Source of the DNA: Acidobacteriota bacterium
Lineage (GTDB): Bacteria; Acidobacteriota; Terriglobia; Bryobacterales; Bryobacteraceae
Direction: 5' to 3'
NCBI GenBank assembly: GCA_016871015.1
Contig: VFZX01000010.1
Coordinates: forward strand, 1 to 51,566
DNA: 51,566 bases
The position numbers and the translations under genes are program-made. Shown here piece by piece: positions 1 to 51,566 of the stretch. The notes under the pieces were generated by a model. That model was given only the letters and a program-made list of their open reading frames with translations, was not told the DNA's origin and ran no database searches. Position 1 is the first letter of the stretch. Each line of letters starts with the position of its first letter.

Positions 1-2016
1 CATCACGATTGCGCGCGTATTCGGGTTGAATCCGACCAGGCTGTTGTCACGCTCCGTCCCGGGCCGGGTGTACTCATACCGGACGCCGAGATTCAGCGTC
101 AACCGCTGGTTGACCTTGAAGTTGTCCTGGAAGTAGGCGGCTGTCTCACCGCCCCGCAACCGGAAGTAGGAACGGAAGAACCGCGCGAGATGGCGCGAAT
201 GCCCCAGGAACATGTTCGCAGCGTTGTGTCCGGTAAAGGGAACCGCGCCGTAAGCGGAGCCGGTGGTGGGATCGTGGAGGCTGGTAGCGAGGGTCGAGAA
301 ATTCACCTGGCCGTAGGTCACCTGCTGGTCGGGCAGCACATCGACCGACTCCCAGCGGTACCGGCCGCCGAACTGGATCTCGTGACGGCCATGGATCTTG
401 GTGAAATTCTGATCCACGTTGGCGATCCAACTGAAGTCGATGTTGAGATTGACGTTGGAATCGTAGTCCATTCCGAAGCCGGTATCCTGGATGCGCGGGA
501 ATCCAAGGCCACCGAAGGGATTCGGCAGGCCGAGCTCGGAGGCGATGTCCTGCGGGGCGATCGGCAGGCGGCCGCGGTAGTCGCGGGCGACATTGCCGAC
601 TGTCTCGCTGAAGAACGTGGGGGAGAAGGTGTGCGTCCAACTGACGACTCCGGTGTCGTTGGCCTGGTCGTCGAGCGCGCCGTTGCCCTTTCCGTCGAGC
701 GTTGTGGGCGAGGAGGCATTCGCGCCGGATCCAAGGGAGCTGGTGAACCGCCGGAACGCCGGGTTGTGTGAGTAGCGGAAGAAGAGCTGATCTTTCTCGG
801 AAGCACGCTGGTCCACGCGGATCGTCGTGGTTGACTGGTTGGTGTCGCTGAAGCCCAAGCCGAACCAGTTCGGCCCGACGAGTGGATTCACAGCGGGATT
901 GGTCGGGGTGGGGGTCACGTTGTAAAGATAGGCCGCCAGCGGACTGCGGCGGCCCACCGGAATCTGGTTGCCGGTGAAGGGCACGCGTCCCCAGTTGGCG
1001 CCCGTGCTCTGCGGATCATACAGAGTGAACTGCCGGCCCTGCGCGTCGCGGAGCTGCGAGAAGTCACCGGCGCGCATTTCGGTTGTCGGCATCGTGGTCG
1101 AGCGCGTGGAGGCCTGGCGCAACCGGTAGCCTTCGTAGGCGAAGAAGAAGAAGGTCCGGTTCTTGCCGTTGTAGATCTTTGGCAGGTATACCGGGCCGCC
1201 GACCGAGCCTCCGTACTCGTTGCGCACCAGGTGGGGAGCCTTGGTGAAGAAGTCCTGCCGCTGCCGTGCGACACCGAATCCGCTGTTGCGATGTGTCTCG
1301 AACAGCGAGCCGTGGATGGCGTTGGTTCCCGCCTTGGTCGTGAGGATAACCGTGCCCGGACGGTTCATCTTGGCCGAGGAATTGCTGGTCTCGGCGCGGA
1401 ACTCTTCGATCGTGTCGAGGCTCGGCGGGCGGGCTGGAATCGTCTGCCACTGCCGGTTCTCAAGCACGGCGCCGTCCTGGAGCAGCTCGAATCCATTGCG
1501 GATGCCGAAGACGCGCTGGCCTCCCGCCGGTTCCAAACCGGGCGTCGTCATGTAGATCAGGTTCTGGATGAAACGTCCATTGACGGGCAGTTGCTCAATG
1601 CGCGCCCGTTCGACCACGTTGGCCAGGGTCGGACTCGTCGTGGTCACCAGCGGAGTCACGTCTCCGGCCACGGTCACTTCGGTGGCCGTGGCACCCACTT
1701 TGAGCGAAGGATTCACCTCCGCTGCCTGTCCCACTTGCAGGGTCAGAGCGCCCTTCCAGGTCTCCATTCCCGCTGCTTCGACAGTGATCTCATAAGCGCC
1801 GGTCTGCACCGACGGGAAAAGGTAGAACCCCACCTCATTGCTGGTCGTGCTGAACTGCCGCGAGGTCTGGGTGTGATTGATCGTGACCTTTACCGCTGGC
1901 ATGACAGCGCCGGTGGCGTCGCGGACTGTCCCTTGAATCTTGCCAGTACCCGTCTGTGCCAGCAGAAGTGCCGCTGAAACGAACGTGCCGAAGATCACCT
2001 TGTGGAATTGCAACAT
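1..2016 (-). CDS. TonB-dependent Oar-like outer-membrane receptor (3' end outside window)
   Basis: Outer-membrane receptor of the Oar/carboxypeptidase-regulatory type abundant in Acidobacteriota, presumed to import large substrates using TonB energy. The frame is open for 672 codons up to the window edge, so the C-terminal barrel is missing. Seen: signal peptide (about residues 1-20, ending near LLLAQTG), a carboxypeptidase-regulatory beta-sandwich (about 24-105, with GTVRDATGAVMP), then a plug-like region (EQLPVNGR, TTKAGTNAIHGSLFE) and barrel strands. The ATG is preceded by a clear GAGGAG about 6 bases upstream. It lies 83 bp after the TIGR03437 gene and is probably co-transcribed with it. 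The substrate cannot be inferred. Confidence 0.88.
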   Translation of the reverse strand, partial: MLQFHKVIFGTFVSAALLLAQTGTGKIQGTVRDATGAVMPAVKVTINHTQTSRQFSTTSNEVGFYLFPSVQTGAYEITVEAAGMETWKGALTLQVGQAAEVNPSLKVGATATEVTVAGDVTPLVTTTSPTLANVVERARIEQLPVNGRFIQNLIYMTTPGLEPAGGQRVFGIRNGFELLQDGAVLENRQWQTIPARPPSLDTIEEFRAETSNSSAKMNRPGTVILTTKAGTNAIHGSLFETHRNSGFGVARQRQDFFTKAPHLVRNEYGGSVGGPVYLPKIYNGKNRTFFFFAYEGYRLRQASTRSTTMPTTEMRAGDFSQLRDAQGRQFTLYDPQSTGANWGRVPFTGNQIPVGRRSPLAAYLYNVTPTPTNPAVNPLVGPNWFGLGFSDTNQSTTTIRVDQRASEKDQLFFRYSHNPAFRRFTSSLGSGANASSPTTLDGKGNGALDDQANDTGVVSWTHTFSPTFFSETVGNVARDYRGRLPIAPQDIASELGLPNPFGGLGFPRIQDTGFGMDYDSNVNLNIDFSWIANVDQNFTKIHGRHEIQFGGRYRWESVDVLPDQQVTYGQVNFSTLATSLHDPTTGSAYGAVPFTGHNAANMFLGHSRHLARFFRSYFRLRGGETAAYFQDNFKVNQRLTLNLGVRYEYTRPGTERDNSLVGFNPNTRAIVM

Positions 2017-2099
2017 TGAACGCTCCTCACCGAAGGATTCAGGTGAAGTGTATCAGCGCGGTGCACCGCGCGCAATCGGCCTCGACAGCGGACAGCGGC

Positions 2100-3668
2100 C
2101 TACCGGTAGGTAACCGGCTTTGCGGCGATGCTCGTCGCCGCAACCGCGCCGAACTCCAGGCCGTCCGCGCGGAAGCGCGCCGCGGTCCTGCGGGTGGCGC
2201 CGACGCCGAGCACCCCTTCACCGGTTCCCGCGGGCATTGCCGACAACACCCAGGCCGGCACACTGAACTGCCCGGACGCCGGATTGGCCAGGCAATAGAA
2301 ACCCGCGCTCAGGGTCCCGGAGGGCGATACCCCATAGACGACGACCGCCTCTTGAGCAGCGTCCCCTCCCTGCCACCGGACCACCAGATCCTGCGCCCGG
2401 CTCACATCCGAGATCTGCTGCGCGTTCAACCATTGCACCGCTTCGGGCATCTGCACCCCCACCTGAAACGGACCCACGGCACGCGATCCCGGCCCGTTGT
2501 CCACGCGCACTGGACCCGGTTCCAGGAACCGGTTGAAGTCGCCCGAGTACAGACCAGGCAAGCCGAACCTTGGCAGCATCTGGCGTGACGACGACGCGAC
2601 CGTGGCGTTGACGCTCGCGCCCGCATCGAGTCCCGCCGCGACCCGGAAATCCGGCAACCCGGCGCCCTGGCTCCACTGGAACACGCACGAGCCCATTGGA
2701 ATGGAGCGCGTGCCAACGGCCGAGGCCAGCCGCGCGGGAGTCGTATTCAAAAACAGTGCGTCGCCGGAATCGGCATAGACCGTGCCGAACAGAATCCGCG
2801 TCAGATCCACGAGACCGTACGCCATCGCCCCGGTGTCGCGCAACCGTTCGAGGTCGCCCGGGCCCGGGCCCAGCGGATCCGTGCAGGCCGCGCCCTCAGG
2901 CTCGACAGTGATCGTTGTGAAGTTGCTCACCACGCCGTTCACGCGCAGCGCCACGGGCACATAACAGCCGCGGACCGAGTCTGGCACTGAGAACGCGATC
3001 TGATCGAGTCCCGCGCAGCAGCCGGAACGGCCCTGGTAGGCCGGATCCACCCGCCGCCCGCCCACGTAGACCTCGGTGTCGAGGCTCTGATTTCCAGGAA
3101 GCGGCCCCGCGGCTTCGTCGCCTTGCACGGATCCGAGCCCGGTACCCCACAGAACCACCGTCTGTCCCGGGCGGACCGGCTCGGTCAACGAGTTGAGCGG
3201 CTGTTCGGTCCCCGAGATCGCGTTCTGCGCGATCGCCGGACCCGCCCCTGTCTGGTTCCGCGTGAAGATCCCGAGCGCGGATCGCACGACGCGCACCGAG
3301 AACGGTCCACTGACTTCACCGTTGTAGGTGACGCGCAACGTGCCTTCGCCTACTGGCGTGCGCGACGGCAGAATCGCGGCCACCTGTCCCGCGAGCGTGT
3401 AGATGAGGAAGCAGTCGACCTGCGTCTGGCCCACGGTCACGCGGACGGAAGTCCCGCTGAGCGTCACCGGCAAGGGAAAGCTCGCCGTCTGGACCAGCGC
3501 CTGCGGCCCCAGTCCGCTTCCGTAGACCACGAACATGCCGCCCTGCGCGAGTCCGCCGCCGGGCAGTTCTCCTGGGAAATTGCTCGCTGCGTTGGCGGCC
3601 GCGGTGATGGCGGGTGCGCCCTGCGCCAGGGCCGCGGCGAACAGGAACAAGAGTGCCAGCCGGTTCAT
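2100..3668 (-). CDS. Secreted TIGR03437-domain protein, function unknown
   Basis: 522-residue exported protein. An N-terminal signal peptide (about 1-17) is followed directly by the repeated beta-rich module typical of the 'Solibacter uncharacterized' domain TIGR03437 (about 20-255): AANAASNFPGE, VYGSGLGP, then a second half with LWGTGLG and a CC pair in SGCCAGLDQIAF. The remaining 260 residues are beta-rich and match no family I recognise. This domain usually ends a long secreted protein; here it starts one. The start ATG overlaps the stop of the upstream 188-residue gene (ATGA), indicating translational coupling. The function is unknown; a surface or periplasmic binding role is only a guess. 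Confidence 0.85.
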   Translation of the reverse strand: MNRLALLFLFAAALAQGAPAITAAANAASNFPGELPGGGLAQGGMFVVYGSGLGPQALVQTASFPLPVTLSGTSVRVTVGQTQVDCFLIYTLAGQVAAILPSRTPVGEGTLRVTYNGEVSGPFSVRVVRSALGIFTRNQTGAGPAIAQNAISGTEQPLNSLTEPVRPGQTVVLWGTGLGSVQGDEAAGPLPGNQSLDTEVYVGGRRVDPAYQGRSGCCAGLDQIAFSVPDSVRGCYVPVALRVNGVVSNFTTITVEPEGAACTDPLGPGPGDLERLRDTGAMAYGLVDLTRILFGTVYADSGDALFLNTTPARLASAVGTRSIPMGSCVFQWSQGAGLPDFRVAAGLDAGASVNATVASSSRQMLPRFGLPGLYSGDFNRFLEPGPVRVDNGPGSRAVGPFQVGVQMPEAVQWLNAQQISDVSRAQDLVVRWQGGDAAQEAVVVYGVSPSGTLSAGFYCLANPASGQFSVPAWVLSAMPAGTGEGVLGVGATRRTAARFRADGLEFGAVAATSIAAKPVTYR

Positions 3669-4231
3669 GCTTCCCCCTCGAGCGCGGCGGCGAGTTTGTC
3701 CGCCAGGTTGTCTTCCGAATCGGACCAGATGGTGACACGCTGCACAGGCAGCGCCGCTGTTAGATCCGACGTCAGATGGAGCAGGCTCCGGATATTTGCG
3801 CGCACCGCCAGCAGGTTGCCGCCGGGATCGGGAACAAACGGACCGTCAATGCCGAACTCGACGCGGATGTTGTCGCCCAGTTCGTTGTCGAACTCCGGAG
3901 CAAAGCAAAGCAGCGCGACCCGGGCGGGCTGCAACTGCCAGTCTCCGTCACCGCCTTGTTGCATCAGATCCCAGCACGTCTCCACCTGGTAGGCACAGTC
4001 CGGATTCTGGAACTCCCGCGCAGCCGCCACCAGCTCTGAGACTTCCAACTCGTCCTCGAAACGCTTTTCGAGCGCGGGCGGCTCGACATATTCGATCGCG
4101 TACACCCGGACCGACGCGACCGGCGCCAGGCGCGAGAACGGGAATCGCGTCAACGCCTTCTGAAAATAGGCCAGGGCATTCTGCGCCGTGAATCCGCGAA
4201 TCCAGCAAGAAAGGTAGAGTTGATCGGCCAT
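3665..4231 (-). CDS. Conserved hypothetical protein, 188 residues
   Basis: I do not recognise a family. The protein is soluble-looking, with no signal peptide or membrane segment, rich in acidic and aromatic residues, and contains Cys residues in SCWIRGF and VETCWDLMQQ. It sits between a NicO-type metal transporter gene (3 bp gap upstream) and the TIGR03437 gene (4-base ATGA overlap downstream), so it is very likely a real member of that operon. Nothing in the sequence points to catalysis. The tight packing and the well-behaved, uninterrupted frame are the main evidence that it is translated. Confidence 0.75.
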   Translation of the reverse strand: MADQLYLSCWIRGFTAQNALAYFQKALTRFPFSRLAPVASVRVYAIEYVEPPALEKRFEDELEVSELVAAAREFQNPDCAYQVETCWDLMQQGGDGDWQLQPARVALLCFAPEFDNELGDNIRVEFGIDGPFVPDPGGNLLAVRANIRSLLHLTSDLTAALPVQRVTIWSDSEDNLADKLAAALEGEA

Positions 4232-4234
4232 CCG

Positions 4235-4987
4235 TTAGATCGTGCGAGCCGCCTGAACTACCATGATGACACCCACGAGGGTCACCACGCCGGCGCTCAC
4301 CACGGCGAGCTTGCGGGTCCAGGCGGCTTCCCCGGCGGCCTTCTGCATCGCGGGTCCGGCCAGCACCATCGCGCAGCCGATCGCGATCAGCACCGCCGCC
4401 AGCCCGAGGCTGAAGCTGACCAGCAGGGCCATTCCGAACAGGATGCGCTTCAGGGTAATTGACACCATCAGGACTACCAGGGCCTCGGGACATGGCACCA
4501 TCCCGCCGGAGATGCCGAGCGAGAGCAGCGTTCCCTTCGTGGGCGCTTCCCCATGGCTGTGCCCGTGATGGTGGCCGTGCCCGTGGTGATGTCCATGATG
4601 ATGGCCGTGGTGATGTCCGTGTCCCGACGCAGCCTGAAGACGCTGTTGCAGCAGCCACAGGCCGATTCCCGCCACCAGCAATCCGCTCAACAGCGACAGC
4701 CAGGGATAGATCCGCTCGACCGCGATCCGAGTCGATGCGTAAAGCGTCACCAGGCCGAGAATAAACACGCTCGCGGTGTGGGTCGCGGTCACCACCGCGC
4801 CGAGATAGACGGCGTCCGCGATCCGGCCGCGCGAGCCCACCAGGTACGCCGCGACGATCGTCTTTCCGTGTCCTGGCGTGAGGGCATGCGCCGCGCCCAG
4901 GAAAAACGCGAGCACGAGCGCGGTGATGAGAACTACCGGGTCAGTTGAGGAAGCTGCGAGGTATTGCTCGAGCTTCGGCAGGTTCAA
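4235..4987 (-). CDS. NicO/RcnA-type nickel-cobalt transporter with His-rich loop
   Basis: Inner-membrane divalent metal (Ni/Co) transporter of the NicO superfamily, most like exporters of the RcnA type. Seen: a first membrane helix carrying the family motif HALTPGHGKT (residues 34-43), further helices at about 56-80 and 95-113, a strongly His/Gly-rich cytoplasmic loop (about 122-146, repeated HHHG units) and three more helices ending near the C-terminus. The length of 250 is normal for the family. Translation seems to begin at TTG, overlapping the stop of the upstream PLP-enzyme gene (TTGA). No metal-responsive regulator (RcnR/NikR) is visible nearby, so the metal and the direction of transport remain inference. 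Confidence 0.88.
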   Translation of the reverse strand: MNLPKLEQYLAASSTDPVVLITALVLAFFLGAAHALTPGHGKTIVAAYLVGSRGRIADAVYLGAVVTATHTASVFILGLVTLYASTRIAVERIYPWLSLLSGLLVAGIGLWLLQQRLQAASGHGHHHGHHHGHHHGHGHHHGHSHGEAPTKGTLLSLGISGGMVPCPEALVVLMVSITLKRILFGMALLVSFSLGLAAVLIAIGCAMVLAGPAMQKAAGEAAWTRKLAVVSAGVVTLVGVIMVVQAARTI

Positions 4988-6255
4988 CCGGCGATCTCCC
5001 TGACGGCGGCGACGGTGCGGTCCATTTCCTCCATCGTGTTGTAGATGTGGGCCGAGATCCGCAATCCGCGCGAGTCACCGGAGGCGGTGTTGGCGATCGA
5101 GATCCGGTGCCGCTGCCACAGCGCGTCGTAGGCGGGTTTCATCTCCTTGGCCGGGAGATCGACTTTGACCACGCCGCCGGAGAGTCCGGGCTCCATGCTG
5201 GTCTTCAGCTTGGCTCCGGGGATCTCCACGAGGCCGCGCATGGCCCGCTGCGCCAGCGCGCGCATTCGCGCTTCCACGTGCCGCATGCCGACCAATTGCA
5301 GGAAATCGACCGTGGCTTCGAGTGCGACCAGCCGCGGATTGTCGCGCTGTCCGAAGACCTCCAGTTTCCGGGCGCCGACCAGATTGTCGGACCATCCGGC
5401 GGTGACGATCGCGGGCCAGACCTGCGGGATCCGGTCGGCGCGGACGTACAGCACGCCGGCTTCGAGCGGTCCCATGGGCCACTTATGGGCGCTGCCCGCG
5501 TAGGAGTCGCAGCCGATCTCGCGCAGGTTCACGTCGAGCGCTCCGAGTGTCTGCGCGCCGTCGAGGTGCATCCACAGATTGTGGCGGCGGGCGATCCCGG
5601 CGATCTCTTTGGCCGGATACATCACACCCGTCGTGTTGGTGACGTGGGAGACCGTGATGACTCGGGTGCGCGGCGTGATGGCCTGTTGCAGCCCGTCAAG
5701 CAGTTGCTGCTTGGACGTGGCGGGTACAGGAACAGCGACTACCTTGACTACGAGCCCATCACGTTTGGCGCGTACCTTCCACGAGTCGAGATTCGACGGA
5801 TGGTTATGCGCGGTGACGATGATCTCGTCGCCCGCCTTCAGGTCCACTCCCCGGACGATTGTGTTGGCGCCCTCGCTCGTGTTGCGCACGAACGCAATCT
5901 CATCCGCGGTGACGCCGAGCATCGACGCCCACTTCTTGCGGCAGCGCTCGGCGAGCGGATCGTACTTCTCACGGTTCTGGAACGACGGGTTGGCCTGGAA
6001 ATCGCGGAGCAGCTCCGCGTGGCGGTCCAGCACGCCGCGTGAGGCGGGGCACACGTTGGCGGCGTTGAGGTAGATCAGGTTGTCATCGAGAGGGAATTGG
6101 CGCTTCACCATCCGCCAATAGTCCTCGTTCTCTGGAGCGGCAATGCCCGGCGCGGCTTGAATTGACTGCACCATGGCGGCCCAGCCCGTGATGCGGGCAG
6201 CGGCGGAAGGGATGGCTCGGAAAAGATCGCGGCGAGAGTTTGGCATCGCTAACAT
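4984..6255 (-). CDS. Class V aminotransferase-like PLP enzyme with Tat-like N-terminus
   Basis: Fold-type I PLP enzyme of the class V aminotransferase/cysteine desulfurase group (isopenicillin N epimerase-like). Seen: phosphate and ring contacts in the usual order, including NTSEGAN (125-131), HNHPSN (150-155), HLDGAQ (230-235) with the PLP-binding Asp232, and the Schiff-base lysine in SAHKWPMGP (Lys258). No conserved desulfurase cysteine loop stands out, so sulfur chemistry is not supported. The N-terminus SRRDLFRAIPSAAARITGW resembles a twin-arginine signal, which would place it in the periplasm. A second ATG nine bases downstream (MPNSRRD) is an alternative start. It is the first gene of the minus-strand operon and lies 16 bp from the divergent ATPase gene. 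Confidence 0.85.
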   Translation of the reverse strand: MLAMPNSRRDLFRAIPSAAARITGWAAMVQSIQAAPGIAAPENEDYWRMVKRQFPLDDNLIYLNAANVCPASRGVLDRHAELLRDFQANPSFQNREKYDPLAERCRKKWASMLGVTADEIAFVRNTSEGANTIVRGVDLKAGDEIIVTAHNHPSNLDSWKVRAKRDGLVVKVVAVPVPATSKQQLLDGLQQAITPRTRVITVSHVTNTTGVMYPAKEIAGIARRHNLWMHLDGAQTLGALDVNLREIGCDSYAGSAHKWPMGPLEAGVLYVRADRIPQVWPAIVTAGWSDNLVGARKLEVFGQRDNPRLVALEATVDFLQLVGMRHVEARMRALAQRAMRGLVEIPGAKLKTSMEPGLSGGVVKVDLPAKEMKPAYDALWQRHRISIANTASGDSRGLRISAHIYNTMEEMDRTVAAVREIAG

Positions 6256-6271
6256 AGTACCCTAACGGGAG

Positions 6272-7351
6272 ATGGCAAGCCGGAAGCCGGATTCCTGGAT
6301 CCGCTCACTGCGGGTGATCAACACAGGGCCGTTCGACGACATCACGGTGAAGTTTGACCGTCATGTCAACGTGTTCACGGGGCCGAACAACTCGGGCAAG
6401 ACGGTGCTGCTATCGGTTTTGGCGTCGCAGCTTGTACCCGGATTCAAGCTCCCAGGCAAGTTCCAGCGCGAAGGGACGCGGTGGGTGGTCAACGGCTCCG
6501 TGCCCGCCGATGCGGCCATGTATGTTCCCGCGCTGCGCTTCGCCACCGGATTCCGCGCCAGCGCCCCCGGACGTCCCTCGGAAAAGCAAACCGATCTGCC
6601 GTACACGGAAAGCAGCGATCACCTGTTGCAGACGATGGTGAACCTGGACTACAAGGCCTACCGCGAACAGAGCCAGGAGATCCGCGAGATCAACGCAACG
6701 ATCGGCGCTCTGGTGTCGGAGATCACGGTGGGATATCCGGTTGAGTTCGCCGGAATCGGTGAGGACAGCGGCGGATTTTCCCCCCGGTTTCGAACGATTG
6801 ACGGCGTGTTCCCGCTGGATTCGCTGAGCCAGGGGACCCAGTCGCTGCTCCATGCCTGCGCGCGCATCGTGATCGAAGCGCGGCAGCCGGGCGTGCTGAT
6901 CATCGACGAGATCGACGCCCACCTGCATCCGGCCTGGCAGCGGCGTGTGATTCCGGCGCTACGAAAGTTCTTCCCTGGTCTGCAATTGTTCTGCGGCACG
7001 CACTCTCCATTGGTGGTGAATGGATTGAACAAGGGCCAGATTCACTTGCTCCGGCGCGATGCCCAGGGCAAGGTGGTGGCATCGGTCAACAGCGCGGACC
7101 TCACCGGATGGTCCTGCGACGATGTGTACTCGATCCTGTTCGATGTCGAGCCGGTGGACCAGCAGACGGCGGAGGAGCTTGCGTCTCTCAAGGACCTGAT
7201 CGCGATGGGAGCACCGGTGGACGCCTCCCAGACTCTCAAAGAGCAGATCACCAGGAAGATGGGTCCGGCCAATGACGCCCATGCGCAGCTTCTTGCGGAT
7301 CAACTCCTGCTCGAAGCCGCACGGCGGAAGTCGGCAGGCGGTAAGCGATAG
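6272..7351 (+). CDS. ptuA: AAA/ABC-type ATPase, PtuA-like (Septu defence component)
   Basis: SMC/OLD-like ATPase, probably the sensor-regulator half of a Septu-type anti-phage pair. Seen: Walker A GPNNSGKT (37-44), ABC signature LDSLSQGTQ (182-190), Walker B VLIIDEID (208-215) followed by AHLHP, and an H-loop THSP (243-246). At 359 residues it is shorter than most PtuA proteins and has little room for a coiled-coil insertion between the Walker motifs. The stop codon is immediately followed by the ATG of an HNH gene, an arrangement characteristic of ptuAB. The family name rests on this pairing and on the ATPase type; a generic AAA_15/AAA_21 ATPase is the alternative. GGGAG abuts the ATG, an unusually close ribosome-binding site. 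Confidence 0.75.
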   Translation: MASRKPDSWIRSLRVINTGPFDDITVKFDRHVNVFTGPNNSGKTVLLSVLASQLVPGFKLPGKFQREGTRWVVNGSVPADAAMYVPALRFATGFRASAPGRPSEKQTDLPYTESSDHLLQTMVNLDYKAYREQSQEIREINATIGALVSEITVGYPVEFAGIGEDSGGFSPRFRTIDGVFPLDSLSQGTQSLLHACARIVIEARQPGVLIIDEIDAHLHPAWQRRVIPALRKFFPGLQLFCGTHSPLVVNGLNKGQIHLLRRDAQGKVVASVNSADLTGWSCDDVYSILFDVEPVDQQTAEELASLKDLIAMGAPVDASQTLKEQITRKMGPANDAHAQLLADQLLLEAARRKSAGGKR

Positions 7352-7978
7352 ATGCACTACGTGGAGCGGGGTCCGGAACCGCCCGGGCTGGCAGAGATCC
7401 GCCGGCGCAAAACGCAGCGCTGGATCGACCACCACCGCGGCCAGGGCAGTGCTCCCACCGACTCGGAGTGGCGGCGGTTCGCTCCGGAACTGGGTGAGCG
7501 GTTCCACCTGCTGTGCGGCTATTGTGAGCGGCAGGAATCCGGAGACGTGGACCATTTCCGGCCGAAGGCGTCGTTTCCAGCGCTGGTGTACCAGTGGTCG
7601 AACTGGATCTACTGCTGTCCGAAATGCAATCACGGAAAAGGCAACCAGTGGCCCACCGATGGATACGTGGATCCCTGCGCGCGCCCGGTGCGTGACCAGC
7701 CGGAGCCGCACTTTACGTTTGATCTGGCCGAAGGAACGATTGTCCCGGCCGGCGGCCTGACGGCGGTCCGCCGACGCAGGGCGCAGTCCACGATTGACGA
7801 CCTGCGGCTCAACCGCGATCCCATCCGCCGCGAGCGATTGCAATGGGTGAGGGCGATCGAGCTGGCGCTGCGGAACTCGCCGGATCCCGATGATTTCGTC
7901 GCGATGATCACGGCGCGGGACTTTCGTCTGTCGTCACTCGCACGGCAGAAATGCAAGGAGATGGGACTCCTGCCATGA
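7352..7978 (+). CDS. ptuB: HNH endonuclease, PtuB-like / TIGR02646-like
   Basis: Predicted metal-dependent nuclease, the effector partner of the upstream ATPase. Seen: a zinc-ribbon HNH core with CGYC (55-58), the catalytic DVDHFRPK (His68), a WSNWIYCCPKCN segment supplying Asn84 and Cys89/Cys92, and a basic C-terminal half. The N-terminal pattern (hydrophobic-Pro-Pro-x-L-x-x-I-R-R-R-K) and the HFRPK motif match the TIGR02646 group, which includes the HNH effector of retron Ec78 and Septu. 208 residues. It begins directly after the ptuA stop and its own stop overlaps the next start (ATGA). There is no reverse transcriptase or msr-like gene nearby, so it is a stand-alone pair rather than a retron. 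Confidence 0.78.
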   Translation: MHYVERGPEPPGLAEIRRRKTQRWIDHHRGQGSAPTDSEWRRFAPELGERFHLLCGYCERQESGDVDHFRPKASFPALVYQWSNWIYCCPKCNHGKGNQWPTDGYVDPCARPVRDQPEPHFTFDLAEGTIVPAGGLTAVRRRRAQSTIDDLRLNRDPIRRERLQWVRAIELALRNSPDPDDFVAMITARDFRLSSLARQKCKEMGLLP

Positions 7979-8493
7979 TCACGGACCTGGTCGAGATCCG
8001 CCGGATGGGCGAAAAGAAGCGCGGTGAAAACGAAGCGTTCCGGCGTCACTTGAAGCGGCATGATTTCGTTGAGCGCAATCTGCGGCACATCGCGGAAGAG
8101 ATCGAAGACCAGATCGACTGCACCGCGTGCGCCAACTGCTGCCGCGTCGCTACGGTGAAACTGCTGGACCGGGATGTCAGCCGGCTGGCGAAGACGCTCC
8201 GGATTCCCGTGGGCCGCTTCCTCAACGAGTATTGCGAGGAAAGCGATGAGGGGCTGATCCTTAAGCGGACTCCGTCCGGGTGCCCGTTCCTCTCGGGGAA
8301 CCTCTGCACGGTGTATGATGACCGCCCGTCGACGTGCGCGGACTTTCCGCACCTGGTGCGCGGCGCCGGATCGCTGACCAGCCGCATGTGGGAGATGGTG
8401 GACCGCGCCACCTACTGTCCGATCGTCTACAACGCGTTGGAGGCGTTCAAGGTGGAGACGCGGTTTTTCGAAAAGTCGGCGCCGCGGAAATAG
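7975..8493 (+). CDS. YkgJ-family cysteine-cluster protein
   Basis: Small (172 residues) protein of the YkgJ/CxxCxxCC family, annotated elsewhere as putative zinc- or iron-chelating or Fe-S proteins of unknown function. Seen: the signature cluster CTACANCCR, then CPFLSGNLC, a fourth-block Cys in PSTCADFPH, and a late Cys in TYCPIVYN, in the family order. The chosen ATG overlaps the HNH gene stop (ATGA); an earlier in-frame ATG lies inside the HNH gene and is less likely. The coupling suggests co-expression with the ptuAB-like pair, but YkgJ proteins occur in many contexts, so a role in defence is not established. Confidence 0.8.
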   Translation: MITDLVEIRRMGEKKRGENEAFRRHLKRHDFVERNLRHIAEEIEDQIDCTACANCCRVATVKLLDRDVSRLAKTLRIPVGRFLNEYCEESDEGLILKRTPSGCPFLSGNLCTVYDDRPSTCADFPHLVRGAGSLTSRMWEMVDRATYCPIVYNALEAFKVETRFFEKSAPRK

Positions 8494-8616
8494 TACCGGT
8501 ACCGCCCGGAACCAGGACGTCGCAATTCTCCGCGGGCACAATGACCGGCCAGCTCCTGTTTCCTGGTCCTCCACTGTTGCAAGGTATGGTAGGGTGGAGG
8601 ATCAGGAAAGGAAACA

Positions 8617-8910
8617 ATGGAAGCGCTTGGAATGGTGGAAACCAAGGGTCTCGTGGGAGCGATTGAAGCCGCCGACGCGATGGTGAAGACCGCGAACGTG
8701 ACCCTGCAGGGGAAGGAGTTCATCGGCGCCGGATACGTCACGGTGACGGTCCGCGGCGATGTCGGAGCCGTCAAGGCCGCGACCGACGCGGGCGCCGCTG
8801 CCGCGCGCCGCGTAGGTGAGCTGGTCGCGGTCCACGTGATTCCCAATCCCCACGACGACGTCGAGAAGTTCCTTCCCGGTCAAAAGAAGAGCGACAAGAC
8901 CGCCGGATAA
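8617..8910 (+). CDS. Bacterial microcompartment hexameric shell protein (BMC-H)
   Basis: 97-residue single-BMC-domain protein of the PduA/EutM/CcmK type, which tiles into hexameric shell facets. Seen: the N-terminal [20 protein letters not shown] strand-helix pattern, the [15 protein letters not shown] helix, and the terminal strand [13 protein letters not shown]. The pore region reads [10 protein letters not shown], with RGD where KIGSG is common, so the pore is likely charged and lacks the usual glycine-serine lining. A strong AGGAAAGG ribosome-binding site precedes the ATG. It is followed after 3 bp by an acylating aldehyde dehydrogenase that carries shell-targeting-like helices. No pentamer or trimer shell gene is present in the window. 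Confidence 0.93.
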
Positions 8911-8913
8911 GCC

Positions 8914-10674
8914 GTGCTCCGCGATACCGACCTCGTATCGATTCAGGAGGTCCGCGCCAAGGTCGAGGAGGCCTACGCGGCCTTTCAGGAACTGCGCCGC
9001 CTCCCGCAAGACCGTATTGATGCGATCGTTGAAGCGATGGGCGAGGCGGCTCGGGCCAACGCACAGCGCCTTGCCGAACTCGCCGTGGAAGAGACGGGCT
9101 ACGGCAACGCCAAGGACAAGCTTGCCAAGAACCTGCTCTGCGCCGACCTGCTGCCACGCACGATTCGCGGGATGAAGACTGTCGGGATCCTGCGCGATGA
9201 TCCCGAAAAAAAGCTGATCGAAATCGGGACGCCGGTGGGAGTCGTGGCGGCCATTCTGCCGACCACCAACCCGACTTCGACGGCGATCTACAAGTCGATC
9301 ATCTCCATTAAGGCCGCCAATCCTGTCGTGGTCAGCCCGCATCCCCGCGCCAAGGCGTGCACCTGCGAAACCGTGCACATCATGACTCAGGCTGCCCTCG
9401 CCGCCGGTGCGCCCAAGGGTTCCATCCAGTGCATCCAGAACGCCACCATGGAAGGAACCGAAGCCCTGATGCGGCATCCCCGGACCAGTGTGATCCTGGC
9501 GACCGGAGGCGCGGGAATCGTCAAGGCCGCCTACTCGAGTGGCAAGCCGGCGTACGGTGTCGGGCCCGGCAACGTGCCCGTCCTGCTCGATGCGAGCGCT
9601 GACGTCACCGAAGCGGTGGCCAAAGTGGTCGCGGGCAAATCGTTCGACTACGGTACCGTTTGTTCGAGCGAGCAAACCATCGTCGCGCCGGCATCCTTGC
9701 GCGAAGCGGTGCTCGCCGCGCTGAAGCGGAACCGCGCGTTCCTGTGCACCGGCGAACAAGGCAAGGCGCTCGCCAAGCTCCTCATCGCACCGAACTGGCG
9801 GATCAACGCGAACTGCGTCGGCCAGGCGCCCACCAAGATCGCGCAGATGGCGGGATTCGAGATCCCTTCTGAGACGTCGATCCTGGTGGCGGAGATCGGC
9901 GGCGTGGGCAAGGAACACCCGCTGTCGATGGAGAAGCTCAGTCCGGTGCTCTCGGTGCTGTTCGTACCCGATTGGGAACAGCAGGTCCGGGCCTGTCAGG
10001 CGATTCTCAAGTTCGGCGGACTCGGCCACACGTGCGTGATCCACGCGCGGGATGACGCACGGATTCGCGAGTATGGTCTGCGCATGCCCGCTTTCCGCGT
10101 GCTGGTCAACACGCCTGCTCCGCAAGGATCGACCGGGATTACGACGTCCGTCTTTCCGGCGATGACGCTCGGATGCGGTGCGATGGCGGGCAACGCAACC
10201 TCGGATAACGTGAGTCCGCTGCACCTGATCAACGTGAAGCGCGTGGCGTACGTGGTCCGCACGCCGGAGGAAGCGTTTGGTGCGCAAGCGCCCGAGGCGG
10301 GATCCGTGGGCGCAGCGGTCCAGCGTTTCCTTGCCCAGCGCGGACTTGCGAGCCCGGCCCCGGCTCCGGTGTCCGCGCCAACAGCCGCGATCGTCGACCG
10401 GTTTCTCGCATCACGGGGGAAACCCGCCCCGGCTCCACCGCCCGCGCCCGTGGCCAGTTGCGGATGCGGCACGCCGGCGCCCGCACCGGCCCCCGCACCT
10501 GCACAGCCTCCTGAGCCTCCAGTCCAGATTACGGACTTCGTGTGTGAAGCCGACGTCCGCACCGCGCTCCATCAGAGCCGGAAGATTTACATCGGCCCGA
10601 AGTCCATCGTTACGCCGGCGGCGCATGAACTGGCCAATCAGCACGGCATACTGGTAGTCGCACAACGATCATGA
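8914..10674 (+). CDS. Microcompartment CoA-acylating aldehyde dehydrogenase with two encapsulation-like helices and an EutQ/EutT-like tail
   Basis: Converts an aldehyde plus CoA and NAD to an acyl-CoA (EutE/PduP class). Seen: a full ALDH domain (about 1-455) with ILPTTNPTST (114-123), a GGAGIV turn (198-203) and the catalytic Cys250 in GTVCSSEQ. Then come two similar amphipathic segments, SVGAAVQRFLAQRG (464-477) and TAAIVDRFLASRG (490-502), each followed by a Pro/Ala linker, as in encapsulation peptides. A CGCG knot (516-519) and a final domain (537-586: ITDFV..DVRTA..SIVTPAAHELA) follow; the tail resembles the small N-terminal module of EutQ and EutT. Start is GTG, 3 bp after the shell gene. 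Most PduP/EutE enzymes have one N-terminal tag and no such tail. Confidence 0.92.
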   Translation: MLRDTDLVSIQEVRAKVEEAYAAFQELRRLPQDRIDAIVEAMGEAARANAQRLAELAVEETGYGNAKDKLAKNLLCADLLPRTIRGMKTVGILRDDPEKKLIEIGTPVGVVAAILPTTNPTSTAIYKSIISIKAANPVVVSPHPRAKACTCETVHIMTQAALAAGAPKGSIQCIQNATMEGTEALMRHPRTSVILATGGAGIVKAAYSSGKPAYGVGPGNVPVLLDASADVTEAVAKVVAGKSFDYGTVCSSEQTIVAPASLREAVLAALKRNRAFLCTGEQGKALAKLLIAPNWRINANCVGQAPTKIAQMAGFEIPSETSILVAEIGGVGKEHPLSMEKLSPVLSVLFVPDWEQQVRACQAILKFGGLGHTCVIHARDDARIREYGLRMPAFRVLVNTPAPQGSTGITTSVFPAMTLGCGAMAGNATSDNVSPLHLINVKRVAYVVRTPEEAFGAQAPEAGSVGAAVQRFLAQRGLASPAPAPVSAPTAAIVDRFLASRGKPAPAPPPAPVASCGCGTPAPAPAPAPAQPPEPPVQITDFVCEADVRTALHQSRKIYIGPKSIVTPAAHELANQHGILVVAQRS

Positions 10675-11177
10675 AGCAACAAGATCTTGAGAGCATCCGG
10701 GCAAAGGCGGAAGCCGCGCTGGCAAGCGGCGATTTCGTCGTTTATCCCGCCCAAGCGAAAAACCCGGGCCACGAGTACACCTATTGGGACACGGAGCGTT
10801 CGCCTTCGGTCCTTGATTTCCTGGGCGTGGCGTCGAAGCTGGGTATCCGGCTCATCACCGTTAGCCAGGAAGTCTTCACGTCCCGCGCGCTCGCCGGATC
10901 GATGGAGGACCTTCGCGAAGCCACGATCAGCCGCGACGAGCTGCGGGAATTCGAGCGCGAGCTCAAGCGCTTCCAGGGCTATGACGGTTTCCTGTGCGTG
11001 CTGCAGTTTTCCTTCACGCACGAAGGCCGTCCCTACACCTTTCATCTCGAAACCCCGTGGTATTCCGAGTACCTGGACCTCATCGACCAGGTCGGCGACC
11101 TGCTCGACACGTTCGAGGATGACGATGATGATGACGACGAACCCGGCGGACGGTTCGGATACCTGTCCAAAAACTGA
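10671..11177 (+). CDS. Hypothetical acidic protein with poly-Asp run, 168 residues
   Basis: I do not recognise a family. The protein is soluble, predicted alpha/beta, and ends in a strongly acidic stretch (a run of seven Asp near residue 150) before a short GGRFGYLSKN tail. The ATG overlaps the aldehyde dehydrogenase stop (ATGA), so it is translationally coupled to the microcompartment enzyme; recJ starts 6 bp after its stop. Nothing suggests catalysis. It could be an accessory protein of the microcompartment or belong with RecJ; the sequence alone does not decide. Confidence 0.75.
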   Translation: MKQQDLESIRAKAEAALASGDFVVYPAQAKNPGHEYTYWDTERSPSVLDFLGVASKLGIRLITVSQEVFTSRALAGSMEDLREATISRDELREFERELKRFQGYDGFLCVLQFSFTHEGRPYTFHLETPWYSEYLDLIDQVGDLLDTFEDDDDDDDEPGGRFGYLSKN

Positions 11178-11183
11178 GGCCCA

Positions 11184-12896
11184 TTGGAATCAAGGCCCTC
11201 CCGGTGGATCGCGGCCCAGGTGGATCAGGCCGCGGCCCGGCGGCTGGCGAATGAACTGAGCCTGGCGCCGCTGGTGGCGCGGATTTTGGCCGCGCGCGGA
11301 TTCACTGATCCCGCGCTGGCCGCATCGTTTCTGCGGCCCGACATCCGGGCCTTGCACGATCCATTCCTGCTCACCGGCATGGACGCCGCCGTCGTCCGGA
11401 TCCTCGAAGCGATCCGCGGGAACCACCCCGTTCTGCTCTACGGCGACTACGATGTCGACGGCACCACCAGTGTCGTGATCCTGAAGAAACTGCTCGACCT
11501 GGCTGGCGCCAATTCCACGTTCTTCGTCCCGCACCGGCTGCGGGACGGTTACGGAATGCATCCCGAGGTGGTGGAACAGGCGGCCACGCAGGGAGTGCGG
11601 CTGATCATCAGCGTCGATACCGGGATCCGCGCCAACGAAGTCGTGCGGCTTGCGCGGAGCCTCGGCGTCGACGTGATCGTCACCGACCATCACCTGCCCG
11701 AAGCCGAGATTCCGCCCGCCCACGCCGTACTGAACCCCAACCAGCCGGGCTGCCCGTATCCGGAGAAGAACCTGTGCGGCGCGGGAGTCGCGTTCAAGCT
11801 CGCGCAGGGACTCATGGCGCGGCTGGGCTGGCAGGACGCAAGGGTTCGCAAGCTCACAGAGTCGTTCCTCAAGATGGCCGCGATCGCGACAGTCGCCGAT
11901 GTCGTGCCGTTGACCGGTGAGAACCGCGTCATCGTCCGCCGTGGACTCGACGGGCTCACCGCCACGCCCAATCCCGGACTGCGGGCGCTCCTCGAAGTGG
12001 CCGGATTCGGGCCCGGACAGGCGCCCACGGCGGGACAGGTGGCTTTCCGCATCGCGCCGCGCATCAACGCCGCGGGCCGCATGGCCAGCGCCTCCGACGT
12101 GATCGAGCTGTTTCTTACCAGCGATCCGGCGCGGGCCAAGGATCTGGCCGCCCAGCTCCACGAGCTCAACACGCAGCGGCAAGCGGCTGAAGCACGAATG
12201 ATCGAAGAGATCCTGGCCGAGTGCGAGCAGGCCCCGGTCGGCGAGGATCAGCGCGCGCTCGTGTTTGCGGGCGCCGGGTGGCATCGTGGCGTGGTTGGAA
12301 TCGTTGCCAGCCGCCTGGTGGACCGTTTCCATCGCCCATCGTTCGTCCTGGGCATTGACCCGGAGAAAGGCCTGGCGCAGGGCTCGGGCCGCAGCGCCGC
12401 GGGCTTCCATCTGCTCGACGCGCTCGAGTCGATGAGTTCGCTGTTCACCAAGTTCGGCGGACACAAGCAGGCCGCGGGTGTCACGCTGCCGCTCGGGCGC
12501 CTGGAGGAATTTCGCGCCCGGTTCGCCGAGTACGCATTCACGCGCATCGCGCCCGACGATCTGTGCGCGACCTACACGGTCGACGCTTCCCTGCGGATCG
12601 AGGAGATTACCCGCGAAGCGGTGGAGCAACTGTTCGACCTGGCGCCATTTGGTTTTGGCAATCCCGCGCCGCTGCTGGCGCTCGACGAAGTTAGGGTCGC
12701 TGAGGATCCGCGTGTGCTCAAGGAGCGGCACCTCCGGATGTGGGTCCACCAGAATGGCCGCGGACAGGTGGTAAAGGCCTGGAACTGGGCGGATCGTGCG
12801 GACCTCTTCCGGGCGGGGGCGGAACGGTCGATGCTCGTGCGGATCGAACCGGACGACTATTCCGGCTATTCGATGACGCTCGAGGACGCCCGCTGA
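11184..12896 (+). CDS. recJ: Single-stranded-DNA-specific 5'-3' exonuclease RecJ
   Basis: DHH-family exonuclease acting on single-stranded DNA in RecF-pathway recombination, mismatch repair and base-excision repair. Seen: motif I GDYDVDGTTS (87-96), motif III TDHH (167-170), a DHHA1 half with GRMASASDVIELF and HRGVVGIVASRLV, a glycine-rich GGHKQAAG motif, and a C-terminal OB-fold region. At 570 residues it has the usual RecJ length. The start appears to be TTG, because no ATG or GTG occurs before the conserved N-terminal SRPSRWIAAQ. Its 3' end overlaps the convergent Nudix gene by 31 bases. Confidence 0.95.
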   Translation: MESRPSRWIAAQVDQAAARRLANELSLAPLVARILAARGFTDPALAASFLRPDIRALHDPFLLTGMDAAVVRILEAIRGNHPVLLYGDYDVDGTTSVVILKKLLDLAGANSTFFVPHRLRDGYGMHPEVVEQAATQGVRLIISVDTGIRANEVVRLARSLGVDVIVTDHHLPEAEIPPAHAVLNPNQPGCPYPEKNLCGAGVAFKLAQGLMARLGWQDARVRKLTESFLKMAAIATVADVVPLTGENRVIVRRGLDGLTATPNPGLRALLEVAGFGPGQAPTAGQVAFRIAPRINAAGRMASASDVIELFLTSDPARAKDLAAQLHELNTQRQAAEARMIEEILAECEQAPVGEDQRALVFAGAGWHRGVVGIVASRLVDRFHRPSFVLGIDPEKGLAQGSGRSAAGFHLLDALESMSSLFTKFGGHKQAAGVTLPLGRLEEFRARFAEYAFTRIAPDDLCATYTVDASLRIEEITREAVEQLFDLAPFGFGNPAPLLALDEVRVAEDPRVLKERHLRMWVHQNGRGQVVKAWNWADRADLFRAGAERSMLVRIEPDDYSGYSMTLEDAR

Positions 12897-13447
12897 AGCG
12901 ACTTGCGGACCATCCGCGCAATTGACTCTGACGGGTTGAAGTCCACCACCCGGGCCAGCGGAATCCAAGACAACTGGCGGCTCTCGCTCGTGGGGACCAG
13001 TGGTGCCTCGCGGTCCGCGGCCAGCAGATAACGGACGTCGTGGTGGTGGTGCGCCGGCATCCCCCCGCGTGCGGGAATCAGGTGGACATCGACGTCGAAG
13101 ATCCGCGACGCATCGTGGTGCACCGCTTCAATGCCGCATTCCTCCCGCGCCTCGCGGGCAGCCGCATCGGCGACCGAGGCGTCGGAGTCCTCCACGTGTC
13201 CGCCGGGCTGGAACCAGGCGCCGAGCTTGGCATGATGGGTGAGCAATGCGAACTGTCCGGTCCGGTCGACGATCCAGGCGGACGCGGTGACGTGGCCCGC
13301 CGGATTGCTGGCACGGAGAGCCGCGGGGCCGGTTTCGAGCAGCCAGAGGACCAGCTCCGTCATTCGGCGTTCCTCCGGCGTTGCGGGCGCATGGGCCTCC
13401 AGTTGAGCGCGGAGGGCCTCGATTCTCGTTTGGCGGCTGTTTTGCAA
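12866..13447 (-). CDS. Nudix hydrolase
   Basis: 193-residue Nudix-fold pyrophosphohydrolase of unknown substrate. Seen: the Nudix box at about 82-105, GGHVEDSDASVADAAAREA followed by REECGI, which contains the metal-binding REAREE core; the spacing between the first Gly and the REA core is one residue longer than the textbook consensus, a variant common in GGHVEP-type Nudix proteins. A helical N-terminal extension (1-45) precedes the Nudix core, and the loop MPAHHHHDVRYLL carries four consecutive His. It overlaps the 3' end of recJ tail to tail and diverges from the small gene at 13470 with a 22-base gap. Confidence 0.9.
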   Translation of the reverse strand: MQNSRQTRIEALRAQLEAHAPATPEERRMTELVLWLLETGPAALRASNPAGHVTASAWIVDRTGQFALLTHHAKLGAWFQPGGHVEDSDASVADAAAREAREECGIEAVHHDASRIFDVDVHLIPARGGMPAHHHHDVRYLLAADREAPLVPTSESRQLSWIPLARVVDFNPSESIARMVRKSLQRASSSVIE

Positions 13448-13469
13448 GACTGAACCCGGAGGTCACTAC

Positions 13470-13988
13470 ATGGTAGAACGAACGGGGTATATCCCGCTGG
13501 CAATGGGCGACGTGATGCGGGGACGCGTCCCAAAAATGAAGCAATCAGTTGCAACAAAAGAGTTTAAGCTTCCTCCAAAGCCTGTCCAGAAACCCGTGCC
13601 AGAACTGGTAACGCGGATCGGCAAGGTCTCTTCGGAACCGGCGCCTGCCCGCCAAGTTATTAGCGCGGCAGTTTTGCAGCATATGCGGCCCGACGGCAAT
13701 GGCTACCTGATTCCGCTGCCGTCCAGCACGCTTTCCTACCGCGACTACGAGGATCCGGTTCCGGCAGTCCGCGAGGAGCTGCGCAAGTTGGGCGTTGATT
13801 CTACGGCGATCCGGTTCGAGCGCTACGACGATGAAATCAACAATCCGGGTGGCCGGTACACGAACCGGCTCCTGCGGGTTGAGGTGAACGGCAAGAGCGA
13901 GGATTTCTCGGTTGAGCTCACGCTGCGGAACCCGCGGATCACGGCGGTTGAAATCGGCCGGCTGCTGGGGGTCCGCCTGCAGTATTAG
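13470..13988 (+). CDS. Hypothetical protein, 172 residues
   Basis: No family recognised. The N-terminal third is basic and Pro/Lys/Val-rich (LPPKPVQKPVPELV), suggesting disorder; the C-terminal two thirds look like a small alpha/beta domain (LSYRDYEDPVPAVREELRK through VEIGRLLGVRL). No signal peptide or membrane segment. A strong GGAGG seven bases before the ATG supports translation. It is monocistronic, diverges from the Nudix gene and is followed by a structured intergenic stretch. Confidence 0.7.
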   Translation: MVERTGYIPLAMGDVMRGRVPKMKQSVATKEFKLPPKPVQKPVPELVTRIGKVSSEPAPARQVISAAVLQHMRPDGNGYLIPLPSSTLSYRDYEDPVPAVREELRKLGVDSTAIRFERYDDEINNPGGRYTNRLLRVEVNGKSEDFSVELTLRNPRITAVEIGRLLGVRLQY

Positions 13989-14160
13989 CCCGGCAGAAAA
14001 AAAGAGGGCCGCCCTGACGAAGCGGCCCATGAGAAGAGCTTCGTGGTGGCCCTATGTTCCACCGCGAAGACTGGGGATCAAACCCATGCGTGTGCACTTC
14101 CTTGGAATGCACGCGCCGTGCCATTCGTAAGTGATTGACAAGCTTTGCGCGCCGGAACGG
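13989..14160. other. Hairpin-rich intergenic stretch, candidate small RNA
   Basis: 172 bases with no coding frame and three consecutive hairpins: GGGCCGC/GCGGCCC (14006-14012 with 14022-14028), CTTCGTGGTGG with CCACCGCGAAG (14039-14049 with 14059-14069, one G-T position, nine-base loop), and a bulged stem around TTCCTTGGAA (about 14089-14114). Read on the minus strand the first hairpin ends in a T-run, so the whole stretch could be the structured 3' UTR of the acyltransferase message or an independent small RNA. A GGGGATCAAACCC segment looks slightly like a T-arm, but there is no tRNA cloverleaf. Confidence 0.45.
13997..14028 (-). terminator. Intrinsic terminator for the acyltransferase transcript
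   Basis: On the minus strand a perfect 7-bp G/C stem (GGGCCGC loop GCGGCCC) is followed after TC by seven T residues (13997-14003 in complement). It lies about 130 bases past the stop codon of the lysophospholipid acyltransferase gene, in the right orientation to end that message. Confidence 0.7.
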
Positions 14161-14937
14161 CTACCGGACAACTTGACCGGACACGGCGGCCAGATTGTCC
14201 TGTTTTGTGCCGGGAAACGACGGAATGTCGCAAAGCTCGCAGACCCGCTGGTATAAGGTTTGCGTCAGCTTGGTACGGTCGCCCAGGGTGAGGTCGATGG
14301 TGGGGATGGGCTTGCCGATCCGGATCGTGACTGGCCCCGGCCGGATCACGCGGCCGTGTATGGGCAGGATCTCCCCAGCGCCGAGGATTCCGATGGGAAC
14401 GATGGGGACGCCTGCCTTGATCGCGATGTAGGCCGCACCGTCTTTGAACGGGTCCATTTGGCCCAGAGTCCGGCCCGCCTCCGGAAAAAGCAGGATGGAA
14501 ATGCCATGCTCCTGTATTTTCCGGGCCGCCGCGGACATGGTCTTGAGCGATTCCCGCGCGTTGTCGTAATGGACCGGCAGGTGTCCGGCACTACGCAAAT
14601 AGTTCCCGATAAAAGGCCAATAGAACAGGCTCTTCTTGGCAAGAAACCGGAACTGCGCGTTCACGTACGGCAGCACGGCTGGGATGTCGTAGAAGGAGCG
14701 GTGATTGGCCGCGAACACGAAATTCCCGCCGGGGGGCACATTGTCCTGGCCCTGGACCTCAACCCGGACGCCGGAGAGCCGCAAAATCCACAGCGCCCAG
14801 ATCCGCGCCAGCTTGTGGTGAGTCCGTCCGCGGGAGGACAGATACGACATGGTGACCGCAATCGATGTCGCCACCGCGGTGACAAACAACAATGCGGGTA
14901 GGATCAAGAACGTCGATCGAATGAAGGCCCAGACCAT
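14161..14937 (-). CDS. Lysophospholipid acyltransferase (PlsC family)
   Basis: Membrane-bound 1-acylglycerol-3-phosphate acyltransferase-type enzyme, acylating lysophosphatidate or a related acceptor in phospholipid synthesis. Seen: an N-terminal membrane helix (about 8-32), block I NHRSFYD (His79, Asp84 of the HX4D motif), block II around FLAKKSLFYWPFIG, block III FPEAGRT (151-157, a variant of FPEGTRS) and block IV VPIVPIGI. 258 residues is normal. It is divergent from a fatty acyl reductase gene 59 bp away, suggesting a joint role in making an unusual lipid such as wax, ether or alkyl lipid. Confidence 0.92.
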   Translation of the reverse strand: MVWAFIRSTFLILPALLFVTAVATSIAVTMSYLSSRGRTHHKLARIWALWILRLSGVRVEVQGQDNVPPGGNFVFAANHRSFYDIPAVLPYVNAQFRFLAKKSLFYWPFIGNYLRSAGHLPVHYDNARESLKTMSAAARKIQEHGISILLFPEAGRTLGQMDPFKDGAAYIAIKAGVPIVPIGILGAGEILPIHGRVIRPGPVTIRIGKPIPTIDLTLGDRTKLTQTLYQRVCELCDIPSFPGTKQDNLAAVSGQVVR

Positions 14938-14954
14938 TGCCGATTGCGCTGATG

Positions 14955-14984
14955 TTGACTTCGCAGGCGCGGAGTAGCTAGGCT
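14955..14984 (+). promoter_or_regulatory. Candidate sigma-70 promoter for the fatty acyl reductase gene
   Basis: TTGACT (-35) and TAGGCT (-10) separated by 18 bases, in the 59-bp gap between the divergent acyltransferase and reductase genes. Transcription would start only about six bases before the TTG start codon, giving a very short or no leader. Confidence 0.45.
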
Positions 14985-14996
14985 ATTTTAGCGCAA

Positions 14997-16553
14997 TTGC
15001 CCTCCATCCTCCCCCGTTCCTCCCCCCAAGACCAGATCGACGCAGCAAGGACGTTCGCCACCCACGAGATCCTGTTCGCGGGCGCCAACGGATTCGTCGG
15101 CAAGGTGACTCTGGCCCTGCTGCTCGACCGGTATCCGGACCTGAAGCATCTCCACGTAATCGTCCGCGCCAAGCGGGGCTTCACTCCCCGCGAGCGGTTC
15201 GAAAAAGACGTGCTGGCCTCGCCGCCGCTCAAGCCAGTGATCGCGCGGCTGGATCCGGCGGTGTTGAAGGAACGGGTGTCGGTCCACAAGGGCGACATGA
15301 GCGAGCCCCTGTGCGGGCTGAGCGAGGAAACAATCGCGTCGCTGCAAGGCCGGGTGAGGCTGATCATCAATTGCGCGGGACTGGTGGAGTTCACGCCCCC
15401 GGTTGATGAGTCCTTCAAATCCAACGTTGACGGAGTGGAAAACACCATCGCGCTGGCGAAGCGTCTGGGCGCGCGGATCTGCCATATTTCGACGTGCTTT
15501 GTGTGCGGCGAGTGCGACGGCCTGGTGGAGGAGGACGAGCCGGTGCCCGGCTTCTATCCCCGGCGGAAGAGCCACGAGGACCACAGTTTCCACTACGCCG
15601 AGGAGATCCGGTTCATGCGCGAGCGGATCGCGGAGGTGTACGCGGCGGCGCGTGCGCGCGGCGAGGAAAACACCAAGGACACCAAGCAGCGGCTCTCCGA
15701 CCTGGGAGTCCAGCGTGCCGCCCAATGGGGTTGGGTGAATACTTACACGTACTCGAAGAGCCTCGGCGAGCAGTTGCTGGCGGGCGAGTCCGGAGTCGAG
15801 TACACGATCGTCCGGCCGGCGATCGTTGAAGCGGCGCTGGATTTTCCGTTTCCGGGCTGGGTGGAGGGCGGACGCACCGCCGCGCCGCTGATCATGATGG
15901 CGATGAGTGGACTCCGGCATTGGCCGTTGCGTCCCGAAGCACCGCTCGAGGTGGTCCCGGTGGACCAGGTGGCGAGCGCCATCCTGATCGCCAGCGCACT
16001 GCTGATGAACGGGCGGGCGCACCAGGTCTACCAGATCGGAACCGCCGAGGTGAACCCGGTTCCGCTCAAGAAGCTGGTCGAGTGGATGTACGCTGACTAC
16101 TGCAAGTCGCAGGGCCGGCCGCACTGGCTGATGCCCGGGGTGCGGATCCTGAGCCCAGCGCATTCCCGCAAGAGGGGCGAGCGCCTGCTTTCGCGAATCC
16201 AGACGGCGCACGAGGTCACCAATGCGGTGAAGCGGTTCGCGCAACGGTCGAACATTCCGGGCCGCAAGCCCGTCGAGCGGCTCGCGCGCACGTTGCGCAC
16301 GCTCGGAATCCAGCTCAACATCCGCGAGCAGGCGCTGGTGCTGTACCAGCCGTTCATGCACGACAACCGATTCATCTTTGAGGCCGAGAACATCCGGGAG
16401 GCGAGCTTGCGGTTGACCGCTGAGGATCAGGGCCGGCTGCCGTGGACTCCGGAAAAGATCGTCTGGAAAAAGTATTGGATGGAGAACGAGGTGCGCGGCA
16501 TCCAGAAGTGGGTTCAGGAAGAATCCTCCAAGGGCCGTTCGTTCAAGTTGTAA
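14997..16553 (+). CDS. Fatty acyl-CoA/ACP reductase (extended SDR, thioester-reductase type)
   Basis: NADPH-dependent reductase that turns activated fatty acids into aldehydes or alcohols. Seen: a Rossmann motif GANGFVGK (29-36), NCAGLVEF (125-132), HISTCFVCGE (163-172), and the catalytic YSKSLGEQ (Tyr252, Lys254), followed by a C-terminal helical region (about 375-518) of the kind found in male-sterility/FAR proteins. 518 residues matches alcohol-forming FARs. The only plausible start is TTG with no clear ribosome-binding site. It is divergent from plsC. Fatty alcohols made here could feed wax esters or the ether lipids known from Acidobacteriota; that link is inference. Confidence 0.87.
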   Translation: MPSILPRSSPQDQIDAARTFATHEILFAGANGFVGKVTLALLLDRYPDLKHLHVIVRAKRGFTPRERFEKDVLASPPLKPVIARLDPAVLKERVSVHKGDMSEPLCGLSEETIASLQGRVRLIINCAGLVEFTPPVDESFKSNVDGVENTIALAKRLGARICHISTCFVCGECDGLVEEDEPVPGFYPRRKSHEDHSFHYAEEIRFMRERIAEVYAAARARGEENTKDTKQRLSDLGVQRAAQWGWVNTYTYSKSLGEQLLAGESGVEYTIVRPAIVEAALDFPFPGWVEGGRTAAPLIMMAMSGLRHWPLRPEAPLEVVPVDQVASAILIASALLMNGRAHQVYQIGTAEVNPVPLKKLVEWMYADYCKSQGRPHWLMPGVRILSPAHSRKRGERLLSRIQTAHEVTNAVKRFAQRSNIPGRKPVERLARTLRTLGIQLNIREQALVLYQPFMHDNRFIFEAENIREASLRLTAEDQGRLPWTPEKIVWKKYWMENEVRGIQKWVQEESSKGRSFKL

Positions 16554-16588
16554 GCGCTGCCACTTTACGGCGTGATACAAGTAGTGAC

Positions 16589-17902
16589 TTGACCCCCTCC
16601 CGGCGCCTGATTCTGCTCGTGCTAGCCGTGGGGCTTCCTTCGGCTCTCGCCGCCGCGCTGGTCCCCGGATCCACCGGGTGGATGGTGCTCACAGCCGGAC
16701 TCGTGTTTGCCGCGGCCCTTGCGGACGCTCTGCTTGGCCGCCGTCTGTGCAAGTGGCCGTCGATCACCCTGCCCGCCAGCATCCGCGCCTACAAGGAGCG
16801 CCGCAACGCGCTGCCCCTTCGAATCGGTACCGCGGGCGCGCGCGAGGTGGTCGCGGGACTTCCATGGCCCGCGGCGCTGAACAGCGATCAGGACACGCGG
16901 AGGCTGGAACTCCCAGCGGCGGACACCGCGCAAGCGGAGTGGCCGTTCACGCCGCTGCGCCGCGGCGATTACGCGATTCCCGCGATCCACTTGAACCAGT
17001 CCACGCCGCTTGGACTGTGGGATCTCCGCACGCGGCAACAGACCAACTGCACCGTCCACGTGTATCCGAATCTGCGCCGGATCGACGATCTGCTCGCACT
17101 CCGCCGCGACAACGCGGGCGCCAAGGCGATCCGCCAGATCGGCAAGGGGCGCGAGTTCGAAAAGCTGCGGGACTACCTGCCCGGCGACGGATTCGACGAG
17201 ATCCATTGGAAGGCGACCGCCCGGCGCGGACGGCCGGTGACCAAGGTGTTCCAGGTGGAGCAGACGCGCGAGATCTACGCCGTGCTCGACTGCGCCCGCC
17301 TCACGGGCCGCGCCGAATCAAATGATCCGGCCGCCGAGCCGCGCCTGGAGCGCTACATGAATGCGGCCTTGATCCTGGGGATGGCGGCGCAGCAGTCAGG
17401 CGACCTGTTCGGACTGATGGCGTTTAGCGATCGCGTGGAGACTTTCGTCCGTGCGCGGAAGGGAACCGGGCAAGCCGCGCTATGCCGCCAGTCGATCTAC
17501 AAGTTTCAGCCCAAGCCCGCGGCGGCGAACTTCGAAGAGGCCGCGGTCCAGCTTCGAACCCAGCTCTCGCGGCGCGCCCTGGTGCTGTTCCTCACTGACC
17601 TCGATGATCCGGTAGCGGCGGCCCAATTCGCGCAGGCGGCGGCCTTGCTGCGTGGGCAGCACCTGGTGATGGCGGCGATGATCGCGCCGCCGGGCGCTCA
17701 TCCGCTGTTCACGCGGCCGGATGTCCAGGGGATCAACGATGTGTATCAGGAAGCCGCCGGACACGTGCTGTGGCGGCGGCTCAAGGACCTGGAAGTTGGC
17801 CTGCGCCACCAGGGAATCAACTTCACCACGCATCCGGCGCGCGGATTCAGCCAGCACCTGGTGAATCTCTACCGCCAAATCAAGCAGAGGCAGATTCTGT
17901 GA
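16589..17902 (+). CDS. DUF58 domain protein (vWA-like, membrane-anchored)
   Basis: Member of the DUF58 family usually encoded with MoxR ATPases and thought to assist assembly or envelope functions. Seen: two N-terminal membrane segments (about 7-28 and 31-50), a beta-rich middle, the diagnostic core GKGREFEKLRDYLPGD followed by IHWKATARRG (about 186-214), and a vWA-like half with VLFLTDLDDP. The likely start is a TTG just after the upstream stop; the frame extends further 5', but that part lies inside the fatty acyl reductase gene and looks non-coding. Its end overlaps the SpoIIM-like gene (GTGA). No MoxR gene is adjacent, which is atypical. Confidence 0.85.
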   Translation: MTPSRRLILLVLAVGLPSALAAALVPGSTGWMVLTAGLVFAAALADALLGRRLCKWPSITLPASIRAYKERRNALPLRIGTAGAREVVAGLPWPAALNSDQDTRRLELPAADTAQAEWPFTPLRRGDYAIPAIHLNQSTPLGLWDLRTRQQTNCTVHVYPNLRRIDDLLALRRDNAGAKAIRQIGKGREFEKLRDYLPGDGFDEIHWKATARRGRPVTKVFQVEQTREIYAVLDCARLTGRAESNDPAAEPRLERYMNAALILGMAAQQSGDLFGLMAFSDRVETFVRARKGTGQAALCRQSIYKFQPKPAAANFEEAAVQLRTQLSRRALVLFLTDLDDPVAAAQFAQAAALLRGQHLVMAAMIAPPGAHPLFTRPDVQGINDVYQEAAGHVLWRRLKDLEVGLRHQGINFTTHPARGFSQHLVNLYRQIKQRQIL

Positions 17903-18891
17903 TCGTCGACCTGCAGCGGTTCGTCACGGCGGAACGGCCGCACTGGACCCGGCTCGAAGAGCGGCTGCTGTTCCTGGAGCGCAACCCGGACCGGACGCTT
18001 TCGATCGGGGAGATCGAAGAGTTCTACATGCTGTACGAACGGGCGGGAGCGGCCCTGGTCAAGATCCAGCCGTTGCAGGCGGAAGGCGACCTGCGGCGGT
18101 ACCTCGAGTCGCTGGTCGGGCGAGCATATGCCGAAATCCACGAGACACGCCAGACCGCCCGGTTCCGCTTCCGGCACTGGGTGTGGCACACGATCCCGGA
18201 AACGTTCCGCCGCCGGATTCTGTATTTCAAGCTGAGCCTCATTGCGACGCTGGTGGGGGCTGCTTTTGGCGCTGGAGCGCTGGCGTTGAGCTACGAATCC
18301 AAAGATGTGCTGATGCCGTTCTCGCACCTGCACCAGAAGCCGGGCCAGCGCGTCGCCACTGAGATGGAGGAGCGCGGTAAGGGCATTTCCGCGGCCCGAG
18401 GCCGTTTTTCCGCGCACCTGATGACCCACAATATCCGCGTGACGCTGTTTGTGCTGGCGCTCGGGGTGACGTTCGGACTGCTGTCGATCGTGGTCCTGTT
18501 CTATAACGGAACGATTCTCGGAGCGGTGTGCTACGACTACATCACCGACGGGCAAGGCGTGTTCCTCGCGGGCTGGCTGCTGCCGCATGGATCCGTCGAG
18601 ATCCCGGCGATATTGATTGGCGGGCAGGGTGCGCTGCTGCTGGGCCACGCGCTGATCGGATGGAACACGCGGGAGTCGCGCGCCGACCGGGTCCGCTCGA
18701 TTCTTCCGGATCTCACCACGCTGGCCGGCGCCATCGGGCTGCTGCTGGTTTGGGCGGGGATCATCGAGTCGTTCTTCTCGCAGTATCACGAGCCGGTGAT
18801 CCCGTATGCGGTGAAGATCGGCTTTGGCAGCGCGCAACTGGTGCTGCTGTTCGTTTACCTGTTGCGCGTGAAACCCCGGGAGCGGATGTGA
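17899..18891 (+). CDS. Stage II sporulation protein M-like membrane protein
   Basis: Integral membrane protein of the SpoIIM/DUF95 family (330 residues), found in many non-sporulating bacteria beside DUF58 and RDD genes. Seen: a charged cytoplasmic N-terminus (1-110), then helices at about 114-136, 185-208, a conserved stretch FYNGTILGAVCYDYITDGQG, NIRVTLFVLALGVTFG, and a C-terminal pair. The start is GTG overlapping the DUF58 stop, and its own stop overlaps the next GTG, so the three genes are translationally coupled. The function in this organism is unknown; membrane remodelling is a family-level guess. Confidence 0.85.
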   Translation: MIVDLQRFVTAERPHWTRLEERLLFLERNPDRTLSIGEIEEFYMLYERAGAALVKIQPLQAEGDLRRYLESLVGRAYAEIHETRQTARFRFRHWVWHTIPETFRRRILYFKLSLIATLVGAAFGAGALALSYESKDVLMPFSHLHQKPGQRVATEMEERGKGISAARGRFSAHLMTHNIRVTLFVLALGVTFGLLSIVVLFYNGTILGAVCYDYITDGQGVFLAGWLLPHGSVEIPAILIGGQGALLLGHALIGWNTRESRADRVRSILPDLTTLAGAIGLLLVWAGIIESFFSQYHEPVIPYAVKIGFGSAQLVLLFVYLLRVKPRERM

Positions 18892-19655
18892 CACGGCTGG
18901 TGGCAGAGTCCCGGTTGAGCATCCGCACGCCCGAAGGCGTCGAGTTCTCGCTGCCGCTCGCGGGCACGGGCAGCCGGATGAGCGCGGCGGTGCTCGACAT
19001 CATGGTTGTGTCTGCGGTGTGGAGCGTAATCGGAAGGCTGGTGACCCTGATCGAGGCGGTGAACAAGGACATCGGCGGGGCGATTGAGATTCTCGGTTAC
19101 TTTGTGCTGAGCGTTGGGTATCCGATCGCCACGGAATGGTACTGGCGCGGGCAGACGGTCGGCAAGCGGGTGCTGGGACTGCGGGTCGCCGACGCGCGTG
19201 GCGGGCGGCTGCAGCCGTCGCAGGTGATCCTGCGCAACATCCTGCGCGCGGTGGACATCCTCCCGGCGCTGTATCTGGTGGGCGGCATTTCGTCGTTGCT
19301 CACCGCGCACCGGCAGCGGCTGGGGGACCTGGTGGCGGGGACGATTGTGACGCAGACCCGGCAGCCGGAGCCTCCAGAGCTCGACCAGATTCTCGGGGGC
19401 CGGTTCAATTCGCTGTCCGGGAACCTGCGGTGGGCGGCGCGGTTGCGGCAGGAGACTCCTCCGGCGCTTGCCAACGCGGCGATTGAGGCGTTGATGCGGC
19501 GCGAGGCGCTGAGTCCCGAGGCGCGGCTGGATGTGTTTGGGAGTTTGGCGGAGGAGTTCCGGCAGCGCGCTCCGTTTCCAGGAGAGGGGGCGGATCACTT
19601 GTCGGATGAGCAGTACTTGAGGAACGTGGTCGAGGTTCTGTTCCGGTCGCGGTAG
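18888..19655 (+). CDS. RDD-family membrane protein
   Basis: 255-residue RDD protein. Seen: the Arg/Asp signature pattern across helices (GSRMSAAVLDIMVV about 27-40, then GQTVGKRVLGLRVAD, RNILRAVDILPALYLV and QRLGDLVAGTIV), three hydrophobic helices, and a C-terminal soluble extension of about 90 residues. The GTG start overlaps the stop of the SpoIIM-like gene. RDD proteins are of uncertain function, with transport roles proposed for some. It is the last gene of the DUF58-SpoIIM-RDD unit; only gene fragments follow. Confidence 0.87.
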   Translation: MTRLVAESRLSIRTPEGVEFSLPLAGTGSRMSAAVLDIMVVSAVWSVIGRLVTLIEAVNKDIGGAIEILGYFVLSVGYPIATEWYWRGQTVGKRVLGLRVADARGGRLQPSQVILRNILRAVDILPALYLVGGISSLLTAHRQRLGDLVAGTIVTQTRQPEPPELDQILGGRFNSLSGNLRWAARLRQETPPALANAAIEALMRREALSPEARLDVFGSLAEEFRQRAPFPGEGADHLSDEQYLRNVVEVLFRSR

Positions 19656-19660
19656 CGTCC

Positions 19661-19779
19661 AGTCTCGTGCGCGTTGGACCTGCTCGGAGACAAGTGGACT
19701 CTCCTGATCATCCGTGATCTCTTCTTCGACCGGTCGCGCTATCGTGAGTTTCTGACCGGGGAGGGCATTCCGACCAACC
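19661..19779 (+). pseudogene. HxlR-family regulator fragment
   Basis: About 40 codons of the N-terminal winged helix of an HxlR-type regulator: RALDLLGDKWTLLIIRDLFF continuing with DRSRYREFLTGEGIPTN. It has no start codon of its own and stops being HxlR-like exactly where a PadR-like segment begins, so it is a remnant, not a functional gene. Confidence 0.7.
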
Positions 19780-19880
19780 GGCACTTTGGATCTGTTGATT
19801 CTCAAGGCGCTCGCCCGTCGGCAAGATGCACGGCTGCGGAATCGCGCAGATGCTCAAGGATTGGCTTCATCGCGACCGGA
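19780..19880 (+). pseudogene. PadR-family regulator fragment, frameshifted
   Basis: The sequence reads GTLDLLILKALA, the conserved PadR start, and then after a one-base shift continues KMHGCGIAQMLKDWL. Together these match the first about 30 residues of PadR regulators, with Cys in place of the usual Tyr in HGYGIAQ. The frameshift and the missing wing and C-terminal domain make it a pseudogene scrap, fused behind the HxlR fragment. Confidence 0.65.
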
Positions 19881-19921
19881 TCGGGAACGAACTGGCGGAT
19901 TCGACAACTGCGCGACACCGC

Positions 19922-20033
19922 CGGTGCCACTCTTCGATCAGAAGGAGTACTTGATTCCCGCCTGCATCTGACGCGGGTCCATCGCCGCGCCGATTACTCC
20001 GAACGCGCCAGTCCCGAAGTTCTGGCCGGAGAT
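19922..20033 (-). pseudogene. Remnant of a second receptor C-terminus (scrap A)
   Basis: 112 bases aligning with the extreme 3' end of the intact receptor gene (22557-22668), with four mismatches by eye. It encodes SGQNFGTGAFGVIGA through QAGIKYSF and a stop, and the similarity continues 16 bases past the stop. Beyond 20033 the similarity ends abruptly. In frame it is preceded by unrelated sequence, so it is a remnant. Confidence 0.85.
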
Positions 20034-20145
20034 TGGAACCGTGGCGCCCAGCGTACTGGCGGCGAACGCCCCAGCCAGCTCGGTGCCGTACGAACCAGAG
20101 CACCGTTTATCATTCTCTATCGGCACATGACTGTCTAACGGCGCA

Positions 20146-20162
20146 TGCACCAAAGTGGTGCA
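20146..20162. promoter_or_regulatory. Perfect palindrome, likely operator of the RHH gene
   Basis: TGCACCA-aag-TGGTGCA, a perfect seven-base inverted repeat with a three-base centre, ending ten bases before the ATG of the ribbon-helix-helix gene. Its position and symmetry fit an autoregulatory operator bound by an RHH dimer or tetramer. Confidence 0.6.
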
Positions 20163-20172
20163 CAATGGTGTT

Positions 20173-20430
20173 ATGAGAGCGGAAACGAAGACCGTGCGCC
20201 AGAGCGTGAGCTTGCCGGCCAAGACAGCCACCCAGATTCGGAGCATGGCGAAGTCGCGGCGGCTGAGCACCGCGCGGATGCTGGTCGAGTTGATCGAGAA
20301 TGGCATCGAAGCCGAGAAGCGCAAGCAACAGGAGTTCTTTGACCTCGCCGAGCGCTTCCGCAACGAGGCGGACCCGCAAGAGGCGAAGCGCCTCGGAGAT
20401 CAACTCGGCCGCTTGGTCTTTGGTGGCTGA
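20173..20430 (+). CDS. Ribbon-helix-helix (CopG-like) DNA-binding protein, antitoxin-like
   Basis: 85-residue protein beginning TVRQSVSLPAKTATQIRSMA within the first 30 residues, the beta-strand plus helix-turn-helix pattern of RHH regulators (STARMLVELIENGI as helix B), and ending in a charged helix. It is probably an autoregulator or antitoxin. The ATG at the chosen start is 10 bases from a perfect palindrome; an upstream in-frame GTG would lie inside that palindrome and is less likely. The stop overlaps the next ATG by one base. It lies inside a scrap-filled region, suggesting mobile origin. Confidence 0.75.
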   Translation: MRAETKTVRQSVSLPAKTATQIRSMAKSRRLSTARMLVELIENGIEAEKRKQQEFFDLAERFRNEADPQEAKRLGDQLGRLVFGG

Positions 20431-20675
20431 TGCCGAAGATCGAACGCTGGAGCAAGTTCCCTGAGGCAGTCAAGCAGCACCTGGTGGAGCGGATGCGAGA
20501 TCGATCGATCAGCATCGCCGACCTGAATCAACTGCGACTCTGGACCGAGACGCAGCCGGAGGTTCCGGAAGGTGAATGGTACAAGGACTTCGGAACATTC
20601 AAGATTTGCGGCCGGGGGTCCCTGGCAAAGACGTTCCTGGTGCGCGGCCAAGCCGCAAAGGGCGAGAAGCTCTGA
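20430..20675 (+). CDS. Small protein paired with the RHH gene, possible toxin
   Basis: 81 residues with no assigned family that I can name: MPKIERWSKFPEAVKQHLVE, then a middle rich in Trp/Glu (LRLWTETQPEVPEGEWYKDF) and a Gly-rich end (ICGRGSLAKTFLVRGQAAKG). The stop-start overlap (TGATG) with the RHH gene is typical of toxin-antitoxin operons, and the size fits. I see no RelE, PIN, Doc or MazF catalytic residues. The alternative is a small accessory protein without toxic activity. Confidence 0.6.
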   Translation: MPKIERWSKFPEAVKQHLVERMRDRSISIADLNQLRLWTETQPEVPEGEWYKDFGTFKICGRGSLAKTFLVRGQAAKGEKL

Positions 20676-21203
20676 ACGCCACCACGGCCAATGCCATTGC
20701 CTTGAATTCACCACTACCTTGATTGACGCTCGGCCTAGCGCTCCCGGAGAACCCAAGCGGCGGAGCGGCCTTCAGCTTCATTTCACGAGGCATGCCTGGC
20801 AAGCGGGCTCCGAAGTTCTCGCCCGACACGCATCAAGGAGCTGAGCCATAGGCGCCTGCTTCTTGGCTTCCTGAAGGTGAGTACGCTGCCGTGCCGCAGT
20901 TGTTCCGTCAAAACCGAGGCGGGATGCCCAGGATTGGGTCGAAAGCGGTACAATCGCGCAATGTCGCGCAGCGGATGTTCCAGTCGAGTTCTGCTGACGC
21001 GGGAAATTCCGATCGGGCCAGCCAGTACGCCGCCGGGCGCGGTCCCGGTCTTCCCTACAGAGGGACGAGTGCGTGCCGATTGATCCGCCATTCATTCGCC
21101 GACAACAGGTTCCGCCCCGAACTCGACGCCCGTGGTTACGAAGCCGATGCAGGTCCCAACTTCCGTTCATCATTCCCTTGAAGCCCGCCCACTTGGCGCT
21201 GTG
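20676..21203. other. Stretch with no recognisable gene
   Basis: About 530 bases between the RHH-partner gene and receptor scrap B. Several short open frames occur on both strands, but none has a recognisable domain, a convincing ribosome-binding site or family resemblance. On the minus strand near 20770-20829 a stretch reads NFGARLPGMPREMKLK, which vaguely recalls the last strands of Oar-like receptors; too weak to call. Confidence 0.5.
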
Positions 21204-21363
21204 TGGATCGACACGTCGAAGTTGATGATGCCGGGCGTCTCGATTGGAGCGCCGCCCGCGTCGTCGTACCGCAATCCCACCGGACGCGCGAGTGCCGCGG
21301 TATCGAACCAGCGCGTGGGCCGGCGTTCGGCGGGCGGCAGGTTAGGGCTCCGGAGCAGATCCG
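21204..21363 (-). pseudogene. Remnant of a second receptor C-terminus (scrap B)
   Basis: 160 bases aligning without gaps to 22751-22910 of the intact receptor gene, with eleven mismatches by eye. It encodes DLLRSPNLPPAERRPTRWFD through APIETPGIINFDVSI, then diverges and meets stops. It is in the same order and orientation relative to scrap A as in the intact gene, but about 1.17 kb of other DNA separates the two, where the intact gene has only 82 bases. Confidence 0.85.
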
Positions 21364-21376
21364 CTGGTGGTGCGGC

Positions 21377-22147
21377 TCATGGCGCCGTCTTCGGTGCGAA
21401 CACGCCCATGATGCGCACCATCCAGGTCCGCGGCAGCAGGCGGCTGGACTGAACCAGCGCAGCATTCAGGAGGCCAGAAATCTGGGCGCCGGAACGCCGG
21501 CCGTTGATGGCGCGGAGCCCGGTGCGGACGACGTCCTCCGGGTCCTGAAACATCATCGGTGGGTACGGTGCCGCGTCAGAAGCTCCAGCCTGGGTGTGAA
21601 AGGGAGTCCGTGTGGCGCCCGGGCAGAGCGCAATGACGTTCACTCCCCGGGGTCGCTGCTCGTACCAGAGCGCTTCGGAAAAGGAAATCACATAAGCCTT
21701 TGTTGCCGCGTAGACCGCCGACGAAGGAAATGGCGTGAATCCGAGTGTGGAAGCAGTGTTCAGCAACGTGTCCCCTGGCTGCGCCGCCGAAAGAAACGAG
21801 TAGGCGAGGGTGGTCAGACTCTCACAGTTGAGCCGGATCATGTCCCGCTGTTTCGAAACGGGAATGCCGGTAAACCACCCGTAAAGTCCAAACCCGGCGT
21901 TGTTCACCAAAACAGTATGGTGCTCCGCCGACAGGCGATCCGCCACGGCCGTTAACCCAGCATCGGTCCCCAGGTCGGCAGCGAGGATCTGGTGTCCCGC
22001 GCCGGATAGGCCACCCCGGAGTTGCTCAAGGGCGCCGGCGCCGCGAGCCACCAAGGTGACGGCCCAGCCCTCCTTCGCGAGGTGTAGGGCAAACTCCCGG
22101 CCAATCCCGCCGGTCGCGCCCGTTACCATTGCCCGTTTTGAAGCCAT
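21377..22147 (-). CDS. Short-chain dehydrogenase/reductase
   Basis: Classical SDR (256 residues), NAD(P)-dependent oxidoreductase of unknown substrate. Seen: TGATGGIG (9-16, cofactor loop), VARG (Arg after beta-2 favouring NADP), NNAG, catalytic Ser in NTASTLGF, and YAATK with Tyr and Lys, then PGATRTPF. The C-terminus VVRTGLRAINGRRSG resembles DltE/DhrS-like SDRs. The frame is intact despite the surrounding decay. Its start lies within the tail of a broken dehalogenase-like gene on the same strand (25-base overlap). Confidence 0.9.
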   Translation of the reverse strand: MASKRAMVTGATGGIGREFALHLAKEGWAVTLVARGAGALEQLRGGLSGAGHQILAADLGTDAGLTAVADRLSAEHHTVLVNNAGFGLYGWFTGIPVSKQRDMIRLNCESLTTLAYSFLSAAQPGDTLLNTASTLGFTPFPSSAVYAATKAYVISFSEALWYEQRPRGVNVIALCPGATRTPFHTQAGASDAAPYPPMMFQDPEDVVRTGLRAINGRRSGAQISGLLNAALVQSSRLLPRTWMVRIMGVFAPKTAP

Positions 22148-22433
22148 GTGGCCATCTCCTTGGCGATTTCGGCGCCAGCATCCTCTTGAACAAAATGAGA
22201 AGCGTTCCCTCCAGCCCCAACACGATCCGGCGAATCAACTCCGGGCGGCGGCCACCGAGACCGAGGCCTACCGGTCCTCCCCAGTCCTGACCCATGATGG
22301 TGAGATCGCGAAGTCCAGTGCCACGCATCGGAAGCGCCTTTCAAAGCGGCGATATCCTCGCCCCGTCCAGTTCGAGGAATCGATGCTCGACATCGAACAG
22401 TTCCCTCGCAACGGGGAAACGTTGGAAGCTCAT
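22123..22433 (-). pseudogene. Haloalkane-dehalogenase-like alpha/beta hydrolase, internally deleted
   Basis: Three separated pieces of one alpha/beta hydrolase are visible in different frames: an N-terminus MSFQRFPVARELFDVEHRFL then ELDGARI; a middle RDLTIMGQDWGGPVGLGL containing the Asp nucleophile elbow; and a C-terminus ASHFVQEDAGAEIAKEMATW. An intact enzyme would be about 300 residues; here the pieces fit in 311 bases, so large internal segments, including most of the cap, are deleted. It is upstream of and slightly overlaps the SDR gene. Confidence 0.75.
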
Positions 22434-22572
22434 GGATCGCCGGGCGGTCGCGTAGGTTCACGCCACATTCATTGTACGATTGAGTTGGTAACGGAACGCG
22501 AGGGCGGTCCTGAAAAGCGGCAGGCGAAGGCCCGGCGGGGAAAACAACCTCGACCTCGGTGCCACTCTTCGA

Positions 22573-25500
22573 TCAGAAGGAGTACTTGATTCCCGCCTGC
22601 AACTGACGCGGGTCCAACGCCGCGCCGATCACTCCGAACGCGCCAGTCCCGAAGTTCTGGCCGGGGATGCTGAAGTTAGCACGGTTGAACAGGTTGAATG
22701 AGTCCAGGCGCAACTCGAACCGGTGACGCTCGGCGACGCGGAACATCCGCTGGATCGACACGTCGAAATTGATGATGCCGGGCGTCTCGATTGGAGCGCG
22801 GCCCGCGTTGCCATACCGCAATCCCACCGGACGGGCGAATGCCGCGGTATCGAACCAGCGGGTGGGCCGGCGTTCGGCGGGCGGCAGGTTGGGGCTCCGC
22901 AGCATATCCGGCCATTGCGACAGCGCGGTTCCCGCGTCGATCGCATCGCCGGGCAGGAGCGCGGTGATGAACGATCCGTCCTGGATCACGGTGATCCCCT
23001 GGAACTGCCAGCCGCCCAGCACCTTGCCTGCGAGCGAATCGGTGAGGTAGCGCTTGCCCTTGCCGAACGGCAGCTCGTATCCCACGGTCACCACCAGGCG
23101 CCGCGGAATGAACACGTCGCTCGTCGACCGGTTGAGGTGCAGCGGCATGTTCACCGAGCGTTGGCGCTGGACGCCGAGCACCGCCGAGTTCACGGCAGCG
23201 TTGTCGAGTCCCTTCGACCATGTGAAGGCGCCCAGCAGATAGATGCCGTCGGTTCCCGGGCGCTTCTGCACTTTCACTTCGAGTCCGTTGTAGGTGGCAT
23301 CGGCGGACGGCGACGTCACCCATACGTCCTGCAGCCGCGGGAATGGACGCCGCGCCTGCCGCGGACCCGTGCCGGGCACGGCGTCGTTCACCGAGACGGT
23401 CTCCAGGCGGTTCGATGTGTGCGACCCCTGATAGCCGAGATCGATCGAGAGGTTCCGGTAGATCTCGCGCTGGATGGACAATCCCCATGAGTGGGTCGCG
23501 GTCAGTTTCAGGGGCGTCTCGACGCCGTTGAAGCGGGCGACGGCCGTGGTGGCCAGTGCGGCCGGGAAGGGGTCCGACAACGAGATGTTGGGAGTGCGGG
23601 CGTCAGCGAGGAACGATGCCACTTGCGCGTTTGTCCGCGGCTGGTTGCCGAGGTCCTGGAGGATCGCGACGTCGATATCGTTGGCGTAGATTCCGTAGCC
23701 GGCGCGGACCACGGTCTTGTCGTTGGCGCGGAAGGCGAGTCCCGCCCGCGGCAGAAATCCAGTCTTCTCCCACCGGATCAGCGGAATGTCCGGCTGGAAG
23801 CGGCCCGTCTGCCAGGGCTGTAGCGCGAGATCCTGCACGGGGGCTATGAAGGCGCCAGCATAAGGGTTGTAGTTCGACATGAACCCGGAGCGGTCTTTCC
23901 ACGCGCCGCGCAGCTCGTAGCGCAGGCCGAGATTCAGAGTGAGCTTGCGGTGCACCTTCCAGTCGTCCTGCAGGTAGAGGTAGTAGCCATTCTGGGCAAA
24001 GCGTCCGCGGTTCGACTCGCCACCTGTGCGCGTAGCCGCGGGCACTCCCAGAAGGAAGTCGGCGAATGCGTGGCCCGAGTAGCGCGGCTGGAAATCGATG
24101 CCCGGACTCGCACCGATGTTGTAGAAGTTGTAGTGGCGCCGGTACTCGATTCCCGTCTTCAGGAAATGGCCGCCGCGCTGGAAGCTGAAGTCGTCTTTCA
24201 ACTGCCAGTTGCCGATGTGGACCGCACCGCCGGGAGGACTGCCGCTGTCGCCGATCGACAAGTAGCCGGTCACGTTGAACCGCGGGAGTCCACCGCTTGG
24301 ATTCACGCGGCCGAGTCCGAGCGCGGGAATTCCGAGAGCGGCGGCGTCGGCCACGTGAGGCGCCTGCACGCCCAGAAAGTAGGGCCGCCGGAAGAAGTGG
24401 GCCGACGCGACGTTCACGTACGCCGACTTGAAGGTGCGCGTGTTGGTGATCTCCTGCGCCCATGTGTAGAGCGGCTGTTCGTAGGAGAATTCCCGGATCG
24501 GATCCGTGAGCAGGGTGATCGCGCGGTTGTGGGCGAACCGCGCCGACCAGCGGTCGCTGTCGGACTTGCGGAAGTCCATGCGCCCGATCCACTGTGGATT
24601 GTCGGAGTTCGCCGACGAGTTGGGACTGGTGAAGTTGAGCGCGCCCGGTGTGTTCGGCTCCGGCCAGAACTTCAACAGCCTCGACGACACGGGATTGATG
24701 CGTGAGGCCGGAATCAGATTTCCCGCGAATGGCTGCATGGTGACGGGATCGCGCACAGCGACCGGGAATTGTCCGTTCCGCAACTCGGCCGTTGGGACGA
24801 TCCCGGTCAGCGGAAGAAAGTTTCGAATGATCTCATCCTGGAAAGCGACGAAGTACCAGGCGCGATCCTTGCGGATAGGACCGCCGAGCGTGCCACCCGC
24901 CTGCTGCCTGCGGAATGAGGTCTTGGTGCGTGCGAAGAAGTTGCGTGCGTCGAGCGCGTCGTGCCGCGAAAACCAGAATGCGTTGCCGTGCAGCTCGTTG
25001 GTCCCGCTCTTGGTGACCGCGATGATCTGGCCTCCGGGGCGGACTCCCCACTCGGCGCCATAGAGTCCGGTTTTCACTTCGAACTCCTGCAGCGCATCGA
25101 GGTTCGGACGGAACGTGGTCGCGCCATTACCCTCCGAGATCATGCTGCCGTCGAGGTGATAGACATTGTCGGCGCGGCTCATGCCACGGACCAGGATTCC
25201 CGTGGCCGTGCCCGAAGCCACGCCGTTGCCGTAGATGGTTCCGCGCGGGGACACCACTCCGGGAGAGAGCGCGGCAAGCGTGGCGAAGTCGCGATTGTTG
25301 ACGGGAAGTCCGACGAGCTTCTGATGGTCGATCACCTGGCCCATGCCCGCGCTTTCGGTGTTCAACAGGGAGGCGCTGGACGTGACCTCGGTGGTCTGGG
25401 TAGTCTCGCCGACGGCAAGCGTGAAGTCAGCGCGCTCGATCCGGCCCACTTCGAGGACGATGCCAGTGCGGAGCTGCGTCTGGAATCCGGTGAACGACAC

Positions 25501-25713
25501 CCGGACTTCGAAAGCGCCGAGCGGCAGCGGGAACACCCGGTAGTCGCCCGTCGCGTTTGTCGACGCGGTGTGGGTTTCGTTGGTCGCGGGCTTGCGAATC
25601 GTGATCGCCGCGCCCGTCTGATCGGTGACGCTGCCTACCAGTGTCGCGCTATCGTTTTGGGCCGCAAGCGGAGCGGCCAGGATCAGGAGCCGGAGAAGAT
25701 CGCGGAGTTGCAT
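22573..25713 (-). CDS. TonB-dependent Oar-like outer-membrane receptor
   Basis: Full-length (1046 residues) receptor. Seen: signal peptide (about 1-18, LLILAAPLAAQN), carboxypeptidase-regulatory domain (about 20-105; its first strand GAAITIRKP looks a few residues short compared with the usual GA.(I/V)PGA.V..R), plug with GLPVNNRDFATLA and TKSGTNELHGNAFWFSRHD, and a barrel ending in GIKYSF with the terminal Phe used by the Bam machinery. The chosen ATG (MQLRDLLRLL) starts the signal peptide; upstream in-frame codons have no such character. Divergent from the mannonate-dehydratase-like gene 31 bp away, suggesting joint control of a substrate-uptake cluster. Its 3' end is the parent-like copy of scraps A and B. 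Confidence 0.92.
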   Translation of the reverse strand: MQLRDLLRLLILAAPLAAQNDSATLVGSVTDQTGAAITIRKPATNETHTASTNATGDYRVFPLPLGAFEVRVSFTGFQTQLRTGIVLEVGRIERADFTLAVGETTQTTEVTSSASLLNTESAGMGQVIDHQKLVGLPVNNRDFATLAALSPGVVSPRGTIYGNGVASGTATGILVRGMSRADNVYHLDGSMISEGNGATTFRPNLDALQEFEVKTGLYGAEWGVRPGGQIIAVTKSGTNELHGNAFWFSRHDALDARNFFARTKTSFRRQQAGGTLGGPIRKDRAWYFVAFQDEIIRNFLPLTGIVPTAELRNGQFPVAVRDPVTMQPFAGNLIPASRINPVSSRLLKFWPEPNTPGALNFTSPNSSANSDNPQWIGRMDFRKSDSDRWSARFAHNRAITLLTDPIREFSYEQPLYTWAQEITNTRTFKSAYVNVASAHFFRRPYFLGVQAPHVADAAALGIPALGLGRVNPSGGLPRFNVTGYLSIGDSGSPPGGAVHIGNWQLKDDFSFQRGGHFLKTGIEYRRHYNFYNIGASPGIDFQPRYSGHAFADFLLGVPAATRTGGESNRGRFAQNGYYLYLQDDWKVHRKLTLNLGLRYELRGAWKDRSGFMSNYNPYAGAFIAPVQDLALQPWQTGRFQPDIPLIRWEKTGFLPRAGLAFRANDKTVVRAGYGIYANDIDVAILQDLGNQPRTNAQVASFLADARTPNISLSDPFPAALATTAVARFNGVETPLKLTATHSWGLSIQREIYRNLSIDLGYQGSHTSNRLETVSVNDAVPGTGPRQARRPFPRLQDVWVTSPSADATYNGLEVKVQKRPGTDGIYLLGAFTWSKGLDNAAVNSAVLGVQRQRSVNMPLHLNRSTSDVFIPRRLVVTVGYELPFGKGKRYLTDSLAGKVLGGWQFQGITVIQDGSFITALLPGDAIDAGTALSQWPDMLRSPNLPPAERRPTRWFDTAAFARPVGLRYGNAGRAPIETPGIINFDVSIQRMFRVAERHRFELRLDSFNLFNRANFSIPGQNFGTGAFGVIGAALDPRQLQAGIKYSF

Positions 25714-25744
25714 GGTGCCGTCAGTGCCACGTAGTATACCAGCA

Positions 25745-26791
25745 GTGACACAAAGCCGAAGAGTGTTTCTCAGCGCATTTGCGGCTTCTTTGCCAGGACA
25801 CGCCAAGTCCGGCCGGATGCATGTCAACATCCTTCCTCGGGATCTCTCCGGCCCAAGCCTGCGCTACGTGAAACAGATCGGAGTCGGCTATATTTACGTC
25901 TACCTGCCGCAGATTCCGCGGTATCTGGAGCACGGGTTCCTGACACCGGAAGACCTGGCAGGCGCACGGAAGATAGTCGAATCGTTCGGGTTGCGGATTT
26001 CGGGGGTCCACCTCGACAGCCGGGCCTATGCGAATCTCCTCCTCGGACTCGACGGCTGGGAGCGGGAACTCGACGATATCTGCCGTACGATCGACACGCT
26101 CGGGCAGGGTGGTGTGCCGCTTCTGTTGTTCAACCTGTTGGTGTCGCGGGTGCTGCGTGACAAGCTGTCGCGCCCACTTCCCGGCCACTACGTAGATCCG
26201 GACGGGCGCGGCGGCGTGGGCCTGCAGAGCTTTGACGATGCCCGCGCGCGGCAGGTGACGGACGAGCCTGGCGGCCGGATCACCGCGGACCAGATGTGGG
26301 AGCGCATCACCCGGTTTCAGAAGCGCTGTGTTCCGGCCGCGGAACGGGCGAAGGTCCGGTTGTCGCTGCACCCCGACGATCCGCCTGTGGCGCGGTTCTG
26401 GGGCGCCGAGCAGGTGTTGAACAGCGTCGCGGGCATCGAGCGGTATCTGGAGATCGTCCCGAGCCGGTACAGCGGGATCACGCTGTGCCAGGGCACGCTG
26501 CAGGAAGCAGGCATCGATCTCATTGCGTTCATCCGCAAGTTCGGACGGCGCGGCAAGATTTTCGAGGCCGAGCTGCGCGGAGTTCGCGGCACGATTCCGA
26601 AGTACGCCGAGACGTTTATGGACGACGGAGATCTTGACCTGGTCCCGGTGGTGCGCGCGCTGAAGGAGGTTGGCTACGAGGGCATGATCCAGGTCGGGCA
26701 CGTTCCGAAGTTCCCAAATGATCCAGACCGCGCGGTGTCGAACGCGTGGTCGGCTGCGTATGTGAAGGGCATGCTGGCGGCGATCCAATGA
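25745..26791 (+). CDS. Mannonate dehydratase (UxuA)-like TIM-barrel protein with Tat signal
   Basis: 348-residue xylose-isomerase-fold protein related to D-mannonate dehydratase, which converts D-mannonate to 2-keto-3-deoxygluconate. Seen: TIM-barrel start GRMHVNILPRDLSGPSLRYVKQIG (in part), a RISGVHLDSR strand, and the signature LHPDDPP (208-214) that carries metal ligands in UxuA. The GTG start gives MTQSRRVFLSAFAASLPGHA, a twin-arginine signal, which is unusual for a cytoplasmic sugar-acid enzyme and suggests a periplasmic location or a related sugar epimerase/lyase. Its stop overlaps the next start (ATGA). Confidence 0.75.
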   Translation: MTQSRRVFLSAFAASLPGHAKSGRMHVNILPRDLSGPSLRYVKQIGVGYIYVYLPQIPRYLEHGFLTPEDLAGARKIVESFGLRISGVHLDSRAYANLLLGLDGWERELDDICRTIDTLGQGGVPLLLFNLLVSRVLRDKLSRPLPGHYVDPDGRGGVGLQSFDDARARQVTDEPGGRITADQMWERITRFQKRCVPAAERAKVRLSLHPDDPPVARFWGAEQVLNSVAGIERYLEIVPSRYSGITLCQGTLQEAGIDLIAFIRKFGRRGKIFEAELRGVRGTIPKYAETFMDDGDLDLVPVVRALKEVGYEGMIQVGHVPKFPNDPDRAVSNAWSAAYVKGMLAAIQ

Positions 26792-28944
26792 CGGCGCGCT
26801 TCGCGGTTTTGGTGGCGGGCGCCGTGTGCGCGTGTGGCGCGGATCCAGGATTCGAAGTGCTGCCCGGGCAGCGGATTCTCCTCAAGGGTGACAGCATCAC
26901 GCGTGGGTATGCCTTCGGCAACTACTCGGATCCATCGCCGTTGCGCATGATTCCGGACATTGGCACGATTCTGCTGCGCGCCAATCACCCCCGGCCGCCG
27001 GACTTCCTGCGGCTGGAGAATTACTGGCAAGGGCTGAACGCGGACGGCACGGCGAAGACGACGGACAGCCTGGCAGCGGAGATCCGCCTGCACATCGCGC
27101 GCGGGGAGCTGCGTACCGGCGACTGGCTGATCTTCGAGGACGCGGGTCCGATCGACAAGGCGGTGCATCCCGCGCCATGGCCGTGGACCAAGGACATCTA
27201 CGGGAACTACCGGGGTCTGCTGCGCGACATGGTCCGGGCGGCGGAACCCACGATCGGCCGCGATCACATCGTCTTCATGACGATGTTCGACTACAACCCG
27301 AAGTGTCCCGAATGCGCCTGGGATGCGCCGCTCGACGACGGGAGGCATTCGGGCAACGACGCCATCCGGGACGAGGCTCGCGAACTGGGCATCCGCCTGA
27401 TCGACATGAACGGGATCATGGACGCGGCCAACGGACACCTGTCGGCACGGGGCTGGGGGCGGACTGTGGGTCCGGATGGCATCCACCCCAACGTGTACGG
27501 CAACTGGGTGATGGCGCTTGCCATCCTTCGCGAACTGGGCGCGGACATCGGGAACTGGAAGCTCGATGCGATCGACGCGCGGATCGCGCCGAAGTCCGCG
27601 GGCGGCGACGTCGGCACAGTGTGGGGCTTCGACAAGGATCCGTCTGCAGTGGAGCGCCGCCAGCTCCTGCGCGATTTGCGCGCGATCGTGGCCGGGATGC
27701 CGCGGAGCAGCGACAGCATCCAACGCGTCATTCGCCACGGACGTCTGCTGTCGACGGCGGTCAAACAGCCGGCGGGAACATCCAAGACCGTGATCTACGA
27801 GTTGGGGAAGTTCTTCCAACTGGACCGGACGCGCCTGTTGCTCGTGGCGAGCATGCGGGAACAGGGCGGCCACGACTTCTGCGTGGGCAACGACGGTTTT
27901 GTTTTCGAAAAGCTCCCGGACATCGATCCGGCGAGCGCCATTCCGATCAACCGGCTGGACCCGGACTACAAGCTGAAGTCCAACGGCGCTCCCGCGGTGC
28001 AGGGCCGGTTTCCGGCAAGCGGCGGCTTTGTTCCGCTTGGCGCACGCCTCGCCAATGGACGGCCGCATCCCGGCGCGGGGACCGGTTTCCTCTTCTCCGG
28101 CGCGCTCACGTTTCTCCCGGACCGCTCGAATGGACACCCGCAGGCCACGCGCGCGGACCGGACGATCGAGTTCATCCAGCTCCGCTGGGACGGAAAGACA
28201 CTGCACAAGACGGGGCGCGAGCTTACAGACAGGTTCGAAGGCATTGGAGTGGGGCGCGTGCCGCTCTCCAACTGCCTCGAACAGGACCCGGGCTTCCTCT
28301 GCCCATTCCCGGCCGATGACGGCTCGCATGTCGTGGTGGTGCGCTTCGACTGGGATGGCAAGCGCTGGAAGCCGGGCGCGGCGGGCAAGCCATTCGGGTC
28401 GGCGCCAGAGCAACCGGCAACGGGCGCGGCGTATGCCTACCGGTACCGCGAAACGGAGCCGTCGATCCAATTCACCGGCGGCCGTTACCTGCTGCACACG
28501 CGCGGGCGGGATCCCAAGGGACACGTGTACTCATCAATTGACGGCTTGAACTACCAACTCGAATTCGATCACCGGAACCACACCGTTCCGCAGGTGATGA
28601 ACCAGGGCCTGGACGGCTCGCTCTACATTTCCACCAACACCGGACCAGGATACCTGCGGAATCCGCTGCTTGCATTTCCGCTGGTAGGCACGTCACTCTC
28701 CGCACCGTGGGTGATCCATGATGAGAAGGGGCTGCGCGACCCGAAGGGTAAAGAGGTCCCGTTCGCTGATCACGGCGTGGGCGGCAACTTCTTTCTCGAT
28801 GGCCGCTGGCGTCATTTGTTCCTCTACCGGCTCTGCGATCTCCGCGAGACCAACGGCGACGGCATCGCGCCGTTGCCAGGCACCGGGCTCTATCTCGCCG
28901 AGATGGAATACCGGCGCGTGACGTCAGTCCCGTTTCGGTTCTGA
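26788..28944 (+). CDS. Secreted SGNH-hydrolase-domain protein with large C-terminal domain
   Basis: 718 residues. Seen: signal peptide (1-17), SGNH domain with block I LLKGDSITRG (Ser36) and block V PDGIHPN (Asp230, His233), giving a plausible esterase triad; the second half (about 270-718) is a beta-rich, probably propeller-like region with repeated Trp/Asp/Gly motifs (FIQLRWDGKTL, VVVVRFDWDGKRWKPG, RYLLHTRGRDPKGHVYSS) and no known catalytic signature. It is coupled to the mannonate-dehydratase-like gene. It probably de-esterifies a carbohydrate, but the substrate is unknown. The last 21 bases overlap the convergent sialate-esterase-like gene. Confidence 0.78.
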   Translation: MTARFAVLVAGAVCACGADPGFEVLPGQRILLKGDSITRGYAFGNYSDPSPLRMIPDIGTILLRANHPRPPDFLRLENYWQGLNADGTAKTTDSLAAEIRLHIARGELRTGDWLIFEDAGPIDKAVHPAPWPWTKDIYGNYRGLLRDMVRAAEPTIGRDHIVFMTMFDYNPKCPECAWDAPLDDGRHSGNDAIRDEARELGIRLIDMNGIMDAANGHLSARGWGRTVGPDGIHPNVYGNWVMALAILRELGADIGNWKLDAIDARIAPKSAGGDVGTVWGFDKDPSAVERRQLLRDLRAIVAGMPRSSDSIQRVIRHGRLLSTAVKQPAGTSKTVIYELGKFFQLDRTRLLLVASMREQGGHDFCVGNDGFVFEKLPDIDPASAIPINRLDPDYKLKSNGAPAVQGRFPASGGFVPLGARLANGRPHPGAGTGFLFSGALTFLPDRSNGHPQATRADRTIEFIQLRWDGKTLHKTGRELTDRFEGIGVGRVPLSNCLEQDPGFLCPFPADDGSHVVVVRFDWDGKRWKPGAAGKPFGSAPEQPATGAAYAYRYRETEPSIQFTGGRYLLHTRGRDPKGHVYSSIDGLNYQLEFDHRNHTVPQVMNQGLDGSLYISTNTGPGYLRNPLLAFPLVGTSLSAPWVIHDEKGLRDPKGKEVPFADHGVGGNFFLDGRWRHLFLYRLCDLRETNGDGIAPLPGTGLYLAEMEYRRVTSVPFRF

Positions 28945-30267
28945 GACTGCGGGGGGCCGTGGAGGCAGAGGCACGGGTCCGAATGCGGGAGCGGCCATTC
29001 CCGCCTGGTCGCGGAGGTTCGCGGGCGGATCCATACCCTCGCCGTAGCGCAGGAACAACGGTTGCGGGACCGGCCACTGATGATTCACCTCGATGATCAC
29101 TTCGTTGCCCGGCGCCGCTGGAATCCAGTTACGGTAGATGACGCGCCGCAGCCTTTGCTCTTCGTCATAGATGCCGAATCCAAGCAAGCGGCCCTGCGTA
29201 GTGAGCGCGCCGTTGACGCCGCTGAAGCGGATACGCAGGCGGCGGTCCGAGTCCCAGGCCGCGGACTCGTATCGGGGACCCGTCTTCACATCGGGACACG
29301 CCTGTGGAAACAGATTCCTGCACGCAACGAGCGCCAGGCGGCGTCCGGTCTGCCGCAGTCCTTCGGTGTTGATGTGGACCGCGTCTTCGAGTTCCAGGTC
29401 GATCGCCGTGACCATGCCCGTGTGAGGCACCGTGAGCTCAGCTTGCCTCTGTGCCTCCCGGACGGCGTTCCATCCGCGCTCGTTTCGCGGGGGCGGCTCC
29501 TCGTTTGAAGAACGGCCGAGTTGCACGAAGTAAAAGGGAAGCCGCGGATCACCGAAGTCCGTGCGGACTCTCGCGATGAAGCTCTGGAACTGGGCCAGGT
29601 ATTGGGGCGCGCGGTCGTCACGGCAGTCGGCTTCGCCCTGATACCAGAGCACGCCCTTGATCCTGCCGCCCGCGGCGCGGAACTGTTCGAGCATCGGCGC
29701 GTAAAAGTTCCGGGATCCGGGTTGGATCAGATCGGGATGCCACTCCCACAGCGAGGTTCCGCCGACCGCTGTCGGAATCAGGCCGATGGGAACGCCGGTC
29801 CTGCGGACCATCTCCTTTGCGAACGGCAACCCGAGTCCTGCGCCGACCATGACACCCTTGAAGCCCATCCGCTGTTCGTGGACTGGCTCGCGCGCGATTT
29901 CCCAACCGGCTCTTGGCCGCAGGATGTGGACCTTTGGGTCCGGCTGTTGGATGTTCTCGAGATTTGCGCGTCCGACCATGTTCGACTGGCCGGCGAGCAG
30001 CCACAAGTCGCCGGCATAGACGTCGTCCGCTGTGATCGCCGCGCCGCCGCTGATCTCGATGCGGTATGGACCACCAGTGGGAATGTCGAGCTTCGCGGAG
30101 CCGTCCGGGCCGCAAGCAACGCTGGTCCGCGTTCCGGAGACGCTCACCCGCAACGCGCCTTTGCAGGGAATGGTGACGGTTGCGCCCGTGGCGGAGGTCC
30201 GTTGAATGACCTGATGGTTGGAAATCGCAAACAGGGGGACGGCGGCAAGCGCAAGGACTCGAAGCAT
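28924..30267 (-). CDS. Sialate O-acetylesterase-like SGNH esterase
   Basis: 447-residue exported carbohydrate esterase of the SASA/DUF303 group, removing acetyl groups from sugars. Seen: signal peptide (1-15), an N-terminal beta-sandwich (about 20-85), block I LLAGQSNMVG (Ser95), the family motif VLWYQGEAD (207-213), and block V LEDAVHIN (Asp295, His298), then a C-terminal beta domain. Divergent from an MFS transporter and convergent with the other SGNH gene, so two esterases face each other around a shared 3' overlap. Confidence 0.88.
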   Translation of the reverse strand: MLRVLALAAVPLFAISNHQVIQRTSATGATVTIPCKGALRVSVSGTRTSVACGPDGSAKLDIPTGGPYRIEISGGAAITADDVYAGDLWLLAGQSNMVGRANLENIQQPDPKVHILRPRAGWEIAREPVHEQRMGFKGVMVGAGLGLPFAKEMVRRTGVPIGLIPTAVGGTSLWEWHPDLIQPGSRNFYAPMLEQFRAAGGRIKGVLWYQGEADCRDDRAPQYLAQFQSFIARVRTDFGDPRLPFYFVQLGRSSNEEPPPRNERGWNAVREAQRQAELTVPHTGMVTAIDLELEDAVHINTEGLRQTGRRLALVACRNLFPQACPDVKTGPRYESAAWDSDRRLRIRFSGVNGALTTQGRLLGFGIYDEEQRLRRVIYRNWIPAAPGNEVIIEVNHQWPVPQPLFLRYGEGMDPPANLRDQAGMAAPAFGPVPLPPRPPAVSEPKRD

Positions 30268-30278
30268 GAGGCGGTAGA

Positions 30279-31511
30279 ATTCAGCTTATCAGCCGTTCTG
30301 TCCCATACCGTTGGAAACTCGTCGCGCTCCTGTTCTGTTGTGCGGCGCTGAACTACGCTGATCGTGCGGCGACCTCCGCCGTGTTCCCCCTGTTCCGCGC
30401 GACGCTCGGCATTACGGACCTGCAGATCGCGGCGGTGGGATCGCTGTTCCTGTGGAGCTATGGGATCGGATCGCCGCTCGCGGGCCTGTTCGCCGACCGT
30501 ATCTCGCGCAGCCGGCTGATCGTGGCAAGCCTGGCTGCATGGAGTCTCGTCACGGTCTGCACGTCGCTGGTGACGAGCGTCAATCAGTTGTTGCTGACAC
30601 GGGTCCTGCTGGGACTCGCGGAATGCATCTACCTGCCCGCCGCCGTCGCCCTGATCGCCGACCATCACCCGGCCGGGTCCCGTGCATCGGCGATCAGCGT
30701 TCACACCGCGGGATTGAGTACTGGACTTGTCGGCGGCGGAACCCTGTCGGGCTATCTCGGCGAGCACTATGGATGGCAGACGCCGTTCCTTGTGCTGGGA
30801 ACGGCGGGGCTCGTTCTGGCGCTGGCATGCGGGCTGTTCCTGCGCGATGGGAAGGATAAGCGGGACGCCGGCACGGCGCCAAGAGACTCGGGCGGACCGG
30901 TTCCCGTTCCAAGTATCGCCGTCCTGATCACCGCGGCAATGTTCTCAGCGGCCGGCATGAACATGTTCACCAACTGGCTGCCCCTGTACTTCCGCGAGAA
31001 CCATGGGCTGAGCCTGGCTGGAGCTGGCTTCACGGGAACATTCCTCGTCCAGTTCCCAGGTGTACTCGGCGCACTGCTCGGCGGGCTGGCGTCGGACCGG
31101 GCTGCCCGGACTGCACGGAAGAACCGGATGCTGCTTGAGAGCCTTGCCTTCGCGCTTTCGGCTCCCGCGCTGATCCTGTTCCTGTGGAGTCCTCCTCTTG
31201 CGGTTGTGGCGGCGTGCATCCTCTGGTTCGGGCTGATGCGGGCCGCCGGATCCGCCAATGAGAATCCGATCTTGTGTGACCTGCTCGACCCCGCGCGGCG
31301 GTCCACGGCTATCGGGGTGATGAATGGGACCAATTGCCTTGCCGGCGGGATCGGTGTTTTCGCCGCGGGCGCGCTGAAGGCGGCTTACGGACTGGAGACT
31401 GCGTTCGCGGGAATTTCGGTGCTGATGCTCGGTGCGTCGGCGTTGTTGCTATTCGGATTCCTGTTCATCATCGAGCGCGATATTGGGCGCGGCGGGGTGG
31501 TTCGAAATTGA
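30279..31511 (+). CDS. MFS transporter (anion:cation symporter-like), start codon unclear
   Basis: Twelve-helix major facilitator, most like ACS-family sugar-acid/hexuronate symporters. Seen: TM1 WKLVALLFCCAALNYADRAA, the loop 2-3 motif GLFADRISRSRLI, TM4 with RVLLGLAECIYLPAA, and the second-half motif GGLASDRAARTARKNR. The homologous N-terminus begins before any ATG, GTG or TTG: the frame is open from 30270 and the first ordinary start is GTG at 30381, which would delete TM1. An ATT at 30279 sits seven bases after GAGG and is given as the tentative start; a frameshift or sequence error is the alternative. Divergent from the esterase with almost no gap. Confidence 0.78.
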   Translation: MQLISRSVPYRWKLVALLFCCAALNYADRAATSAVFPLFRATLGITDLQIAAVGSLFLWSYGIGSPLAGLFADRISRSRLIVASLAAWSLVTVCTSLVTSVNQLLLTRVLLGLAECIYLPAAVALIADHHPAGSRASAISVHTAGLSTGLVGGGTLSGYLGEHYGWQTPFLVLGTAGLVLALACGLFLRDGKDKRDAGTAPRDSGGPVPVPSIAVLITAAMFSAAGMNMFTNWLPLYFRENHGLSLAGAGFTGTFLVQFPGVLGALLGGLASDRAARTARKNRMLLESLAFALSAPALILFLWSPPLAVVAACILWFGLMRAAGSANENPILCDLLDPARRSTAIGVMNGTNCLAGGIGVFAAGALKAAYGLETAFAGISVLMLGASALLLFGFLFIIERDIGRGGVVRN

Positions 31512-31525
31512 TATGATCGAGCTGA

Positions 31526-32317
31526 ATGCAGGTTGATGAACTCCATGCTTCCTTCCTCCGCGACGGCTACTGCTGTGTCGAAGGTGTGATTGGTCCCAGC
31601 GAAATCGAAGCCATCCGGGACAGCGTGGCCCGTGACGTCCGGGCGAACTCCCTGCTTCCACCTCCGCAAGGATACGTGCCGGGATTCCTGCGATTCAACC
31701 AGGCGATCGCTCCTTACCTGGCAGCGCCGCCGGTGCTCGCGCTCATCAACAAGCTATTCGGCCCCCACGCGCGCATCTCAATGGTCACCGGCAGCATCAA
31801 CGGACCAGGAATTCCGCGTGGCGACCTTCACGCCGACTGGCCGTACAACCAGAAGAACGCCTCGCACATTCCCGCCCCCTATCCGGATTCGGTCCTCCAC
31901 GTGCTTACGATGTGGATGCTCACCGATTTCACCGAGGAGAACGGCGCGACGATCATCATCCCGGGAACGCATCGCATGTCTGACCACCCGCGCAAGAGCG
32001 GTGCAGCCGATCCCAAGCAGCCGCATCCCGGTGAGCAGCGGCTGCTCGGCAAGGCCGGGACAGTTGGGGTACTCGATGCGCGGATGTGGCATGCCATCGC
32101 GCCCAACGTGACGGGCGAAGAGCGCGTGGCGGTGATCGTGCGTTACGCACCGTGGTGGCTCAACCTGGATCCATTGCGGCCGGGCACGGCCGACCGGGCG
32201 GACATCGTGGAGGCCAACAACGGTGTTGAGTCGCCAGTCCCTGCGCTAACGAGGGAGCTCTTCGATACGCTGCCCGCGGAAGTAAGGCCCCTGCTAAGCT
32301 ACGGTGTGGCGAGATAG
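31526..32317 (+). CDS. Phytanoyl-CoA dioxygenase (PhyH)-family oxygenase
   Basis: Fe(II)/2-oxoglutarate-dependent oxygenase, 263 residues. Seen: the metal-binding HxD in RGDLHADWPY (His102, Asp104), the distal His in MWHAIAPN (His189) and a downstream Arg in RVAVIVRYAPWW that would hold 2-oxoglutarate. The double-stranded beta-helix is complete. It follows the MFS gene by 14 bp, so may share its transcript. PhyH proteins hydroxylate diverse small molecules; the substrate cannot be read from sequence, but context suggests a sugar acid or ester-cluster metabolite. Confidence 0.88.
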   Translation: MQVDELHASFLRDGYCCVEGVIGPSEIEAIRDSVARDVRANSLLPPPQGYVPGFLRFNQAIAPYLAAPPVLALINKLFGPHARISMVTGSINGPGIPRGDLHADWPYNQKNASHIPAPYPDSVLHVLTMWMLTDFTEENGATIIIPGTHRMSDHPRKSGAADPKQPHPGEQRLLGKAGTVGVLDARMWHAIAPNVTGEERVAVIVRYAPWWLNLDPLRPGTADRADIVEANNGVESPVPALTRELFDTLPAEVRPLLSYGVAR

Positions 32318-32324
32318 ATTCCCG

Positions 32325-33398
32325 ATGCGCCGCTTGCTGCTATTCCTCACCGTGCCCGCCTGGGCGCAGATTCCGTTCGAACCCGGCTACCAGTACCACT
32401 TCCGCGACATCGGCGTGGTCAACGCATCGGAACAAGAGCCGATCACGGCGTTCTCGATGGCAAAGGCGCTCGACTATCTCGACAAGGGCGCACTCGTGTG
32501 GACGCGGCAGCGGACCTGCATCTCCTGCCATACATCGGGCACCTACCTGATTGTGCGATCGCGCCTCGCCGGGCGGTTCGGACCTCCGTCCGCTGAGGTG
32601 GCCGAAAAGTTCCGGGCTGAAGTGGGAAAGCGCGAGAACGAACGCGACGACTGGTTCCGCCGCGGGGCGAATTCCGAGCAGGTGATCTACACCGCGGCCG
32701 GATTGGCGGAGTACGACGCGGCGGTCCGGCGCGAGCTCTCCCCGGAGACCGACCGAGCGCTGCGCCTGATGTTCCGTGCGCAGTTGGAGGATGGCGGCTG
32801 GACCTCGGAGTCCTGCTGGCCGCCGCTCGAATCGAGTAAGTACCACGCGGCAACGATCGCGGCACGGGCGGTGGGCGTGGCCCCCGGCTGGCTCAAGAAA
32901 GCCCGGGGCGATGCCGCCCTTTCAGTGAAGATCGGACGGTTGATGGATTACTTGCGCCGTGGAGCGCCGCACGACTACGACCGGGTGTCGCTCCTGTGGA
33001 GCGCCGCGGAAATGCCCGGGCTGATCAGCGCGCGGGAGAAAAAAAGCCTCGCCGGAATGGTGTTCCGTCACCAAAGGCCCGACGGGGGCTGGTCGCTGCG
33101 GACCTTCGCGGCGCCGGAGGCATGGGGAGATGGAAGCCGCGCGGAGCGGATCCGGAGCGAGCCGGACTTTGCGAATCCGCCCAGCGACGGGCACATGACG
33201 GGGCTCGCGCTGGTGGCGCTGCGGAGCGCCGGCGTCCCGGCCAAGGATCCGAGGGTACGGCGCGGGATCGATTGGCTCAAGCGGAACCAGCGCGAATCAG
33301 GCCGCTGGTGGACGAGGTCGCTCAACACCGACACGTGGAACTTCATCACCTACAGCGGAACCGCATATCCGGTGCTGGCGCTCGCGATGTGTGATTGA
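32325..33398 (+). CDS. Squalene-cyclase/prenyltransferase-fold protein with CxxCH motif
   Basis: 357-residue exported protein. Seen: a signal peptide (MRRLLLFLTVPAWAQ), a CISCH motif (65-69) of the c-type heme kind near the N-terminus, and alpha-alpha barrel repeats typical of prenyltransferase/squalene-oxidase repeats: QLEDGGWTSESCWPP, HQRPDGGWSLRTFAAPEAWG and RRGIDWLKRNQRESGRWWTR. The DXDD acid motif of hopene cyclases is not visible, so cyclase activity is unlikely. It may be a heme-bearing periplasmic electron-transfer or binding protein. The second in-frame ATG was chosen because it starts the signal peptide. The start is 7 bp past the PhyH stop. Confidence 0.75.
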   Translation: MRRLLLFLTVPAWAQIPFEPGYQYHFRDIGVVNASEQEPITAFSMAKALDYLDKGALVWTRQRTCISCHTSGTYLIVRSRLAGRFGPPSAEVAEKFRAEVGKRENERDDWFRRGANSEQVIYTAAGLAEYDAAVRRELSPETDRALRLMFRAQLEDGGWTSESCWPPLESSKYHAATIAARAVGVAPGWLKKARGDAALSVKIGRLMDYLRRGAPHDYDRVSLLWSAAEMPGLISAREKKSLAGMVFRHQRPDGGWSLRTFAAPEAWGDGSRAERIRSEPDFANPPSDGHMTGLALVALRSAGVPAKDPRVRRGIDWLKRNQRESGRWWTRSLNTDTWNFITYSGTAYPVLALAMCD

Positions 33399-33447
33399 GC
33401 GGGCAGCCACAGTGGACCCCGTGTTGGCGTTGCGGGCCCAGTAGCGG

Positions 33448-34395
33448 CTAGAAAACGGCGGACGGCGCGACCGTGGATCCGGTACCGCCTTGAATCTTGA
33501 GTGGCTGTAGGATCAGCGCGAACTCATGGACGCGGCGCGAGGCGAGTTCGTCGAGCTTCAGGTTCTCGAGCAGATGGATGCCGTTCACCACGAGCATGAT
33601 CTGGTGCACGGGTAGCGACACCGCCGGGTCAGGATTGGGCGAGACGTCGATCGACGGGTTGTCGGCGCCCACCAGCATTGGGTCCTGCTTGGCCAGCCAC
33701 TCGGCCGCCGCCACCCCAATCCCCGGACTGGCCCGCATGTAGCGGGCATTGTCGGCTCCCCAGTATTGTCCATGCCCTGTGTGCAGGATCACGGCGTCAC
33801 CCGGCTGCAATTTCAGGTTTTGGCGTTTGAGCGCGGCCTCGATGTCGGCAATGGTGATCTCGTAGCCGGCGGCGAGCGCCGGAACACCCTTTAGGGCCGC
33901 GACATCGATCAGCACGCCGCGTGTGAAGATGGTGCCGGTGTTGTGGACTCCGAGTTTGTCGAAACCGGTGCGCGTTGCCGCCGTCTCGACGGGGACGCAG
34001 TTGTACATCTTGTCCCCGATGGTCTGATGCGCGAAGCCGTCGAATTGAGTTCCGACCTGCCCGATCTCCGTGGTTACGATCTCCTCATTGCTGCCGCGCC
34101 GGTTGGACTGCGGGTTCATTACCGTGCGCTTGGTGTGCAGGTCGAATCGGCGCGTCCCGCTGAAGGGGATGTCGGCGCTCAGCACCCGCCCCAGTTCCAC
34201 GGCCATGCCTTGGCGGATGAGCCGTGTGGCACGGAGCACCGTTTCGGGCTTCATGTGATTGGCCGAGCCACGCTGATCCGCGGCGCCCCACTTCGAAGGG
34301 CAACGCGTGCTTTCGTCCGGCGGGCGCCAGGATGGCGTCTGAGCCAGGGCGGTGATGGAGCAGAAGGTGATGGCGGCAATGGCGGGCTTTCTCAT
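33448..34395 (-). CDS. Cyclase-family metal hydrolase (kynurenine formamidase-like fold), secreted
   Basis: 315 residues, signal peptide at 1-19 (MRKPAIAAITFCSITALAQ). Seen: the family metal region IGQVGTQFDGFAH (112-123), where the usual HxGTHxD reads VGTQFD, so one His ligand is replaced by Gln as in a known sub-group of COG1878, and GDAVILHTGHGQYWG later. The family includes kynurenine formamidase, isatin hydrolase and unknown amide or lactone hydrolases; the substrate is unknown. The start was placed at the signal-peptide Met, not at upstream in-frame codons. Convergent with the squalene-fold gene. Confidence 0.83.
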   Translation of the reverse strand: MRKPAIAAITFCSITALAQTPSWRPPDESTRCPSKWGAADQRGSANHMKPETVLRATRLIRQGMAVELGRVLSADIPFSGTRRFDLHTKRTVMNPQSNRRGSNEEIVTTEIGQVGTQFDGFAHQTIGDKMYNCVPVETAATRTGFDKLGVHNTGTIFTRGVLIDVAALKGVPALAAGYEITIADIEAALKRQNLKLQPGDAVILHTGHGQYWGADNARYMRASPGIGVAAAEWLAKQDPMLVGADNPSIDVSPNPDPAVSLPVHQIMLVVNGIHLLENLKLDELASRRVHEFALILQPLKIQGGTGSTVAPSAVF

Positions 34396-34575
34396 TGCTC
34401 GATTATGGCGCACGCCGCGTCCGGACGCGTCGCTACGCGGGTGGCGAGACGGACCCATTTCGGGTATCGCGTGTTCAAAGAGAACTGGAGCATCTCTCCG
34501 AAGCGGAATCTTCGCGCGAACGGTTGAAGGCCGGCAGGCTCGTCCTCGCGGGCGCCATTGCCGTACTGGTGGCTA
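34396..34575. other. Short intergenic stretch without convincing gene
   Basis: 180 bases between the cyclase-family gene start and the HigA-like remnant. One plus-strand frame ends in a hydrophobic helix with ASGCAWF (from about 34524 to 34610) but starts with TTG, has no ribosome-binding site and overlaps the remnant. Not called. Confidence 0.5.
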
Positions 34576-34771
34576 TCACTCTTGTCGCGAGTGGGTGCGC
34601 CTGGTTTTAAGGAGTGTGGCCATCTTGTTTTTTGGAGATGTTCTGCTTCTTCATGGCCTCGGCGAGTTGCCAGGCAACCACTTCTTTTACGGCTTGAGCC
34701 TGGACCTCTTCAAAAAGACCTTCCTCCTTGAAAAAGTCATCAATGCTCGATCCGATATGCTTCTTGCTCAT
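34576..34771 (-). pseudogene. HigA/XRE-type antitoxin, frameshifted and truncated
   Basis: It starts well (GGGAGG eight bases before ATG) and reads MSKKHIGSSIDDFFKEEGLF and EVVAWQLAEAMKKQNISK, the N-terminus of XRE antitoxins of HigA type. In the run CCAAAAAACAAG one base is off: the in-frame reading ends at 34607, while the other frame continues as KMATLLKTRRTHS, the first helix of the helix-turn-helix. Even that frame stops early at 34576, so the DNA-binding domain is lost. Confidence 0.8.
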
Positions 34772-34851
34772 TGCTGTACCTCCCTCCGGCGATTCCGCGC
34801 CAGTTCCCAATCGTGGTTCGGTGTGGTCTTCGCTTTCTTGATGAATCCATG
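34768..34851 (-). pseudogene. HigB/Gp49-like toxin C-terminal fragment
   Basis: About 27 codons directly before the antitoxin remnant, reading HGFIKKAKTTPNHDWELARN then RRREVQQ and a stop that overlaps the antitoxin ATG (ATGA). This matches the C-terminal end of HigB/phage Gp49-like toxins (HGFxKKTxKTPxxEIExA). The upstream toxin body is gone; the regulator-fusion gene ends 17 bases before the match. Confidence 0.7.
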
Positions 34852-34868
34852 TACTCGCCGGCTTGCCG

Positions 34869-37271
34869 TCAGTTCCGCCGCACCGGACCTTGGTAGCGAT
34901 CCAGCCAGTCCAGCATTTCCCGTATCACCTGCGTGCGGACCGCGACAACTTCATGTGCCGCGTCAAACAGCACGTGCTTCTTGTGCGGCTCGGGCGTCCC
35001 GAACAGCCGGAAAAGGGCCTTCTGCGACGTTTCCACCGGATGGACGTAGTCATTCTTTCCATTCAGCATCAAGACCGGGACGCGAACCCGCGGAGCAAAG
35101 TGAAGCGGATTCACTTCTGGGAGGGAGGGCAAAAGGGACAACCCCCCGTCGGCCAGCACACCGCTCTTTAACCGGTTTTCCAACGCCAGTTGAATCGGTC
35201 CGAGGGAGGCTCCGAAGCTGACGCCGAAGAACGCTAACCGGTCCGCCGCGATGTCAGGACGCGTTTGCAAGTAGTCGACTGCGCGGCGCAGGTCCACGAC
35301 CTGTTGAACGATCATATCGCGGCGCTGCAGGGGCGTCTGGGACCGTGGCAGGCTCCGCTCGTACGTCCCCTGATATACCGGGTACATGACGGCGCGCCCG
35401 GCCCTCAGCAGGTACTCCAGGCGGGCCCATCCCTCGAGCGTCACCGTCTCGCTGTTCAAGCTGTTTAGAGCGCCGGCGCCAGGGTAGTAGACGATGGTTT
35501 CATACGGCGCTTTGGAATTTTTGGGAAGAAACAGCAGCGCGGGGACCCGTACCGCGCCGTATGGCGCCGTGTAGGTAATCCTCTCCCGCCGCCAGTAGGG
35601 CTGCGAATCGTCGGATCGATCGATTGATGCCGCCAACTCGGAGCTATCGTAGGCATACGCACGGCGGTAGGCGCCATACACCTCGTCCGAGGCCGGCTTC
35701 TCATCGAGGTTCCGCAGGATCGGGCGGACGGCGCCGAGCCACGACGCCGGAGGGGGCGAGGAGTACAACGCGCACCGGAATCCATTCAAGGCCGACCGGT
35801 CGAATGGCGGCCTCGCATCCGGATCGGTGAACATGTGGGCCGGTTCACTCCACCCGCCTCCGAGAATGACCCGCCTCCCCTCATCCGTGCCATTCCAGCA
35901 CCACTCCTTGACGTTGCCAGCCATGTCGTAGGTCCCATACGGCCCCTCTCCCTGATACTCCCCCACGCGCGCCAGTCCCTTGCCGGAAAAATTGCTGGAA
36001 GGCAGGACCCAGGTGCCGCTGTTCAGGCGCGCGGCGGCATACCAGTGCCATGCCGTGGGCAGTTGCTTCCCGGCGTACTCGGCATACGCCGCGGCCTCGT
36101 ACCAGCTCACACCGCTCACGGGATCATTTTCGCGGCCGGGCGCGAACGTTCCCGCCTCCCATGTAGAAGGTCCGGGCCGTCCGGTCGCGTCGACAAGCGC
36201 CGCCATCGCCTGCTCCCACGAGAGCGTCTTGCCGCCAAGGTTGAAGGGGTGTTTCCAGAACTTCTGGTCGCGGTACGCCCCGGCATCCACGAACTCCTTG
36301 AACTGCCGGTTGGTGACTTCGTGGCGGTCGATCATGAATCGCATCACGCCACCGGCAGCTTCCGGTGCGGCAAATCGCCGCGGTAGATCGAGAACCGCCT
36401 GCGGAACCGGAACCATGCCGGAAGGAATCTTTTCCTTGGGGTAAAGCGGGACCTTGACGCGGGCGGCAGCCGCGGTCATCACCCCGTAGCTCGATTCGAA
36501 GCCCTCCTTCTCAAACCTGAGGCGGAAATATCCCCGCGGAACTTGCACCGCCGGAAGAGGAGTCCTTCCCAGAGGCTGCCATTCGCGTTCACTCGATCGA
36601 AGGTCCTTATAAAAGGCCTCGGCGCCCTGCGGTTCGCTGTCGAGCGCCACAGTCCTCGATACCTCCCTCCGGAGATCGGCGAGCCTCGGATCCTCGCCGA
36701 GCATCGGTTGGACCCGGTTCGCAATGGAGAAGGCCGCGCAGAAGCGTCCCTCTTCCGTCAGGGATGCGATCAGAGGGAGCCCCTCGTTGCGCGCCCAGCT
36801 CGCCTGGCTCATTCTCATGTAGACGAATGCCGCGGCCGCCACCAGCGCCAGTCCGCCGGCGAGGACAGCCAGCCTGAGCCATCGGGGCCTCCTTGGTTCC
36901 TCTGCGGCGGGTTGAGGGGGCGGCGGCACCACCGGGTCCGGCGGCACGGATTGGAACTCGACCGGCGCGGAGAATCTGTACCCCACCCGGGGGACCGTCT
37001 CGACCCACCCGGCGCCCTCCTCGCCAAGCGCCTTTCGAAGCGTCGAAACCTGGTAGAGAAGGCTCGCTTCCTCAACGAAGACGTCCTTCCACAGCTCGTC
37101 CATCAACTCTCTCTTGGTGACCACTCTCCCGCGGCTGCCGGCGAGCACCAAGAGCAAGTCGAACGTCTTCGGGGCCAGCGGGACCACCTCGTCCGCGTGC
37201 CGCAAAGTCCGGGCAGCGGGCGACACCCGGTACGATCCGAACCGGATCAACTCATCTCGATTGTTCGACAT
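34869..37271 (-). CDS. Winged-helix regulator fused to PEGA, formylglycine-enzyme and alpha/beta-hydrolase domains
   Basis: 800 residues, apparently one intact frame. Seen: OmpR/CadC-type winged helix (about 8-104, VVPLAPKTFDLLLVLAGS, VETVPRVGYRF), a Pro-rich linker, one membrane helix (about 132-152), a helical segment, a PEGA-like module (about 236-278, GRTPLP..VPRGYFRLRFEKEGF), an FGE-sulfatase domain (about 284-502: IDRHEVTNRQFKEFVD, DPVSGVSWYEAAAYAEYAGK, YDMAGNVKEW, LNGFRCAL), and a dienelactone-hydrolase-like domain (about 565-795) with a plausible triad Ser685 (GVSFGAS), Asp741, His773. The DNA-binding part would be cytoplasmic and the enzymes periplasmic. Usual relatives carry a Ser/Thr kinase in the first position instead. 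Confidence 0.87.
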   Translation of the reverse strand: MSNNRDELIRFGSYRVSPAARTLRHADEVVPLAPKTFDLLLVLAGSRGRVVTKRELMDELWKDVFVEEASLLYQVSTLRKALGEEGAGWVETVPRVGYRFSAPVEFQSVPPDPVVPPPPQPAAEEPRRPRWLRLAVLAGGLALVAAAAFVYMRMSQASWARNEGLPLIASLTEEGRFCAAFSIANRVQPMLGEDPRLADLRREVSRTVALDSEPQGAEAFYKDLRSSEREWQPLGRTPLPAVQVPRGYFRLRFEKEGFESSYGVMTAAAARVKVPLYPKEKIPSGMVPVPQAVLDLPRRFAAPEAAGGVMRFMIDRHEVTNRQFKEFVDAGAYRDQKFWKHPFNLGGKTLSWEQAMAALVDATGRPGPSTWEAGTFAPGRENDPVSGVSWYEAAAYAEYAGKQLPTAWHWYAAARLNSGTWVLPSSNFSGKGLARVGEYQGEGPYGTYDMAGNVKEWCWNGTDEGRRVILGGGWSEPAHMFTDPDARPPFDRSALNGFRCALYSSPPPASWLGAVRPILRNLDEKPASDEVYGAYRRAYAYDSSELAASIDRSDDSQPYWRRERITYTAPYGAVRVPALLFLPKNSKAPYETIVYYPGAGALNSLNSETVTLEGWARLEYLLRAGRAVMYPVYQGTYERSLPRSQTPLQRRDMIVQQVVDLRRAVDYLQTRPDIAADRLAFFGVSFGASLGPIQLALENRLKSGVLADGGLSLLPSLPEVNPLHFAPRVRVPVLMLNGKNDYVHPVETSQKALFRLFGTPEPHKKHVLFDAAHEVVAVRTQVIREMLDWLDRYQGPVRRN

Positions 37272-37361
37272 ATCCGCCCTCAGGAATTCCTTAGAAATCG
37301 CTACGCCTCTCTCCGAACGATCCTCGGGACTTCATCATACCCCAAGGAGCATGATCCATTC

Positions 37362-38260
37362 ATGCGACTCATTCGACCCCGATTCTACACCGTCCTCCTC
37401 GCCGTCTTTTCCGCGGCCGGACTCGCCCAGACCGATTGGCAAACCCGTTACCAGAACGGCGAGCGTCTCCTCGCAGAAGGCCGGATCGAGGAGGCTCTGA
37501 CCGAGCTCAAACCTGCTCTCGCTCTCGCACCCGCGAAAGCGCGGGGCACGTTGCTCGACGCCCTGGGCCGGGCCGAGATTCAAGCCGGCCGGTATCGGGA
37601 GGCGAAGCGGCATTCGAGGCGTCCCTCCCGCTGTGGGAGACGCACACGCTGAACTGGGCGGTCACTCTCAACAACTTGGGGCGGGTCCACCTGGAGCTTC
37701 ACGAATACGCGCGCGCCGAGGAGGCGTTGCTCCGCAGCTTGGAGGTCCTCAGGAACGACGCCAGGCTGTGGCAAAACATCGGACAGGCTCAATTCTTCCG
37801 GGGACGGCTTCAGGCGGCCGAAGTCTCCTATTATCGGGCCCTGTCGTTGGCCGGCCCGGAACACGCACCCTCGATCAGCAGCGATCTGGCCGGCTTGCTC
37901 GAATCACGGCGTCAGTATGCCAAGGCCGCGGGGATCCTGCGGGAAGCGGTTGCCCGGTTGGGCGCCGGGCAGGTGCGGGCGAGGATGCTGGCCAACCTGG
38001 GGGTCCTGCAGTGGAGATTGAAGGAGAGAGTGGAGGCGGCCGCGCAACTTCGGCAGGCGCTCGGCGAGATGGAGTCCGCCGTTGGTCCCCACCACCCGGA
38101 CGTCGCCGCGGTTCTGGAGCGCTACCAGGCAGTGCTGCGCCAGTCCGGACGGAAGGCGGAAGCGGCCGCTGCCAGCCAGCGCGCCGCCGCGATCCGGTCG
38201 GGGTTTGCGCGGCACGGCAACGATCGGCAGACCTCGATCGATTGGCGGGACCTGAAGTAG
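37362..38260 (+). pseudogene. Exported TPR protein with a one-base frameshift
   Basis: Starts with a signal peptide (MRLIRPRFYTVLLAVFSAAG) and TPR-type helices (YQNGERLLAEGRIEEALTEL). Near 37605 the frame changes: the first frame degenerates to KRHSRRPSRCGRRTR and stops, while the frame one base back continues EAAFEASLPLWETHTLNWAV and further TPRs (LNNLGRVHLELHEYARAEEA) to the stop. One missing base after GGAGG would join them into an about 299-residue protein. It may be a true pseudogene or a sequence error. Divergent from the four-part fusion gene 90 bp away; such regulator/TPR pairs are common in this group. Confidence 0.8.
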
Positions 38261-38367
38261 CATCCTGAAGCTACCCGCTGCGCAGGTTCGCCGCTGGCTG
38301 CCATGCGTACGAGTGACGAAATCCGGCCTCCGAAATCCAGAGTGCCGCCGACGCCGTATGTCCGTCT

Positions 38368-39396
38368 GTGACCAGACCAGAACTCCCGCAAGTTCCCTCC
38401 CCGGTTGAGGTGATCCTGAATCTCTCGCTGGGCTACCTCGTTTCCAGAAGCCTCCACGTCGCAGCCGGACTCGGCATCGCCGATCTGCTCAGCGATGGCC
38501 CGAAGACGATCGGCCAGCTTGCCTCCAGCACCGGAGCGCACCGGGCCTCTCTGTCGCGGCTGCTTCGAACGCTAGCCGCGCAGGGTGTTTTCGCCGGGGA
38601 TGAGCAAGGGCGCTTCGTGAACACGCCGGCCTCGGCACTGCTTCAGCGGGCCATCATGCGTGATGGTGTGCTCCTGTGCGGAGAGGTCATCGGCGACGGC
38701 ACCTGGTGGCAGGCCATGGGCGGTCTCCGCCAGAGCGTCATGACCGGCGAGCCGGCGTTTCGCCAACAGCAGGGCATGGAATTCTTCGATTACCTGAGGG
38801 CACACCCCGAGTGCAGCCAGTGGTTTGACCGGGGCATGGCGAACTTCGCCGCCGCGGAGAATCCGGCGATCGCCGAAGCCTACGACTACGGCCAATTCCG
38901 CCAAATCGTGGATGTCGGCGGGGGCCAAGGCGGTTTGCTGGCCGAAGTCCTCAAGCGTCATCCCGCTGTCCGGGGCACACTGTTCGACCTGCCTGAAGTG
39001 GTTGCCGATCCCGCCTACTTGGCCAATGAGCCGCTCAACGGCCGCTGGAGGGCGGCCGCCGGAGATTTCTGGCAGGCCGTGCCCGCGGGGGGCGATTGCT
39101 ACGTATTGAAACGCATCCTCCACGATTGGAATGACGAGCAATGTGTGCGCATCCTGCGCAGTTGCCGGGCCGCGATGGAGCGGGGCTCCCGGCTGCTGGT
39201 CATTGACGCCGTCATCCCGGCTGGCGATGCTCCCCACCCCGCCAAGGTGATGGACATCCTCATGATGGTGCTGACCGAAGGCCGTGAGCGGACCCGGGAG
39301 GAGTTTCAAGAACTCTTCGAGAAGGCGAACCTGAGCCTCGGTTCCATCACAATGACGCAAAGCACATTGGCCGTCGTTGAGGCGTTTCCGGCATAG
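38368..39396 (+). CDS. SAM-dependent O-methyltransferase (acetylserotonin/hydroxyneurosporene type)
   Basis: 342-residue small-molecule O-methyltransferase of the Methyltransf_2 family. Seen: an N-terminal dimerisation winged helix (about 10-95, AAGLGIADLLSDGPKTIGQL), the SAM site VDVGGGQGGLLAEVL, the acidic DLPEVV, and the catalytic-base motif LKRILHDWND. The start is GTG, with the dimerisation domain complete. The acceptor, likely an aromatic or polyketide hydroxyl, is unknown; no biosynthetic cluster surrounds it. It lies between the TPR gene and a CPBP protease gene. Confidence 0.9.
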   Translation: MTRPELPQVPSPVEVILNLSLGYLVSRSLHVAAGLGIADLLSDGPKTIGQLASSTGAHRASLSRLLRTLAAQGVFAGDEQGRFVNTPASALLQRAIMRDGVLLCGEVIGDGTWWQAMGGLRQSVMTGEPAFRQQQGMEFFDYLRAHPECSQWFDRGMANFAAAENPAIAEAYDYGQFRQIVDVGGGQGGLLAEVLKRHPAVRGTLFDLPEVVADPAYLANEPLNGRWRAAAGDFWQAVPAGGDCYVLKRILHDWNDEQCVRILRSCRAAMERGSRLLVIDAVIPAGDAPHPAKVMDILMMVLTEGRERTREEFQELFEKANLSLGSITMTQSTLAVVEAFPA

Positions 39397-39470
39397 CCAC
39401 AAGGGGCTTGTGACCCGCTCCGTTGTCATCGCTTGGATGGAGCTTGGGTGAAGCCCGGGTCCGCGCTACC

Positions 39471-40343
39471 ATGTCCGAAGTGGCCAGCCGACCCACATCC
39501 AAGCTGCCGGTGCTCCTCCGTACAGCCCTGTTCCTCGTCTTCGGCTACCTGGTCCTGATCCTGCTGGCGAGCATGATGTACGAGGCGCTCGGACTGTTGA
39601 TCGCCTCCGTGCTGGGCGTGTTCGCCGCCGCTTCCCTGGCCACCACTCTCGTGATCCGGATCTTCGAGCGGGGCCGTCTGGCCGACATCGGGCTCCGCTG
39701 GACTCCCGGATCGTTTCGCAATCTGCTGTCTGGCTGCGCGGGCGGATTCGGCGCGGTGGCGGCGATTTTGGTCCCCGCGCTGATCGCCGGCGCCGCCTGG
39801 TGGAAGCCTGCTCCGGAGGGCGCGCAAGGCCCCGGAGGTTTCGTGTTCCTCACGCTGATCCTCTTGTTCGGCGCGGCTGGTGAGGAGATGTTGTTCCGCG
39901 GCTACGGCTTCCAGATTCTGGTGCCGGTGTTTGGCCCCGTCGCCTCGCTGCTTCCGATGTCGATCCTGTTCGGGCTGGTTCACATGGGAAACAGCAACGT
40001 GAACGCGACTGGAGCCGTCAACACGGTGGCATGGGCGATTCTGCTTGGAGCGGCTTTGCTGCGCAGTGGCGACCTGTGGTTCCCGATCGGACTGCACTTT
40101 GGCTGGAATTGGGGACTTGCGCTGTTCGGCGCCAATGTCAGCGGGTTTACAATGAGGCTAGCGGGACACTCGATCGAGTGGTCCATTGCCCCGCTGTGGA
40201 CCGGCGGAGCGTACGGCCCGGAAGGCGGGTTGATGTGCACCGCGGTCGTCATCCTGCTCGGCTTTTTCGTCATGCGTGCACCGGTTGCCCGGCAGCAGCT
40301 CGCTCTCATCCAGCCCCGTTGTGAGGAGGCAGCGTCATCATGA
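39471..40343 (+). CDS. CPBP-family intramembrane metalloprotease
   Basis: 290-residue membrane protein of the CAAX-protease and bacteriocin-processing (ABI/CPBP) family. Seen: about eight hydrophobic helices and the three motifs GEEMLFRG (Glu138, Glu139, Arg143), FGLVHMGN (His171) and HFGWN (His209, Asn213), all with the catalytic residues. The ATG giving MSEVASRPTS was chosen over an upstream TTG/GTG extension. First gene of a chain in which each stop overlaps the next start (ATGA). Family members process prenylated or bacteriocin peptides; the substrate here is unknown. Confidence 0.9.
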   Translation: MSEVASRPTSKLPVLLRTALFLVFGYLVLILLASMMYEALGLLIASVLGVFAAASLATTLVIRIFERGRLADIGLRWTPGSFRNLLSGCAGGFGAVAAILVPALIAGAAWWKPAPEGAQGPGGFVFLTLILLFGAAGEEMLFRGYGFQILVPVFGPVASLLPMSILFGLVHMGNSNVNATGAVNTVAWAILLGAALLRSGDLWFPIGLHFGWNWGLALFGANVSGFTMRLAGHSIEWSIAPLWTGGAYGPEGGLMCTAVVILLGFFVMRAPVARQQLALIQPRCEEAASS

Positions 40344-41116
40344 AGTCCGCTACGATTTTCGTCCTCGCCGCATTGCCGGCGTTGGCCGCCAAGGACAAGA
40401 TCACTCCCGAGGACCGCATCCTGCTGATCCGCGGCATGACCGCCGAGCACGCCACCGTGAAGCAGACTCTGCCGCGTTCCAAGAAGCCGCTCCATTACAA
40501 AAGCAACGGGACCTGGGATAAAGAGCAGTGGACCGATGCGGGCCGCGAAAACGGACCCGCGGCGCGGGTAGGCGACATGGTGCGCATCACCAAGATCGAG
40601 ATCCATGGCGACAGCATCGAGCTGGAGATCAACGGTGGCTTCCGGACGGGTCCGAAATGGCACGAACGGATCCAGGTGGGAACCGGCTCCCGCACTTCGC
40701 CCATTTCGCAGGGCAGTAATCCGACCGCGGGCACCGTACTCTCGGTCCGCTTCGACGGCCATGTCCCGCCGATGGAGACGAAGGACCTCAAGAAGCTGCT
40801 CACCCCGATTCTCGATTTCGAGAAACGTAGCGCCACCGAGAATTACGTTGAGTCCTTGCCCGCTCCCATCCAGGCTGCGATCAAGGAGAAGCGCGCGATC
40901 GAGGGCATGGACAAGGAACAGGTGATGATGGCGATGGGGCGTCCCCGCGCCAAGAGCCGCGAGACCAAGGACGGCGTCGAGCTCGAAGACTGGATCTACG
41001 GCGAGCCGCCGGGCCGCATCTCGTTCGTCACGTTCGACGGCAACAAGGTCGTCAAGGTGAAGGAAGCCTACGCGGGACTGGGAGGCTCGGTAGCCGAGCC
41101 GCTCACTCCCAAATGA
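40340..41116 (+). CDS. Exported protein with BamE/SmpA-like C-terminal domain
   Basis: 258 residues, signal peptide at 1-16 (MKSATIFVLAALPALAA). The N-terminal 150 residues form an unrecognised beta-rich region with VGDMVRITKIEIHGDSIELE. The C-terminal part (about 185-250) reads IEGMDKEQVMMAMGRPRAK, then ELEDWIYG and FVTFDGNKVVKVKE, the pattern of BamE/SmpA/OmlA-like domains (helix-helix-three-strand), which often act in the envelope. No lipobox, so it is probably not a lipoprotein. It overlaps both neighbours by four bases. Confidence 0.75.
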   Translation: MKSATIFVLAALPALAAKDKITPEDRILLIRGMTAEHATVKQTLPRSKKPLHYKSNGTWDKEQWTDAGRENGPAARVGDMVRITKIEIHGDSIELEINGGFRTGPKWHERIQVGTGSRTSPISQGSNPTAGTVLSVRFDGHVPPMETKDLKKLLTPILDFEKRSATENYVESLPAPIQAAIKEKRAIEGMDKEQVMMAMGRPRAKSRETKDGVELEDWIYGEPPGRISFVTFDGNKVVKVKEAYAGLGGSVAEPLTPK

Positions 41117-42495
41117 GTCCGGAAGAGTTCCGGCGCTACGGCCACCAGGCGGTGGATTGGCTGGCGGACTACCTTGAGCACATCCGCGAGCGTCCCGTGC
41201 TGCCACCCATCAAACCGGGCGAGTTCACAGACCGGCTTCCGGCATCGGGACCCGAACAGGGCGAGCCGATGGAAGAAATTCTCGCGGACTTCGACCGTCT
41301 AGTGGCGCCGGCGATGACGCACTGGAATCATCCGCGGTTCCTGGCGTACTTTGCGATCAGCGGATCTCCACCCGGTATCCTGGGCGAGTTGCTCGCCGCG
41401 GGGCTGAACTCGAATGGGATGGTGTGGAAGAGCGGGCCCGCGATCACTGAGCTCGAACAGGTCACGCTGGGGTGGCTGCGGCAGTGGATGGGTCTGCCGG
41501 ACAGTTTCGCGGGCGTGATCTACGACACCGCATCGACATCGACGCTGCACGCCATCGCGGCCGCGCGGTCCGTTGCCGCGCCGGACTCGCGGCGCGCGGG
41601 TTCGCCTCCGGGTCTGGTGATGTACTGCTCCGCGCAGGCGCATTCGTCGGTGGAGAAGGCCGCGATGACCCTGGGGATCGGGCAGGATCAGGTGCGCAAG
41701 ATTCCGTGCGACGCCGATTTCCGGATGTGTGTGGACGCGCTCGCCGCAGCCATCGGGCAGGACCGCGCGGCCGGACTGGTGCCCTTCTGCGTAGTCGCCA
41801 CGGTGGGAACCACGTCGACGGCGAGCATCGATCCGGTGGCGGCGATCGCGGAGGTGTGTGAGCGGGAGCGGCTTTGGCTGCATGTCGACGCGGCGTACGG
41901 AGGATCGGCGGCCATCGTCGCGTCGCGGCGCTGGATCCTCGAAGGCGTGGACCGCGCGGACTCGCTGGTCACCAATCCGCACAAGGGTCTGCTCACGCCG
42001 GTTGACCTGAGCGCTTTTTACACGCGCCGGCCGGAGGCGCTCCGGGCTGCGTTTTCACTCGTTCCGGAATATCTGCGGACCGCAAGCGATCCGCGCGCGA
42101 CCGACCTGATGGACACCGGGTTCCAACTGGGCCGCCGGTTCCGCTCTCTGAAGCTCTGGTTCGTGATGCGGTACTACGGCCGCGAAGGGCTGGCCGCGAT
42201 CATCGACGGCCAGTGCAATCTGGCGCAACGCTTTGCTGGTTGGGTGCGCGACGATGCCCGGTTCGAGCTCTGCGCTCCGGTGCTGCTGTCGCTGGTCTGC
42301 TTCCGTTTGCGCGGGAGCGACGAAGCCAGTCAACGCCTGCTCGAACGGTTGAACGCGGGCGGCGCGGCGTTTCTGTCGCACACGGTGCTGGACGGCCGGT
42401 TCGTGATCCGGCTCGCGATCGGCAACCACCAGACTGGGCCCGGGGACATTGAGGATGTATGGCGCCGGATTCAGGAGCTTGCGGCCGGGGCATGA
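41113..42495 (+). CDS. PLP-dependent aromatic-L-amino-acid-type decarboxylase
   Basis: 460-residue group II decarboxylase (AADC/TDC/glutamate-decarboxylase superfamily). Seen: the N-terminal RYGHQAVDWLADYLEHI, HPRFLAYF, the stacking His in AQAHSSVEKA (His177), HVDAAYGG (Asp259) for the pyridine nitrogen, and the PLP-lysine NPHKGLLTPVDLS (Lys291). The residue after this Lys is usually Trp in true AADCs; here it is Gly, so substrate preference is uncertain. It is coupled to the BamE-like gene and to pyrD. Product would be a primary amine plus CO2. Confidence 0.88.
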   Translation: MSPEEFRRYGHQAVDWLADYLEHIRERPVLPPIKPGEFTDRLPASGPEQGEPMEEILADFDRLVAPAMTHWNHPRFLAYFAISGSPPGILGELLAAGLNSNGMVWKSGPAITELEQVTLGWLRQWMGLPDSFAGVIYDTASTSTLHAIAAARSVAAPDSRRAGSPPGLVMYCSAQAHSSVEKAAMTLGIGQDQVRKIPCDADFRMCVDALAAAIGQDRAAGLVPFCVVATVGTTSTASIDPVAAIAEVCERERLWLHVDAAYGGSAAIVASRRWILEGVDRADSLVTNPHKGLLTPVDLSAFYTRRPEALRAAFSLVPEYLRTASDPRATDLMDTGFQLGRRFRSLKLWFVMRYYGREGLAAIIDGQCNLAQRFAGWVRDDARFELCAPVLLSLVCFRLRGSDEASQRLLERLNAGGAAFLSHTVLDGRFVIRLAIGNHQTGPGDIEDVWRRIQELAAGA

Positions 42496-43427
42496 GCGCG
42501 AGTCCGCGGCTGGACACTGTGTTGTGTGGGATCCGTATGGCAGCGCCCGTGCTGGCGGCATCGGGAACGTTCGCCTACGGGATCGAGATGGACGGGCTCG
42601 TGGACTGGCCGTGGGTGGGAGGGATCATCGTCAAGGGCCTGTCGCGTGAGCCGATGGAGGGCAATCCTCCGCCGCGGCTGTGGGAGACCGAGTCCGGCAT
42701 GATGAACGCGATCGGGCTGCAGAACATCGGGGTCCGGGCGTTTGTGCGCGAAAAGCTCCCGCGGCTTACGGCGCTGAAGGTCCCGGTGTTCGCCAACGTG
42801 TTTGGGAGCGAAGTCAGCGATTACGCTGAGGTGATTCGCGTGCTGGAGGCGCACGAGGGGATCGCCGGATACGAGCTGAACGTCTCCTGTCCGAACACCA
42901 GGCACGGCGGCGTGCAGTTCGGCGCGGATCCGGCGCTGCTTGGGGAGGTGGTGGCTGAGGCGCGCCGGTGCGCGCGGCGTCCCCTGATCGTCAAGCTGTC
43001 ACCGAATGTCGCCCGGATCCAGCCGCTGGCTCAAGCGGCGGAGAGCGCCGGCGCGGACGCGGTGTCGTTGATCAATACGATCGTTGCGCTAGCGATTGAC
43101 GCGCGGACGCGGCGCCCCCGGATCGCCAACGGGACCGGCGGTCTGAGCGGTCCGGCGATCAAGCCCGTGGCGTTGCGCATGGTGTGGGAGGCGGCGCGGG
43201 CGGTGAAGATTCCTGTGATCGGGCTCGGTGGGATCGCCACCGGCGAGGATGCCGCGGAGTTCCTGATTGCTGGAGCGTCAGCGGTGGAGGTGGGGACGGC
43301 GAGTTTCTTCGATCCGTCATCAGTGAGCCGAGTGGCGCGGGAGCTCGACCGGTTTCTGGCGGTGGAGCACATTGGGCATGTCAGGGATCTGGTGGGGACG
43401 TTGGACATGGGACAATCGAGAAAATGA
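42492..43427 (+). CDS. pyrD: Dihydroorotate dehydrogenase, class 1B catalytic subunit
   Basis: Oxidises dihydroorotate to orotate in pyrimidine synthesis with FMN; cytoplasmic. Seen: GIIVKGLS (Lys48), the catalytic Cys133 in the motif NVSCPNTRHGG, the Asn of INTI, and the FMN-phosphate loops GTGGLSG and GLGGIATGEDA. 311 residues matches class 1 PyrD. Class 1B enzymes need PyrK as electron partner, but no pyrK is adjacent. The ATG lies on the decarboxylase stop; its own stop overlaps the RidA start. Confidence 0.93.
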   Translation: MSASPRLDTVLCGIRMAAPVLAASGTFAYGIEMDGLVDWPWVGGIIVKGLSREPMEGNPPPRLWETESGMMNAIGLQNIGVRAFVREKLPRLTALKVPVFANVFGSEVSDYAEVIRVLEAHEGIAGYELNVSCPNTRHGGVQFGADPALLGEVVAEARRCARRPLIVKLSPNVARIQPLAQAAESAGADAVSLINTIVALAIDARTRRPRIANGTGGLSGPAIKPVALRMVWEAARAVKIPVIGLGGIATGEDAAEFLIAGASAVEVGTASFFDPSSVSRVARELDRFLAVEHIGHVRDLVGTLDMGQSRK

Positions 43428-43804
43428 AACAGACTGTCTCCACCACCCACGCCCCGAAGGCGATCGGGCCATACTCGCAAGCCGTGATCCACGGCGGACT
43501 CGCCTACCTGAGCGGACAGATCCCGCTCGACCCGGCCACCGGCCAGCTCATCGACGGCGACATCGCGGCGCAAACCGCGCGCGTGCTCGACAACTTGAAG
43601 GCAGTGCTCGAAGCCACGGGATCGAGCCTCGACCGGGTGCTCAAAACCACTGTGTACCTTAGCGATATCAGCGAGTTCGCCAAGATGAACGAGGTCTACG
43701 CAGGCTACTTCGGGTCGAACCCGCCCGCGCGGTCAACGATCCAGGCGGCGGCCCTTCCCCGGGGCGCGCGGATCGAGGTCGACATTATCGCGATCGCAGC
43801 CTGA
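43424..43804 (+). CDS. ridA: RidA-family reactive imine/enamine deaminase
   Basis: 126-residue RidA (YjgF/YER057c/UK114) protein, which hydrolyses 2-aminoacrylate and related imines made by PLP enzymes. Seen: KAIGPYSQAV near the start, YLSGQIPLDPATG, the conserved catalytic Arg in NPPARSTIQAAALPRGARIE and Glu120-type EVDIIAIA. It ends a chain coupled by overlaps, downstream of a PLP decarboxylase, for which quenching of a stray imine would be a sensible job. Its 3' end overlaps the convergent membrane-protein gene by 20 bases. Confidence 0.93.
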   Translation: MKQTVSTTHAPKAIGPYSQAVIHGGLAYLSGQIPLDPATGQLIDGDIAAQTARVLDNLKAVLEATGSSLDRVLKTTVYLSDISEFAKMNEVYAGYFGSNPPARSTIQAAALPRGARIEVDIIAIAA

Positions 43805-44339
43805 GATCGCGGCGCAGGTGCGTCCAGCCCGCAAAGATGAGCAGGTAGAGGAGCGTGAGCGGGAATGCGGCAAGGGTCGCGAGCAACCGGACAGCGCCCG
43901 CACCCGCGAGTCCGGCGCGGAACAGGATGAAGTGCTTGATCGTGGACCACTGGGTGTAGTCGAGCCAGAAGTAGTCGCCGTTCTCGTTAAAAACGTGGAA
44001 TTTGGCTGGGATCCGCGCCACCAGCATCCACTTCCACTTCGTCATGATTGGCTCGCCGGAGCAGATGATGCCGCCTGCCGTGTAGTTCTTCCTGGCAAGT
44101 TCGGCGTACAGACGCTTCCGGCCCTCGCGCCCCGGATAATCGGTGACGCGGTAGACCTGGCCCCGGTCCTCTCTGAAACCCTCGGGCAAACCCGCGTAGC
44201 AGGTTACGAGGTCCAGCCGCATGTTGGGATAAATTTCGTACAACCCGGGCAGCAAGTTGTCGAACACGTAGCGCGACCCGCTTTCGACGAGCAGCACCCG
44301 GTCAAAGGGTGGGATCCGCTTTCTGAAGAAGTAGCGCAA
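43785..44339 (-). CDS. Hypothetical protein with C-terminal membrane helix
   Basis: 184 residues with no family I can name. It is predicted alpha/beta with RVLLVESGSRYVFDNLLPGL and LDLVTCYAGLP, a Rossmann-like half slightly recalling GT-B glycosyltransferases but without a donor-site motif, and a C-terminal membrane helix (about 147-168, LLATLAAFPLTLLYLLIF). It begins 3 bp after the large penicillin-binding-protein-like gene and is probably translated with it, hinting at an envelope role. Confidence 0.75.
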   Translation of the reverse strand: MRYFFRKRIPPFDRVLLVESGSRYVFDNLLPGLYEIYPNMRLDLVTCYAGLPEGFREDRGQVYRVTDYPGREGRKRLYAELARKNYTAGGIICSGEPIMTKWKWMLVARIPAKFHVFNENGDYFWLDYTQWSTIKHFILFRAGLAGAGAVRLLATLAAFPLTLLYLLIFAGWTHLRRDLRLRSR

Positions 44340-44342
44340 TCT

Positions 44343-47300
44343 CTAATTCAGGGCCTTCGCCGTCCCCGACTTGGCGAGTTGTGGGCCGGGCACCGGCACG
44401 GTGTTGATCACCAGGTCGCGGAACGACGGGACGAGATTTCGGAAGACGGTAACGGGCAGTGCGCTCGTGAAGCGTTGGCCGGCGGCGTCTTCTCCCGGAA
44501 CGTAGGCGGTCACGGTGCCGAAGAACCTGTCTCCGATGTAGAACACGAAGGCCGCGGTCCGGTTTACCACCTTGGAGCCGACGAGCCACCCGTGCCGGTC
44601 GTGCCGCTCACGGCGGTTGTCACCGGTTCCAGTCTTGCCCCCGATTGCCACCGCCGTTCCGTTGGCAAGTGTGACCGAGTGCCAGGCTCGCGCCGCGGTG
44701 CCCCGTTCCACAACCCCGCTCATCGCATCGCGGACCACCGCGGCGACTTCGACAGGAAGGACGCGCTCCCCCTCCCGGGACTTGCGGGCCATCACGGATT
44801 CCACCGGAGTCCGCTGCGCGAAATGCAGCCGGTCGATGCGGATCGTGGGGAGCCGCACTCCGTCGTTCAAGATGATCCCGACGAGTTCGGCTAGAGCCGC
44901 GGGTGTGTCGCCGGAGCTTCCGAGGGCTGTGCCGTAAGAGGGAACCAGAGACGGGAACGGGTAGCCCATCTTCTTCCAGGATTTGTGAATTTCCTGGAAG
45001 GCTTCCTTCTCCATTAGGGTCTTGATGCGCATGTTCTGGGCGAAGGTCTTGTCGCGTTTCACCAGCCACTGGTATACGAACTGGCGCATCTCCTTGCTTG
45101 CCTCACTCACCTGCTCCCAACTCGCCTTGGGATTGTCGCGCAGGTATTCGAGCAGCCAGAGCTCGAGCGGATGCACGTTGGCGAGATAGGACAGATCGTT
45201 GAGGTCGTATCGATTCGGACCGTACTTGGCGTAGAGCTTCTCGACCTCCCGGCTGTCGATGCCGCGCGCGACCGGGCTGGATTCCAGGTAGACGATTAAT
45301 TCGAGCTCGGTTGCCCGGGGCTTGAGCAAACGGTAGATCACGGCGAGCCGCATCGGATTCATGCGCGAATCCGTGAGGAAGTTGTCCAGCACCTGGTCCG
45401 TGTTCAGGCCGTTGTACTTCTTGAAGTACCGGGATAGGAAAAATGCGCCCTCGTTGTCGGCGAACCGGCGCAGGAGTTTTTCGCGCTCCGGATGCCTCGG
45501 ATCGTCAAGGACCGACGCGGCGTGCGGATTCTTGTAGATATGGTAGTGGACGACCTCCCGCATGATTCGCACGAAGGGAAGGTTCACCGAGCGGAAAAAC
45601 GCCTCGCGCAACGTCATGCGCCGGCCGCCGTCGCGGTCGTCGAAGTTGCTGAAGACCTGGACTCCGCCGCCCGTGTAGAACGTGTCAGACCAAGCCGCGA
45701 TCACGCGGTTCATGGAGGCTTCGAGCATTACCGTGAGGCTCGGGTCGACGCTCTCCATCAGATGCTCCACCGCGAATTTGCGCAGAGTGTCTTGCGGATG
45801 TACCCGCAGGGCTTCAAGCTCGGAGCGCGTCTTGGTGTGCAACTCCTCGTGCAGCCAGGAGACCACTTCGAGGTAGCTCACCAGAGTACGGAGCTTCGCC
45901 GTCGACCCGAGTTCGAGCCTCGATCCTTCGTTGAGGTTCAGAGCCTCTTTGTAGTTGTCCACCTGGATGCGGAGCAGGTTGGCGTCCGAGCGGCGCTCGT
46001 AGAGTGTGAAGCTGTAGATCACCTGATCCGCCCGGTTCATTTCGACCATCTGCTCGCCGAGCAATCCTCCGGCGGCCGCGCCTTCGGGAGTCGCCAATTC
46101 CCGCAGCTTGGCGGCGGCTTGCTGGGAGGCATGTCCGTCGAGGTGGGTATGCGCGGTGAGGTCCAGCCGGTCAAGGTCATAGGTGCTGCCGATTCCCAAC
46201 AGCGTCAACAGCGAGCCGCGCAGTGAATCCGCTGTCTTCCGCTCCGCAAACGCCGCTGGAGGCGCGCCGCTGTAGCGGTTACGAAGAAGGGAGCGCGACC
46301 GGAGAACCGCCTCCCTCATGTCGGTGGAGATGATCCCGGCGTCCACCAGTAGCGGCAGGTATGCTGTCAGGCGGCCGTCGAGCAACTCAGGGGCCTCCTG
46401 GAGGTAGGAACTCGGCTTCCGGATGGCCAGCAGCAGCGTCAGTACCTGGCGGTAGGCCAGGGCCTTCTCCTCGATGTTGGAATCTCCGGGAACCGCGAGC
46501 ACCCGGTTGGTCCGGTCAAAGTCGCTGCCATACCAGGCATAGAGCGCATCACCGAGTCCGTGGACCTCGCCATACCCCGCAAGTGAGGAAAGCGGAACCG
46601 AATTGATGTAGTCACAGATGATCTGCTTGCGCGCGCCGATTGTCTCTTCGCCGTCCTGGTAGGCACGGAGTGAGGCTGAGAGCATCTGGCGGAACTTCTC
46701 CGTCACCGATTCCGTCCGGCCGCCCGGCGAATGGCGCACCTTCTCCAACTGTGTGGCAAGAGTGCTGCCCCCACTCACGGCGTGTCCCGAATGCACCTGG
46801 CGGATTCCAAGGTCGAGCATGGCCTTCGCCAACCGGTCCCACTCGACAGCCGGGTTGCGGTACGGAGTATCGGGATCCAAAATCTCCCGGTTCTCGACGT
46901 AGAGCAGGCTATTCACGACGATCGGCGGGATTGCGTCGTAGTCCCGGTAGATGCGCTGCGGGAACTGGGTCGAATAGAGTGGCTGGCCCGTATAGTCGAG
47001 GATTCGCAGTCCGGCTTGGTTCTTCTCCTTGTAGATCGGTACCCTGGTGAGTCCTGCGAGATACCGGTAGAGCTTGGACGAGCGTGCCTGCGCGATCATC
47101 TCAAACCCAGCTCGCTCGAGCCGGGCCTGAAACTGGGGAAGCCTCGCGTGCCCAAGGCGGGCATCGTACGGCCCGGCCTGCGGGTACTGAATCTCAGGAT
47201 TCGCGCCCGGGCGCACGTCGTAGTGCATCGCCCGTGCCGCGTAGGAGAGGATCCGGGATTGTGCCCATGCGGTCTTAAACTCGAAGCTGGCCAGGAGCGC

Positions 47301-47486
47301 AACAACCAGGCCGGCAGCGATCCAGGGGCTCCGGCGTGGGTTGAGTTCAATGTACCGGTCTCCCCCACTCGGGGGTGGCGTTTCCGGCGAGACAGAGGTC
47401 TCCTCTGCCGGTCCGGTTCCCGGGGAAACCGGCTTTCCAAGCCATGACACGCCCGGAAAGCCGGGAACCTTGACACGAATTTTCAT
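44343..47486 (-). CDS. Class A penicillin-binding protein-like transglycosylase/transpeptidase
   Basis: 1047 residues, building peptidoglycan at the inner membrane. Seen: a Pro-rich cytoplasmic N-terminus (1-50), one membrane helix (about 53-70), a GT51 transglycosylase domain with LLYVENREIL (catalytic-type Glu198) and SGGSTLATQLEK (238-249), and a transpeptidase domain with the SxxK motif GSTAKLRTL (Ser528, Lys531) and KTGTG (951-955). The GT51 motif VENRE differs from the usual EDxxFxxH. It is longer than ordinary PBP1, with an insert between the domains. The unusually long messenger is shared with a downstream unknown gene and probably the upstream oxidase operon (101-base gap). Confidence 0.85.
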   Translation of the reverse strand: MKIRVKVPGFPGVSWLGKPVSPGTGPAEETSVSPETPPPSGGDRYIELNPRRSPWIAAGLVVALLASFEFKTAWAQSRILSYAARAMHYDVRPGANPEIQYPQAGPYDARLGHARLPQFQARLERAGFEMIAQARSSKLYRYLAGLTRVPIYKEKNQAGLRILDYTGQPLYSTQFPQRIYRDYDAIPPIVVNSLLYVENREILDPDTPYRNPAVEWDRLAKAMLDLGIRQVHSGHAVSGGSTLATQLEKVRHSPGGRTESVTEKFRQMLSASLRAYQDGEETIGARKQIICDYINSVPLSSLAGYGEVHGLGDALYAWYGSDFDRTNRVLAVPGDSNIEEKALAYRQVLTLLLAIRKPSSYLQEAPELLDGRLTAYLPLLVDAGIISTDMREAVLRSRSLLRNRYSGAPPAAFAERKTADSLRGSLLTLLGIGSTYDLDRLDLTAHTHLDGHASQQAAAKLRELATPEGAAAGGLLGEQMVEMNRADQVIYSFTLYERRSDANLLRIQVDNYKEALNLNEGSRLELGSTAKLRTLVSYLEVVSWLHEELHTKTRSELEALRVHPQDTLRKFAVEHLMESVDPSLTVMLEASMNRVIAAWSDTFYTGGGVQVFSNFDDRDGGRRMTLREAFFRSVNLPFVRIMREVVHYHIYKNPHAASVLDDPRHPEREKLLRRFADNEGAFFLSRYFKKYNGLNTDQVLDNFLTDSRMNPMRLAVIYRLLKPRATELELIVYLESSPVARGIDSREVEKLYAKYGPNRYDLNDLSYLANVHPLELWLLEYLRDNPKASWEQVSEASKEMRQFVYQWLVKRDKTFAQNMRIKTLMEKEAFQEIHKSWKKMGYPFPSLVPSYGTALGSSGDTPAALAELVGIILNDGVRLPTIRIDRLHFAQRTPVESVMARKSREGERVLPVEVAAVVRDAMSGVVERGTAARAWHSVTLANGTAVAIGGKTGTGDNRRERHDRHGWLVGSKVVNRTAAFVFYIGDRFFGTVTAYVPGEDAAGQRFTSALPVTVFRNLVPSFRDLVINTVPVPGPQLAKSGTAKALN

Positions 47487-47587
47487 GTTCCCGCTCTACC
47501 TCTACAAATATCAGAAATCGGCGGAACTTGCAGAGTCCATTAGAACTTGGGCCAAAACGGTACTGGAGAATCCTCCCTTTGGGGGGA

Positions 47588-49126
47588 TCAGTGGATCGAG
47601 AAGACGGCTACGTCGTGGTGGTACGGATCGAACTGGTACAGCCGCAGCCGCGCCGACGGTTCCCAGTTCAACTGGATTTCCACACGGTGGCGTCCCGGAA
47701 CTCCGTCGCGGCTGACCGGCGGGACATCGATTAGCCCGGCGGCGTCGCCACCAGCCAGCATCCACCAGTGAGCCCGGCCGAAGGTGAAATCACAGCCAGT
47801 CCCGCCTACCGGAACGGTTGACTGGAACTGATTCTCCCAACCGCGGGCACCGCCGAAATCGACGTTGATGTAGCCGTGCACGAAGTGGTCGCCGTTGAGC
47901 AGCGCGACCTTGAACTCGGCCGGCCGGCGGACCCATTTCGGGAACGCGGTTGTGGTGCCGTAGATGGTGTTGTTGGCGTAGAACAGGGTAACGTCAGCGG
48001 TGGTATCGGCCTGGATGCCCTCAGGGAGTGAGGTCCGGTCCCCCCAGTCGCGCCACGCCCGCATCGCCCGGCGCATCAGGCGCTCCATGTCCGGAGCACC
48101 AGCCGTGCGGGCCTCTCTAAGCGTGTTCCACATGACCTTCTCCGGAGCGAGATCGCCGATCTTGGCGATCGCGGCGAGCTGCGTCGTCCGGTTCAGCCTT
48201 GGCCGCGTGCCGAAGACCTCGGTCTCGAAATCGAGCAGGCGCTTGCCGCCCTCTGTCTTGAGGAAATTCTCAATCACCTGCACCCGCGGAGGATGCCTTC
48301 GCCACCCCCAGGTGTAGCTGAGGTTGAAGTACTTCGCCGGTGGCATCTTGATCTTCAGCACAACGCGGGTGCCCTCGTCCATCGGGAAGAAGGTCGAGTC
48401 CATCGCGATGTGCGGCGGCCCGAAGGATCCGGGAACGTTCTGCGGCGGCGCGTCGAAGAACAGGTTGAACGGCGAGAAGTCATCCGCGCCCCGGTGCAGG
48501 ACATAGATCGTGTAGGTGATCGTCCAGGGCAGGTTCTGCACCGCGGTCGTATCCAGCAGCGCGACATCCGACTCAATATGGCTGCCATACCAGATTTGCC
48601 GGACATCGACGTTGCCGCCAATCGGCCGGCCGCTTGTGTCAAACACAGGGCGGACCGCGGCAAGCTTCTCAGGCCCCGTGTAGTGCAGTACCGGCAGTCC
48701 GCTATAGGTGGGGCGCGAGGGGATCGGATTGCCTTCGAGGATATCGAGGCCGAACTGAATTGATGCCGTGTCCACGCGGCCACTGCGTCCCGCCGTGCGG
48801 ATGCGTTCGAACACCGCTGCAAGGTCATCCGCCGGTGATGTGGGATCAACCGGTGTCACCGACACTGGCCCGTCGTGCAGGTTGTAGGGAACACTGGGGC
48901 GCGAGGGATTCGTGTTGACCATCTCCTCGCCGTTGCCGTCAAACATGTTTGAGTCCACGGTGAGCAGGAAGTTCTTGCCAACCGGCAGCGGACCCTCGCC
49001 GGTCACCACGCGCGTGACGGTGCCCCCCGCGAGCTTGGTTTGAACCGATATCGGCGGACGGGGCTGTGGCCGCGGGTGCTGGGCGCACAACGCCGCGGCG
49101 AAAAGCAGGACGCTGATCCGCTTCAT
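47588..49126 (-). CDS. Large secreted protein of unknown family in copper-oxidase operon
   Basis: 512 residues, signal peptide at 1-16 (MKRISVLLFAAALCAQ). No catalytic motif known to me. Notable: a central ALRNTLREA-type helical block, Trp/Gly-rich segments (SYTWGWRRHPPRVQVIEN), a Cys in GGTGCDFTFGRAHWWMLAGG, and a C-terminus with DPYHHDVAVFSIH. The His clusters are compatible with metal binding. It overlaps the SCO gene stop (ATGA) and is clearly in the multicopper oxidase operon. It could be a copper-dependent partner of the oxidase or a substrate-binding protein. Function unknown. Confidence 0.75.
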   Translation of the reverse strand: MKRISVLLFAAALCAQHPRPQPRPPISVQTKLAGGTVTRVVTGEGPLPVGKNFLLTVDSNMFDGNGEEMVNTNPSRPSVPYNLHDGPVSVTPVDPTSPADDLAAVFERIRTAGRSGRVDTASIQFGLDILEGNPIPSRPTYSGLPVLHYTGPEKLAAVRPVFDTSGRPIGGNVDVRQIWYGSHIESDVALLDTTAVQNLPWTITYTIYVLHRGADDFSPFNLFFDAPPQNVPGSFGPPHIAMDSTFFPMDEGTRVVLKIKMPPAKYFNLSYTWGWRRHPPRVQVIENFLKTEGGKRLLDFETEVFGTRPRLNRTTQLAAIAKIGDLAPEKVMWNTLREARTAGAPDMERLMRRAMRAWRDWGDRTSLPEGIQADTTADVTLFYANNTIYGTTTAFPKWVRRPAEFKVALLNGDHFVHGYINVDFGGARGWENQFQSTVPVGGTGCDFTFGRAHWWMLAGGDAAGLIDVPPVSRDGVPGRHRVEIQLNWEPSARLRLYQFDPYHHDVAVFSIH

Positions 49127-49710
49127 GCCACCACCTCCTCGCAGGGCTTGATATCAAGCCAGGACAGGTGCCGCACAATCTTGGCCGGATCGGCCAGCGC
49201 GGGACAGGCGGCCCAGCGGTCGAGCTGTTCATTCCCGTAGCGGATCAGCCCGGTGTGAAATGACTTCTGCCGGTCGAGCTCCGGATTGTTCTCCGTGAAG
49301 CCGAGCTTGCGCCGGAGCAACTCCATGTCCTCCGGTTTGCCGGTAAAGAAACGCCATCCAGGCCCGACCCCTTGCGCGTCGGCGTAGTTCCGCAGGACAC
49401 GCGGAGTGTCAACCACGGGATCCAGCGTGAACGAATACATGTGCACCTCGCGGCCCGCCCGGTCTCCGAGCAGCCGCTGCACCTTAAGAAGGTTCGAGGT
49501 GTACAGCGGACACCGCCCTTCGCAGGTGGTGTACATGAAGTTCACGATCACCGTCTTGCCACGCAACAGATCGTCGTAGAAGCGCGCCCGCTCGTTCTCA
49601 TGGCTGGTCAGCACGACGTTCGGAAAGTAGCCCGCGCGAGGACCCCGGAGGGGCGGCGCGCATTTCATGGTCTCAAACAGAGACCCCAACAAGTTCCTTC
49701 TCAGCATCAC
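49123..49710 (-). CDS. SCO1/SenC-family copper chaperone-like protein
   Basis: 195-residue thioredoxin-fold protein of the SCO family, which delivers copper or acts as thiol reductase. Seen: the copper ligand pair in TTCEGRCP (Cys63, Cys67) and the third ligand in KSFHTGLIRYG (His152), with a VNFMY strand. No hydrophobic anchor is visible at the N-terminus (MMLRRNLLGSLFETMK), unlike most SCO proteins, so export is unclear. It lies 9 bp downstream of the multicopper oxidase and overlaps the next gene, so it probably helps mature that oxidase. Confidence 0.88.
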   Translation of the reverse strand: MMLRRNLLGSLFETMKCAPPLRGPRAGYFPNVVLTSHENERARFYDDLLRGKTVIVNFMYTTCEGRCPLYTSNLLKVQRLLGDRAGREVHMYSFTLDPVVDTPRVLRNYADAQGVGPGWRFFTGKPEDMELLRRKLGFTENNPELDRQKSFHTGLIRYGNEQLDRWAACPALADPAKIVRHLSWLDIKPCEEVVA

Positions 49711-49719
49711 CGTTTCCTC

Positions 49720-51318
49720 CTAAGGGACCACGTCCCAACGGATCATCATGGAGTGATCCTCGTGCAACACGTTGTGGCAGTGCATCACATAGCGGCCGAG
49801 AAAATCGCGGAACCGCATGAAGATCTTGATTTCATCGTTGGGGCCGAGCCGTACGGTATCCTTGCGCGCGCGGTTCACGTCACCTGGACCCGGCCGCCGT
49901 CCGTTGAACTCGAGAATTTGAAACTCCTCAAAGTGAATGTGGATCGGGTGCGACCACGTCGTGCCCTCGTTGCGGAATGTCCAGACCTCGGCGCTGCCGC
50001 GCTTGATCATGGCGTCGATGCGCGCCGTGTCAAACAGCTTCCCGTTGACGAGCCAGTTGCTGTTCAGGTAGTCGAACTTCCAGAGCCGTTCCTGCTTGAC
50101 CTCCCGCATGTCGATCCGAGGAAGCGGGCGGAGCGTTTCCGGAATCCGGCTCGGATCCGCGGTATCGTTGCTGGCCACGTCGAACCGCAATACGGGGTCG
50201 CCGGGGAGCATCAGGTGTCCGGTAGGACCCTCGCCCGCCGTCTGCTCCAACTGGTTCAGCAGGAAAATCTGGTCGCCGCGGCGCGCATTTGAAAAGTCGA
50301 TGATCACGTCGGCCCGCTCGGCCGGACTCAGCGTAACCCCGCTCACGGCGATCGGATGGGGCAGCATGTTCCCGTCGTTTGAGAGCTGTACCATGCGCTC
50401 GCCGTTGGACAGCGCAAAGTGGTAGAAGCGCGACGGACCGCCGTTCAGCAGCCGGAACCGGTACTTGCGCCGCGCGACTTCGAACCGCGGCTGAATCGCA
50501 TTGTTCACGGTGTAGCGGTCCCCGAGGATCCCCGCCGTGTTGAAGACGTCGTAGGCCATCGTGCCGTCCGCGTTGAAGGCGCGGTCATGGAAAATCAACG
50601 GCACGTCGTAGGCACCGGCCGGCAGGCGGAACGCCTTTGGATTGGTGTCCCGTTCGTTGCCCGTGTCCAAGTCATCAAACAGGAGGTAAAACCCGGTCAG
50701 GCCGCGGACTACGTTCTGAGCCGTGAAGTCCTCGCGGTGATCGTGATACCAGAGTGTGGACATGATCTCCGCCGGGTCATCGCCGGCTGGCCGGTTTGCG
50801 TAGTGATGGTCCCGGAAGTGCCCTGGATCCGCGAAGTCGGACGGATAGCCGTCGCTCTCGCTCGCCGTGTGCCCGTTGTGCAGATGCGTTGCGATGGAGG
50901 GGAGCCCGAATCCGACGTGCGAGGCGGGCAGGCTGTTCCGGAACCGGACCAATACCGGCTCGCCATACCGGGCGTGGAAGGTCGGTCCAGGGACCATTCC
51001 GCCGTAGCCCCAGATGGGCGTGGGAGGAAGCTCCGGATGGAAGCGGTGGGTGATGGCCTGGACATTGACGTCGTAGAAGAGCTTCGGCTCGAACTCGGAG
51101 TAGCGCTGGTGGTTTCCAGGAACAGGGGCGGGGTCGAGCCGCTGGACCGGCTGGATCAGCGGAGGAATGGGTAAAGTGGATAGCCACGGAGTAGTCCTTG
51201 GACTTCCCGGGAACGCGAGCGGTTCGTGCGCGCACAGTTGTGCGTTCGCGCGGCGGGGGGCGAGCGATGACGCGCCGGCCATCGAGCCCCACGTGAGCAG
51301 ATCACGGCGCTGAATCAT
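49720..51318 (-). CDS. Multicopper oxidase (CotA/bilirubin-oxidase-like) with Tat signal
   Basis: 532 residues, three cupredoxin domains, oxidising phenols, bilirubin or metal ions with reduction of O2 to water. Seen: Tat signal MIQRRDLLTWGSMAGASSLA, type 2/3 copper ligands THLHNGH (144-150), WYHDHRED (190-197), PIHIHFEEF, and the terminal MHCHNVLHEDHSMM (512-525), where HCH...H supplies the T1/T3 ligands. The Met in HSMM is placed as an axial T1 ligand. A TATAAT box is seven bases before the ATG. First gene of a copper operon with SCO and a 512-residue unknown protein. Confidence 0.93.
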   Translation of the reverse strand: MIQRRDLLTWGSMAGASSLAPRRANAQLCAHEPLAFPGSPRTTPWLSTLPIPPLIQPVQRLDPAPVPGNHQRYSEFEPKLFYDVNVQAITHRFHPELPPTPIWGYGGMVPGPTFHARYGEPVLVRFRNSLPASHVGFGLPSIATHLHNGHTASESDGYPSDFADPGHFRDHHYANRPAGDDPAEIMSTLWYHDHREDFTAQNVVRGLTGFYLLFDDLDTGNERDTNPKAFRLPAGAYDVPLIFHDRAFNADGTMAYDVFNTAGILGDRYTVNNAIQPRFEVARRKYRFRLLNGGPSRFYHFALSNGERMVQLSNDGNMLPHPIAVSGVTLSPAERADVIIDFSNARRGDQIFLLNQLEQTAGEGPTGHLMLPGDPVLRFDVASNDTADPSRIPETLRPLPRIDMREVKQERLWKFDYLNSNWLVNGKLFDTARIDAMIKRGSAEVWTFRNEGTTWSHPIHIHFEEFQILEFNGRRPGPGDVNRARKDTVRLGPNDEIKIFMRFRDFLGRYVMHCHNVLHEDHSMMIRWDVVP

Positions 51319-51566
51319 GTTTCAATTATATTATCGGGAAAATCGGGGAGGGACCTTAGCGGCTCAGTACGGTTTTTCCCCGACTCCTTTCGGGTGTACG
51401 GAGCTTCCAGGTTCCAGTGCAAATTGCGGATTGCGCGGGTTGTAAGCGTTAAACTGTAGGCGTGGGACCGATTGGTGGCCAAGGCGTGGCTTTGGGCCGG
51501 GGTGCTACTGGTCCTGCACGGGATGGCGTATTTGGAATCGTGAATGAAGCACTTCATGGCGCCACA
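51319..51566. other. Upstream region of the oxidase gene, no convincing gene
   Basis: 248 bases of AT-richer DNA upstream of the multicopper oxidase. A plus-strand frame from GTG at about 51461 is open to the window edge, but has no recognisable features; a minus-strand frame of 80 codons has no ribosome-binding site and is not convincing. Confidence 0.5.
51325..51330 (-). promoter_or_regulatory. -10 box for a probably leaderless oxidase message
   Basis: TATAAT on the minus strand, six bases (TTGAAAC less one) before the ATG; transcription would start at or next to the A of the start codon. No ribosome-binding site lies between. The -35 region is poor. Confidence 0.5.

Follow-up and report, generated by a model that had tools for sequence, protein, structure and literature searches.

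CadC/ToxR-type transmembrane regulators (TTRs) are built from an N-terminal Trans_reg_C winged helix, one membrane helix and a large C-terminal part. The class is abundant, with the Acidobacteriae among the groups that hold above-average numbers, and the survey reporting this, as far as its accessible portion goes, also raises the descent of such regulators from two-component systems (PMC10269533). In the accessible part of PMC4522959, a figure legend mentions a formylglycine-generating sulfatase, and prolyl-oligopeptidase homologues, one of them from Solibacter, are named together with DNA-binding regulatory domains; a layout of winged helix, membrane helix, formylglycine-generating-enzyme (FGE) fold and hydrolase was not met in that part. 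According to the available sections of PMC8103513, kinase-switched ECF sigma factors carry uncharged residues such as STTA in place of DAED, with phosphorylation taking place at Thr or Ser. The TTR class, the domains themselves and their modular shuffling are known already. None of the titles and abstracts searched describes a repeated swap between kinase and DNA-binding heads on a single enzyme-like receptor, subscription papers lying mostly outside that search.

Here we analyzed a 51,566-nucleotide stretch of an acidobacterial genome (the window), which encodes a protein with the N-terminal winged helix, single membrane helix and large C-terminal part of a TTR. That C-terminal part comprises a PEGA-like module, an FGE-fold domain and a hydrolase, unlike those of the other TTRs scanned with Pfam in the same genome, four in number, which carry PD40 propellers (L004, L005) or TPR repeats (L002, L003). 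Compared with acidobacterial kinase-FGE-hydrolase proteins, with which the region from about residue 125 to the C-terminus is shared at about 32-49% identity (full-length rows), the kinase head is gone and a winged helix stands instead. Our preferred reading, to which we give a probability of about 0.7, is that the window protein is a CadC/ToxR-class transmembrane one-component regulator, in which an enzyme-like outer sensor acts on DNA without a kinase or sigma factor. Because a CadC-type domain occupies the usual place of the kinase, the sequence is naturally read as a path to transcription that involves no phosphotransfer.

Gene layout and domains of the probable regulator

The gene runs from ATG to stop on the reverse strand and encodes 800 aa, internal stops being absent from the open reading frame (ORF) listing. 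From N- to C-terminus, the protein consists of a CadC/OmpR-type winged helix, a membrane helix, a helical stalk, a PEGA-like module, an FGE-fold domain and an alpha/beta hydrolase, which are located as follows:

34869-37271 (-): whole gene, 800-aa transmembrane regulator (ORF; full-length relatives)
36954-37271 (-): winged-helix DNA-binding head, residues 1-106, with Trans_reg_C at 28-100 (Pfam, 3.5e-15; PDB CadC 5ju7)
36816-36881 (-): single membrane helix, residues about 131-152, with RRPRWLR just before it (hydropathy; model helix 130-173)
36660-36815 (-): helical stalk, residues 153-204 (model; conserved alignment positions)
36447-36659 (-): PEGA-like beta module, residues 205-275 (Pfam match below the cut-off; strands in the model)
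35757-36422 (-): FGE-fold domain, residues 284-505, FGE cysteine pair missing (Pfam, 1.4e-25; fold match to EgtB 4x8b)
34875-35747 (-): alpha/beta hydrolase domain, residues 509-799 (Pfam; Foldseek; fold match to 1l7a)
35217-35219 (-): codon of the nucleophile Ser685, in GVSFG (triad alignment)
35049-35051 (-): codon of Asp741 (triad alignment)
34953-34955 (-): codon of His773 (triad alignment)

The original prediction had placed all of the named domains, together with Ser685, Asp741 and His773, in a single open frame, which the ORF listing, Pfam, hydropathy and an AlphaFold2 model bear out, and the domain-architecture search that it had proposed recovered the same layout at full length in three other genomes, namely G869 (74% identity), G802 (72%) and G801 (70%). 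The first of these genomes belongs to the same genus as the window genome, and the G869 and G801 proteins are also loci L038 and L039, respectively. Since these relatives are full length and in the same frame in other genomes, a sequencing or assembly error that fused two genes is ruled out. In the window genome itself (G000, 8.66 Mb), there are 16 Trans_reg_C and 27 FGE-sulfatase matches, among which the 34869-37271 gene is, by position, the only one with both.

The Trans_reg_C domain scores 56.3 bits against a cut-off of 26.2, and the best solved-structure match of the head by sequence is CadC 5ju7 (4e-10). Hydropathy shows one strong stretch, at residues 131-152, the runner-up at 679 being the strand that precedes the nucleophile. 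In the AlphaFold2 model, which was computed from an alignment of 74 sequences (pLDDT 89.4, pTM 0.80) and used as a complete query in the structure comparisons (VIA-align, Foldseek), a long helix at 130-173 spans the membrane segment. Given that the winged helix must be cytoplasmic and that there is one membrane helix, the FGE-hydrolase part would lie outside. The linker between the head and the membrane (108-128) is the sole segment of three or more residues with a pLDDT under 50, and residues 107-129 are variable (30-35% identity). A linker of this kind would suit regulated proteolysis, by which the winged helix is released on a signal while the FGE-hydrolase part merely gates access of the protease; published members of the class, as described in the accessible parts of PMC10269533 and PMC11856585, regulate while membrane-anchored, and we regard release by proteolysis as quite improbable. 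Further along the chain, the PEGA match at 233-266 stays below the cut-off (17.8 vs 20.8 bits), as do those of L038, L039, L150 and L172, and PEGA exceeds the cut-off in four winged-helix-bearing relatives (L018, L022, L128 and L174).

The FGE-sulfatase match covers residues 302-501 and is over the curated cut-off (1.4e-25). By structure, the domain has the same fold as EgtB 4x8b (Z 22.9, rmsd 2.6, 207 residues, 30% identity); membership in EgtB is ruled out on score (71 vs 360 bits), as is membership in SenA (64.3 vs 420 bits). The fold is also common to formylglycine-generating enzymes, from which the window domain differs by its missing active-site cysteine pair. We located what we take to be the position of this pair on the alignment to the catalytic FGE 6s07, in which the pair is missing from the window protein, the profile alignment being weak over that stretch. 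There is no cysteine at residues 470-498 of the window protein, and among 95 aligned sequences a pair is found there in none and a single cysteine in two. The conserved pair, described earlier as "not obvious", is therefore absent both from the window protein and from all 95 aligned sequences, and identity as a catalytic FGE is ruled out for want of it. We infer, going one step beyond the missing cysteines, that the FGE chemistry is dead. A disulfide between C458 and C500 is unsupported, with both cysteines present in 57 of 95 sequences and one alone in 38.

In the hydrolase domain, Peptidase_S9 (best stretch 721-793, 3.1e-6) and Abhydrolase_2 (648-787, 2.9e-5) match over their cut-offs. The S9 catalytic-domain model reaches 27.3 vs 22.6 bits, and propeller families are absent from the Pfam matches of the protein. 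Cephalosporin C deacetylase 1l7a shares the fold and the triad (Z 25.4, rmsd 3.1, 265 residues), and CE7 acetyl xylan esterases are alike in fold by Foldseek and structure alignment, differing in that identity in the structural alignment is 19%. The AXE1 score of the window protein (14.1) is below the cut-off of 21 bits, and among 36 relatives, 22 have an AXE1 match with E no higher than 0.01. A complete Ser/Asp/His triad is found in 92 of the 95 aligned sequences, the exceptions being one with Cys for Ser, one with Met for Asp and one frame that ends before the His. All three residues align in each of 12 DNA-headed rows, 11 of which have G-x-S-x-G. Both the near-universal triad (92/95) and the structural similarity to acetyl xylan esterases and cephalosporin C deacetylase (Z about 25) would be expected if the protein were an envelope esterase first, with a winged helix that tunes the amount of enzyme (a trigger enzyme) and a reaction, instead of sensing, as the point. 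The remaining row, the winged-helix form L174 (1913-4426, -), has no G-x-S-x-G at the aligned position and no Pfam hydrolase match, and its hydrolase part is perhaps a sensor without catalysis any more.

Heads carried by the family and their changes on the tree

Family matches, taken at E up to 1e-40, occurred in 45 of the 396 genomes searched for the phylum, 40 of the 399 for the class and 31 of the 237 for the family, these genome sets overlapping; the third genome of the genus (G870) gave no match at 1e-40. Matches were retrieved in part, with 54 loci coming from a species genome collection, several labelled as other phyla. Two family searches were made with the window protein and favour winged-helix forms, because the query itself carries a winged helix. 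Ten duplicates, 16 short, cut or duplicate ORFs and ten repeat loci were removed before the final tree, which holds 139 distinct sequences with the FGE-hydrolase part, the window protein included. Heads were typed with in-house profiles made from three winged helices (the window's included) and twelve kinase N-termini, and the typing was cross-checked by Pfam for 15 proteins.

That FGE and hydrolase domains normally stand behind a Ser/Thr kinase, as the original prediction had it, agrees with the count of 119 kinase heads among the 139 distinct sequences. A winged helix alone is carried by 8/139, a winged helix plus kinase by 3/139, another HTH head by one (L109) and membrane segments only by three; five frames are cut, including L126, which is labelled kinase on the tree by default and in which no kinase was seen. 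Trans_reg_C is over the Pfam cut-off in all eight winged-helix-only proteins and in all three with an additional kinase (L018, L128 and L141), the latter combining a winged helix, a Ser/Thr kinase and an FGE domain in a single frame and reaching kinase scores of 158-170 bits. The kinase catalytic loop of L018 has HHD where HRD is expected. In the window protein, neither Pfam nor the in-house profile finds a kinase domain, and the CadC-type DNA-binding domain does take the kinase's place, as had been proposed; the swap is not unique, since there are several DNA-headed relatives.

Locus L109 (1195-3543, +) has the same outer part under a different HTH head, with weak matches to HTH_23 (0.0022) and HTH_17 (0.0075).

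The occurrence of the same hydrolase under a kinase, a winged helix, another HTH or membrane segments only speaks against a protein that is primarily an envelope esterase, as does the retention of the layout in L174, in which Pfam no longer recognizes a hydrolase. With the hydrolase placed under changing heads, a sensor with changing outputs fits better, and we consider the primacy of the esterase reaction unlikely.

On the 139-row tree, we counted five changes to a winged-helix-only head, four of which are forced by well-supported (starred) branches, three changes to winged helix plus kinase, all three forced, and nine between any DNA-binding head and none. On a 95-row tree, starred branches forced three winged-helix label changes, L018 counted. 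Both trees are quick ones, with SH-aLRT support alone. The changes could be gains or losses; given the strong predominance of kinase heads, independent gains would be the simplest account. A single clade of L001, L038, L039 and L022 was rejected (p-AU 0.0001), this being the one grouping to which the test of a single winged-helix origin was applied and one picked post hoc from the tree. By identity, the head of the window clade is nearest to the TPR-type membrane regulators of its own genome, L003 (47%) and L002 (46%), that of L022 is nearest to the PD40-type regulator L005 (55%), and that of L174 reaches at most 39% to any head compared. The heads of L018, L141, L171 and L172 are 43-59% identical to L004/L007, and since they are also mutually 48-58% alike, different sources for these four are unsupported. 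By these sequence comparisons, the winged-helix heads are of at least two kinds. Rewiring of the same outer sensor to direct action on genes seems to have happened more than once.

Between the window and L038, dN/dS pairs were 0.125/1.12 for the winged helix, 0.154/1.17 for the FGE domain and 0.139/1.56 for the hydrolase, and dN is likewise well under dS in the stalk and PEGA-like part; looser parts are the linker (0.715/1.08) and the membrane helix (0.36/0.66). These figures are rough, with dS near or above 1, program warnings and one value (linker, window vs L039) that came out invalid, and they indicate that the winged helix, FGE and hydrolase domains are constrained. A decaying or chimeric gene, in which the kinase was lost and the winged helix joined by accident to no function, would fit the broken frame of the adjoining TPR gene in the window (see below). 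Against such decay stand the low dN relative to dS in all three domains, the recurrence of the architecture in three further genomes of the family and the several separate changes on the tree, and we find it hardly credible.

Neighbouring genes and a candidate operator

Some kinase-headed relatives adjoin PF07638-type sigma genes with Ser/Thr motifs at the DAED place, as in the kinase-switched ECF43/ECF59 type, and in this they differ from the window, in which the same profile found no PF07638-type sigma gene. Neighbour clustering covered loci L038-L091, and the ECF cluster was the one examined. Among distinct loci flanked on each side by 700 bp or more, an ECF sigma gene lies within 900 bp in 15/46 kinase-headed vs 0/7 DNA-headed ones (p = 0.17, not significant), and with the flank limit dropped in 23/108 vs 0/8 (p = 0.35), counts that exclude the sigma genes of later loci (L149 on). 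As a contrast between head types, the ECF neighbor is not significant at any flank limit (p 0.35, 0.17, 0.17), and the winged-helix form L038 has an ECF gene 2.2 kb away. Three of the neighboring sigma genes were confirmed as PF07638 by Pfam. Of 31 sigma ORFs scanned by pattern, seven gave no match and that of L038 matched off target, leaving 23 usable motifs, duplicates included. All 23 carry Ser or Thr and none is DAED; at the position, which was placed by this analysis itself, we saw QTTA, QPTA, QATA, ESAA, DVTG and similar motifs, several with one acidic residue. A Ser/Thr motif may be general to the whole sigma family. The same-genus genome G869, as binned, contains both L149, which has a winged helix, and L176, which has a kinase and an adjacent ECF gene with motif QTTA; as this genome is 77% complete with 4% contamination, their coexistence may be an effect of binning.

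Upstream of the regulator, the window has a divergent gene and an intergenic region with these features:

37362-38260 (+): gene for a TPR-repeat protein, divergent (TPR matches in the L038 relative)
37272-37361 (no strand): divergent intergenic region with a candidate operator (clade alignment; weak)
inside 37322-37331 and 37278-37287: repeat copies TCCCGAGG and TCCTGAGG, 44 bp apart, candidate operator
37282-37291: palindrome AGGAATTCCT, candidate operator

Each of the four window-clade members has the TPR gene next to the regulator in divergent orientation, and at all other searched loci the matches to it were two weak ones (L167 and L179, E about 1e-5). In the window, the TPR gene is split over two frames near 37600, either by a real break or by a sequencing slip, and the frames of its L038, L039 and L150 relatives are uninterrupted. 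The start codons of regulator and TPR gene are 90 bp apart in the window, and the gap was searched in alignments of three, then four clade members for the nearby operator that the original prediction had suggested looking for. The palindrome and a repeat pair like TCCTGAGG are conserved in the clade, with a repeat spacing of 44 bp in the window and L038 and of 33 bp in L039 and L182, and in its 15-base form the palindrome is found at a single place in the window genome. The signal is weak: one of the repeat copies falls in the ribosome-binding region and a comparable pair arises in 40-50 of 500 simple shuffles, which makes the operator a weak candidate.

Beside the winged-helix form L022, the divergent gene (198-1337, -) encodes a repeat-rich protein with a hydrophobic start. 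Downstream of the window regulator, a frame of about 54 aa (34607-34771, -), apparently the N-terminal start of a protein that ends early, looks like what we presume to be a small HTH-type antitoxin-like protein, cut short. An Rfam scan of the window at gathering scores gave no match.

Proposed signalling route and its wider bearing

In the one-component regulator that we favor, the winged helix would sit in the cytoplasm and be linked by the single membrane helix to a periplasmic sensor, which would consist of the PEGA-like module, an FGE-fold domain devoid of catalysis and a hydrolase of esterase type whose triad is intact. The FGE-fold domain may serve as a platform for binding a ligand or peptide, and an outside ligand would be bound or turned over by the FGE-hydrolase pair. 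This event could change conformation or pairing across the membrane and so lead the winged helix to bind DNA and regulate genes close by, foremost the regulator's own and the TPR gene divergent from it, in a direction that could be either activating or repressing. In most relatives, the same sensor would drive a Ser/Thr kinase, about one third of the testable loci having as a neighbour an ECF sigma gene whose type is possibly switched by phosphorylation; here, the DNA-binding head would supplant this putative cascade.

The origin of membrane-bound transcription regulators is an open question on which the series of heads bears. One outer sensor occurs with kinase, winged-helix, winged-helix-plus-kinase and other HTH heads, the two main wirings being binned in one same-genus genome, and such heads on one sensor therefore provide matched pairs in which signaling by kinase and sigma factor can be tested against direct DNA binding. 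The hydrolase, which is widespread and keeps its triad, makes a concrete candidate for an enzyme in the role of signal receptor. Plant strigolactone receptors of the D14/KAI2 type catch or covalently turn over their signal molecule. By analogy, the outer hydrolase might be a true receptor-enzyme that catches or covalently turns over a signal and has been plugged repeatedly into kinase, DNA-binding or mixed heads, a tentative idea that we put forward with more doubt than confidence. If this is true, the family would be a set of natural head swaps, in which the coupling of a single outside signal to different outputs could be measured.

At locus L060 (5194-10295, +), a kinase-headed copy is directly followed by a second copy headed by a membrane segment only, the two adjoining copies appearing as if they were a receptor pair.
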